42,330 nucleotides of DNA from Agrococcus sp. (lineage in GTDB: Bacteria > Actinomycetota > Actinomycetes > Actinomycetales > Microbacteriaceae), in assembly GCA_031179215.1 (NCBI GenBank), contig JAPSIA010000012.1, forward strand, positions 1 through 42,330, given 5' to 3'. Shown one piece after another: positions 1 to 42,330 of the stretch. Each line of letters opens with the position of its first letter. The first letter of the stretch is position 1. Both the position numbers and the translations under genes were made by a program. The notes under the pieces are model-generated. The model searched no databases and had not been told where the DNA came from. It saw nothing but the letters and a program-made list of their open reading frames with translations.

Positions 1-816
1 GGCGGGGGCCCCGCGGGCCTGCGCGCCGCGCTCGAGCTCGCGCAGCTCGGGCACGACGTGACGCTGCTCGAGCGCGACGAGCGGCTCGGCGGGCAGCTGC
101 GGCGCGCGGCGCGCGTGCCCGGCCGCGCCTCGGTCTCGCTGCTCGCCGCGGATCTCGAGCGCGACGCCCGCGCCGCGGGCGTCGCGCTGCGGCTCGGCGA
201 GGAGGCCACGGTCGCGTCCATCAGCGCGACGGCGCCAGACGGCGTCGTGCTCGCCACGGGCGCAATCGCCCCCTCGGGCACCGCGCTCGCCGTCGACGCG
301 GCCTTCGACGGCGCGCGCCCCGCGACGGTCGACGCGTGGACGGCCATGGACGATCCCGCCGCGCTCGGCGAGCGCGTGCTCGTCGTCGACGACGACGGCA
401 CCGCGCACGCCTCCGGCGTCCTGCTGCACCTCGTCGCGAGCGGCGCGCGCGTGCAGGTCGTGACCCCCTTCGAGCAGCTGCTGCCGCACGTCGGCACCGG
501 CTACGAGCGGCAGCTCGTGCTGCGCACCCTCGCCGAGGGCGCCTTCGACCGCGTCACGAGCGCGCGCGTGCGCGCGACCGGCGCGGGCTTCGCGGCCGTC
601 GACGTCCTCACGGGCGCCGCGACCCCGCTCGCGGCGCCGACGGCGATCGTCGCGCTCACCCCGAGGCGCTCGGTCGGCCTCGGCGCCGTCGACGCCGAGG
701 AGCTCGAGGCGGCGCTCGGCGTGCCGGTCCGGCTCATCGGCGATGCGCTCGCGCCGCGCGGCATCGACGCGGCGATCGCCGAGGCGTGGCGGCTCGCGCT
801 CTCGACGGCGACCTGA
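1..816 (+). CDS. NADH:flavin oxidoreductase (Old Yellow Enzyme / dienoyl-CoA reductase type), C-terminal part
   Basis: The gene is cut by the left edge; the frame is open from base 1 to a TGA at 814-816 (271 codons). The first residues are a dinucleotide-binding turn (GGGPAGLRAA) followed by an E-R-D/GGQL pattern, as in the FAD/NAD(P)-binding C-terminal half of 2,4-dienoyl-CoA reductase-like enzymes, in which an N-terminal FMN barrel is fused to this domain. A second nucleotide-binding region (RVLVVDDDGTAHASG) starts near residue 123, and the end carries the usual GDALAPRGIDAAIAEA segment. The catalytic barrel and the Fe-S cysteines lie outside the window, so substrate cannot be judged. It probably reduces an activated C=C bond. 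A GTG at 58 would give a false internal start. The family is fairly sure, the exact reaction is not. Confidence 0.8.
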   Translation, partial: GGGPAGLRAALELAQLGHDVTLLERDERLGGQLRRAARVPGRASVSLLAADLERDARAAGVALRLGEEATVASISATAPDGVVLATGAIAPSGTALAVDAAFDGARPATVDAWTAMDDPAALGERVLVVDDDGTAHASGVLLHLVASGARVQVVTPFEQLLPHVGTGYERQLVLRTLAEGAFDRVTSARVRATGAGFAAVDVLTGAATPLAAPTAIVALTPRRSVGLGAVDAEELEAALGVPVRLIGDALAPRGIDAAIAEAWRLALSTAT

Positions 817-888
817 CCCCTGGCAGCCGAGGCGCGGCTGCGCGATGCTGACGACGGGCGACCGCCCACGACGATGCGGAGGACGAGG

Positions 889-1332
889 ATGACGACGCTG
901 CTCAACCCCTACCTGGCCTTCGAGCGCGACGCGCGCGAAGCCATGAACTTCTACCACGGCGTGTTCGGCGGCGACCTCGTCGTGAGCACCTTCGCCGACG
1001 GCGGCATGCCGCACGAGCCCGTCGACGCGGAGCTCGTGATGCACGCGCAGCTGACGACGGGCGACGGCCACACGATCATGGCGAGCGACACGCCCTCGAC
1101 GATGGACGCGCCCGCGCGGGCTCAGCAGGTCTCGCTCTCGGGCGACGACGCGCACGCCCTCACGCGCTACTGGGAGGCGCTCGGCGAGGGCGCGACGATC
1201 CTCCAGCCGCTCGAGCGCGCGCCGTGGGGCGACACGTTCGGCATGCTCGCCGACCGCTGGGGCATCGTCTGGATGGTGAGCATCGCCCCGGCGACGGGCG
1301 GTGCGGGATCAGCGGAGTCCGAGCCCCGCTGA
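889..1332 (+). CDS. VOC-family (PhnB/glyoxalase-like) protein
   Basis: The protein has 147 residues and the single-domain PhnB-like fold of the vicinal oxygen chelate superfamily: an N-terminal NPYLAFERDAREAMNFYH strand-helix, a central H-x-Q segment (MHAQLTTGDG) and the C-terminal PWGDTFGMLADRWGI block typical of this group. Members are mostly uncharacterised; some resemble demethylmenaquinone methyltransferases or resistance proteins only in fold, so no reaction is assigned. I chose the ATG at 889 over the one at 874 because GGAGG at 878-882 sits at ribosome-binding distance from 889. The stop codon lies inside a hairpin shared with the converging small gene downstream. Confidence 0.8.
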   Translation: MTTLLNPYLAFERDAREAMNFYHGVFGGDLVVSTFADGGMPHEPVDAELVMHAQLTTGDGHTIMASDTPSTMDAPARAQQVSLSGDDAHALTRYWEALGEGATILQPLERAPWGDTFGMLADRWGIVWMVSIAPATGGAGSAESEPR

Positions 1333-1335
1333 TCC
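1306..1335. terminator. Hairpin between converging genes, overlapping the VOC stop codon
   Basis: GGATCAGCGG (1306-1315) pairs perfectly with CCGCTGATCC (1326-1335) around a 10-base loop. The right arm contains the TGA stop of the VOC gene. There is no T-tract. The position between a + gene and a - gene suggests a two-way terminator, which is inferred. Confidence 0.5.
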
Positions 1336-1344
1336 CCGCGCCGC

Positions 1345-1476
1345 TCAGCGCGAGTGGTCCGGCTCCTGGGGCGCGCCGCCCGAGGCGGTGTCCTCCTCCG
1401 TGGCGGGGTCGTGCTGGTCGGGCTCCGGCCGCTCCTGCTCGCGGCCCTGGGGGTCCTGCTGCTCCTGCTCGCTCAT
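1345..1476 (-). CDS. Small acidic, glutamine-rich hypothetical protein (43 aa)
   Basis: This reading frame starts at an ATG (1476-1474) preceded at the right distance by a strong ribosome-binding site, GGAAGGAG, on the minus strand. The product begins MSEQEQQDPQGREQE and ends PQEPDHSR; it is almost entirely E, D, Q, P, T, S and G with no hydrophobic core, so it should be disordered. A TAGAAC -10-like hexamer lies about 30 bases upstream (1511-1506). I recognise no family. It may be a real small gene or chance in GC-rich DNA; the good ribosome-binding site and its fit between a terminator hairpin and the thiolase promoter favour a gene. Confidence 0.5.
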   Translation of the reverse strand: MSEQEQQDPQGREQERPEPDQHDPATEEDTASGGAPQEPDHSR

Positions 1477-1543
1477 CGCGTCGCTCCTTCCGTCGGGTCC
1501 CTCCGTTCTAGCCGGTCCGACTGGGAGTCGCGCCGGAGCCTGC

Positions 1544-1578
1544 GCGAAGGTGCCCCTTCGCCCGGTCGCGACTACGCT
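1544..1578 (+). promoter_or_regulatory. Probable promoter of the thiolase gene with an inverted repeat at -35
   Basis: TACGCT at 1573-1578 fits the actinobacterial -10 pattern TAnnnT and is followed by GAAGGAG (1597-1603) before the ATG at 1609. A 7-bp inverted repeat, GCGAAGG (1544-1550) and CCTTCGC (1555-1561), covers the expected -35 position and could be an operator. Confidence 0.4.
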
Positions 1579-1608
1579 GGAGGCATCCCGACCTGCGAAG
1601 GAGCAGCC

Positions 1609-2787
1609 ATGCCCGAGACGATCATCGCCGGCTACGCCCGCACGCCGTTCGCCAAGTTCCTCGGCCAGCTCGCACAGACGCCGTCGACGGAGCTCGGCGC
1701 GCACGCCGCGAAGCACGCGCTCGCGAAGGCCGGGATCGAGCCCGGCGAGGTCGACGCCGTCATCGTCGGCCAGGTGCTGCAGGCGACCGTCGGCCAGAAC
1801 CCGCCCCGCCAGACCGCCGTCGCCGCTGGCGTCCCCATGACGGTGCCCGCGCTCGGCGTCAACGCCGTGTGCCTCTCGGGCACCGAGGCCATCGTCACCG
1901 GGCACCGCATGATCCAGCTCGGCGAGGCCGACGTCGTGCTCGCCGTCGGCCAGGAGTCGATGTCGCTCGCGCCGCATGCCGCCCCCGTGCGCTCGGGCAG
2001 CAAGTTCGGCGAGCTGCGGCTCATCGACACGATGCAGTTCGACGGGCTGACGGATGCGTTCGACCGCGTCGCGATGGGCGAGTCGACCGACGGGTTCAAC
2101 GAGCGGTTCGAGATCACGCGCGAGCAGCAGGACGAGTTCGCGGCAGCCTCCCACGCGCGGCTCGTGCGCGCGCAGGCCGACGGCACGCTCGACGACGAGA
2201 TCGTGCCGATCGAGGTGCGCGCCGGGCGCAAGGCCGTCACGGTCTCGGTCGACGACGGCGTGCGCGCCGAGACGACGGTCGAGTCGCTCGCGGCGCTGCG
2301 CCCCGCCTTCCGCGAGGACGGCTCGATCACCGCCGGCAACGCCTCCCAGATCACCGACGGCGCTGCCGCCGTCGTGCTCGTCTCGGGCGCCTACGCCGAC
2401 GAGCACGGCCTGTCGGGGCTCGCGAGGATCCGCTCGACGGGCTTCGTCGCGGGTCCCGACGTGTCGCTGCACTCCCAGCCCGCCGACGCGATCGCCCAGG
2501 CGCTCGAGCGCGCGGGGCTCAGCACCGACGACCTGCAGGCGATCGAGATCAACGAGGCCTTCGCCGCCGTCGGCGTCGCCTCGATCCGCCAGCTCGGCGT
2601 CGACCCCGAGATCGTCAACGCCAACGGCGGCGCGATCTCGCTCGGCCACCCCATCGGGGCCTCGGGCACGCGCGTGGTCGGCCACCTCGCGCGTCGGCTG
2701 CAGCAGCTCGGCTCGGGAGCCCTCGGCGCCTCGGGCATCTGCGGCGGCGGCGGGCAGGGCTCGGCGATCGTGCTCGAGGCCATCTGA
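1609..2787 (+). CDS. Acetyl-CoA C-acetyltransferase (thiolase)
   Basis: A 392-residue thiolase II-type enzyme that condenses two acetyl-CoA to acetoacetyl-CoA, or runs the reverse cleavage in fatty acid and ketone use. The three active-site elements are present at their usual places: nucleophilic Cys88 (NAVCLSGTEAI), His347 (GGAISLGHPIGASG) and the base Cys378 (SGICGGGGQG), close to the numbering of the Zoogloea enzyme (89, 348, 378). Length is normal. The ATG at 1609 has GAAGGAG six bases upstream; a longer upstream frame is rejected. It is a single-gene unit here, and the following flavin oxidoreductase has its own promoter. Acetyl specificity is inferred from length and motifs; a slightly different acyl preference is possible. 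Confidence 0.9.
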   Translation: MPETIIAGYARTPFAKFLGQLAQTPSTELGAHAAKHALAKAGIEPGEVDAVIVGQVLQATVGQNPPRQTAVAAGVPMTVPALGVNAVCLSGTEAIVTGHRMIQLGEADVVLAVGQESMSLAPHAAPVRSGSKFGELRLIDTMQFDGLTDAFDRVAMGESTDGFNERFEITREQQDEFAAASHARLVRAQADGTLDDEIVPIEVRAGRKAVTVSVDDGVRAETTVESLAALRPAFREDGSITAGNASQITDGAAAVVLVSGAYADEHGLSGLARIRSTGFVAGPDVSLHSQPADAIAQALERAGLSTDDLQAIEINEAFAAVGVASIRQLGVDPEIVNANGGAISLGHPIGASGTRVVGHLARRLQQLGSGALGASGICGGGGQGSAIVLEAI

Positions 2788-2852
2788 ACGGCTGAGCCGA
2801 CGACCGAGGCGCCGGCCTCGACCGCCCCGGGCCTCGGCTCGCGAGGCGGGCG

Positions 2853-2858
2853 TAGGCT
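2853..2858 (+). promoter_or_regulatory. -10 box for a leaderless flavin oxidoreductase gene
   Basis: TAGGCT ends six bases before the GTG start at 2865 and there is no Shine-Dalgarno sequence, so transcription should begin at or next to the start codon. A CCGAGGC (2804-2810) / GCCTCGG (2831-2837) inverted repeat just upstream may end the thiolase transcript. Confidence 0.5.
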
Positions 2859-2864
2859 GGTCGC

Positions 2865-3872
2865 GTGCGTCTCTCTGTGCTCGACCTCGCCCACGTCAAC
2901 CCCGGCGAGTCGGTCGGAGCGAGCCTCGCGGGCTCGGTCGAGCTCGCGCAGGCGGCCGAGCGGCTCGGCTTCGCGCGCGTCTGGTACGCCGAGCACCACA
3001 ACATGGCGACGATCGCCTCGAGCGCGACGAGCGTGCTCATCGCGCACGTCGCCGCGCACACGTCGACGATCCGCCTCGGCGCGGGCGGCGTCATGCTGCC
3101 CAACCACTCGCCGCTCGTGATCGCCGAGCAGTTCGGCACGCTCGCCGAGCTGCACCCTGGCCGCATCGACCTCGGGCTCGGGCGGGCGCCCGGCACGGAC
3201 CAGCGCACGTGGACGGCGCTGCGCCGCGACATCCGCGCCTCCGAGCACTTCCCCGAGGACGTCGTCGAGCTGCGGGGCTACCTCGCCGGCGAGCCCGTCG
3301 TCCCCGGCATCCAGGCGGTGCCCGGCCACGGCACGAAGGTGCCGCTGACGATCCTCGGCTCGTCGCTGTTCGGCGCCCAGCTCGCGGCCGCGCTCGGGCT
3401 GCCCTACGCCTTCGCCTCGCACTTCGCGCCCGACGCGCTGCACCAGGCCGTCGCGGTGTACCGCGAGCGCTTCGAGCCGAGCGAGCAGCTCGCGCAGCCC
3501 TACGTCATCGCGGGCATCAACGCCGTCGTCGCCGACTCGCGCGAGGAGGCGCTCGCGATGCAGCGCGAGGTCGCCCGCGCGCGCGTGCGCAGCCTCCTGC
3601 TGCGCGACAGCCCCATCGCGCGCACCGTGGGCGACGACGAGCTCGACGCCCTCGCCGCGAGCCCGCAGGGGGCGCACGTCGCGAAGATGATGCAGCACAC
3701 CGCGCTCGGCACGGGGGAGGAGGCGACGGCGACGCTGCGGCGCTTCCTCATCGAGGCGGATGCCGACGAGCTCATCATGGCCGTGCAGGGCACGACGCCG
3801 CAGCGCGTGCGCGCCCTCGAGCTGCTCGCCGAGGCCGGAGCGCTCGGCGAGGCGCCCGCGACCGAGCGGTAG
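2865..3872 (+). CDS. LLM-class flavin-dependent oxidoreductase
   Basis: 335 residues with the bacterial luciferase-like fold (group 2 / MsnO8-type). The signature WYAEHHNM lies at residues 40-47, followed by the [24 protein letters not shown] strand series and [11 protein letters not shown], which together shape the FMN-binding barrel. These enzymes use reduced FMN and oxygen on unknown small substrates; no substrate can be named here. The GTG start agrees with the [16 protein letters not shown] beginning normal for the family and with the leaderless -10 box. The TAG stop is built into a hairpin shared with the converging glycerate kinase gene. Confidence 0.88.
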
Positions 3873-3891
3873 CGGCCGGCGGCGCTACCGC
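3866..3891. terminator. Shared hairpin containing the stop codons of both converging genes
   Basis: GCGGTAGCG (3866-3874) and CGCTACCGC (3883-3891) form a perfect 9-bp stem with an 8-base loop. The left arm contains the TAG of the flavin oxidoreductase (3870-3872), and the right arm contains the TAG of glycerate kinase read on the minus strand (3887-3885). A compact bidirectional terminator is the likely role; there is no T-tract. Confidence 0.55.
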
Positions 3892-5021
3892 GCGGGAGGG
3901 AGCGCGAGCCGCACGACCGAGGCCGCGGCTGCCTCGAGGAGGCCGGCGGCGCCCTGCTGGAGCTCGGCGAGCGACGCGGGCCCCGCCGCGAGCGAGAACG
4001 CCGGCACGCCCATCGCCTCGGCCGCCGCCGCGTCGACGGCGCCCGCGAGGACGCACAGCGGCACGTCGTGCCGCAGCGCGGTCGCGTGCACGACCGAGAC
4101 GACCTTCCCGCCCGCGGACTGCGCGTCGAAGCGCCCCTCTCCCGTCAGCACGAGCTCGGCCGACGCGACCGCCTCGTCGAGTCCCGCGAGGCCGGCGAAC
4201 CAGTCGCCGCCCGCGACGATCGAGCCGCCCGTGAGCGCGCGCAGCACGCTCGCGACGCCGCCAGCCGCCCCGGCGCCCGGCACGTCGGCGATGGTCGCGA
4301 GGGGCACGTCGAGCGCCGCGGCGCCGACGCGCGCGAGCCGATCGAGCGCGGCGTCGAGGAGCGCGACGTCGTCGGCGCCTGCGCCCTTCTGCGGCCCGAA
4401 GACGGCTGCAGCGCCGCGCGGGCCCGTGAGCGGCGCGTCGACGTCGGTCACGAACCGCCAGGTCGCCGCGCGGGCGCGCGCGTCGAGGCCGCTCGCGTCG
4501 AGGTGCGCGAGCGATCGGAGCCCGCCGCCGCCGGGTCCCACGAGCGCGCCCGAGGCATCCGTCAGCCGCACCCCGATGGCTGCGAGGAGCCCGGCGCCGC
4601 CGTCGGTCGTCGCCGAGCCGCCGAGCAGCAGCGTGATCTCGTCGGCACCCCGGTCGAGGGCGTCGAGCACGACGCGCCCGAGTCCGGCGGTCGACGCCCG
4701 CAGCGGCTGCAGCGGCGCATCCTCCACCTGCGGCAGGCCCGCGGCCTGCGCGAGCTCGATGACGGCGTGCGAGCCCTCGAGCGCCCAGCGCGCCCGCGTG
4801 GGCCTGCCGATCGCGTCGACCGTCTCGGTCACGACCTCCTCGCCGCCGCGCGCGAGCAGCGCGTCGAGGCTGCCCTCGCCGCCGTCGGCCATCGGCACGA
4901 GCACGACCTCGGCGCCCGGGCGCACCGAGCGGATGCCCCGCGCGGCGGCATCGCACGCCTCGGCGGCGGTCAGGCTGCCCTTGAACGCGTCGAAGGCGAC
5001 GACCGCCCGCAGCGCCGTCAC
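3885..5021 (-). CDS. glxK: Glycerate kinase (GlxK/GarK family)
   Basis: 378 residues of the glycerate kinase type I family, which phosphorylates D-glycerate, usually to 2-phosphoglycerate, feeding lower glycolysis. Family blocks are clear: FDAFKGSLTAAEA near the N terminus, PMADGGEGSLDALL, LLGGSATTDGGAGLLAAIG and VFGPQKGA. The GTG start (5021-5019) overlaps the TGA of the upstream amidotransferase in a GTGA junction, so the pair is translationally coupled, although I see no metabolic link between them. A frame running further upstream is open but belongs to the shadow of the amidotransferase. Gene symbol by family only. Confidence 0.88.
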   Translation of the reverse strand: MTALRAVVAFDAFKGSLTAAEACDAAARGIRSVRPGAEVVLVPMADGGEGSLDALLARGGEEVVTETVDAIGRPTRARWALEGSHAVIELAQAAGLPQVEDAPLQPLRASTAGLGRVVLDALDRGADEITLLLGGSATTDGGAGLLAAIGVRLTDASGALVGPGGGGLRSLAHLDASGLDARARAATWRFVTDVDAPLTGPRGAAAVFGPQKGAGADDVALLDAALDRLARVGAAALDVPLATIADVPGAGAAGGVASVLRALTGGSIVAGGDWFAGLAGLDEAVASAELVLTGEGRFDAQSAGGKVVSVVHATALRHDVPLCVLAGAVDAAAAEAMGVPAFSLAAGPASLAELQQGAAGLLEAAAASVVRLALPPAR

Positions 5022-5737
5022 CGCGCGATCCCGTAGCGCTCGGCGAAGCGGGCGAGGATGACCTGCGGCTGCTCCACGTGCGCCGCGTAGCCCGCGGCGA
5101 CGAGGTCGTCGACCTCGGCGGGGGAGAAGTAGCCGTGGTCGCGGTAGGCGCGGATGCGCTGCTCGAGGCCGTCGGCGTCGAGCTCGGGATGGAACTGCGT
5201 GCCGACGACGTGCTGCCCCACGCGCACCATGTGCACGCACGCGGCCGAGACCGCGAGCGTCGTGGCGCCCTCCGGAGCCTCGGCGATGCCCTCCTTGTGG
5301 CCGCCGAAGGCGGTGAAGGCGCGCGGCAGCCCGTCGGTGAGCCAGTCGTGGCCCACGAGGCTCAGCTCGACGGGCGCGACCGACTCGGCGATGCCGCGCA
5401 CCATCCGCCCGCCGAGCGCGTGCACGAGCGCGCCGAGGCCGAGGCACGCGCCGAGGTACGGGATGTCGTCGCGGATCACGCGCGCCGCGAGGTCGGTGAG
5501 CCACGCGACCGTCGCCGCGTGCACCGGCGCTCGCCCGTGCTCGTCGCTGAAGTTGGCCGGCCCGCCGCCGACGAGCACGGCATCGACACCGCCGAGGTCC
5601 ATCGCCGGTCGCTCGCGGTCGAGCCGCACCCGGCGGATGCGCGTCGCATCGAGGGCGCCGAAGCGCACCATGGCCTCGAGCTCGGCGTCGGCGACCTCGT
5701 CCTCGGGTCGCGACTGCACGATCAGGATCTGCCGCAC
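5018..5737 (-). CDS. Class I glutamine amidotransferase-like protein
   Basis: 239 residues forming a single GATase1 domain, as in stand-alone GMP-synthase-like amidotransferases of unknown acceptor. The catalytic triad is complete: Cys98 in GACLGLG, His183 and Glu185 in QFHPE. It should hydrolyse glutamine and pass on ammonia, or act as a gamma-glutamyl hydrolase-like enzyme; no synthase partner is encoded here. I chose the GTG at 5737 because it is preceded by GGAGTGGAGG on the minus strand and gives the standard beginning VRQILIVQSRPEDE. The in-frame ATG at 5815 would run into the glycosylase gene. It is first of a two-gene unit with glycerate kinase. Confidence 0.85.
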   Translation of the reverse strand: MRQILIVQSRPEDEVADAELEAMVRFGALDATRIRRVRLDRERPAMDLGGVDAVLVGGGPANFSDEHGRAPVHAATVAWLTDLAARVIRDDIPYLGACLGLGALVHALGGRMVRGIAESVAPVELSLVGHDWLTDGLPRAFTAFGGHKEGIAEAPEGATTLAVSAACVHMVRVGQHVVGTQFHPELDADGLEQRIRAYRDHGYFSPAEVDDLVAAGYAAHVEQPQVILARFAERYGIAR

Positions 5738-5786
5738 GGAACCTCCACTCCGGCTCGCGACGCGCTGCGCGCACCCGCCGCCCGCC

Positions 5787-6404
5787 TCATCGCCGCGCCT
5801 CGCCGGCCGCGCCATCGGTGCTCCACACGCCGCTCGAGCCGCGCCGGTGCGAGCCGACGAGGTGCGTGTCGACGATGCCGACGGCCTCCATGAGCGCGAA
5901 CATCGTCGTGGGGCCCACGTGCGCGAAGCCGCGGCGCTTGAGCTCCTTCGAGAGCGCGATCGACTCGGCGCTCTGCGTCGGCACGTCGGCGATCGTCACG
6001 GGAGCCGGCGTCGTCTCCGGCTGGAACGACCAGATGAGCGCCGGCAGGCCCTCCCCGTCCCGCAGCGCGACGGTCGCGCGCGCGTTCTGGATCGTCGCCT
6101 CGATCTTGCGCCGGTTGCGCACGATGCCCGCGTCGGCCAAGAGCCTCGCGACGTCCTCCTCGCCGAAGCGCGCGACCGCATCCGCCTCGAACCCGGCGAA
6201 CGCGGCGCGGAAGGCGGGGCGCTTGCGCAGGATCGTCGCCCACGAGAGCCCGGACTGGAACGCCTCGAGCGAGAGCCGCTCGAACAGGCCCGTCTCGTCG
6301 CGCACGGGCATGCCCCACTCGCGGTCGTAGTAGTCGCGCAGCAGCGGATCGCTCGCCGCCCACGCGGGCCTGGCGAGGCCGTCGTCGCCGACGAGGAGGC
6401 TCAT
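5787..6404 (-). CDS. tag: DNA-3-methyladenine glycosylase I
   Basis: 205 residues of the Tag family, which removes 3-methyladenine from alkylated DNA as the first step of base excision repair. Conserved blocks are YDREWGMPV (26-34), LSLEAFQSGLSW with Glu47 matching the catalytic Glu38 of the E. coli enzyme, ADAGIVRNRRKIEATIQNAR, and GFAHVGPTTMFALMEAVGIVD near the C terminus. Three of the four zinc ligands known from E. coli Tag are replaced: Cys4 by Pro13, His17 by Tyr26 and Cys179 by Ser, while His175 is kept (THLVGS). The fold must be stabilised without the zinc clamp. The ATG has no Shine-Dalgarno and sits seven bases after a -10 box. Confidence 0.88.
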   Translation of the reverse strand: MSLLVGDDGLARPAWAASDPLLRDYYDREWGMPVRDETGLFERLSLEAFQSGLSWATILRKRPAFRAAFAGFEADAVARFGEEDVARLLADAGIVRNRRKIEATIQNARATVALRDGEGLPALIWSFQPETTPAPVTIADVPTQSAESIALSKELKRRGFAHVGPTTMFALMEAVGIVDTHLVGSHRRGSSGVWSTDGAAGEARR

Positions 6405-6411
6405 GCGCTCC

Positions 6412-6455
6412 AGGCTAGCCGCGCTCCGCCTCCGTCCCGCGCACCCGCATAGGCT
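6412..6455. promoter_or_regulatory. Divergent leaderless promoters for tag and azlC
   Basis: TAGCCT on the minus strand (6417-6412) ends seven bases before the tag ATG, and TAGGCT on the plus strand (6450-6455) ends six bases before the azlC GTG. Neither start has a usable Shine-Dalgarno. The whole control region is only 57 bp, so the two promoters face away from each other across about 32 bp. Confidence 0.5.
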
Positions 6456-6461
6456 GGAGCG

Positions 6462-7223
6462 GTGCAGACGGAAGCGGTGGCTCGCGCGTGGCGCGAGGGC
6501 CTCTCGGTCGCCATCGCCACGAGCGCGTACGGGCTCTCGTTCGGCGCGCTGTCGATCGCGAGCGGCCTCGATGTGTGGCAGACGATCATGCTGAGCGCGC
6601 TCATGTTCTCCGGCGGCTCGCAGTTCGCCTTCATCGGCGTCATCGCCTCCGGCGGCGGCATCGCGGGCGTCGCGAGCGCGGCGATGCTGGGCCTCCGCAA
6701 CGCCCTGTACGGCATGAGCATGCGGCGCGTCGTGCAGCCGAGGCTCGCCATGGTGCCGCTCGCCGGGCACGTGACGATCGACGAGTCGACGGCCGTCGCG
6801 CTCGCCCAGTCGGAGCCGCGGGCGCAGCGCGTCGGCTTCTGGGTCACGGGCGTCGGCATCTACCTCGGGTGGAACCTCGCCACCGTCGCCGGAGCGCTGC
6901 TGGGCGACCTCATGGGCGACCCGAAGCAGTGGGGCCTCGACGCCGCCGCGGCCGCGGCGTTCGTCGGGCTGCTCTGGCCGCGGCTCAAGGCACGCCAGGC
7001 CGCCGCGGTCGCCGCAGCGAGCGCCGTGCTCGCGGCGGCCCTGCTGCCGGTGCTGCCGTCCGGCATGCCGGTCATCGTCGCGGCAGCCGTCGGCGTCGTC
7101 GTGGGGCTCACGAACTGGCTGGGCCCCAAGCACGCGTCGCGGCTGCCCGACGGTGGCGAGGGGCACGCGCGGGCCGCGCGTGCCGACGGCGCGGGTCGGG
7201 GCGCGGGGGAGGCTGCCCCGTGA
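6462..7223 (+). CDS. azlC: AzlC-family branched-chain amino acid exporter, large subunit
   Basis: 253 residues, hydrophobic, with the AzlC hallmarks SAYGLSFGALSIASGLDVWQ, SALMFSGGSQFAFIGV and the LGLRNALYGMSM loop. With AzlD it forms a two-component exporter of branched-chain and related amino acids in the cytoplasmic membrane (BrnFE in Corynebacterium exports isoleucine, leucine, valine and methionine). About seven membrane segments can be recognised. The C-terminal 25 residues are a polar Arg/Gly/Ala tail. The GTG start is leaderless. It ends in a GTGA overlap with azlD. Exported substrate is inferred from the family. Confidence 0.87.
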   Translation: MQTEAVARAWREGLSVAIATSAYGLSFGALSIASGLDVWQTIMLSALMFSGGSQFAFIGVIASGGGIAGVASAAMLGLRNALYGMSMRRVVQPRLAMVPLAGHVTIDESTAVALAQSEPRAQRVGFWVTGVGIYLGWNLATVAGALLGDLMGDPKQWGLDAAAAAAFVGLLWPRLKARQAAAVAAASAVLAAALLPVLPSGMPVIVAAAVGVVVGLTNWLGPKHASRLPDGGEGHARAARADGAGRGAGEAAP

Positions 7224-7534
7224 CGCTCTGGCACCTCATCCTGCTGGCGTCGATCGCCGTGCTCGCGATCAAGCTCCTCGGCTACGCGGTGCCCCCGCGG
7301 CTGTTCGAGAAGCCGCGGCCGCGCCGCACGCTCGAGCTGCTCACGGTCTCGCTGCTCGCGGGGCTCGTCGCGGTGCAGACGCTCGGCGGCGACGCGGGCC
7401 TCGTGCTCGACGCCCGCATCCCCGCGGTGCTCGTGGCGGCCGGCCTGTTCGCCGTGCGCGCGCCCTTCATCGTCGCGGTCGCGGCCGCCGCGGCGGTCGC
7501 CGCGCTGCTCCGGCAGGTCGCCGGGTTCGCGTGA
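7220..7534 (+). CDS. azlD: AzlD-family branched-chain amino acid exporter, small subunit
   Basis: 104 residues with three to four predicted membrane segments and the family pattern LLGYAVPPRLFEKPRPRRTL followed by a hydrophobic run to the C terminus. It starts at the GTG of a GTGA junction with azlC, so it is made by translational coupling and should assemble one-to-one with AzlC. Length is normal for AzlD. A much longer frame passing through azlC in another phase is a shadow and is not used. Confidence 0.85.
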   Translation: MTLWHLILLASIAVLAIKLLGYAVPPRLFEKPRPRRTLELLTVSLLAGLVAVQTLGGDAGLVLDARIPAVLVAAGLFAVRAPFIVAVAAAAAVAALLRQVAGFA

Positions 7535-7624
7535 GCCCCGCGCGCGCCGCGCATTCGCTAGGGTGGGCGCTCAGGCGGCGTCCGCCCGCAGCGCCAGCGC
7601 GTGCTCGGGACCAGGCGCCGTCGC

Positions 7625-7630
7625 TATGCT
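7625..7630 (+). promoter_or_regulatory. Probable -10 box of the garA–merR operon
   Basis: TATGCT at 7625-7630 is the best -10 match in the 141-bp gap after azlD. GTGGAGGAA follows before the garA ATG at 7676, so this transcript would have a normal leader of about 40 bases. Confidence 0.4.
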
Positions 7631-7675
7631 GAACGTCCCGCCAGCGTTGCTGGCACCATCGCGTGGAGGAAGCGC

Positions 7676-8131
7676 ATGAGCGAGCAGGACGCCCGCAGGC
7701 CGGGTCCCGACGGCGAGAGCACCCAGTCGTGGGGTGACGACTACCGTGCGCAGCTCGCCGCCATGATCGAGGGCACGACGGCCGAGGACCGCGACGCCGT
7801 CGCGTCGCTGCCCTCGGGCTCCGCGATCCTCGTCGTGCGCCGCGGCCCCAACGTCGGCGCGCGCTTCCTGCTCGACCAGGACTCCACGATCGCGGGCCGC
7901 CACCCCGACGCCGACATCTTCCTCGACGACGTCACGGTCTCGCGCCGGCACGCGGAGTTCTCGCGCTCGGGCACGACCTTCGAGCTGCGCGACCTCGGCT
8001 CGCTCAACGGCACCTACCACAACGGCGAGCGCGTCGAGCACGTCGTGCTGCGCGACGGGGCAGAGGTGCAGGTCGGCAAGTTCCGCCTGACGTTCTACCG
8101 CTCCCGGCTCGACCTCGAGCCACGCGCGTGA
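7676..8131 (+). CDS. garA: FHA-domain protein, GarA/OdhI orthologue
   Basis: 151 residues. The forkhead-associated domain runs from about 52 to 141 with the phosphothreonine-binding residues in place: GRHP (74-77), SRRH (89-92) and LNGTY (110-114). GarA/OdhI inhibits the 2-oxoglutarate dehydrogenase E1 component and controls glutamate metabolism; phosphorylation of its N-terminal ETTS(V/I)F motif by PknB or PknG makes the FHA domain bind its own tail and releases the enzyme. Here that motif reads ESTQSW (14-19), so the phospho-switch is altered though S15, T16 and S18 could still be modified. It is followed in a GTGA overlap by the FtsR-like gene, the same order as Rv1827–Rv1828 in Mycobacterium tuberculosis. 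Orthology is strongly supported by length, domain sequence and context. Confidence 0.88.
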   Translation: MSEQDARRPGPDGESTQSWGDDYRAQLAAMIEGTTAEDRDAVASLPSGSAILVVRRGPNVGARFLLDQDSTIAGRHPDADIFLDDVTVSRRHAEFSRSGTTFELRDLGSLNGTYHNGERVEHVVLRDGAEVQVGKFRLTFYRSRLDLEPRA

Positions 8132-8811
8132 GCGCCCAGCCGGCGCGCAAGGCCGCTGGCCTGCTCTCCATCGGGCAGGTGCTCGCGAAGCTCGGTCCCG
8201 AGTTCCCCGACCTGTCGCCCTCGAAGCTGCGCTTCCTCGAGGACCAGGGGCTCATCTCGCCCCAGCGGACGGCGTCGGGCTACCGGAAGTTCGACGCGGC
8301 CGACCTCGAGCGGCTCCGCTACATCCTCACGCTGCAGCGCGACCACTACCTGCCGCTCAAGGTGATCCTCGGCCACCTCGACGACATCGACGCCGGCCGC
8401 ACGCCGCAGATCCCCGGCGCGAACGTGCGCGTCGAGGCGCCGTCGATCCTCGGCGCCGAGCGACGGCTCTCGCGCGCCGAGCTGCAGGCCGAGGCGGGCG
8501 CCTCGAAGCAGCTGCTCGCCGACGCGATCTCCGCCCAGCTCGTGCCCGGCGCCGAGCCGTTCGGCGAGGCCGCCGTGCAGGCGCTCAAGGCCCTCGTGGA
8601 GCTGCAGCGCTTCGGCATCGAGCCCCGGCACCTGCGCGGCATGCGGCAGTCGGCGCAGCGCGAGGCAGCGCTCATCGAGTCGGCGCTCAAGCCCATGCGC
8701 GGCCGCCGCGAGACGGGCAGCCAGGCGCAGGCCGCCGAGGCCGCGCGCGACCTCGCGAGCCACATCCAGTCGGTGCGCGAGCTGCTCACGCGCGACGCGC
8801 TCGGGGCGTGA
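8128..8811 (+). CDS. ftsR: MerR-family regulator, FtsR (Rv1828) type
   Basis: 227 residues. The N-terminal winged helix-turn-helix (residues about 9-75) contains SIGQVLAKLGPEFPDLSPSK, the recognition stretch FLEDQGLISPQRT and GYRKFDAADLERLRYI, diagnostic for the Rv1828/FtsR group; the C-terminal half is a helical effector-like domain without metal-binding cysteines. In Corynebacterium glutamicum FtsR controls ftsZ expression. It overlaps garA by GTGA. In this window ftsZ has a 27-bp imperfect palindrome upstream (38778-38804) that is a candidate target; that link is inference. Symbol given by homology to the corynebacterial gene. Confidence 0.85.
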   Translation: MSAQPARKAAGLLSIGQVLAKLGPEFPDLSPSKLRFLEDQGLISPQRTASGYRKFDAADLERLRYILTLQRDHYLPLKVILGHLDDIDAGRTPQIPGANVRVEAPSILGAERRLSRAELQAEAGASKQLLADAISAQLVPGAEPFGEAAVQALKALVELQRFGIEPRHLRGMRQSAQREAALIESALKPMRGRRETGSQAQAAEAARDLASHIQSVRELLTRDALGA

Positions 8812-8846
8812 GCCGCGCGTCCCTGTCCGTCGTCGGCGGCAGGGCG

Positions 8847-8948
8847 TAGACTCGGCTGCGACACGCCGCGCCGATCGCGAGATGCACGGACGAAGGCCGA
8901 CGGGTCGCTACGGTGGGGCCAACACTCAATCCGAACTTGAAGGTTGAG
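8847..8948 (+). promoter_or_regulatory. Promoter region of the second merR gene with an inverted repeat
   Basis: Two -10-like hexamers are visible, TAGACT (8847-8852) and TACGGT (8909-8914). Downstream, CTCAA (8925-8929) and TTGAG (8944-8948) form an inverted repeat with a 14-base spacer. The segment AGGTTGAG (8941-8948) also occurs in the palindrome before ftsZ, so one regulator might see both sites. Either the FtsR-like protein or the product of this gene could bind here. Confidence 0.45.
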
Positions 8949-8972
8949 CCCACGACTGCGGAAGGGACGGCC

Positions 8973-9557
8973 ATGCGCGAGCGCCACGGCGATGCGGACG
9001 AGAGCGGCACCGTGCCCGAGGGACGCGGTCGGCTCGACCTCGGCCTGCTGTTCACCGACGGGCTCCCGCAGGAGGAGGACGCCGTGGGCTACAAGGGCGC
9101 GATCGCGGCGGACGCCGCGGGCATCACCTACCGGCAGCTCGACTACTGGGCGCGCACGGGACTCGTCGAGCCGTCGATCCGCCCCGCGAAGGGCTCGGGC
9201 AGCCAGCGCCTCTACTCGTTCCGCGACATCCTCGTGCTCAAGCTCGTCAAGCGACTGCTCGACACCGGCATCTCGCTCCAGCAGATCCGCGTCGCGATCC
9301 AGCAGCTGCACGACGCCGGCGTGCGCGACCTGACGCAGACGACGCTCATCTCCGACGGCGCGAGCGTCTACCTGTGCACGTCGAGCGACGAGGTCATCGA
9401 CCTCCTCGGCCGCGGCCAGGGCGTGTTCGGCATCGCGGTCGGCAAGGTGCTGCGCGAGGTCGAGACGCAGCTCATCGAGCTCGAGGTGACCCCCGTCGAG
9501 CAGCAGCCGATCGACGAGCTCGCCGCTCGTCGCGCGCGCCGCAGCCGCACCGCCTGA
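8973..9557 (+). CDS. MerR-family transcriptional regulator (Rv1830 type)
   Basis: 194 residues. A short acidic N-terminal tail precedes the MerR winged helix (about residues 35-105) with the elements AAGITYRQLDYWARTGLVEP and GSQRLYSFRDILVLKLVKRLLDTG; the remainder holds DLTQTTLISDGASVYLC and RGQGVFGIAVGKVLREVE, characteristic of Rv1830 orthologues. Function is not firmly known. The ATG at 8973 has GAAGGGA in front of it; the in-frame GTG at 8913 would put the inverted repeat inside the coding sequence and is rejected. The conserved actinobacterial order garA–ftsR–x–merR is kept except that no gene lies between the two regulators here (Rv1829 lies there in M. tuberculosis). Confidence 0.87.
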   Translation: MRERHGDADESGTVPEGRGRLDLGLLFTDGLPQEEDAVGYKGAIAADAAGITYRQLDYWARTGLVEPSIRPAKGSGSQRLYSFRDILVLKLVKRLLDTGISLQQIRVAIQQLHDAGVRDLTQTTLISDGASVYLCTSSDEVIDLLGRGQGVFGIAVGKVLREVETQLIELEVTPVEQQPIDELAARRARRSRTA

Positions 9558-9587
9558 GCCGATCGGCCCGGTCCGAGCAGCCTCGTC

Positions 9588-9804
9588 GCGAAGCGTGCGC
9601 TGCGGCTCGCGCTCCCGTCCCGCGGTGCCTGACGCGCGCAGCTGAGCCTCGCCTCGCGCGTGCCGCGCCACGGCACGCACGCCTTCGGCCTCGCGCACGC
9701 CGTCGACGTCGTCGGCATCGACGAGCAGCAAGTCGGCCCCGCGCTCGGCGCGCTCGCTCGTCGCGGTCGAGCCGCCCGAGCGCTTCGCCGGCTTCGGCCG
9801 CCCG
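9588..9804 (+). pseudogene. Decayed gene fragment, possibly from an M23-peptidase-like protein
   Basis: Reading from 9588 gives ALRLALPSRG, an in-frame TGA (9630-9632), then RVPRHGTHAFGLAHAVDVVG with GIDE after it (to about 9735); after a +1 shift the frame starting at 9748 continues ARSLVAVEPPERFAGFGRP up to 9804. The pieces together resemble a run I recall from actinobacterial M23-type proteins (RVPSHGT, FG, AIDxVGVDE, EPPERFxGFGRP), broken by one stop and one frameshift. There is no start codon region, and the remnant ends exactly where the 20-bp repeat array begins. The family match is from memory and modest in strength. This is the only other content of the 9558-10168 gap. Confidence 0.4.
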
Positions 9805-10000
9805 AGTGGCGCCGTGCGTGATCGAGTGGCGTCGTGCGTGATCGAGTGGCGCCGTGCGTGATCGAGTGGCGCCGTGCGCGATCGAGTGGCGCCGTGCGCG
9901 ATCGAGTGGCGCCGTGCGTGATCGAGTGGCGCCGTGCGTGATCGAGTGGCGCCGTGCGCGATCGAGTGGCGCCGTGCGTGATCGAGTGGCGCCGTGCGTG
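9801..10000 (+). repeat. Tandem array A: ten copies of a 20-bp unit
   Basis: Ten head-to-tail copies of ATCGAGTGGCGCCGTGCGTG begin at 9801, 9821, 9841 and so on to 9981, each exactly 20 bp, varying only at single positions (CC for AT in copy 1, GTC for GCC in copy 2, GCGCG for GCGTG in several). Because 20 is not a multiple of 3 and every frame stays open, the array is not coding. It lies between converging genes (the MerR gene and parA) and is followed by units in the opposite orientation. Confidence 0.97.
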
Positions 10001-10120
10001 ATCAAGCGCGGGGGCCGCCACTCGAGCGTGGGGGCCGCCACTCGAGCGCGGGGGCCGCCACTCGAGCGCGGGGGCCGCCACTCGAGCGCGGGGGCCGCCA
10101 CTCGATCGCGGGGGCCGCCA
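10001..10120 (-). repeat. Tandem array B: six 20-bp units in inverted orientation to array A
   Basis: Six 20-bp units, CTCGAGCGCGGGGGCCGCCA, start at 10001, 10021, 10041, 10061, 10081 and 10101; the first is a hybrid beginning ATCAAG. Read on the minus strand each unit is CTCGAGTGGCG followed by GCCCCCGCG, so it shares TCGAGTGGCG with array A but on the other strand, with a different second half. Spacing stays exactly 20 bp through the switch point. A transcript across both arrays could pair the shared 10-base cores many times. Sequence 10121-10168 leads directly to the parA stop. Confidence 0.95.
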
Positions 10121-10168
10121 CGCGACCCCGCGAGCGGAGACCGTTGCGCCGCCGAGCGCGGCCGCCTC

Positions 10169-11101
10169 CTACTGCTTGCCGGGCTCGGGCTCGCTCGCGT
10201 CGCCCTTGGCGGCCTCGGCCTCGGCGGCCGCGGCCTCCTCGAGCTCGGCAGCCGCCGTCGCGTCGACCGCGGCGGTCGGCGCGGGCACCTTGCGGCCCGA
10301 CGCCGCCTCGTCGCCGGCGCGGCCGGCGGAGGTGAGCACGGTCTGCAGCAGCTCGTCGAACTGCAGTGCCATCTCCTGCGCACCCTCGCCCGGCCACACG
10401 TGCAGGGGACGCGCGGCGCCCTGCGCTTGCTGCATCGAGGTGCGCTCGGGCAGCACCGTCTCGAGCACGAGCGGACCGAACATGTCCTTGAGCTCCTGGA
10501 TGCGGTACTGGTGCTCGAGCGACTGCGGCCGCGCGCGGTTGACGACGATGCCGAGCGGCTGCAGGCGCGGGCTGAGCCCGCGACGGATCTCCTCGATCGC
10601 GCGCAGCGCGCGGTCGGCGGCCGCGACCGAGAACAGGCCGGGCTCGGTGACGACGAGCACGCGATCGGAGGCCGCCCACGCCGTGCGCGTCAGCGCGTTG
10701 AGCGACGGGGCGCAGTCGACCAGCACGAGGTCGTAGTCGTTCTCGACGGTCGTGAGCGCCGTCTCGAGCTTCCAGATGTCCTTGATCGTCGGGTGCGGCC
10801 CGTCGAAGTTGATGGCCGAGGGGCTGCCGATGAGCACGTCGATCGTGCCGCCGTGTCCCTGCGTCCAGCCCGAGGGCGAGATCGCCTGCTGCACGACCTT
10901 GTCCTTCGGGTTCGAGAGCACATCGGCGATGTTGAGCCGGCCCTCGATCTCGATGTCCATGCCGGTCGAGGCATCGGACTGCGGGTCGAGGTCGACCACC
11001 AGCGTGCGGAGGCCCTTCGCGAATGCGGCGGAGGCGAGACCGAGCGTCACCGTGGTCTTGCCGACGCCGCCCTTGAGCGAGCTGATCGAGAGTACGTGCA
11101 C
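10169..11101 (-). CDS. ParA/MinD-family ATPase
   Basis: 310 residues. The deviant Walker A motif with signature lysine (LKGGVGKTT) begins about residue 9, followed by LVVDLDPQSDAST (switch I region) and LVLVDCAPSL (Walker B). These ATPases dimerise on DNA and position chromosomes, plasmids or protein complexes. The last 65 residues are an Ala/Glu-rich low-complexity tail. No parB or parS is visible nearby and the gene is single, so it is an orphan ParA rather than the chromosomal segregation protein, perhaps like the division-linked ParA-type proteins of Corynebacterium; this is a guess. I chose GTG 11101 (start VHVLSISSLKGG) as it sits eight bases after a -10 box; the frame is open to 11146. 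Confidence 0.85.
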   Translation of the reverse strand: MHVLSISSLKGGVGKTTVTLGLASAAFAKGLRTLVVDLDPQSDASTGMDIEIEGRLNIADVLSNPKDKVVQQAISPSGWTQGHGGTIDVLIGSPSAINFDGPHPTIKDIWKLETALTTVENDYDLVLVDCAPSLNALTRTAWAASDRVLVVTEPGLFSVAAADRALRAIEEIRRGLSPRLQPLGIVVNRARPQSLEHQYRIQELKDMFGPLVLETVLPERTSMQQAQGAARPLHVWPGEGAQEMALQFDELLQTVLTSAGRAGDEAASGRKVPAPTAAVDATAAAELEEAAAAEAEAAKGDASEPEPGKQ

Positions 11102-11109
11102 GGCGGCCA

Positions 11110-11128
11110 AGCCTACGCCACTAGATTG
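11110..11128. promoter_or_regulatory. Divergent promoter region between parA and pyc
   Basis: On the minus strand TAGGCT (11115-11110) ends eight bases before the parA GTG, which has no Shine-Dalgarno. On the plus strand TAGATT (11123-11128) is a -10 candidate for pyc, which instead has a leader with GGAGGG before its ATG at 11164. Confidence 0.45.
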
Positions 11129-11163
11129 AGTCGGACGCGCCGCCACACCCGGAGGGTTCCTGC

Positions 11164-14100
11164 ATGTTCCAGAAGCTGCTCGTAGCCAATCGCGGCGAGA
11201 TCGCGATCCGCGCGTTCCGCGCCGCCAATGAGCTGGGCATCAAGACGGTCGCCGTCTACGCCCACGAGGATCGCAACTCGCTGCACTGCCAGAAGGCCGA
11301 TGAGGCCTACCAGATCGGCGAGCCGGGCCGCCCCGTGCGCGCCTACCTCACGGTGAGCGAGATCGTCCGCGTCGCGAAGGACGCCGGCGCCGACGCCATC
11401 TACCCCGGCTACGGCTTCCTGAGCGAGAACCCCGAGCTCGCGACCGCTGCGGCCGAGGCGGGCATCGCCTTCGTCGGCCCGGGCCCCTCGGTGCTCGCGA
11501 TGGCGGGCAACAAGGTGACGGCGAAGGAGCACGCGATCGCCGCGGGGGTCCCCGTGCTGCGCTCGACGCCCGCGACGACCGACGTCGAGGCGCTGCTCGC
11601 CGGAGCGGACGAGATCGGGTTCCCGGTCTTCTGCAAGGCCGTGGCCGGCGGCGGCGGCCGCGGCATGCGGCTCGTCGAGCGCCGCGAGGATCTCCGCGAC
11701 GCGCTCGAGGCGGCGATGCGCGAGGCCGACAGCGCCTTCGGCGACGCGACGATGTTCATCGAGCAGGCCGTCGTGCGGCCCCGGCACATCGAGGTGCAGA
11801 TCCTCGCCGACGCGACCGGCGAGACCGTGCACCTGTTCGAGCGCGACTGCTCGGTGCAGCGCCGCCACCAGAAGGTCGTCGAGCTCGCCCCCGCGCCGAA
11901 CCTGTCGGAGGAGAAGCGCGCCGAGCTCTACCGCGACGCCGTCGCGTTCGCGAGGTCGATCGGCTACGTCAACGCCGGCACCGTGGAGTTCCTGCTCGAC
12001 ACCGCGGGGGAGCGCGCGGGCGAGCACGTCTTCATCGAGATGAACCCGCGCATCCAGGTCGAGCACACCGTGACCGAGGAGATCACCGACGTCGACCTCG
12101 TCGGCAGCCAGATCCGCATCGCCGCGGGCCAGTCGCTCGCCGAGCTCGGCCTCACGCAGGACGAGATCCGGATGCACGGGGCCGCGCTGCAGTGCCGCGT
12201 CACGACCGAGAACCCCGCCGACGGCTTCCGCCCCGACACGGGCCGCATCACCGCCTACCGCTCGCCCGGCGGCGCGGGCGTGCGCCTCGACGGCGGCACG
12301 ATCAACCCCGGCACCGACGTGAGCCCGCACTTCGACTCGATGCTCGCGAAGGTCACGTGCCGCGGGCGCGACCTCGACACCGCGATCCGCCGCGCCCACC
12401 GCGCCGTGAGCGAGTTCCGCATCCGCGGCGTCGCCACGAACATCCCGTTCCTGCTCAACCTGCTCGAGCACCCCGAGTTCCAGAGCGGCGACGTCTCGAC
12501 GCACTTCATCGACGAGCACCCCGAGCTCACCCGCATCAACCCGCCGAAGGACCGCGCCTCGAAGGTGCTCGCGTGGCTCGCCGACGTCACCGTCAACAAG
12601 CCGCACGGATCGGCCGACGGCGTCATCAACCCCGCGATCAAGCTGCCGGCGGTCGACCTCGAGGCACCCGCGCCCGACGGCGAGCGCCAGCGGCTGCTCG
12701 AACTGGGCCCCGACGGCTGGGCGAGGGCCCTGCGCGAGCGCACCTCGCTCGCCGTGACCGAGACGACGTTCCGCGACGCGCACCAGTCGCTCCTCGCGAC
12801 GCGCGTGCGCACCGCCGACCTCGTGGCCGTCGCGCCGCACGTCGCGCGGCTCACGCCGCAGCTGCTGTCGATGGAGGCGTGGGGCGGCGCGACCTACGAC
12901 GTCGCGCTGCGCTTCCTCGGCGAGGACCCGTGGGAGCGGCTCGCGCGCATCCGCGAGGCGATGCCGAACATCCCGCTGCAGATGCTGCTGCGCGGCCGCA
13001 ACACCGTCGGCTACACGCCGTACCCGACGGAGGTGACGGCGGCGTTCGTCGACGAGGCCGCCGCGACCGGCATCGACGTGTTCCGCATCTTCGACGCCCT
13101 CAACGACGTCGACCAGATGCGGCCCGCGATCGACGCCGTGCTCGAGACGGGCTCGACCGTCGCCGAGGTCGCGCTGTGCTACTCGGGCGACCTGCTCGAT
13201 CCGGCGGAGGACCTCTACACGCTCGACTACTACCTGCGGCTCGCCGAGCGCATCGTCGACGCGGGCGCGCACGTGCTCGCGATCAAGGACATGGCGGGCC
13301 TGCTGCGCGCGGGCGCCGCATCGCGGCTCGTCGCGGCGCTGCGCGAGCGCTTCGACCTGCCCGTGCACCTGCACACGCACGACACCGCCGGCGGGCAGCT
13401 CGCGACGCTGCTCGCGGCCTCCGCGGCGGGCGTCGACGCCGTCGACGTCGCGAGCGCGGCCATGTCGGGCACGACGAGCCAGCCCTCCTTCTCGGCGCTC
13501 GTCGCCGCCGTCGCGCACACCGAGCGCGACACGGGCTTCGACCTGCAGGCGGTGAGCGACCTCGAGCCGTACTGGGAGGCGGTGCGCCGGCTCTACAAGC
13601 CGTTCGAGTCGGGCCTGCCGGGCCCGACGGGCCGCGTCTACCACCACGAGATCCCCGGCGGCCAGCTCTCCAACCTGCGGCAGCAGGCGATCGCGCTCGG
13701 CCTGGCCGACGACTTCGAGAAGATCGAGGACTGGTACGCCGCCGCCTCGCGCATCCTCGGCCGCCCGACGAAGGTGACGCCGTCGTCGAAGGTCGTCGGC
13801 GACCTCGCCCTCCAGCTCGTCGCGCAGGGCGTCGACCCCGACGACTTCGAGCGCGACCCGCGCAAGTACGACATCCCCGACTCCGTCATCGGCTTCATGG
13901 CGGGCGAGCTCGGCGACCTCCCCGGCGGCTGGCCGGAGCCCTTCCGCTCGAAGGTGCTCGAGGGCCGCAGCGTCGACGTCTCGGTCAAGCCGCTCGAGCC
14001 CGCGCAGGCAGAGCGGCTCCGGGCGCCGGGCGCCGACCGGCAGCACGCGCTCAACGAGCTGCTGTTCCCCGGCCCGACGAAGGCGTTCGACGAGACGCGG

Positions 14101-14568
14101 CGCCTCTACGGCGACCTGTCGGTCGTCGACACGATCGACTACCTCTACGGCATGCAGGCGGGGGAGGAGCACCAGGTCGGCATCGGCCGCGGTGTCACGC
14201 TCAACGTCGAGCTCGAGGCGGTGGGCACGCCCGACGACGACGGCATCGTCACCGTCATGACCGTGCTCAACGGCCAGCTGCGGCCCGTCTACGTGCGCGA
14301 CCGCTCCGTCGAGGTCGACCGGCCCCAGGCCGAGAAGGCGGATGCGTCGGTGCCCGGCCAGGTCGCGGCGCCCTTCGCGGGGGCCGTCACCGTCAAGGTC
14401 GCGGAGGGCGACGTGCTCGCCGCGGGCGACCCCGTCGCCACGATCGAGGCGATGAAGATGGAGGCCGCGATCACGACGCCCGTCGCCGGCGTCGTGCGGC
14501 GCCTCGCGCTCACGGGCACGACGCCCGTCGAGGCGGGCGACCTCATCGTCGTGGTGGACCCCGCGTGA
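11164..14568 (+). CDS. pyc: Pyruvate carboxylase
   Basis: 1134 residues, the normal length of the single-chain enzyme that carboxylates pyruvate to oxaloacetate using ATP and bicarbonate, replenishing the TCA cycle in the cytosol. Domains in order: biotin carboxylase (1 to about 450) with KAVAGGGGRGMRLV and the ATP-grasp sequence EMNPRIQVEHTVTEEI; carboxyltransferase (about 530-800) starting TTFRDAHQSLLATRVRT with the metal-site HLHTHDTAGG; a central tetramerisation/carboxyltransferase tail; and a C-terminal biotinyl domain with AMKM, biotin on about Lys1098. The ATG has a GGAGGG site. Its stop overlaps the start of peptide deformylase (GTGA), an unusual partner. Confidence 0.96.
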   Translation: MFQKLLVANRGEIAIRAFRAANELGIKTVAVYAHEDRNSLHCQKADEAYQIGEPGRPVRAYLTVSEIVRVAKDAGADAIYPGYGFLSENPELATAAAEAGIAFVGPGPSVLAMAGNKVTAKEHAIAAGVPVLRSTPATTDVEALLAGADEIGFPVFCKAVAGGGGRGMRLVERREDLRDALEAAMREADSAFGDATMFIEQAVVRPRHIEVQILADATGETVHLFERDCSVQRRHQKVVELAPAPNLSEEKRAELYRDAVAFARSIGYVNAGTVEFLLDTAGERAGEHVFIEMNPRIQVEHTVTEEITDVDLVGSQIRIAAGQSLAELGLTQDEIRMHGAALQCRVTTENPADGFRPDTGRITAYRSPGGAGVRLDGGTINPGTDVSPHFDSMLAKVTCRGRDLDTAIRRAHRAVSEFRIRGVATNIPFLLNLLEHPEFQSGDVSTHFIDEHPELTRINPPKDRASKVLAWLADVTVNKPHGSADGVINPAIKLPAVDLEAPAPDGERQRLLELGPDGWARALRERTSLAVTETTFRDAHQSLLATRVRTADLVAVAPHVARLTPQLLSMEAWGGATYDVALRFLGEDPWERLARIREAMPNIPLQMLLRGRNTVGYTPYPTEVTAAFVDEAAATGIDVFRIFDALNDVDQMRPAIDAVLETGSTVAEVALCYSGDLLDPAEDLYTLDYYLRLAERIVDAGAHVLAIKDMAGLLRAGAASRLVAALRERFDLPVHLHTHDTAGGQLATLLAASAAGVDAVDVASAAMSGTTSQPSFSALVAAVAHTERDTGFDLQAVSDLEPYWEAVRRLYKPFESGLPGPTGRVYHHEIPGGQLSNLRQQAIALGLADDFEKIEDWYAAASRILGRPTKVTPSSKVVGDLALQLVAQGVDPDDFERDPRKYDIPDSVIGFMAGELGDLPGGWPEPFRSKVLEGRSVDVSVKPLEPAQAERLRAPGADRQHALNELLFPGPTKAFDETRRLYGDLSVVDTIDYLYGMQAGEEHQVGIGRGVTLNVELEAVGTPDDDGIVTVMTVLNGQLRPVYVRDRSVEVDRPQAEKADASVPGQVAAPFAGAVTVKVAEGDVLAAGDPVATIEAMKMEAAITTPVAGVVRRLALTGTTPVEAGDLIVVVDPA

Positions 14569-15056
14569 GCGTCCGCGAGATCCGGGTCTTCGGCGATCCC
14601 GTGCTGCGCGAGCGCGCTGCGCCCGTCGATCCGAGCGATCCCGCGACGGCAGCGCTTGTGCAGGACCTGCTCGACACCGTGCAGCTGCCGGGCCGCGCGG
14701 GCGTCGCGGGCAACCAGATCGGCGTGGCGAAGGCCGCGTTCGCGTTCCTCGTCGACGGCGAGCTCGGCTACGTGCTCAACCCGCGCATCGTCGAGGTGCG
14801 CGGCGAGCCGGAGCTCGTCGACGAGGGGTGCCTGTCGGTGCCCGAGCTCGGCTTCCCGACGCCGCGGCACCCGTACTGCCGCGTCGAGGGCGTCGACCTC
14901 GCTGGCGAGCCGCTCGTGCTCGAGGGCGAGGGCCTCATGGCGCAGATGCTGCAGCACGAGATGGGCCACCTCGACGGGAAGCTCTACCTGCAGGTGCTCG
15001 AGCCGGAGACGCGTCGGCTCGCGATGGGCGAGGTGCGCAAGGCCGCCTGGTACTGA
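14565..15056 (+). CDS. def: Peptide deformylase
   Basis: 163 residues. Peptide deformylase removes the formyl group from new proteins' N termini. All three motifs are present: motif 1 GRAGVAGNQ (43-51), motif 2 EGCLS with metal ligand Cys89, and motif 3 HEMGH (131-135) supplying two metal-binding histidines and the catalytic Glu132. The gene starts at the GTG of a GTGA overlap with pyc, so it depends on pyc translation. A strong two-way hairpin follows. No methionyl-tRNA formyltransferase gene is adjacent. It may be one of several deformylases in the genome. Confidence 0.93.
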   Translation: MSVREIRVFGDPVLRERAAPVDPSDPATAALVQDLLDTVQLPGRAGVAGNQIGVAKAAFAFLVDGELGYVLNPRIVEVRGEPELVDEGCLSVPELGFPTPRHPYCRVEGVDLAGEPLVLEGEGLMAQMLQHEMGHLDGKLYLQVLEPETRRLAMGEVRKAAWY

Positions 15057-15062
15057 CATGAG

Positions 15063-15102
15063 ACGAGCGATGCCCCGGGCCGCGGCCCGGGGCATCGCTC
15101 GT
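15063..15102. terminator. Perfect 40-bp palindrome, two-way terminator
   Basis: The arms ACGAGCGATGCCCCGGGCCG and its exact reverse complement meet without a loop at 15082/15083, giving a 20-bp inverted repeat between the converging def and acyl-CoA synthetase genes. As RNA it would fold into a very stable hairpin on either strand. No T-tract is present. Confidence 0.7.
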
Positions 15103-15110
15103 GCGCGTCG

Positions 15111-16946
15111 TCACTCGCCGACGTCGTGCGCCTTCGAGCCGGTCGCGTAGAGGTCGTCGATCTCGGCCGCGAAGTCCTGCAGGATGTTGTGCCGCTTGAT
15201 CGACATCTTCGGGGTGAGGTGTCCGTTCGACTCGACGAACTCGACGGGCAGGATCGTGAACCTGCGCACCGACTCGGCGCGCGAGACGAGCGCGTTCGCC
15301 CGGCGGATCTGCTGCCGCACCTCCTCGACGACGGCGGGGTGGTCCGCCGCCTGCGCGAGCGACATCGCCTTGTCGTGGCCGTGGTTCTCGAGCCACGTCG
15401 GCAGCATCTCGCTGTCGAGCGTGATGAGGGCGGCGACGTAGGGCCGCTGGTCGCCGACGATGACCGGCTGGCCGATGATCGTGTGCGAGCGGATCGGGTC
15501 CTCGAGCGTGTTCGGGGCGACGTTCTTGCCGCCCGCGGTCACGATGAGCTCCTTCTTGCGGCCGGTGATCGTGAGGTAGCCCTCGCTGTCGAGCGAGCCG
15601 ATGTCGCCGGTGCGGAACCACCCGTCGGCCGTGAAGGAGTCGCGCGTGGCCTCCTCGTTCTGCCAGTAGCCGGCGAAGACGCACACGCCCTTCGCGAGCA
15701 CCTCGCCGTCCTCGCCGATCTTGACACCGTTGCCCGGCAGGGCGGGGCCGACGGTGCCGATCTTGAAGTTGTCGGGCACGTTGACGGTGAGCGGCGCCGT
15801 CGTCTCGGTCAGGCCGTACCCCTCGAGGATGCGGATGCCGAGCGAGCGGTAGAAGTGCGCGAGGAAGTGCGACAGCGGCGCGGAGCCGGAGACGGCGTAC
15901 TTGACGTTGCCGCCGAGCGCGACCTTGAGCTTGCTGAGCACGAGGCGCTCGAGCACGGCGAAGCGCAGCTTGAGGCCGAGCGGCACGTGGCCGGCGTCGA
16001 GCGCCTCGGAGTGCGCGACGGCAGCGGCGGCTGCGGCGCGGAAGATCCTGCCCTTGCCGCCCGCCTCGGCCTTCTGCTCGCTCGCGTTGTAGACCTTCTC
16101 GAACACGCGCGGCACCGCGAGGAAGAACGTGGGCTTGAACGAGCTCATCGATGCCAGCAGCTGCTTCGTGTCGGACTGGTGGCCGACGCGCACCGCCGAT
16201 GCGACGCCGAGCACCGAGATGAACCGCGCGAACACGTGCGCCTGCGTGACGAACAGGAGCGTCGAGGAGCCGGGGCCGACGACGTCGGACATCGCGACGG
16301 CGGCGTTGCGGCACAGCTCGACGAAGTTCGAGTGCGTCAGCATCGTGCCCTTGGGCCTGCCCGTCGAGCCCGACGTGTAGATGAGCGTCGCGAGGTCGCT
16401 GCCCTTCGCGAGCGAGCGGCGACGCTCGATCTCGTCGTCCGGCACGTCCTTGCCGCGCTCCACGAGCGCGTCGAGGTCGCCGCGGTCGATCCGCCACACG
16501 TCGGTGATGCCCGGCAGGTCGCCGTGCGCCTCGTCGAAGCGCGACACGAGGTCGGCGTCCTCGAGGATCGCGCGCGTCGCGCCGCTGTCGGAGAGGATCC
16601 ACTGGATCTGCGAGGGCGCCGAGGTCTCGTAGACCGGCACCATGCGGGCGCCGGCGTACCAGAGGGCGAAGTCGACGAGCGAGAACTCGTAGCGCACCTT
16701 GCACAGGAATCCGACGCTGTCGCCGGGCTGGACGCCCGCCGCGACGAAGCCCTTCGCGAGCGCGACGACCTGGCGCCGGAACTCGGTCGCGGACACGTCC
16801 CGCCAGCCCTCGCCCGCCGGGATGGAGAACAGCGGAGCATCGGGGTGGCTGCGCACCGTGCCCTCGAGGAGGTCGGTGACGTTCGCGTCAGGGTCGGCAG
16901 CGACGACGGGAGGGACGACGCCCTCGGGGGCGATGAGCTCTGGCAC
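15111..16946 (-). CDS. Long-chain fatty acid–CoA ligase (FadD15-like AMP-forming synthetase)
   Basis: 611 residues of the ANL superfamily; it activates fatty acids to acyl-AMP and then acyl-CoA at the inner membrane face. The AMP/P-loop motif YTSGSTGRPKGTMLTH begins at residue 190, with LEGYGLTETTAPLTVN and the hinge region GWFRTGDIGSLDSEGYLTIT followed by GRKKELIV further on. Size and the ETSAPSQIQWILSDSGA segment match the FadD15 group of long-chain ligases. The GTG start has GAAGGAG upstream on the minus strand. Its divergent neighbour is a PlsC-type acyltransferase that would consume acyl groups, so the pair suggests phospholipid synthesis from recycled fatty acids. Confidence 0.92.
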   Translation of the reverse strand: MPELIAPEGVVPPVVAADPDANVTDLLEGTVRSHPDAPLFSIPAGEGWRDVSATEFRRQVVALAKGFVAAGVQPGDSVGFLCKVRYEFSLVDFALWYAGARMVPVYETSAPSQIQWILSDSGATRAILEDADLVSRFDEAHGDLPGITDVWRIDRGDLDALVERGKDVPDDEIERRRSLAKGSDLATLIYTSGSTGRPKGTMLTHSNFVELCRNAAVAMSDVVGPGSSTLLFVTQAHVFARFISVLGVASAVRVGHQSDTKQLLASMSSFKPTFFLAVPRVFEKVYNASEQKAEAGGKGRIFRAAAAAAVAHSEALDAGHVPLGLKLRFAVLERLVLSKLKVALGGNVKYAVSGSAPLSHFLAHFYRSLGIRILEGYGLTETTAPLTVNVPDNFKIGTVGPALPGNGVKIGEDGEVLAKGVCVFAGYWQNEEATRDSFTADGWFRTGDIGSLDSEGYLTITGRKKELIVTAGGKNVAPNTLEDPIRSHTIIGQPVIVGDQRPYVAALITLDSEMLPTWLENHGHDKAMSLAQAADHPAVVEEVRQQIRRANALVSRAESVRRFTILPVEFVESNGHLTPKMSIKRHNILQDFAAEIDDLYATGSKAHDVGE

Positions 16947-16978
16947 TGGGACTCCTTCGGCGTTCGTGCGTTGCCGTC

Positions 16979-16984
16979 ATTCTA
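16979..16984 (-). promoter_or_regulatory. -10 box for the acyl-CoA synthetase gene
   Basis: TAGAAT on the minus strand (16984-16979), about 33 bases before the GTG start, followed by GAAGGAG; a regular promoter with a leader. Confidence 0.4.
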
Positions 16985-17042
16985 TGGTCGGGCGCGCGAG
17001 GCCCCGGCAGGACGCATGTCCGCGCGGTGCGCGCCCCTGCCC

Positions 17043-17048
17043 TAGGCT
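17043..17048 (+). promoter_or_regulatory. -10 box for the plsC-like gene
   Basis: TAGGCT at 17043-17048; a transcript starting near 17055 would carry GGGAGG (17058-17063) and reach the TTG at 17069, which decides that start over GTG 17051 or 17063. Confidence 0.4.
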
Positions 17049-17068
17049 CGGTGCCACGGGAGGTGGCG

Positions 17069-17776
17069 TTGATCTACTGGCTGCTGCGGCACTGGGTCGT
17101 TGGCCCCTTCATGACGCGCGTGTTCCGGCCGTGGGTCGCGGGCATCGAGAACCTGCCAGAGCACGGCGGGGCGATCATCGCCGGCAACCACCTGTCGGTG
17201 ATCGACTCCTTCCTCATGCCGCTCGTGCTCGACCGTCGCGTCTACTTCCTCGCGAAGTCCGACTACTTCAACGGCAAGGGCCTCAAGGGCAGGCTCGTGC
17301 GCTGGTTCTTCCTGGGCGTCGGGCAGCTGCCGATGGACCGCTCCGGCGGCGAGAAGAGCTCCCAGAGCCTCGACGCCGCGCTGCAGAAGCTCCAGGAGGG
17401 GCAGCTCATCGGCATCTACCCCGAGGGCACCCGCAGCCCCGACGGCAAGCTCTACCGAGGCCGCACGGGCGTCGCGCGCATGGTGCTCGACGCTCGCGTG
17501 CCGGTCATCCCGTGCGTCATGGTCGACACCGAGAAGGTCATGCCGATCGGCCGCCGGCTGCCGAAGGTCGGCCGCGTCGGCATCATCTTCGGCGAGCCGC
17601 TCGACTTCTCGCGCTACTACAACCTCGAGGGCGACCGCTTCGTGCTGCGCTCGATCACCGACGAGATCATGGTCTCGCTCATCCGCATCTCCGATCAGGA
17701 GTACGTGGATGTGTACGCCTCGAGCGTGAAGGCGCGCGTCGAGGCCGAGCGCAAGGCGCTCGCCGCCCGCCGCTGA
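17069..17776 (+). CDS. 1-acyl-sn-glycerol-3-phosphate acyltransferase family protein (PlsC-like)
   Basis: 235 residues. The acyltransferase catalytic motif NHxxxxD is NHLSVID with His41 and Asp46; the substrate-binding motif EGTR lies at 119-122, followed by GRTGVARMVLDARVPVIPC. It transfers an acyl chain to lysophosphatidic acid or a related acceptor at the membrane; the first 15-20 residues are a hydrophobic amphipathic segment. I favour the TTG start with a well-placed GGGAGG; GTG at 17063 or 17027 would only lengthen the N terminus. Homologous to Rv2182c of M. tuberculosis, which lies in the same neighbourhood with aroG and pknL. The exact acceptor is not determined. Confidence 0.87.
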   Translation: MIYWLLRHWVVGPFMTRVFRPWVAGIENLPEHGGAIIAGNHLSVIDSFLMPLVLDRRVYFLAKSDYFNGKGLKGRLVRWFFLGVGQLPMDRSGGEKSSQSLDAALQKLQEGQLIGIYPEGTRSPDGKLYRGRTGVARMVLDARVPVIPCVMVDTEKVMPIGRRLPKVGRVGIIFGEPLDFSRYYNLEGDRFVLRSITDEIMVSLIRISDQEYVDVYASSVKARVEAERKALAARR

Positions 17777-17792
17777 CCGCGCGGTGCGCGAC

Positions 17793-17798
17793 TAGACT
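17793..17798 (+). promoter_or_regulatory. -10 box of aroG
   Basis: TAGACT at 17793-17798 lies in the 65-bp gap before aroG; a transcript starting around 17805 would have a leader of about 37 bases. Confidence 0.4.
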
Positions 17799-17841
17799 TG
17801 ACCGAGGCGCACCCGGCGCCGCCACGAGCATTGAGGCACGC

Positions 17842-19224
17842 ATGACTGACACGATCGCGATCCCCGACCTCATGGAGCGCAGCTCCATCGAGCAGGGCCT
17901 CGACGCGTATCGCGCGCTGCCGATCAAGCAGCAGCCGGCGTGGCCAGACGAGGCGGCGGTCGAGCAGGTGCGCCGCGAGCTGCGCAGCGCGCCGCCGCTC
18001 GTGTTCGCGGGCGAGGTCGACATGCTGCGCGACCGGCTCGCGGCCGCCTCGCGCGGCGAGGCGTTCCTCCTGCAGGGCGGCGACTGCGCAGAGACCTTCG
18101 CCGGCGCGACGGCCGACAACATCCGCAACCGGGTCAAGACGATCCTGCAGATGGCGGTCGTGCTCACCTATGGCGCCGCGATGCCCGTCATCAAGATGGG
18201 GCGGATGGCCGGCCAGTTCGCCAAGCCGCGCTCGAGCGAGACGGAGACCCGCGGCGACCTGACGCTGCCCGCCTACCGCGGCGACATCGTCAACGGCTAC
18301 GACTTCACGCTCGAGTCGCGCACGGCCGACCCGCAGCGCATCCTCCGCGGCTACCACATGGCTGCCTCGACGCTCAACCTCGTGCGCGCCTTCACGCAGG
18401 GCGGCTTCGCCGACCTGCGCCAGGTGCACTCGTGGAACAAGGGCTTCGCGCAGAACCCCTCCTTCGCCCGGTACGAGGCGCTCGCCGGTGAGATCGATCG
18501 CGCCGTGCGCTTCATGGAGGCCGCGGGCGCCAACTTCGACGAGCTCAAGGGCGTCGAGTTCTTCACGGGCCACGAGGGCCTGCTCATGGACTACGAGCGC
18601 CCGATGACGCGCATCGACTCCCGCACGGGCCTCGCCTACAACACCTCGAGCCACTTCCAGTGGATCGGCGAGCGCACGCGCGAGCTCGACGGCGCGCACG
18701 TGGACTTCTTCTCGCGCGTGCGCAACCCGATCGGGATCAAGCTGGGCCCGTCGACGACGCCCGCCGACATGGAGGCGCTCGTCGACCGGCTCGATCCCGA
18801 TCGCGAGCCCGGCCGCATCACGTTCATCACGCGCATGGGCGCGGGGCGCATCCGCGACGTGCTGCCGGGGCTGCTCGAGGCCTCGAAGTCGCTCGAGTCG
18901 ACGCCGCTGTGGGTCACCGACCCGATGCACGGCAACGGCATCACGACGAAGAACGGCTACAAGTCGCGCCGCTTCGACGACGTCGTCGACGAGGTGCGCG
19001 GCTTCTTCGCGGCGCACCGCGAGGTCGGCACCTTCCCGGGCGGCATCCACGTCGAGCTCACGGGCGACGACGTCACCGAGTGCCTCGGCGGCTCGGAGGA
19101 CATCGACGAGATCGCGCTCGAGACGCGCTACGAGTCGCTGTGCGACCCGCGCCTGAACCACATGCAGTCGCTCGAGCTCGCGTTCCTCGTGGCCGAGGAG
19201 CTGCGGGCGGCGCCGCGCCCCTGA
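17842..19224 (+). CDS. aroG: 3-deoxy-7-phosphoheptulonate synthase, class II
   Basis: 460 residues, the plant-like class II DAHP synthase that condenses phosphoenolpyruvate with erythrose 4-phosphate, the entry step to chorismate and aromatic amino acids. Metal ligands are at the expected places: Cys82 in QGGDCAETF, His in DPMHGN, Glu in HVELTGDDVTE and Asp in CDPRLNHMQ. KMGRMAGQFAKPRS and HEGLLMDYERPMTR bind phosphoenolpyruvate and sugar phosphate. Length and order match Rv2178c, whose regulation includes allosteric control by aromatic amino acids and complex formation with chorismate mutase. It converges with pknL; the 34-bp junction holds no clear hairpin. Confidence 0.95.
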   Translation: MTDTIAIPDLMERSSIEQGLDAYRALPIKQQPAWPDEAAVEQVRRELRSAPPLVFAGEVDMLRDRLAAASRGEAFLLQGGDCAETFAGATADNIRNRVKTILQMAVVLTYGAAMPVIKMGRMAGQFAKPRSSETETRGDLTLPAYRGDIVNGYDFTLESRTADPQRILRGYHMAASTLNLVRAFTQGGFADLRQVHSWNKGFAQNPSFARYEALAGEIDRAVRFMEAAGANFDELKGVEFFTGHEGLLMDYERPMTRIDSRTGLAYNTSSHFQWIGERTRELDGAHVDFFSRVRNPIGIKLGPSTTPADMEALVDRLDPDREPGRITFITRMGAGRIRDVLPGLLEASKSLESTPLWVTDPMHGNGITTKNGYKSRRFDDVVDEVRGFFAAHREVGTFPGGIHVELTGDDVTECLGGSEDIDEIALETRYESLCDPRLNHMQSLELAFLVAEELRAAPRP

Positions 19225-19258
19225 CGCGCTCGGCGCGGTCGCGCTCGGGATCGCGGCG

Positions 19259-21190
<1,932 letters not shown>

Positions 21191-21196
21191 GGAGCG

Positions 21197-21261
21197 AGGA
21201 TAGGCGCTCCGCGGCGCGCACGCCGTGCTCCACGCCGACCCGGCGCGAGTCAGGGCATGAT
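21197..21261. promoter_or_regulatory. Divergent leaderless promoters for pknL and the Rv2175c-like gene
   Basis: On the minus strand TATCCT (21202-21197) ends six bases before the pknL GTG. On the plus strand CATGAT (21256-21261), a five-of-six match to TAnnnT, ends six bases before the GTG at 21268. The shared region is 77 bp. Confidence 0.45.
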
Positions 21262-21267
21262 GGATGC

Positions 21268-21660
21268 GTGATGCACGACGCTGCGAGACACGACTCCGGG
21301 GCCGAGGACACCGCGACGAGCGGCTCGGCGACGCACGGGACCGAGTGGCTGACGGTGCCCGACCTCGTCGACATCCTCGGCGAGCCGGTCGGCCGCATCC
21401 GTCGCCTCATCGAGGAGCACCGCTTGCCTGCCACGCGCCGCAACGGACCGCTCCAGGTGCCCGCCGCCGTGCTGCGCGACGGCGAGCCGATGTCGGAGGT
21501 GCGCGGCACGCTGCTCGTGCTCCTCGACCTCGGCTTCACCGAGGACGAGGCGATCGACTGGCTGCTCGGTGAGGACGAGACGCTCGGCGCGACGCCGATC
21601 GACGCGCTGCGCCAGGGCCGCAAGGCCGAGGTGCGGCGCGTCGCGCAGACGCTCGGCTGA
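21268..21660 (+). CDS. Rv2175c-family DNA-binding protein, probable PknL substrate
   Basis: 130 residues. The N-terminal 25 residues are a flexible Ser/Thr/Ala-rich tail (candidate phosphorylation sites T14, T16), then a winged helix-turn-helix around WLTVPDLVDILGEPVGRIRR and LIEEHRLPATRRNGPLQVPA, and a C-terminal helical part with LLVLLDLGFTEDEAIDWLLG. In M. tuberculosis, Rv2175c binds DNA and PknL phosphorylates a threonine in its N-terminal tail, which abolishes binding. Gene order here (divergent from pknL) is the same. GTG 21268 is chosen because of the leaderless -10 box; ATG 21271 directly follows and may be used instead. Confidence 0.85.
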   Translation: MMHDAARHDSGAEDTATSGSATHGTEWLTVPDLVDILGEPVGRIRRLIEEHRLPATRRNGPLQVPAAVLRDGEPMSEVRGTLLVLLDLGFTEDEAIDWLLGEDETLGATPIDALRQGRKAEVRRVAQTLG

Positions 21661-21718
21661 GCGCGCGGCCATCACGCGAAGGGCCGCGACGCGCGTCCGA
21701 GCCCGCGCGCTGGGCCGA

Positions 21719-22096
21719 CCCGCACGAGGCGGCCGCTTCGTGCGGGCCGTGGCGACCGGATGGTGCAGGTGCGGTCAGGCGAGCTGCACGAGGTGGCCGC
21801 TTCCCGCGGGCCGTGGCGGCCGCATGGTGCAGGTGCGGTCAGGCGAGCTGCACGGAGTGGCCGCTCCGCGCGGACTTTGGCGGCCGTTGATGCAGGTGCG
21901 GTCGGGCGAGCTGCACGAGGTGGCGGCTTCGTGCGGGCCGTGGCGGCCGGATGGTGCAGGTGCGGTCGGGCGAGCTGCACGAGGTGGCGGCTTCGTGCGG
22001 GCCGTGGCGACCGGATGGTGCAGGTGCGGTCAGGCGAGCTGCACGAGGTGGCCGCTTCCCGCGAGCCGTGGCGGCCGAGTGGTGCAGGCGCGCAGA
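21719..22096. repeat. Tandem array of a 64-bp unit, about six copies
   Basis: A 5'-truncated copy (21719-21761), five full copies beginning at 21762, 21826, 21889, 21953 and 22017, and a 3' partial copy (22081-22096) are head to tail; the unit is 64 bp (63 once) with a few substitutions. Each unit contains two inverted repeats with 15-base loops: GTGCAG/CTGCAC and GGCCGC/GCGGCC. The truncated first copy adds a 9-bp stem CCCGCACGA (21719-21727) with TCGTGCGGG (21738-21746). A 64-bp unit shifts frame at every copy, so it is not coding. It fills the gap between two converging genes. Bases 21661-21718 and 22097-22127 show nothing further. Confidence 0.95.
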
Positions 22097-22127
22097 GGGC
22101 GCGGTCGCGAGGCGGGGTGCGGTGGGA

Positions 22128-23240
22128 CTAGCGGTCGCGGTTCGCGACCGTGTCGGCGAGCCGCTCGAGCTCGAGCACGGCCGAGCGCGAGAGCTCGCCC
22201 TCGTGGAGCGATTCGAGCGCCTTGCCGACGGCGCGGTCGATGAGCGCCTCGAGGCGCTGCGGCGCCTCGGATCGCTGGATCGCGTCCTGCAGGATCGCGA
22301 TCTGCCGGTCGTCGAGCTCGCGATCGCCGAGCAGCTCGTCGAGCATCGTGCGCACGCCGGGGGAGAGCCGCTGCCGGGCGATCTCGATGAGCACGGTGCG
22401 CTTGCCCTCGCGCAGGTCGTCGCCGGCGGGCTTGCCCGTCACCGCGGGGTCGCCGAAGACGCCCAGGAGGTCGTCGCGCATCTGGAAGGCGACGCCGACC
22501 GGCAAGCCGTAGCCCGCGAGCGCGTCGAGCTGCGCCGCGTCGCCGCCCGCGAGCAGCGCGCCGAGCGTGAGCGGCGCCTCGACGGAGTACTTCGCCGACT
22601 TGTAGACGGCGACGGTGTGCGCGCGGTCGAGCAGCGCGCCCGGCTCCTGCCGGATCCACGCGGCCTCCTCGAGCACGTCGAGGTACTGGCCGAAGGTGAC
22701 CTCCTCGCGCATGCGCCGGTAGGCGTCGTGCACGGCGTCGCCGTGCGCGGTGGCGCGGCACGCGCGCAGCATGCGGTCGTCGGCCCAGTTCAGCAGCAGG
22801 TCGCCGACGAGCACGGCGGCGTGCTCTCCCCACGCTGCGGCCTGGCCCGCCCACTCGGCGCCGCGGTGCATGCCCTCGAGCGCGCGGTGCATCGACGGCT
22901 GGCCCCTGCGGGTGTCGGAGCGGTCGATGATGTCGTCGTGCACGAGCGCCGCGGCGTGGAAGAGCTCGATCGCCGTCGCGACCCCGACGACGTCGGCCCA
23001 CGCCGGATCCTGCTCGGTGCCGGCGGTATGGGGGGCGTCGGGCCGTGAGGCGGTGACGGCGTGCCAGCCCCACAGCACGAAGGCGCTGCGGACCCGCTTG
23101 CCGCCCGAGACCATCTCGCGCACGAGGCGCAGCAGGGGAGCGGCGTCGCCGGAGATCTCGCGCAGCGCGAGCTCGCGCTCGTCGAGGTACTCGAGGATCG
23201 AGGCCTCCACGGCCATGGCGAAGCGCTGCTGTGCTGACAC
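22128..23240 (-). CDS. Polyprenyl (geranylgeranyl-type) diphosphate synthase
   Basis: 370 residues of the trans-isoprenyl diphosphate synthase family, similar to IdsA. It elongates allylic diphosphates with isopentenyl diphosphate, supplying chains for quinones, carotenoids or polyprenyl carriers. The first aspartate-rich motif is DDIID (102-106) in VHDDIIDRSDTRRG; the second region is QMRDDLLGVFGD (Asp256, Asp257). GGKRVR (47-52) binds isopentenyl diphosphate. Product length cannot be read reliably. I chose GTG 23240 since TAGCAT on the minus strand ends seven bases upstream (leaderless); the frame is open to 23288. In M. tuberculosis a related gene (idsA2, Rv2173) also sits next to Rv2175c. 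Confidence 0.88.
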   Translation of the reverse strand: MSAQQRFAMAVEASILEYLDERELALREISGDAAPLLRLVREMVSGGKRVRSAFVLWGWHAVTASRPDAPHTAGTEQDPAWADVVGVATAIELFHAAALVHDDIIDRSDTRRGQPSMHRALEGMHRGAEWAGQAAAWGEHAAVLVGDLLLNWADDRMLRACRATAHGDAVHDAYRRMREEVTFGQYLDVLEEAAWIRQEPGALLDRAHTVAVYKSAKYSVEAPLTLGALLAGGDAAQLDALAGYGLPVGVAFQMRDDLLGVFGDPAVTGKPAGDDLREGKRTVLIEIARQRLSPGVRTMLDELLGDRELDDRQIAILQDAIQRSEAPQRLEALIDRAVGKALESLHEGELSRSAVLELERLADTVANRDR

Positions 23241-23247
23241 AAGACAC

Positions 23248-23276
23248 ATGCTATTGACAGCCGTACGACGTAGACT
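23248..23276. promoter_or_regulatory. Overlapping divergent promoters for the polyprenyl synthase and DUF3040 genes
   Basis: Minus strand: TAGCAT (23253-23248), seven bases before the synthase GTG. Plus strand: TAGACT (23271-23276) for the DUF3040 gene, which has GAAGGGGG before its ATG. TTGACA at 23254-23259 is only 11 bases from TAGACT, too close to be its -35. Confidence 0.4.
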
Positions 23277-23311
23277 GTCGTTCCGCACCGGTTGAGCGAA
23301 GGGGGTGTGAG

Positions 23312-23689
23312 ATGGGCCTCTCAGAGCACGAGCAGCGACTGCTCGACGAGATGGAGCGCAATCTCTACAAGCACGAGGCCGACATCGTCAACACGTCCGC
23401 CGGGCCCCGCACCGTCAACTACACGAAGGTCGCCGTCGGCGTGCTGGGTGTCGTGCTGGGTCTCGTGCTCATCGTCGTCGGGGTGAGCCTCAAGCTCGCC
23501 GTCGTCGGCGTGGCCGGGTTCGCCGTCGCCGTCCTCGGCGCGCTCTGGGCGCTCTCCGCCTCGCGCCCCGCCACGGGGGACGACACCGCTCCCGCCGGCC
23601 GTGCGGGGCAGGGTCCCGCCGCCGCCAAGCAGGGCCCGAGCCTCATGGATCGCCTCGCGCAGGAGTGGGACGACCGCAACCAGCGGTGA
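23312..23689 (+). CDS. DUF3040 small membrane protein
   Basis: 125 residues. The conserved start GLSEHEQRLLDEMERNLY is the DUF3040 signature; two adjacent hydrophobic stretches (about residues 39-58 and 61-82) form a membrane hairpin, and the C-terminal 40 residues are polar and probably disordered, ending in MDRLAQEWDDRNQR. The function is unknown. In mycobacteria a member (Rv2169c) sits in the same place near mraZ, which suggests a link to envelope growth, but that is only context. The ATG has a GAAGGGGG ribosome-binding site. A hairpin follows directly after the stop. Confidence 0.85.
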   Translation: MGLSEHEQRLLDEMERNLYKHEADIVNTSAGPRTVNYTKVAVGVLGVVLGLVLIVVGVSLKLAVVGVAGFAVAVLGALWALSASRPATGDDTAPAGRAGQGPAAAKQGPSLMDRLAQEWDDRNQR

Positions 23690-23692
23690 GCG

Positions 23693-23719
23693 CTGCGCGC
23701 ACCGCCATGGTGCGCGCAG
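23693..23719 (+). terminator. Hairpin after the DUF3040 gene
   Basis: CTGCGCGCACC (23693-23703) and GGTGCGCGCAG (23709-23719) form a perfect 11-bp stem with a 5-base loop (GCCAT), four bases after the stop codon. No T-tract. Confidence 0.55.
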
Positions 23720-23781
23720 AGACCTCGCGCTCGACGAGCGCGCGTCCGCCGAGGGGCCACGGCAGTAGATCGCGCCCGCCT

Positions 23782-23843
23782 CCACGGCGCTCCACCCCCG
23801 CCTCCACTCCGCTCCACCACTTCCCTCCACCACTCCGCTCCAC
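23782..23843 (-). repeat. Cluster of MraZ-box-like GTGG repeats in reverse orientation
   Basis: On the minus strand GTGG (plus strand CCAC) occurs at 23782, 23792, 23804, 23814, 23817, 23827, 23830 and 23840, most as GTGGAG. Four pairs are spaced exactly 10 bp (23782/23792, 23804/23814, 23817/23827, 23830/23840), the spacing of MraZ boxes. From 23804 the sequence can also be read as three 13-bp repeats. It lies 180-260 bp upstream of the three forward boxes next to mraZ and before a strong terminator. Binding by MraZ is a prediction. Confidence 0.55.
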
Positions 23844-23846
23844 CCA

Positions 23847-23873
23847 GGGCCGACTCCGCCGAGTCGGCCCTTT
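23847..23873 (+). terminator. Intrinsic terminator upstream of mraZ
   Basis: GGGCCGACTC (23847-23856), loop CGCC, GAGTCGGCCC (23861-23870), then TTT: the only hairpin in the window with a T-tract directly after the stem. It should stop transcription entering the dcw cluster from the left. Downstream, an imperfect 19-base direct repeat (23875-23893 and 23926-23944, both built on GCCCGGCGA) is unexplained. Confidence 0.75.
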
Positions 23874-24016
23874 CGCATGCCCGGCGACGCTCGTTCCTGC
23901 AGCACGGGCCGCTCGCAGCGCGGCAGCACGCCCGGCGATGAGCGATCGCGCGCCGAAGCCCTCCACCGCAACATCGCCACAACTCCGCGGAACACGCCGC
24001 GATCCTGGGGCGATTC

Positions 24017-24049
24017 TTGGGGAAAGTGGCGCGAAGTGGAGTACGGTGG
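24017..24049 (+). promoter_or_regulatory. mraZ promoter with three MraZ boxes
   Basis: GTGG recurs at 24026, 24036 and 24046 in AAGTGGCGC, AAGTGGAGT and CGGTGGAGG, a 10-bp helical repeat like the MraZ operator known from other bacteria. TACGGT (24042-24047) is a -10 candidate and TTGGGG (24017-24022) a -35 candidate with a 19-base spacer, so the boxes would lie within the promoter and MraZ should repress its own operon. Confidence 0.65.
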
Positions 24050-24101
24050 AGGAAGTCGGCGGATGCTGGCGGATCTCGGTGGCCGGACGAGAGGGGGCGA
24101 T

Positions 24102-24533
24102 GTGTTCCTCGGCACCCACACGCCCAAGCTCGACGACAAGGGCCGCGTGATCCTCCCCGCGCGCTTCCGGCAGGAGCTCGAGGGCGGCCTCGTCCTCACG
24201 CGCGGCCAGGAGCGCTGCATCTACGTCTTCTCGATGCGCGAGTTCGAGCGCGTCCACGAGCAGATCCGGCAGGCGCCGCTGACCTCGGCCGGTGCGCGCG
24301 ACTTCCTGCGGCTCTTCCTCTCCGGCGCCTCGAGCGAGCAGCCCGACAGCCAGCACCGCGTCACGATCCCGGCCAACCTGCGCGACTACGCCGGCCTCGG
24401 CCGCGAGCTCACGGTGATCGGCGCCGGCACCCGCGCCGAGATCTGGGACACCGCCGCCTGGAACGAGTACTACGCGGCCAAGGAGGCCGACTTCGCGAGC
24501 ACCACGGAGGAGGTGATCCCCGGCATCTTCTGA
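24102..24533 (+). CDS. mraZ: Transcriptional regulator MraZ
   Basis: 143 residues, the usual length. Two SpoVT/AbrB-like halves are seen: [17 protein letters not shown] (about 7-23) and [14 protein letters not shown] (about 83-96). MraZ forms a ring-shaped oligomer and binds 10-bp-spaced GTGG boxes, in other bacteria repressing or activating the dcw cluster. The GTG at 24102 (start VFLGTHTP) has GAGGGGG at the right distance; the ATG at 24100 is in another frame and upstream in-frame starts would run through the operator. It is the first gene of the dcw cluster and is followed by a 97-bp gap without obvious signals before rsmH. Confidence 0.95.
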
Positions 24534-24630
24534 CCCGGCCTGTGACCCCCAGCTGTCCGCCGCGCCGCACCTTCCCCGGTGGCGCGTCGAACGGATGGGG
24601 ATCAGGGATCGGGACGGAGGAGGGAGAGCG

Positions 24631-25620
24631 ATGGACGCATCCGCACTGCACACCCCGGTCATGCTCGCGCGCACGCTCGCGCTGCTCGCTCCCGCGATCG
24701 ATGCGGCAGCGGCCGCCGACCGCGCACCCGTCGTCATCGACGGCACGCTCGGCATGGGCGGCCACACCGAGGCCCTGCTCGCGGCGCACCCCACGCTCGT
24801 CGTCGCGGGCATCGACCGCGATCCCGACGCGATCCGGCTCGCCGGTGAGCGGCTCGCCCGGTTCGGGGAGCGCTTCCGGCCGGTCGCCGCGACCTACGAC
24901 CGCATCGACCTCGCGCTCGCGGAGGCCGGCGCGACGCGCGCCGATGGCATCCTGCTCGACCTCGGGGTCTCGAGTCTCCAGCTCGACGCCGCCGACCGGG
25001 GCTTCGCCTACGCGAAGGACGCGCCGCTCGACATGCGCATGGGGCAGGAGGGCGACGTGACCGCCGCGACGATCCTCGCCGAGCGCAGCGCGCGCGAGCT
25101 CGCTCGGCTCTTCCGCGAGTACGGCGACGAGAAGCTCGCCGACCGCTACGCGCGAGCGATCGTCGCCGCGCGCGAGGAGGCGCCGATCGAGACCTCCGCG
25201 CAGCTCGTCGACATCCTGCAGGCGGCGACGCCCCGCGCGGTCGCGAACCAGGGCCACCCGGCCAAGCGCGTCTTCCAGGCGCTGCGCATCGAGGTCAACC
25301 AGGAGCTCGCGATCCTCGAGCGCACGATGCCCGCCGCGATCGACGCGCTCGCCGTCGGCGGCCGGCTCGTCGTGCTCGCCTACCAGTCGCTCGAGGATCG
25401 CATCGTCAAGCGCGCCCTCCAGGCGGCGGCGAGCTCGACCGCGCCGCGCGACCTGCCCGTCGAGCTGCCGGAGCACGCGCCGCACCTGCGGCTGCTCGTG
25501 CGCGGCGCAGAGCTCGCCGACGAGGCCGAGCGCGCCGCGAACCCACGTTCCGCACCCGTCCGCCTCCGCGCGGCCGAGCGCATCCGACCCGCAGTCCCGC
25601 AGCGCAGGGAGCAGTCATGA
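24631..25620 (+). CDS. rsmH: 16S rRNA (cytosine-1402-N4)-methyltransferase RsmH
   Basis: 329 residues. It methylates N4 of C1402 in the ribosomal P site using S-adenosylmethionine. The beginning HTPVMLARTLALLAP, the SAM-binding loop VIDGTLGMGGHTEALL and DGILLDLGVSSLQLD are all characteristic, and the later YQSLEDRIVKRAL block fits the family. The ATG at 24631 follows GGAGGAGGGAG; an upstream in-frame ATG at 24595 is less well placed. The stop overlaps the next start in ATGA. Also called mraW. Confidence 0.95.
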   Translation: MDASALHTPVMLARTLALLAPAIDAAAAADRAPVVIDGTLGMGGHTEALLAAHPTLVVAGIDRDPDAIRLAGERLARFGERFRPVAATYDRIDLALAEAGATRADGILLDLGVSSLQLDAADRGFAYAKDAPLDMRMGQEGDVTAATILAERSARELARLFREYGDEKLADRYARAIVAAREEAPIETSAQLVDILQAATPRAVANQGHPAKRVFQALRIEVNQELAILERTMPAAIDALAVGGRLVVLAYQSLEDRIVKRALQAAASSTAPRDLPVELPEHAPHLRLLVRGAELADEAERAANPRSAPVRLRAAERIRPAVPQRREQS

Positions 25621-26297
25621 GCACCGCCGTCATCGCCGACCTCCACGCGACCGAGCGCGCCCCGCAGCTCGAGCCGACCCCCGAGCGGCACCTGCGGGCG
25701 CTGCCCGCGCCCGCGGTGCGCCGAGCGCCGAGGCTCGTGCACGGGGTGCTCGCCCTCGCCGGGCTCGCGGGCATCGTGTGCGCGCAGCTCGGGCTCACGG
25801 TCATGATCAGCGAGGGCGCCTACACGCTCAGCGCGATGCAGGGCGAGTCGAGCGCGCTCGCGCGCGCCGAGCAGTCGCTCGCCGAGGACGTCGCGGTGCT
25901 CTCCTCGCCGCAGCACGTCGCGGTCGCGGCGGACGAGCTCGGGATGCTCGCCGGGCAGCCCTCGCAGTTCCTCACGCTCTCGGGCACGGCGACCGCCGGT
26001 GGCCCCGACGCGCTCCACATGCAGGCGCCCGCGCTCGACCGCTTCGGCATGTACGTGCCCAACGCGCTGCTGCAGTCGCAGTCGCAGACCGCGCAGGTCG
26101 TGCAGCAGGTGCGCGCCGAGATCCCGCCGTACCCCGGCAAGCTCCTGCCCGCGGGCGAGAGCGCGCCCGCGCCGGCGCCCGCGCCCGCGCCGGGCGAGGA
26201 GGCCGGCTCGGCATCGAGCGCGGAGGTCCCGGGCGCCGCGCCGGGGGCAGAGCAGCCCGCGCCCGGCACGCTGCTGCCGGCGACCGCGGCGGAGTGA
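25617..26297 (+). CDS. FtsL-like septum protein with extended C terminus
   Basis: 226 residues at the ftsL position between rsmH and ftsI, starting in the ATGA overlap. About 40 cytoplasmic residues rich in Pro, Arg and Ala precede one membrane helix (41-63); outside, a heptad-like stretch (about 75-115, LSAMQGESSALARAEQSLAE) fits the FtsL/DivIC coiled coil and is followed by a DELGMLAGQPSQFLTL segment. The last 65 residues are Pro/Ala/Glu-rich and probably disordered. FtsL holds together the divisome with FtsQ and DivIC and activates FtsW/FtsI. Sequence similarity in this family is low, so identity rests on topology and position. Confidence 0.75.
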   Translation: MSTAVIADLHATERAPQLEPTPERHLRALPAPAVRRAPRLVHGVLALAGLAGIVCAQLGLTVMISEGAYTLSAMQGESSALARAEQSLAEDVAVLSSPQHVAVAADELGMLAGQPSQFLTLSGTATAGGPDALHMQAPALDRFGMYVPNALLQSQSQTAQVVQQVRAEIPPYPGKLLPAGESAPAPAPAPAPGEEAGSASSAEVPGAAPGAEQPAPGTLLPATAAE

Positions 26298-26331
26298 GGC
26301 GTGGCGGCGCCGGGCACCGCCCCGCCGCCGC

Positions 26332-26337
26332 TACCGT
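26332..26337 (+). promoter_or_regulatory. Possible internal promoter before ftsI
   Basis: TACCGT lies 32 bases before the ftsI GTG in a 71-bp gap that also holds a GGCGGCG/CGCCGCC inverted repeat. Weak evidence; the gap may simply be non-coding. Confidence 0.25.
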
Positions 26338-26368
26338 GCTGAGACGCAACCGATCGAGAGAAGCCGAG

Positions 26369-28162
26369 GTGGCAGTGGCGGCCAAGCGCACGCGGTCCCG
26401 CACACGAGTGCGGACGACGATCGTCGCGATCCTCACGTTCGCGCTGCTCGCGACGTTCGTCGTGCGGCTCGCGGACATCCAGCTCGTGCGGGCCGAGGCG
26501 CTCAACGCCGAGGCGGATGGGCGCCGAGGCGTCTCGCAGACGCTCTTCGGCACCCGCGGCGCCATCGTCGACGCCGGCGGCACCGTGCTCGCCGAGAGCG
26601 TCGACCGCTGGGACCTCACCGTCTCGCCCCAGTACACGCGGGACCTCCGGCCGGGCGTCGACAGCGTCGAGGAGACGCTCACGGTCGGCGACGCGCTCGT
26701 CGCGATCGCGGGCATCACGGGCGACGACCCGCACGACCTGCAGGCGATGATCTACGCCGAGCTCGAGCGCAACCCCGACTCCGACTACCTCATGCTCTCG
26801 ACGGGCCTCGACGCGCGCCAGTACGAGGCCGTGCGCGACCTCGGCATCCCGTGGGTCTACCTGCGGCTCAACCCGCAGCGCGTCTACCCCTCCGGCTCCG
26901 TGGCCGGCAACCTCGTCGGGTTCATGGGCACCGACGACCCGCTCGCGGGCATCGAGCGCAGCCACGACGCGTGCCTGCGGCCCGAGGACGGCCAGCGGAC
27001 GTTCGACCGCTCGGCAGACGGCACTCCCATCCCGGGCTCCGTCGTCACCGAGCCCGCCGTCGACGGCGGCACGGTGCAGCTCACGATCGACGCCGACGTG
27101 CAGTACCAGGTGCAGCAGCTCACGGCCCAGTACACCTCCCAGCTGCGCGCCCGCAGCGGCACGAGCATCATCATGCGCACCGACGGCACCGTCGTCGCGG
27201 TCGCCGAGTCGCCGACCGTCGACCCCAACGACCCCACGGCGTCCTCCTCGCGCGACCGCGGCTCGCGCGCCTTCACCGCCGCCTACGAGCCGGGCTCGAT
27301 CTTCAAGACCTTCGCGTTCGCCACGATGCTCGACCTCGGCCTCATCGAGCTGACGGACGAGCTCAGCGTGCCGTGGACGTACACGGGCAGCGGCGTGCGC
27401 GTGCGCGACGCGCACTCGCACCCGGTCGAGCAGTGGACGGCCGCGGGCGCGCTCGTGAACTCCTCGAACGTCGGCATGGTCGACCTCGCGCAGGAGATGG
27501 ATCGCGCCGACTACTTCGAGTACCTCGATCGCTTCGGGTTCGGCGAGCAGACGGCGGTCGGCTTCGCGGGCGAGCAGGCCGTGCCGCTGCGCGATCCCGC
27601 GGCGCTCGACCCGCAGACGCAGCTCAACGTGCTCTTCGGCCAGGGCATCGCCGCGACCCCGATCCAGCTCGCCTCCGCCTACCAGGCGATGGCGAACGGC
27701 GGCGTGCACCTGCCGGTGCAGCTCGTCGCCGGCTGCACCGACGCCGAGGGCGAGGTCTCCGCGCCGGAGCTCCCCGACGGCGAGCGCGTCGTGAGCGAGG
27801 AGACCGCACGGCAGACGCTCGAGGCGCTCGAGCGCGTCGTCACCGACTACGGCTACGACACCTTCCCCATCCAGGGCTACCGCATCGCCGCGAAGACCGG
27901 CACGGCGCAGATGGCGTACGAGGACGGCCGCGGCTACGACCCCAACCGGATGATGATCTCCGTCGCTGGCGTCTTCCCCGTCGACGACCCGCAGTTCGTG
28001 GTGCTGACGATGTACGACAGCCCGCAGACGAACCGCACGAGCGGCGGGGCCATCCCGGCCTTTCACGATATGGTGAACCTCTTGATCCGCCACTACGACA
28101 TCCCCCCGAGCACGACTCCTGCGTCGGATGTGCCGCTGGAGTGGGGCGCGGATCAGCCATGA
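26369..28162 (+). CDS. ftsI: Septal peptidoglycan transpeptidase FtsI (class B penicillin-binding protein)
   Basis: 597 residues. A short basic cytoplasmic tail and one membrane helix (about 17-37) anchor it; the pedestal domain contains GTRGAIVDAGGTVLAESVDRW. The transpeptidase motifs are SxxK at Ser310-Lys313 (EPGSIFK), SxN at 365-367 (NSSNVG) and KTG at 509-511 (AAKTGTAQ). It cross-links septal wall together with FtsW encoded downstream. GTG 26369 or GTG 26375 could start translation; the latter has GAGG at a slightly better distance. A much longer upstream open frame overlaps ftsL in another phase and is discarded. Confidence 0.94.
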   Translation: MAVAAKRTRSRTRVRTTIVAILTFALLATFVVRLADIQLVRAEALNAEADGRRGVSQTLFGTRGAIVDAGGTVLAESVDRWDLTVSPQYTRDLRPGVDSVEETLTVGDALVAIAGITGDDPHDLQAMIYAELERNPDSDYLMLSTGLDARQYEAVRDLGIPWVYLRLNPQRVYPSGSVAGNLVGFMGTDDPLAGIERSHDACLRPEDGQRTFDRSADGTPIPGSVVTEPAVDGGTVQLTIDADVQYQVQQLTAQYTSQLRARSGTSIIMRTDGTVVAVAESPTVDPNDPTASSSRDRGSRAFTAAYEPGSIFKTFAFATMLDLGLIELTDELSVPWTYTGSGVRVRDAHSHPVEQWTAAGALVNSSNVGMVDLAQEMDRADYFEYLDRFGFGEQTAVGFAGEQAVPLRDPAALDPQTQLNVLFGQGIAATPIQLASAYQAMANGGVHLPVQLVAGCTDAEGEVSAPELPDGERVVSEETARQTLEALERVVTDYGYDTFPIQGYRIAAKTGTAQMAYEDGRGYDPNRMMISVAGVFPVDDPQFVVLTMYDSPQTNRTSGGAIPAFHDMVNLLIRHYDIPPSTTPASDVPLEWGADQP

Positions 28163-28204
28163 CGCTGCAGAGCCAGGCACGCTGGCAGAGACACTGAGGA
28201 GACG

Positions 28205-29812
28205 ATGTCCGTGGCGGGCGTGACCCCGAGGATCCTGCGACCCGAGCACCCCGCGGCGCGGCCCCTCGCCGGGCTCGTCGACGAGTTCGACCTGTCGGTC
28301 GAGGCGGACCTCGACGGCGTCGAGGTGACGGGCATCACGAACGACTCCTCCGACGTGCAGCCGGGCGACATCTTCGCCGCGCTGCCGGGCGCGAGCCGGC
28401 ACGGCGCGGAGTTCGCCGCGGCCGCGATCGAGCGCGGCGCCGTCGCGATCGTCACCGACCCCGCCGGGGCGGCGCTCCTCGACACCGACGTCCCCGTCAT
28501 CGTCGTCGAGGACCCGCGCGCCGCCCTCGGCGAGATCGCCGCGTGGGTGTACCGCACGGGCGAGCACCCCCCGAAGCTCTTCGGCATCACGGGCACCAAC
28601 GGCAAGACGTCGACCTCGTTCATGCTCGAGGGCCTCCTGGCCGACCTCGGCTTCGTCACCGGCCTGTCGACGACGGCGGAGCGCCACGTCGGGGATCTCG
28701 TGGTCACGTCGAAGCTCACGACGCCCGAGGCGAGCGAGCTCCACGCGCTCCTCGCGCGCATGCAGGAGGCCGGCGTGCGCGCCGCGGTGCTCGAGGTGAG
28801 CGCGCAGGCGATCGAGCGGCACCGCGTCGACGGCGTCGTCTTCGACGTCGTCGCCTTCACGAACCTCAGCCACGACCACCTCGACGACTACGGCTCGATG
28901 GAGGCGTACTTCGACGTCAAGCTGCAGCTGTTCACACCCGATCGCGCGGTGCGCGGCGTGGTGTGCGTCGACACCGACTGGGGCGCGCGCATCGCCGAGC
29001 GAAGCCGCATCCCCGTCACGACCGTCTCGAGCGACCCGCAGCGCCCCGCCGACTGGCACGTCGACATCTGGGAGGAGACGCCCGTCTCCACGTCGTTCAC
29101 GCTCACGGGCATCGACGGCGGCGCGATCGAGGTGCAGGTGCCGTTCATCGGCAGGCACATGGCGGTCGACGCCGCGATCGCGATCCTCATGCTCGTCGAG
29201 GACGGCTTCGAGATCGAGGCCATCGCCGAGGCGATCGACCGCGGCATGCGCCCGACGCTGCCCGGCCGCATCGAGCGCGTCTCGGGGGCGGAGGGGCCCG
29301 CGGTCTTCGTCGACTACGGCCACAGCCCCGACGCCTTCGAGCAGACGCTCGTCGCCCTGCGGCGCGTCACCGAGGGCCGGCTCATCATGGTCTTCGGCGC
29401 CGACGGCGACCGCGACGCGACGAAGCGCGCCGACATGGGCCGCATCGCCGCTCAGCTCGCCGACGCCGTCATCGTGACCGACTTCAACCCGCGCACCGAG
29501 GACGCCGCGAGCATCCGCGCGCAGGTGCTCGAGGGCGCGCGCGCCGCGGCGGGCGACAAGCCCGTGCTCGAGGCCGCGCCCGAGGAGGTCGCGATCCGCG
29601 AGGCGATCGCACTCGCGGGACCGGGCGACACCGTCCTGTGGGCGGGTCCCGGCGACGCCGACTACCGCGACGTCGCGGGCGTGCGCGAGCCGTTCGTCGC
29701 GCGCGACGAGGCCAGGCTCGCGCTGCGCGAGGCCGGGTGGTCCGTCGACCCGGATGCGCGGCGCGACGGCGACGCGCAAGCGCGCGGGCCCGCCTCGGTG
29801 GGCGGCCGCTGA
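28205..29812 (+). CDS. murE: UDP-N-acetylmuramoyl-L-alanyl-D-glutamate–diamino acid ligase (MurE type)
   Basis: 535 residues of the Mur ligase fold: UDP-binding domain with TGITNDSSDVQPGDIF, ATP loop GTNGKTST (130-137), carbamylated lysine Lys239 in YFDVKLQLF, and a C-terminal domain. MurE adds the third stem-peptide residue. Enzymes using meso-diaminopimelate carry DNPR; here the equivalent is D-F-N-P-R (Asp426 to Arg430), with phenylalanine inserted in effect at the specificity position, and the usual EVSSHAL reads EVSAQAI. The substrate is therefore probably not a standard diaminopimelate; diaminobutyrate, ornithine or lysine, as known for Microbacteriaceae walls, are options. The ATG has GAGGAG upstream. 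TGATG overlap with murF. Confidence 0.9.
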   Translation: MSVAGVTPRILRPEHPAARPLAGLVDEFDLSVEADLDGVEVTGITNDSSDVQPGDIFAALPGASRHGAEFAAAAIERGAVAIVTDPAGAALLDTDVPVIVVEDPRAALGEIAAWVYRTGEHPPKLFGITGTNGKTSTSFMLEGLLADLGFVTGLSTTAERHVGDLVVTSKLTTPEASELHALLARMQEAGVRAAVLEVSAQAIERHRVDGVVFDVVAFTNLSHDHLDDYGSMEAYFDVKLQLFTPDRAVRGVVCVDTDWGARIAERSRIPVTTVSSDPQRPADWHVDIWEETPVSTSFTLTGIDGGAIEVQVPFIGRHMAVDAAIAILMLVEDGFEIEAIAEAIDRGMRPTLPGRIERVSGAEGPAVFVDYGHSPDAFEQTLVALRRVTEGRLIMVFGADGDRDATKRADMGRIAAQLADAVIVTDFNPRTEDAASIRAQVLEGARAAAGDKPVLEAAPEEVAIREAIALAGPGDTVLWAGPGDADYRDVAGVREPFVARDEARLALREAGWSVDPDARRDGDAQARGPASVGGR

Positions 29813-31215
29813 TGCTGCGGATGCGCGCGAGCGAGATCGCGGATGCCGTCGGGGGAGTGCTGCACGGCGACGACGTCGAGGTGACCGCGTCGGTCGAGAC
29901 CGACTCGCGGCTCGTCGCGCCCGGCGGCGCGTTCTTCGCGATGCCGGGCGAGGTCACCGACGGCCACCGCTTCATCGACCAGGCGCTCGCCGCCGGCGCC
30001 GCGCTCGTCGTGGCCGAGCGGCCCGTCGAGCAGGACGTGCCGCACGTGCTCGTGCCCTCGGGCGTCGTCGCGCTCGGCGCGCTCGCCGCGGAGGTCATCC
30101 GGCGCGTGCGCGCCGCGGGCGACCTCACGGTCATCGGCGTGACGGGATCGAACGGCAAGACGACGACGAAGAACATGCTGCAGGCGATCCTCGAGCAGCA
30201 CGGACCGACCGTCTCGCCCGTGAAGTCGTTCAACAACGAGGTCGGCGCGCCGATGACGATGCTGCGCATCGACGAGTCGACGCGCTACCTCGTGCTCGAG
30301 ATGGGCGCGAGCGTCGAGGGCGACATCGCGCGCCTGACGGCCATGTCGCATCCCGACGTCGGCGTCGTGCTCAAGGTCGGCCTCGCGCACGCGGGGGAGT
30401 TCGGCGGCATCGAGCGGACGACGCGTGCGAAGACCGAGATGGTGCGCGACCTCGCGCCCGAGGGGCTCGCCGTGCTCAACCGCGACGACGAGCGCGTGCG
30501 CGGCATGGCCGCCGCGACGCGCGCGGGCGTCGTGTGGTTCGGCACCGAGCCAGGGCCGGCCGACGACCCGACCAGGCTGTGGGCCGACGGCATCGACACG
30601 ACGCTCGAGGGCACGGTCGCGACCGTGCACCGCGGCGGGCAGTCTTGGCCGCTGCGCATGCGCATCCTCGGCGAGCACCACGTCATGAACGCCCTCGCGG
30701 CGCTCACGGTCGTCGACGCCCTCGGGCTCGACGTCGCGCGCGCGATCGACGCGCTCGCCACGATGGAACGTGCCGAGCGCGGCCGCATGGAGCTGCTCGA
30801 GCCCGGCGGCGGGGTCACGGTCATCAACGACGCGTACAACGCGAGCCCCGACTCGGCGGCAGCGGCGCTGCGCGCGCTCGCCCACATGTCGCGCCGCGCG
30901 AATCGTCGCTCGATCGCGGTGCTCGGTGAGATGGCGGAGCTCGGCCCGCACGCGGTCGAGGAGCACGACCGGCTCGGCCGCCAGGCGGTGCGGCTGCGCA
31001 TCGACCGGCTCGTCGTCGTCGGCGCGGGCGCGAAGGCCATCCACGACGCGGCCGAGCTCGAGTCCTCCTTCGGGCAGGAGACGACCTTCGTCGAGACGGC
31101 CGACGAGGCCGAGGCGCTCCTGCGGCGCGAGCTCGCCGCCGGCGACGTCGTGCTGTTCAAGTCGTCCAACGTCTCGGGCCTGCAGGCCCTGGCAGAGCGG
31201 ATCGGGGGCCTCTGA
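29812..31215 (+). CDS. murF: UDP-N-acetylmuramoyl-tripeptide–D-alanyl-D-alanine ligase
   Basis: 467 residues. MurF adds D-Ala-D-Ala to the tripeptide precursor in the cytoplasm with ATP. TDSRLVAPGGAFFAMPGEVTDGH is the UDP-binding part, GVTGSNGKTTTK (109-120) the ATP loop, NNEVGAPMTML and EMGASVEGDI follow as in all MurF proteins, and INDAYNASPDS begins the C-terminal domain. It starts at the ATG sharing its A with the murE stop (TGATG) and ends the same way with mraY, so translation is coupled on both sides. Confidence 0.95.
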   Translation: MLRMRASEIADAVGGVLHGDDVEVTASVETDSRLVAPGGAFFAMPGEVTDGHRFIDQALAAGAALVVAERPVEQDVPHVLVPSGVVALGALAAEVIRRVRAAGDLTVIGVTGSNGKTTTKNMLQAILEQHGPTVSPVKSFNNEVGAPMTMLRIDESTRYLVLEMGASVEGDIARLTAMSHPDVGVVLKVGLAHAGEFGGIERTTRAKTEMVRDLAPEGLAVLNRDDERVRGMAAATRAGVVWFGTEPGPADDPTRLWADGIDTTLEGTVATVHRGGQSWPLRMRILGEHHVMNALAALTVVDALGLDVARAIDALATMERAERGRMELLEPGGGVTVINDAYNASPDSAAAALRALAHMSRRANRRSIAVLGEMAELGPHAVEEHDRLGRQAVRLRIDRLVVVGAGAKAIHDAAELESSFGQETTFVETADEAEALLRRELAAGDVVLFKSSNVSGLQALAERIGGL

Positions 31216-32303
31216 TGCTCGTGCTGCTGGCATCGGCGGGCATCGCCCTGCTCGTCTCGCTCTTCGCGACGCCGCTGTTCATCAAGGGCTTCTCGCGCAT
31301 CGGCTGGGGCCAGTTCATCCGCGACGACGGCCCGCAGTCGCACCACACGAAGCGCGGCACGCCCACGATGGGCGGCCTCGTCTTCATCGTCGCGACGCTC
31401 GTCGGCTACTTCGGCGGCAAGCTGCTCGGCCAGGACCTGCCCACGCAGCCGGCGCTGCTCATCCTGCTGCTCATGATCGGCATGGGCGCGGTCGGCTTCG
31501 TCGACGACTTCCTCAAGATCTCGAACCAGCGCTCGCTCGGCCTCGGCGGCTGGGCCAAGGTCGCGGGCCAGGTCGTCGTCTCGGTGCTGTTCGGCGTGCT
31601 CGCGATCATGCGCCCCTTCGACGACAGCGGCCGCACGGTCGTCGATCCCGTCATCTCGGCCGTGCGCGACATCCCGTGGCTCGACCTGTCGGGCTGGGGC
31701 ACGCTCGGCGCGATCGTGTTCCTGCTCTGGATCCTGCTCATGAACGTCTCGGCCTCGAACGCCGTGAACGTCACCGACGGCCTCGACGGCCTCGCGACGG
31801 GCGCCGTCATCCTCTCGATGGTCGGCTACGCCGCGATCGCCTTCTGGCAGTTCAACCAGTCGTGCTTCATCGACGGCGCGGAAGCCGGCTGCTACGACGT
31901 GCTCAAGCCGCTCGACGTCGCGACGCTCGCCGCGACGCTCGTCGGCGCGCTCATCGGCTTCCTGTGGTGGAACACGAGCCCCGCGCAGATCTTCATGGGC
32001 GACGTCGGCTCGCTCGCGCTCGGCGGCGCGCTCGCGGGCTTCGCCGTCATGACGGACACGCACCTGCTGCTCATCCTCATCGCGGGCCTGCCGATCATCG
32101 TCACGGGCTCGGTCATCCTGCAGCGGATCTACTTCAAGCTCACGGGCGGCAAGCGCATCTTCCTCATGAGCCCGCTGCACCACCACTTCGAGCTCAAGGG
32201 CTGGGCAGAGGTGACGATCGTCGTGCGCTTCTGGATCCTCGCGGGCCTGTTCGTCGCCGCGGGCATCGGCCTGTTCTACTTCGAGTGGGCGCTGCGAAGC
32301 TGA
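31215..32303 (+). CDS. mraY: Phospho-N-acetylmuramoyl-pentapeptide transferase
   Basis: 362 residues and about ten membrane helices. MraY transfers phospho-MurNAc-pentapeptide to undecaprenyl phosphate, giving lipid I. Signature positions: GTPTMGG (48-54), catalytic Asp97-Asp98 in GFVDDFLK, NAVNVTDGLDGLATG, FMGDVGSLALGG and the HHHFELKGW loop near the C terminus. TGATG junctions on both ends join it to murF and murD. Length and motifs are entirely normal. Confidence 0.96.
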   Translation: MLVLLASAGIALLVSLFATPLFIKGFSRIGWGQFIRDDGPQSHHTKRGTPTMGGLVFIVATLVGYFGGKLLGQDLPTQPALLILLLMIGMGAVGFVDDFLKISNQRSLGLGGWAKVAGQVVVSVLFGVLAIMRPFDDSGRTVVDPVISAVRDIPWLDLSGWGTLGAIVFLLWILLMNVSASNAVNVTDGLDGLATGAVILSMVGYAAIAFWQFNQSCFIDGAEAGCYDVLKPLDVATLAATLVGALIGFLWWNTSPAQIFMGDVGSLALGGALAGFAVMTDTHLLLILIAGLPIIVTGSVILQRIYFKLTGGKRIFLMSPLHHHFELKGWAEVTIVVRFWILAGLFVAAGIGLFYFEWALRS

Positions 32304-33799
32304 TGCGCTCGCTCGAGACCCTCACCTCCTGGCACAGCGACTGGTCGGGACTGCGCGTGGCCGTGCTCGGCATGGGCGTCACGGGCTTCGCCGCGGCCGA
32401 CACGCTCGTCGAGCTCGGCGCATCCGTCACCGTCGTCGCCGAGCGCGTCGACGACGAGCGCCGCACGATCCTCGGCGTGCTCGGCGTGCCGATCGTCGAC
32501 GCGGTCGCCGACGAGCTGCCCGCGGCGCTCACCGAGGCCGAGGTCGTCGTCGCCTCGCCGGGCCTGCGGCCCGATCACCCGTGGCTCGTGGCCGCGCGCG
32601 ACCGCGGGATCGCGGTCTGGGGCGACATCGAGCTCGCGTGGCGCGTGCGCGACAAGGTCGCCGCCGCCGAGTGGATCCTCGTCACGGGCACGAACGGCAA
32701 GACGACGACGACGCAGCTCACCGCGCACATGCTGCGCGAGGCGGGCCTGCGCGTCGCGCCGGTCGGCAACATCGGCACGCCCGTGCTCGACGCGGTGCGC
32801 GACCCCGGCGGCTTCGACGTGCTCGTGGTCGAGCTCTCGAGCTTCCAGCTGCACGCGCTCGCCGAGGGCGGCGCGGGAGCCCTGTGGCCCCACTCCGCCG
32901 CGGTGCTCAACATCGACGACGACCACCTCGACTGGCACGGCTCGGCGGATGCCTACCGCGCGGCCAAGGCGAAGGTGTACACGAACGCGCGAGTCGCGGC
33001 GGTCTACAACGTCGAGGACCCCGTGACGATGGGGATGGTCGAGGAGGCCGACGTCGTCGAGGGATGCCGCGCCATCGGCTTCTCGCTCGGCACTCCCGGC
33101 CCGAGCGACCTCGGGCTCGTCGAGGACGTGCTCGTCGACCGCGCGTTCCTCGACGCGCGCCACTCGCGCGCGCTCGAGCTCGCGAGCCTCGCCGATCTCG
33201 AGCCAGCGGGGCTGCGCTCGCCGCACATGACGCGCAACGTGCTCGCGGCGGCTGCCCTCGCGCGCGGCTTCGGCGTCGAGCCGATCCACGTGCGCGACGC
33301 CATCCGCTCCTTCCGCCTCGACCGCCACCGCACCGAGCTCATCGCCGTGCAGGGCGGCGTGCGCTTCGTCGACGACTCGAAGGCCACGAACCCGCACGCG
33401 GCAGAGGGGAGCCTGAGCGCCTTCGACCGCGTCGTGTGGATCGTCGGCGGGCTCTTCAAGGGCGCCGACGTCGGGCCGCTCGTCGAGCGGCACGCGCGGC
33501 GCATCGTCGCCGCGGTCGCGATCGGCGTCGACCGCGCACCCGTGCGCGAGGCGTTCGCACGACACGCGCCCGGCATCCCGCTCGTCGAGGTCGACACGGC
33601 GGACACTGGAGCGGTGATGCGGCTCGCCCTCGAGGCGGCCGCGGAGCACGCCGCGCCGGGCGTGACGGTCCTGCTGGCGCCGGCGGCGGCATCGATGGAC
33701 CAGTTCAGCAACTACGCGGAGCGCGGCGACCGGTTCGCCGAGGCGGTGCGGGAGAGGGGGGCCCATGGCGACGACGGCAGCTCCCTTCCCCGGGGCTGA
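32303..33799 (+). CDS. murD: UDP-N-acetylmuramoyl-L-alanine–D-glutamate ligase
   Basis: 498 residues. MurD adds D-glutamate to UDP-MurNAc bearing the first amino acid. VAVLGMGVTGFAAADTL is the N-terminal nucleotide-like fold, VTGTNGKTTTTQL the ATP loop, ELSSFQL and NIDDDHLDWHG the central domain, and FVDDSKATNPHA begins the C-terminal domain. The last 12 codons overlap the start of ftsW by 35 bp in another frame; the final residues ([10 protein letters not shown]) are thus constrained by the ftsW ribosome-binding site and start. Confidence 0.95.
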   Translation: MRSLETLTSWHSDWSGLRVAVLGMGVTGFAAADTLVELGASVTVVAERVDDERRTILGVLGVPIVDAVADELPAALTEAEVVVASPGLRPDHPWLVAARDRGIAVWGDIELAWRVRDKVAAAEWILVTGTNGKTTTTQLTAHMLREAGLRVAPVGNIGTPVLDAVRDPGGFDVLVVELSSFQLHALAEGGAGALWPHSAAVLNIDDDHLDWHGSADAYRAAKAKVYTNARVAAVYNVEDPVTMGMVEEADVVEGCRAIGFSLGTPGPSDLGLVEDVLVDRAFLDARHSRALELASLADLEPAGLRSPHMTRNVLAAAALARGFGVEPIHVRDAIRSFRLDRHRTELIAVQGGVRFVDDSKATNPHAAEGSLSAFDRVVWIVGGLFKGADVGPLVERHARRIVAAVAIGVDRAPVREAFARHAPGIPLVEVDTADTGAVMRLALEAAAEHAAPGVTVLLAPAAASMDQFSNYAERGDRFAEAVRERGAHGDDGSSLPRG

Positions 33800-35024
33800 C
33801 TCCGGCCGCGCCGAGCAGATGGGCAGGCGCGCCCTCGTGCGCGTGCGCGCGATCTTCGGCGCCCCCACGCTCAACGCGGCGCTGCTGCTCGGGACGACGC
33901 TGTTCCTCGTGGTGTTCGGCCTCGTGATGGTGCTCTCCTCCTCGGCGGTCGAGAGCTACGTCGTGACCGACTCGTTCTTCACCGACTTCGTCAAGCAGGG
34001 CAGCTTCGCCGCGGTCGGCGTCGTGCTCATGCTCATCGCCGCGCGGATGCCCGCGACGACGTGGCAGCGCATCGCCTGGATCGCCGTGATGCTCGGCATC
34101 GCCCTGCAGGTGCTCGTCTTCACGCCGCTCGGCTTCGGCGCGGGCGGCAACCGCAACTGGATCGGCGTCGGCGGGTTCTCGATGCAGCCCTCCGAGTTCG
34201 TGAAGGTCGCGCTGTGCGTGTGGCTCGCGATGATCATGACCCGCAAGCAGCAGCGCATCGGCAGCTTCTGGCAGGCCTGGATCCCCGTCGGGCCCGTCGC
34301 CGCGCTGTCGATCGGGCTCGTCCTCCTCGGCAGCGACCTCGGCACCGTCGTCATCATGGTCGCCCTGTCGCTCGGCGCGCTGTGGTTCGCGGGCGTCAGG
34401 TGGTGGCACCTGCTGCTGCCCGTCGTCGGGCTCGTCGTGCTCGCGGTGCCGGTCGTGCTCGCGAGCCCCTCGCGCGTGCGGCGCATCTCGGCCTTCCTGC
34501 AGGGCTGCACCGACGCCGACTACTACTCCGGGTGCTGGCAGCAGCTGCACGGCACGTGGGCGCTCTCGGCCGGCGGCCTCTTCGGCGTGGGCCTCGGCAA
34601 CTCGCGGGCGAAGTGGTCGTGGCTGCCGGAGGCCGACAACGACTACATCTTCGCGATCATCGGCGAGGAGCTCGGGCTCCTCGGCGCCGTCGTCGTGCTC
34701 GCGCTGTTCGCGCTGCTCGCCTGGACGATGCTGCGCATCGTGCGGCACGCGGAGCGGCAGATGACCCGCGTCGTGACGGGCGCCGCGACCGTGTGGCTCG
34801 TCGGCCAGGCGCTCGTCAACATCGGCGTCGTGCTCGGGCTCCTGCCCGTGCTCGGCGTGCCGCTGCCGTTCATCTCCTCCGGCGGATCGCAGCTCATCGC
34901 CGCGCTGCTCATCGTGGGCATCGTCCTCTCGCTCGAGCGGGTCGACAACCCGCGGGCGCGGGGCGAGGCGCTCGAGCCCTTCGACGCGCGCCCGGTCGAG
35001 CGCGCCGCGCGAGCGGGGGGCTGA
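33765..35024 (+). CDS. ftsW: Septal peptidoglycan glycosyltransferase FtsW (SEDS family)
   Basis: 419 residues with ten or so membrane helices. FtsW polymerises lipid II at the septum in partnership with FtsI. Family motifs: [11 protein letters not shown] in the first helix loop, [31 protein letters not shown], the loop [20 protein letters not shown] with [18 protein letters not shown] after it, and [12 protein letters not shown] near the end. The ATG at 33765 follows GAGAGGGGGG inside the murD coding region. A short polar C-terminal tail remains in the cytoplasm. Confidence 0.95.
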
Positions 35025-35027
35025 GGC

Positions 35028-36110
35028 GTGCGCGTGCTCCTCGCCGGCGGCGGCACCGCCGGCCACGTCAACCCGCTGCTCGCGACGGCGCAGCGCCTGC
35101 GCGAGCGGCACCCCGCCGCCGAGCTCACCGTGCTCGGCACCGCCGAGGGCCTCGAGCGCGAGCTCGTGCCGCGCGCCGGCCTCGAGCTCGTGACGATCGA
35201 GAAGCTGCCCTTCCCGCGCAGGCCGGACCTCGCCGCGCTGCGCTTCCCGGCGCGATGGCGGCGCGCCGTCCGCGAGGTGCGCGCCCTCATCCGCGACCGC
35301 GACATCGACGTCGTCGTCGGCTTCGGCGGCTACGCCTCCGCCCCCGCCTACCGCGCGGCGCGCCTCGAGCGCGTGCCCATCGCCATCCACGAGGCGAACG
35401 CCAAGCCGGGCATGGCGAACGTGCTCGGCGCCCGCTGGACCCAGTTCGTCGGCCTCTCCTATCGCGCGACTCGGCTCGACGGCGAGCTCGTCGGCATGCC
35501 GCTGCGGCCCGAGATCACCGGGCTCGACCGAACGGCGCTGCGCGCGGAGGCCATCGCCGAGCTCGGGCTCGACGCGGCGCGGCCGACGCTGCTCGTCACG
35601 GGCGGCTCGCAGGGCGCGCGCTCGATCAACCGCACGATCGTGGCGACGGCAGCCGAGATCGAGGCGGCGGGCTGGCAGATCCTGCACCTCTCCGGCGGCC
35701 GCCAGACCGACTTCGAGCCGGCGACGACGCCGCACTACGTCGCGATCGAGTACCTCGACCGGATGCACCTGGCCCTCGCCGCGGCGGACCTCGTCGTCTG
35801 CCGCGCGGGCAGCCTCACGGTGTCGGAGCTCATGGCCGTCGGCCTCCCCGCCGTCTACGTGCCCCTGCCCTACGGCAACGGCGAGCAGGGCCTCAACGCG
35901 GCCGACCAGGTCGCGGCGGGAGGAGCCCTGCTCGTCGAGGACCGCGAGTTCACGGCAGAATGGGTGCGCACGCGACTCGTGCCGCTGCTGCGCGACGCCG
36001 ACCGGCTCGCCCGGATGGCCGGAGCCAGCGCCGGAGCGGGAGCGAGCGACGGCAGCGACCGCATGTGCGATCTCATCGAGCGGGCCGCAGCCACGAGGAG
36101 GCAGTCGTGA
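35028..36110 (+). CDS. murG: UDP-N-acetylglucosamine–lipid I N-acetylglucosaminyltransferase
   Basis: 360 residues, a membrane-associated GT-B glycosyltransferase that turns lipid I into lipid [12 protein letters not shown] (7-16) and [13 protein letters not shown] belong to the acceptor-binding N-terminal domain; [10 protein letters not shown] and [20 protein letters not shown] with PLPYGNGEQ form the UDP-GlcNAc site. GTG start three bases after ftsW; the stop overlaps murC (GTGA). Confidence 0.95.
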
Positions 36111-37522
36111 TCGAACCGGACTTCAGTCAGCCCATCCCCGCGCGGATCGAGCGCGTGCACTTCATCGGCATCGGCGGCTCGGGCATGTCGGGCATCGCCC
36201 ACATGATGCTCGAGGAGGGCATCGCCGTCTCGGGCTCCGACCGATCGGGCTCCGCGACGGTCGACCGGCTCGTGGAGCGCGGCGCGAGCATCGCGATCGG
36301 GCACGACGCGGCCAACGTGCCCGTCGAGGGCCCGCACCGCGTCGACGCCGTCGTCGTCACGAGCGCGCTGTGGCCCGACAACCCGGAGCTCCTCGCGGCG
36401 CGCGAGCACGGCATCCCCGTGCTGCACCGCTCGCAGGCGCTGCACGTGCTCGCGCGCGGCAAGCGCGTCGTCGCGGTCGGCGGCGCCCACGGGAAGACGA
36501 CGACGACGGGCATGGTCGTCGTCGGCCTGCACGCCCTCGGCATCGATCCGGGCTTCGTCAACGGCGGCGTCATCGCGGGGCTCGACGCCTCGAGCGGCCA
36601 CGGCAGCTCCGACGTCTTCGTGCTCGAGGCCGACGAGTCCGACGGCTCCTTCCTGCTCTACGACGTCGCCGTCGCGCTCATCACGAACGTCGACACCGAC
36701 CACCTCGACCACTACGGCACGCCCGAGGCGTTCGACCAGGCGTTCGCCCGGTTCGCGAACGGGGCGAGCGAGGCCGTCGTCATCTCGGCCGACGACGCCG
36801 GCGCGCGACGCGTGCGCGAGCGCATCGAGCACGAGCGGGTCGTGACGTTCGGCGAGGCCGAGGGCGCCGACGTGCGCATCCTCGAGATCCGCACGGGCGC
36901 GAGCGCCGCGTGCACGGTCGAGGTCGGCGGGGAGCGGCTCGAGCTCGAGGTGGGCGTGCCAGGGCGCCACAACGCCGTGAACGCGGCGGGTGCCCTCGCC
37001 GCGCTCGTCGCGCTCGGCTTCGCACCCGCGGACGCCGCGCGCTCGCTCGCCGGCTTCCGCGGGACGGGCCGGCGCTTCGAGCTGCACGGCGAGCGCCGCG
37101 GCGTGCGCGTCTACGACGACTACGCCCACCACCCGGCGGAGGTCGACGCGGCGCTCTCCGCCGCCCGCACCGTCATCGGCGACGGGCGCATCATCGCGAT
37201 CCACCAGCCGCACCTGTACTCCCGCACGCGCGACATGGCGGGCGAGTTCGCAGCGGTGTACGAGCGGGTGGCCGACCACACGGTGGTGCTCGACGTCTAC
37301 GGCGCCCGCGAGGACCCCATCCCCGGCGTCACGGGAGCGCTCGTGGCCGATCGCTTCGAGCACCGCGACGAGGTCGACTACCTGCCCGACTGGCAGGCCG
37401 CCGCCGAGCGCGCCGCCGCGCTCGCCGAGGAGGGCGACATCATCGTCACGCTCTCGTGCGGCGACGTGTACCGGATCATCCCTCAAGTGCTCGCCGCGCT
37501 CGAGGACGGCGACGAGGCGTGA
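36107..37522 (+). CDS. murC: UDP-N-acetylmuramate–first amino acid ligase
   Basis: 471 residues. MurC attaches the first stem-peptide residue (L-alanine in most bacteria; Gly or Ser in the B-type walls common in Microbacteriaceae, which cannot be read from sequence). [18 protein letters not shown], the ATP loop [11 protein letters not shown] (Ala where many enzymes have Thr), [22 protein letters not shown] and [14 protein letters not shown] identify it. Translation is coupled to murG and ftsQ by GTGA overlaps at both ends. Confidence 0.94.
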
Positions 37523-38673
37523 GGCGGCCGGAGGGCTTCGAGCGGCCGGTCGACGAGCGCACCGATGCCGCGCCCTCGCGCGACCGCGATCGCGGCCTCA
37601 CCGCGGAGATGCGCGAGGTCGTGCGCCTCGACGCGCTGCGCCGGCGCCGCGACGAGCTCGAGCGGCGCGCCGAGGAGGCCCAGGCCGCTCCCGAGCCGCG
37701 CCGATGGGCGCTGAGCGCCTACGCCGACCTCGACGTCGAGGAGGCGCACGACGTCGACACGCCGATCGGCACCGATCCGTCGGCGACGACGACCGGAGAC
37801 GGCGCGCTCGAGGGCGGCTCGCACGCCCAGCGCGTCGATCGCGCATGGCGCCTCGCGGAGCGCGAGCAGCGCCGCCTCGATCGAGCGGCGGCCGCGGAGG
37901 CGAAGCGCCAGGCGCGCGCGGCGAAGCGCTCGCGCATGCGCTCCGAGCGCGCGGAGGTGCGCAGGTTCACGGCGGCGCGTCGCCGGCAGCTGCGGATCGG
38001 GCTCACGGCCGTCGGCGGGCTCGCGCTCGCGCTCGCGCTGCTGGTCGGGCTCGTGTGGTCGCCGCTCATGGCCGTGCGCGAGGTGCGCGTCGAGGGCACC
38101 GAGCGCATCGACCCGGCAGCGGTGCGCGCGGCGCTCGCCGACCAGGTGGGGGAGCCGATCGCGACCGTCACCGAGGAGGGCGTCGCGCAGCGGCTCGGCG
38201 CCATCCCGCAGATCGAGTCGTTCCGCCTCGACGTCGTGCCGCCGTCGACCGTCATCGTGCGGCTCGTCGAGCGGCGACCCGTCGCGCTCGTCGAGACGGA
38301 TGCGGGCACGTCGGTCATCGATGCCGCCGGCGTCGCGCTCGGGCAGGTCGACGAGTCGACGCAGGCGCTGCCCCGGCTCGACGGCGTCGAGATCGGCAGC
38401 GAGCAGTTCGAGGCCGTCGCGACCGTGCTCGTCTCCGTGCCGAGCGAGGTGCTCGAGGCGACGGCGTCCATCGCGGCGCCGACGCCCTCGGACATCCGGC
38501 TCGCGCTCACCTCTGGGCAGACGGTGCAGTGGGGCGGGCCCGAGCAGAGCCCGCTCAAGGCCGATGTCGTCGCCGCGCTCATGGAGACGCAGGACCCCTC
38601 GGCGGCCACCGTCCTCGACGTGCGCGCGCCCGAGCACCCGGTCGTCCGCGGCACCGCGACCGACGGAAGCTGA
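37519..38673 (+). CDS. ftsQ: Divisome protein FtsQ with long charged N terminus
   Basis: 384 residues. About 158 strongly charged cytoplasmic residues (many Arg, Glu, Ala; likely coiled coil at 105-150) precede one membrane helix (159-181). Outside, a POTRA domain begins [20 protein letters not shown] (184-255) and a beta domain with [20 protein letters not shown] and ERRPVALVE follows. FtsQ recruits FtsL/DivIC and later division proteins. The N-terminal extension is longer than in most FtsQ proteins. GTG start in a GTGA overlap with murC. A T5 run follows the stop (38690-38694) without a convincing stem. Confidence 0.92.
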
Positions 38674-38743
38674 CGAATCTTTTTCTTGCCGCATCCGCGC
38701 GCGACACGCCCCGCGGGTCCTCGGCTCGCGCCTCCCTCGCCCG

Positions 38744-38804
38744 TAGCGTCGGAGGCGTCAGCATGAAGTGAGGAATTCTCTAAACCTCAAGTAGAGGTTG
38801 AGAG
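38744..38804 (+). promoter_or_regulatory. ftsZ control region with a 27-bp imperfect palindrome
   Basis: AACCTC (38783-38788) and GAGGTT (38794-38799) flank AAGTA, and CTCT (38778-38781) mirrors AGAG (38801-38804): 10 of 11 arm positions pair. A CTCAA/TTGAG pair is nested in it. TAGCGT (38744-38749) is a -10 candidate upstream. The 151-bp gap interrupts an otherwise overlapping gene cluster, so ftsZ has separate control. The FtsR-like MerR protein is a plausible ligand, inferred. Confidence 0.6.
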
Positions 38805-38824
38805 TTCGATCGAGGGGCCGGAAC

Positions 38825-40009
38825 GTGACTTCCAACAACAACTACCTCGCCGTCATCAAGGTGGTCGGCGTGGGCGGTGGCGGCGTCAACGCCGTGAACC
38901 GCATGATCGACCTCGGCCTGCGAGGGGTCGAGTTCATCGCCATCAACACCGATGCGCAGGCGCTGCTGCTCAGCGACGCCGACGTCAAGCTCGACGTCGG
39001 CCGCGAGCTCACCAAGGGGCTCGGCGCAGGCGCCGACCCCGAGGTCGGCCGCCGCGCCGCGGAGGACCACGCGGAGGAGATCGAGGAGGCGCTCGCGGGC
39101 GCCGACATGGTCTTCGTGACCGCAGGCGAGGGCGGCGGCACCGGCACGGGCGGCGCGCCCGTCGTGGCCCGCATCGCCAAGAGCCTCGGCGCGCTCACGG
39201 TCGGCGTCGTGACCAAGCCGTTCTCGTTCGAGGGCAAGCGCCGCCAGGCGCAGGCCGAGGCGGGCGTCGAGGCGCTCAAGAACGAGGTCGACACGCTCAT
39301 CGTCGTGCCGAACGACCGCCTGCTCGAGATCAGCGACATGGGCATCTCGATGGTCGAGGCGTTCGAGACCGCCGACCAGGTGCTGCTCGCCGGTGTGCAG
39401 GGCATCACCGACCTCATCACGACGCCGGGCCTCATCAACGTCGACTTCGCCGACGTGAAGTCGGTCATGCAGGGCGCGGGCAGCGCCCTCATGGGCATCG
39501 GCTCGTCGCGGGGCGCCGACCGCGCCATCAAGGCGGCGGAGCTCGCGGTCGCGAGCCCCCTGCTCGAGGCGAAGATCGACGGCGCGCACGGCGTGCTGCT
39601 GTCGATCCAGGCGGGCAGCAACCTCGGCATCCACGAGACGTACGACGCCGCGAAGCTCGTGCAAGAGGCCGTGCACCCCGAGGCGAACATCATCTTCGGC
39701 ACCGTCATCGACGACACGCTCGGCGACGAGGTGCGCGTGACCGTGATCGCTGCCGGCTTCGACGGCACGGGACCGGTCAAGAAGGACGACGACTCCGTCA
39801 TCCGCACCGCGTCGCGCGACGAGATGGGGCTGCGCGCCTCCGCACCGAGCACGCCTGCGCCCCGCGGCGAGGAGCGAGGCGGCCACGAGACCGTCGAGCG
39901 CCGCCCCGTGCCGACGCCGCCCGTCGCCGACCACCTCACCGGGCCCGTCCAGCCGCTGACCCAGGTCGACGAGGAGGAGGACGAGTTCCTCCCCGACTTC
40001 CTGCGCTGA
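38825..40009 (+). CDS. ftsZ: Cell division protein FtsZ
   Basis: 394 residues, the tubulin-like GTPase that forms the Z ring. [17 protein letters not shown] (12-28), the GTP signature GGGTGTGG (103-110), FVTAGEG, and the T7 synergy loop [11 protein letters not shown] are intact. A disordered linker (about 320-380) leads to the conserved tail DEFLPDFLR that in actinobacteria binds SepF, encoded two genes downstream. GTG 38825 is chosen because it gives the normal start [15 protein letters not shown] and has GAGGGG seven bases upstream; the frame extends to 38798 inside the palindrome. Confidence 0.97.
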
Positions 40010-40016
40010 CACCCGC

Positions 40017-40691
40017 ATGACCGACGCCCCCGCCGCGCGCCTGGCCGCCTTCCTCGACGAGCTCGAGGGGGCGCGCCAGGCGCGCGACGTCACGGTCATC
40101 GTCGTCACGAAGTTCCATCCCGTCGAGCTCGTGCGCGAGCTCGCCGACGCCGGGCACCGCGACTTCGGCGAGAACCGGCACCCCGAGGCGCGCGACAAGG
40201 CCGCCGCGCTCGACGGGCTCGGCCTCACCTGGCACTTCCTCGGCCAGCTCCAGCGCAAGAAGGCGCGTCAGGTCGCCCGCTACGCCGACGTGCTGCACTC
40301 GATCGACGCCATCGAGCTCGTCGAGGCGCTCGAGGGCGGCGAGCCGGGCGACGAGCGCCCCGTGCGCGACGCGCTCGTGCAGGTCAACCTCACCGACGAC
40401 CCCGGCCGCGGCGGCGTCGCGCCCGAGGGGCTCGAGGCGCTCGCGGAGCGCGTCGCCGCCTCCGAGGCGCTGCGGCTCCGCGGCATCATGGCCGTCGCGC
40501 CGCTCGACGAGGAGCCCGGCCGCGCGTTCGAGCGCCTCGCGATGCATGCCGAGCGCGTGCGCCGCGTCGACGCATCCGCCGACTGGATCTCGGCCGGCAT
40601 GAGCGCCGATTGGCGCGAGGCGCTGCAGCACGGCGCGACACACCTGCGGATCGGCACGGCAATCACGGGAAACCGCCCCGCCGGCGGATAG
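40017..40691 (+). CDS. Pyridoxal phosphate homeostasis protein (YggS/PLPBP family)
   Basis: 224 residues, a single alanine-racemase-like barrel that binds PLP through Lys32 (VVTKFHP) and buffers the vitamin B6 pool. FGENRHPEARDKA, WHFLGQLQRKKAR, LVQVNLTDDPGRGG and GMSADWREALQHGATHLRIGTA match the family. It begins seven bases after ftsZ. In many actinobacteria pgeF (yfiH) sits between ftsZ and this gene; it is missing here. TAGCGT at 40689-40694 and GAGGAGGA follow for sepF. Confidence 0.92.
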   Translation: MTDAPAARLAAFLDELEGARQARDVTVIVVTKFHPVELVRELADAGHRDFGENRHPEARDKAAALDGLGLTWHFLGQLQRKKARQVARYADVLHSIDAIELVEALEGGEPGDERPVRDALVQVNLTDDPGRGGVAPEGLEALAERVAASEALRLRGIMAVAPLDEEPGRAFERLAMHAERVRRVDASADWISAGMSADWREALQHGATHLRIGTAITGNRPAGG

Positions 40692-40718
40692 CGTGAACCC
40701 ACGCCACGAGGAGGATCC

Positions 40719-41192
40719 ATGAGCAACGCACTGAAGAAGGCGGCGATCTACTTCGGCTTCGCCGAGGAGGATGAGCTGACCCAGGAGGTCCGCCCCGTCG
40801 AGCGGACCGAGGAGCACGAGCGCGCTCCCCAGCAGCAGCAGCAGCGCGAGCGCGTCGAGGAGCCGCGCCGCGCTCCCGTCACCAAGCTCCGCGCCGCACA
40901 GAAGGTGAGCGACATGAGCGAGATCCTCACGGTGCACCCGCGCCAGTACAAGGACGCCAAGGCGATCGCGCAGGCGTTCCGCGACGGCACCCCCGTCATC
41001 ATCAACCTCTCGCAGATGACCGACGGCGACGCGCGCCGCCTCATCGACTTCTCGGCGGGCCTCACGCAGGGCCTCGAGGGGCGCATCGAGCGCGTCACGA
41101 CGAAGGTCTACCTCCTGACGCCGGAGCACATCGCCGTCTCGGGCGGTCGCGGCGTCGACGAGGACGCGGACTCGGCCGTCTTCTCGCACTGA
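40719..41192 (+). CDS. sepF: Cell division protein SepF
   Basis: 157 residues. The N-terminal amphipathic membrane-binding helix [14 protein letters not shown] is followed by an acidic, Gln-rich linker (five Gln at 38-42) and the SepF core (about 63-145): [39 protein letters not shown] and [20 protein letters not shown]. SepF tethers FtsZ to the membrane in actinobacteria, which lack FtsA and ZipA. GAGGAGGA precedes the ATG, and TAGCGT at 40689-40694 may give it its own promoter. Confidence 0.94.
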
Positions 41193-41196
41193 CCCG

Positions 41197-41493
41197 GTGG
41201 TCATCGTCTCGATCCTCGCCTGGATCGTCCACACCGCGGCGCTGGTCTCGTTCTACGTCCTCTGGGCGCGGATCATCCTCGACTTCGTGCGGCAGCTGCG
41301 GCACGACTGGCGACCGACGGGCTTCTGGCTCCTCGTGTCGGTGTGGCTCCTGCGCGTGACCGACCCGCCGCTGCGCTTCGTGCGGCGGTTCGTGAAGCCC
41401 GTGCGCATCGGCGGCGCGATGCTCGACCTCGCGATGCTCGTGCTGCTGCTCGCGCTCCTGCTGGTCATGACGATCGTCGGCCCGCTGCGGTAG
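41197..41493 (+). CDS. YggT-family membrane protein
   Basis: 98 residues. Two hydrophobic segments (about 2-24 and 74-96) surround the conserved part with WARIILDFVRQLRHDW and VTDPPLRFVRRFVKP. Function is unknown; the gene sits between sepF and divIVA in nearly all actinobacteria and in Firmicutes as ylmG, where it is linked to division and osmotic or photosynthetic membrane assembly. GTG start four bases after sepF. Confidence 0.88.
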   Translation: MVIVSILAWIVHTAALVSFYVLWARIILDFVRQLRHDWRPTGFWLLVSVWLLRVTDPPLRFVRRFVKPVRIGGAMLDLAMLVLLLALLLVMTIVGPLR

Positions 41494-41535
41494 CGCGGGC
41501 GCCGAGGCCACCAGCAGAATCCGCGCGCGCGGCGC

Positions 41536-41569
41536 TACGATCGGCGGAACGCGCTCGCGCCGGTACAGT
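41536..41569 (+). promoter_or_regulatory. Probable divIVA promoters
   Basis: The 126-bp gap before divIVA has two -10-like hexamers, TACGAT (41536-41541) and TACAGT (41564-41569). GAAGAAAGG lies seven bases before the ATG at 41620. Confidence 0.4.
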
Positions 41570-41619
41570 GAACCTGCGCCGCTGCCCACCGGCATGCGGC
41601 TGATGAAGAAAGGCACGCC

Positions 41620-42330
41620 ATGGCACTGACTCCTGACGACGTCGTCCACAAGCGCTTCGAGACGACGCGCTTCCGGGACGGCTACGACCAGGACGAGGTC
41701 GACGACTTCCTCGACGAGGTGGTCACGGAGCTCCGTCGCCTCATCGAGGAGAACGACACGCTCCGCGCCGAGAACGAGCGCCTGAAGGCCGGCGGTGCCG
41801 CCCCCGCTCCCGAGGTCGCTCGTGAGCCCGACGCCGGTGCCGAGCGCGTCGACACCGCCGAGCTCGAGGCGCTGCGTGCCGAGAACGAGCGACTGCAGCA
41901 GCAGCTCGCCGAGCGCGACGCCGCCGCCGCAGCAGCCGCGCAGGCCGCCCCCGAGGAGCAGGCTCCCGAGGCCCAGCCCGAGCAGCCCGAGGCCGCGCCC
42001 GCAGCGCCCGCCGCGCCCGCCGTCTCCAACGCCGATGGCCTGCTCGCGCTCGCGCAGCGCGTGCACGACGAGCACGTCGCCGAGGGCGAGCGCCGACGCG
42101 ATGAGCTCATCGCCGCCGCCGAGGCCGCCGCGCAGCAGATCGAGGATGCCGCCGAGCAGCGCAAGGTCACGCTGCAGGAGGAGTTCGACGCGCACAAGGC
42201 TCGGCTCGAGGAGCAGAAGGCGAGCCTCGAGTCGAAGATCGACGAGCTCAAGAGCTTCGAGCGCGACTACCGGCTCAAGCTCCGCGGCTACATCGAGAGC
42301 CAGCTGCGCGACCTCGACCGGTCCTCCTCG
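41620..42330 (+). CDS. divIVA: DivIVA (Wag31) polar growth protein, 5' part
   Basis: The gene runs off the right edge after 237 codons. The N-terminal lipid-binding domain ALTPDDVVHKRFETTRFRDG with YDQDEVDDFLDEVV is intact, followed by a first coiled coil (about 36-60 and 80-105), a Pro/Ala/Glu-rich linker (about 108-135) and a long second coiled coil from about 137 to the window end. DivIVA collects at negatively curved membrane, marks the cell poles and directs wall growth; in mycobacteria it is phosphorylated by Ser/Thr kinases. The linker composition is usual for Microbacteriaceae. Start supported by GAAGAAAGG. Confidence 0.95.
   Translation, partial: MALTPDDVVHKRFETTRFRDGYDQDEVDDFLDEVVTELRRLIEENDTLRAENERLKAGGAAPAPEVAREPDAGAERVDTAELEALRAENERLQQQLAERDAAAAAAAQAAPEEQAPEAQPEQPEAAPAAPAAPAVSNADGLLALAQRVHDEHVAEGERRRDELIAAAEAAAQQIEDAAEQRKVTLQEEFDAHKARLEEQKASLESKIDELKSFERDYRLKLRGYIESQLRDLDRSSS

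Follow-up and report, generated by a model that had tools for sequence, protein, structure and literature searches.

Dispersed head-to-head repeat arrays in Agrococcus and the Vsr-like nuclease gene enclosed by one array pair

Between the genes for a MerR-type regulator and a ParA/MinD-type ATPase of an Agrococcus genome lies a block of sixteen 20-bp repeats that changes strand part of the way along, and we were interested in what this block is and whether it is peculiar to that gap. The window, as used here, is the whole stretch of DNA analysed (42,330 nucleotides), which is the entire contig C130 of its own genome, G000 (2.56 Mb, 231 contigs, 88% complete). An earlier reading of its letters, here called the sequence-only reading, had suggested that it might be a two-way terminator, a protein-binding scaffold or a replication/recombination product. 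We favour another answer, to which we assign a probability of about 0.62: the block would be a member of a family of dispersed head-to-head arrays, with its unit serving as the site that a chromosomally encoded Vsr-like/EDxHD-type nuclease recognises, which would explain a repeat that is otherwise an unnamed oddity of one gap.

Anatomy of the array between merR and parA

Direct reading of positions 9803-10124 gave 20-bp units, ten in plus and then six in minus orientation, as had been claimed, and this was confirmed by the core positions and by Tandem Repeats Finder (Table 1). The ten plus cores (CGAGTGGCG) are located at 9803, 9823 and onwards to 9983 and the six minus cores at 10016 to 10116, in both cases in 20-bp steps; Tandem Repeats Finder scores were 374 for 9803-10003 and 221 for 10005-10125. 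The first plus unit starts with CCGAGTGGCG, the last minus core has diverged to CGCCACGCG, and the unit previously called a hybrid is the first minus unit (10003-10022). All units are contiguous and non-palindromic, with inversion only between the half-arrays, and as their second halves recur within a half-array, the unique spacers of a CRISPR array are missing. Homology to M23 peptidase stops no more than about 10 bp from the start of the array, as seen from comparison with G002 and G017 (Pfam Peptidase_M23 for the G017 counterpart, E 4.7e-9).

Table 1. Features around the array, in positions of the window.
Feature	Position	Strand	Remark
MerR-type regulator gene, left neighbour	8973..9557 (start approximate)	+	
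Decayed M23-peptidase gene remnant (gene start)	9558..9802	+	open at same place in G002, G017
Half-array, ten plus units	9803..10002	+	unit CGAGTGGCGCCGTGCGYGAT
Half-array, six minus units	10003..10124	−	reverse complement CGAGTGGCGGCCCCCGCGCT; last unit diverged
ParA/MinD-type ATPase gene, right neighbour, convergent	10169..11146 (start approximate; stop 10169)	−	

The 20-bp phase had also been said to persist through the switch of strand. This is true for the grid of units, which continues, but not for the cores, as the first minus core lies 32-33 bp past the last plus core, a shift of about 12 bp. In G000 the switch offset differs at the eight remaining two-sided loci, so that a preserved phase is not a general property; among 28 two-sided loci checked, the offset was constant in G019 only. 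The suspicion of an assembly artefact could be dropped, since relatives assembled as single contigs carry such arrays, among them G003 with a run of 42 identical 20-bp units (L084, 3041-3880). Two other repeats occur in the window, namely about 5.8 units of 64 bp at 21722-22092 (TRF score 560) between convergent genes (21268-21660 on the plus and 22128-23216 on the minus strand), and, at 23775-23844 between two plus-strand genes, C-rich repeats with tandem units of 13 and 22 bp.

A dispersed family with a fixed order of strands

A search for unit and core in the window's own and in related genomes, as the sequence-only reading had recommended, showed that the element belongs to a family of dispersed repeats. 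In G000, the pattern GAGTGGCG-N12-GAGTGGCG was counted 45+37 times, compared to 0+0 when read backwards, whereas the single core (54+48) exceeds its backward control (48+39) only slightly. With the lone core near the control level and the pairs far above it, it is the 20-bp pairing that is special. At least 12 array loci, the window included, were found in G000; arrays were present in 11 of 15 further stretches examined there, and L013, L014, L020 and L022 had lone cores only. Pairs of GAGTGGCG were detected in 13 of 24 genomes of the genus (backward control: 1 pair in total) and in 8 of 299 sampled genomes of the family, four of which belong to the genus; the other four had one pair each, not above the backward control of that sample (6 pairs).

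Requiring cores 20 bp apart, we counted 43 array loci in G000, G003, G016 and G019, of which 15 are one-sided and 28 two-sided, and every two-sided array runs plus then minus (28/28, none in the opposite order). According to a home-made gene caller, the genes around these 43 rows are convergent in 21 cases, tandem in 20 and divergent in one, and the remaining row is at a contig edge (the nuclease site described below takes two rows per genome); neighbouring gene pairs over these stretches as a whole amount to 83 ++, 64 --, 48 +- and 47 -+. Placement between convergent genes only was rejected on account of the 20 tandem rows. The arrays are intergenic and chiefly close to gene 3' ends, and the gaps they occupy mostly differ between species. 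The gap between parA and merR itself contains arrays of other cores, plain hairpins or almost nothing in other species. The lack of repeats in related strains, which had been named as evidence against a real element, was thus encountered in part at this gap, but most of those genomes do carry the family elsewhere. The G009 gap (L053) is occupied by another repeat, whose units are of the GAGTGTCGACTTC type and lie in either orientation.

A transcript of the array had been proposed to form a ladder of paired cores. Folding of the RNA indeed predicted a strong structure (MFE -232.5 kcal/mol, z -6.0), but the pairing bears no sign of selection. In 30 two-sided loci of G000, G003 and G019 (G016 had too few and was excluded), the likeness of plus and minus halves was 0.512, 0.532 and 0.441 within the same locus vs 0.541, 0.572 and 0.451 between different loci (permutation p 0.90, 0.97 and 0.74, respectively), and as same-locus halves are no more alike than different-locus halves, the ladder does not look selected. 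Core conservation in the half-array comparison is circular, because core positions were used for selection; with the first eight positions excluded, the likeness of units within a half-array was 0.68 in G000, 0.67-0.81 in G003 and 0.46-0.50 in G019. The switch offset is the same (7 mod 20) at each of the 12 two-sided loci of G019 (L062-L073), and their centres are alike in either orientation, with a mean best identity of 0.73 compared to 0.40 for shuffled sequence and 0.45 for five G000 centres. From this shared offset and centre, the two-sided loci of G019 look like dispersed copies of one element. Their common centre is unlike other species.

A nuclease gene enclosed by arrays at a constant site

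In G000, G003, G016 and G019 alike, one array pair, consisting of two inward half-arrays, encloses a nuclease-like gene. The G000 gene (G000:C180:24659-25537) encodes a Vsr-like protein (DUF559, EDxHD-type) of about 293 aa. Pfam searches led to MTES_1575 below and DUF559 just above the cut-off and to no transposase model, NCBIfam gave nothing at its cut-off, and matches to a defence library were weak, as were those of some of 18 homologs to AbiEi models. In the PDB, the nuclease profile matched 3hrl at E 6e-4 and, at E 0.009, 3r3p ('Mobile intron protein'), which is I-Bth0305I, an EDxHD homing endonuclease. The 18 homologs all share E232, H237 and D247, and nearly all of them D234; conserved E, D, H and D residues together with the sequence similarity fit the EDxHD/Vsr-type superfamily, and we read these four positions as its motif. 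Judged from dN/dS values of 0.13-0.25 in six pairs, the gene is under purifying selection.

The gene order, with names taken from Pfam, is pyruvate kinase, ANTAR regulator, nuclease, thioesterase (minus strand) and DNA polymerase I in 16 genomes. Regulator and thioesterase also flank the nuclease in G009 and G017, giving 18 of the 19 nuclease-bearing genomes, and the exception is G010, where the thioesterase is on one side and a contig end on the other. When 39 array loci of four species were compared, the nuclease site alone recurred in every species; neighbouring genes were also common to three further locus pairs, in one case on both sides. The enzyme gene beside the repeats is thus single-copy and vertically inherited at a fixed site, with paralogs at other sites. 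Carriage by mobile elements was rejected, as a relative was found in just 4 records out of 72,556 for plasmids and in one out of 50,697 for phages, in each case below 40% identity.

Joint presence and absence of nuclease and arrays

Nineteen of the 24 genus genomes have the nuclease gene at this site, and all 19 have 20-bp array pairs, 9 to 113 per genome for GAGTGGCG and GANYGGYCA summed; these are upper values, as the GANYGGYCA pattern may register a single array twice, once per strand (backward control: 8 in 24 genomes). Plain arrays on both sides of the gene were seen in 15 of the 19 (G000, G001, G002, G003, G004, G007, G009, G011, G013, G015, G016, G017, G018, G019 and G021), an array on one side and a contig end on the other in G010, and irregular or decayed repeats in G008, G014 and G023. 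The site is empty in G005, G006, G012, G020 and G022, with a gap of 16-216 bp between regulator and thioesterase, and these five genomes had 0 pairs for both patterns. Completeness is only 65, 78 and 86% for three of these five; G006 is a single contig, 99% complete, and falls within the array-bearing clade. On a parA tree the distribution needs three changes, which are forced by well-supported branches. The chance of such co-occurrence would be 1 in 42,504 if the 24 genomes were independent, which as relatives they are not. Three genomes speak against a link between nuclease and arrays: G004 has a broken nuclease and yet 59 pairs, G014 has 9 pairs, few in view of controls of up to 4 per genome, and the empty-site genome G020 contains further DUF559 copies accompanied by repeats of 31-32 bp. 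As arrays are found in the species of the genus that keep the array-framed gene, arrays and nuclease probably work as a pair.

Nuclease homologs outside the genus

The nuclease profile covered 58 named loci, 44 of them outside Agrococcus, and clear two-sided inward tandem arrays were found at just 2 of these 44, in Humibacillus xanthopallidus (32-bp unit) and Microbacterium kunmingense (21-bp unit). The Humibacillus homolog has 33% identity. As predicted, its flank unit recurs genome-wide, with 105+71 = 176 pairs at 32 bp and 0 in the control (up to 2 mismatches), and the rule thus carries over to another family. Among the matches listed, seven clusters with both strands close together, including the nuclease site, run plus then minus. 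Away from the nuclease site, seven stretches were read, and in each of them the distance from a stop codon to the first core downstream is 3-32 bp. Extra matches on the other strand appeared at 2 mismatches in three of eight Humibacillus stretches, as the core resembles its own complement. The M. kunmingense unit gave 12 matches, five of them away from the nuclease site. The surroundings of 46 homologs (two from A. jejuensis) were richer in inverted 9-mers than those of 103 control genes (p 9e-5, or 0.02 once direct repeats had been subtracted), with a strong excess in only 5 of the 46. A distant homolog of Desertimonas flava (L224) has copies of TCTGCTGGCG on one side and of the reverse complement on the other.

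How the arrays may be maintained

These observations can be brought together if the N-terminal part of the nuclease, to which the weak AbiEi-like matches belong, binds cores of the GAGTGGC type, all from the same face of the helix. Cores are spaced at about two turns (20 bp) and in relatives at about three (30-32 bp), and the spacings of 20-21 and 30-32 bp may stem from co-operative binding at whole turns of the helix. The nuclease part may then nick or cut at or near arrays, and repair from other arrays would spread, lengthen and homogenise them. Copies would survive where they are least harmful, past gene 3' ends, and the host would retain the nuclease by vertical descent, as it does RAYT transposases with their REPINs. 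Among the earlier proposals, the protein-binding scaffold and the recombination product fare best and are partly supported because of the shared core, the whole-turn spacing and the close association with the array-framed nuclease gene.

If the hairpin were the function, with the arrays kept as bidirectional terminators or stabilisers of mRNA 3' ends and the nuclease incidental, one would expect the strong predicted fold of the window array, the 21 of 43 rows between convergent and the single one between divergent genes, and the seven Humibacillus stretches with arrays starting so shortly behind a stop codon. We consider this unlikely, as the halves of a locus do not match each other better than those of other loci, 20 rows lie between tandem genes, and the longest T run within the window array is 1, so that the U run of an intrinsic terminator is missing there; it also leaves the 28/28 order and the joint loss with the nuclease unexplained. 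The two-way terminator of the sequence-only reading, supported by fold and 3'-end location but not by matched pairing within loci, may still be a side role of the arrays.

Rather less probable is the binding of another host protein in chromosome architecture or segregation, with the nuclease gene merely sitting in one array. A spacing of about two helical turns and the parA-like gene near the window array would suit such a protein, but not the nuclease site as the sole site common to the four species compared, the lack of arrays where that site is empty, or the transfer of the rule to another family. For ParB or iteron sites in particular, one or a few at the origin or the partition locus would be expected instead of at least 12 loci in G000, and the parA gap of most other species is without a GAGTGGCG array. 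Neutral growth of tandem units in gaps through slippage during replication, with no protein devoted to it, could account for the likeness of units within a half-array and for up to 42 identical units in a row; we regard it as very improbable, as it fails on one core at a dozen places, on the 28/28 order and on the joint loss with the nuclease. Recognition of the unit by the array-framed nuclease is thus the reading that we retain.

Comparison with known enzyme–repeat systems

Clusters of REP elements known as BIMEs are extragenic, lie near gene ends in both orientations and are built of palindromes; the Agrococcus arrays are likewise extragenic, near gene ends and present in both orientations, but their units are not palindromic. 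In PDB 3r3p (I-Bth0305I) the nuclease part has its likeness among the EDxHD homing endonucleases, but the Agrococcus gene is located outside an intron at one chromosomal site, with its repeats dispersed. Homing genes promote their own transfer into alleles that lack them, and sites empty of the nuclease do occur in five Agrococcus species. In the literature searched by title and abstract, preprints not being covered as such, nothing joined DUF559/Vsr-type nucleases to dispersed tandem arrays. A preprint is said to have possibly proposed a link of Vsr-type endonucleases with direct-repeat tracts. EDxHD homing enzymes are described as binding long targets (PMC3943268). A DUF559 domain is also common to Caulobacter VsrA, reported with a PD-(D/E)XK-type fold; VsrA differs in being tied to a cytosine methyltransferase, and repeat arrays are not mentioned in the part of that account available to us (PMC12907096).

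The type of partnership is already known from RAYTs, described as single-copy, vertically inherited enzyme genes with dispersed extragenic repeats (PMC8049555), and REP/REPIN repeats, described as short palindromes (PMC3733652). One vertically inherited enzyme gene with a dispersed extragenic repeat population is common to both systems. They differ in the enzyme, which is Vsr/DUF559-like in the case of the array-framed gene, to which alone this comparison applies, and an HUH tyrosine transposase in RAYT, and in the repeats, which are tandem head-to-head 20-mers in Agrococcus and not palindromes of 20-40 nt. By analogy, arrays and nuclease would work like RAYT/REPIN but lack two of its defining features, the transposase and the palindrome, and our best reading is that of a functional counterpart with another nuclease and another repeat type. 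If so, a common domain-of-unknown-function nuclease family of Actinobacteria would gain a role, the keeping of a nuclease with a dispersed repeat population would seem to have arisen more than once in bacteria, and the genus would offer a chance to follow birth, growth, homogenisation and loss of arrays between close species. We would give even odds to the broader proposal of a widespread actinobacterial class, a non-transposase counterpart of RAYT/REPIN, in which domesticated Vsr/EDxHD-type nucleases each maintain their own head-to-head arrays at two- or three-turn spacing while core and specificity drift together.

Core types and distant homologs in the genus

Different species have different array cores, and these changes are usually, though not invariably, matched in the flanks of the nuclease. 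These flanks have GAGTGGCG in most species, GAGTGGCCA/GACTGGCCA in G001 and G015, GAG[CT]GGTCA in G004, G009 and G018, and GATTGGCCA in G007, and genome-wide core counts mostly follow them. Two genomes do not fit: G016 has GAGTGGCG beside the nuclease, yet 16 such pairs vs 97 of the other type, and G018 has the other type beside the nuclease, yet 43 GAGTGGCG pairs vs 32. More distant homologs of the nuclease occur at further sites in the genus, several of which are common to different species. A scan found no repeat segment in 9 of 20 stretches with such paralogs (L149, L150, L152, L153, L157, L158, L160, L161 and L164), nor in L167, although irregular repeats were visible by eye in L152 and L161. 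Repeats spaced at 30-32 bp, about three helical turns, were seen on one or both sides of the distant homologs in L155, L159, L162, L163 and L165.
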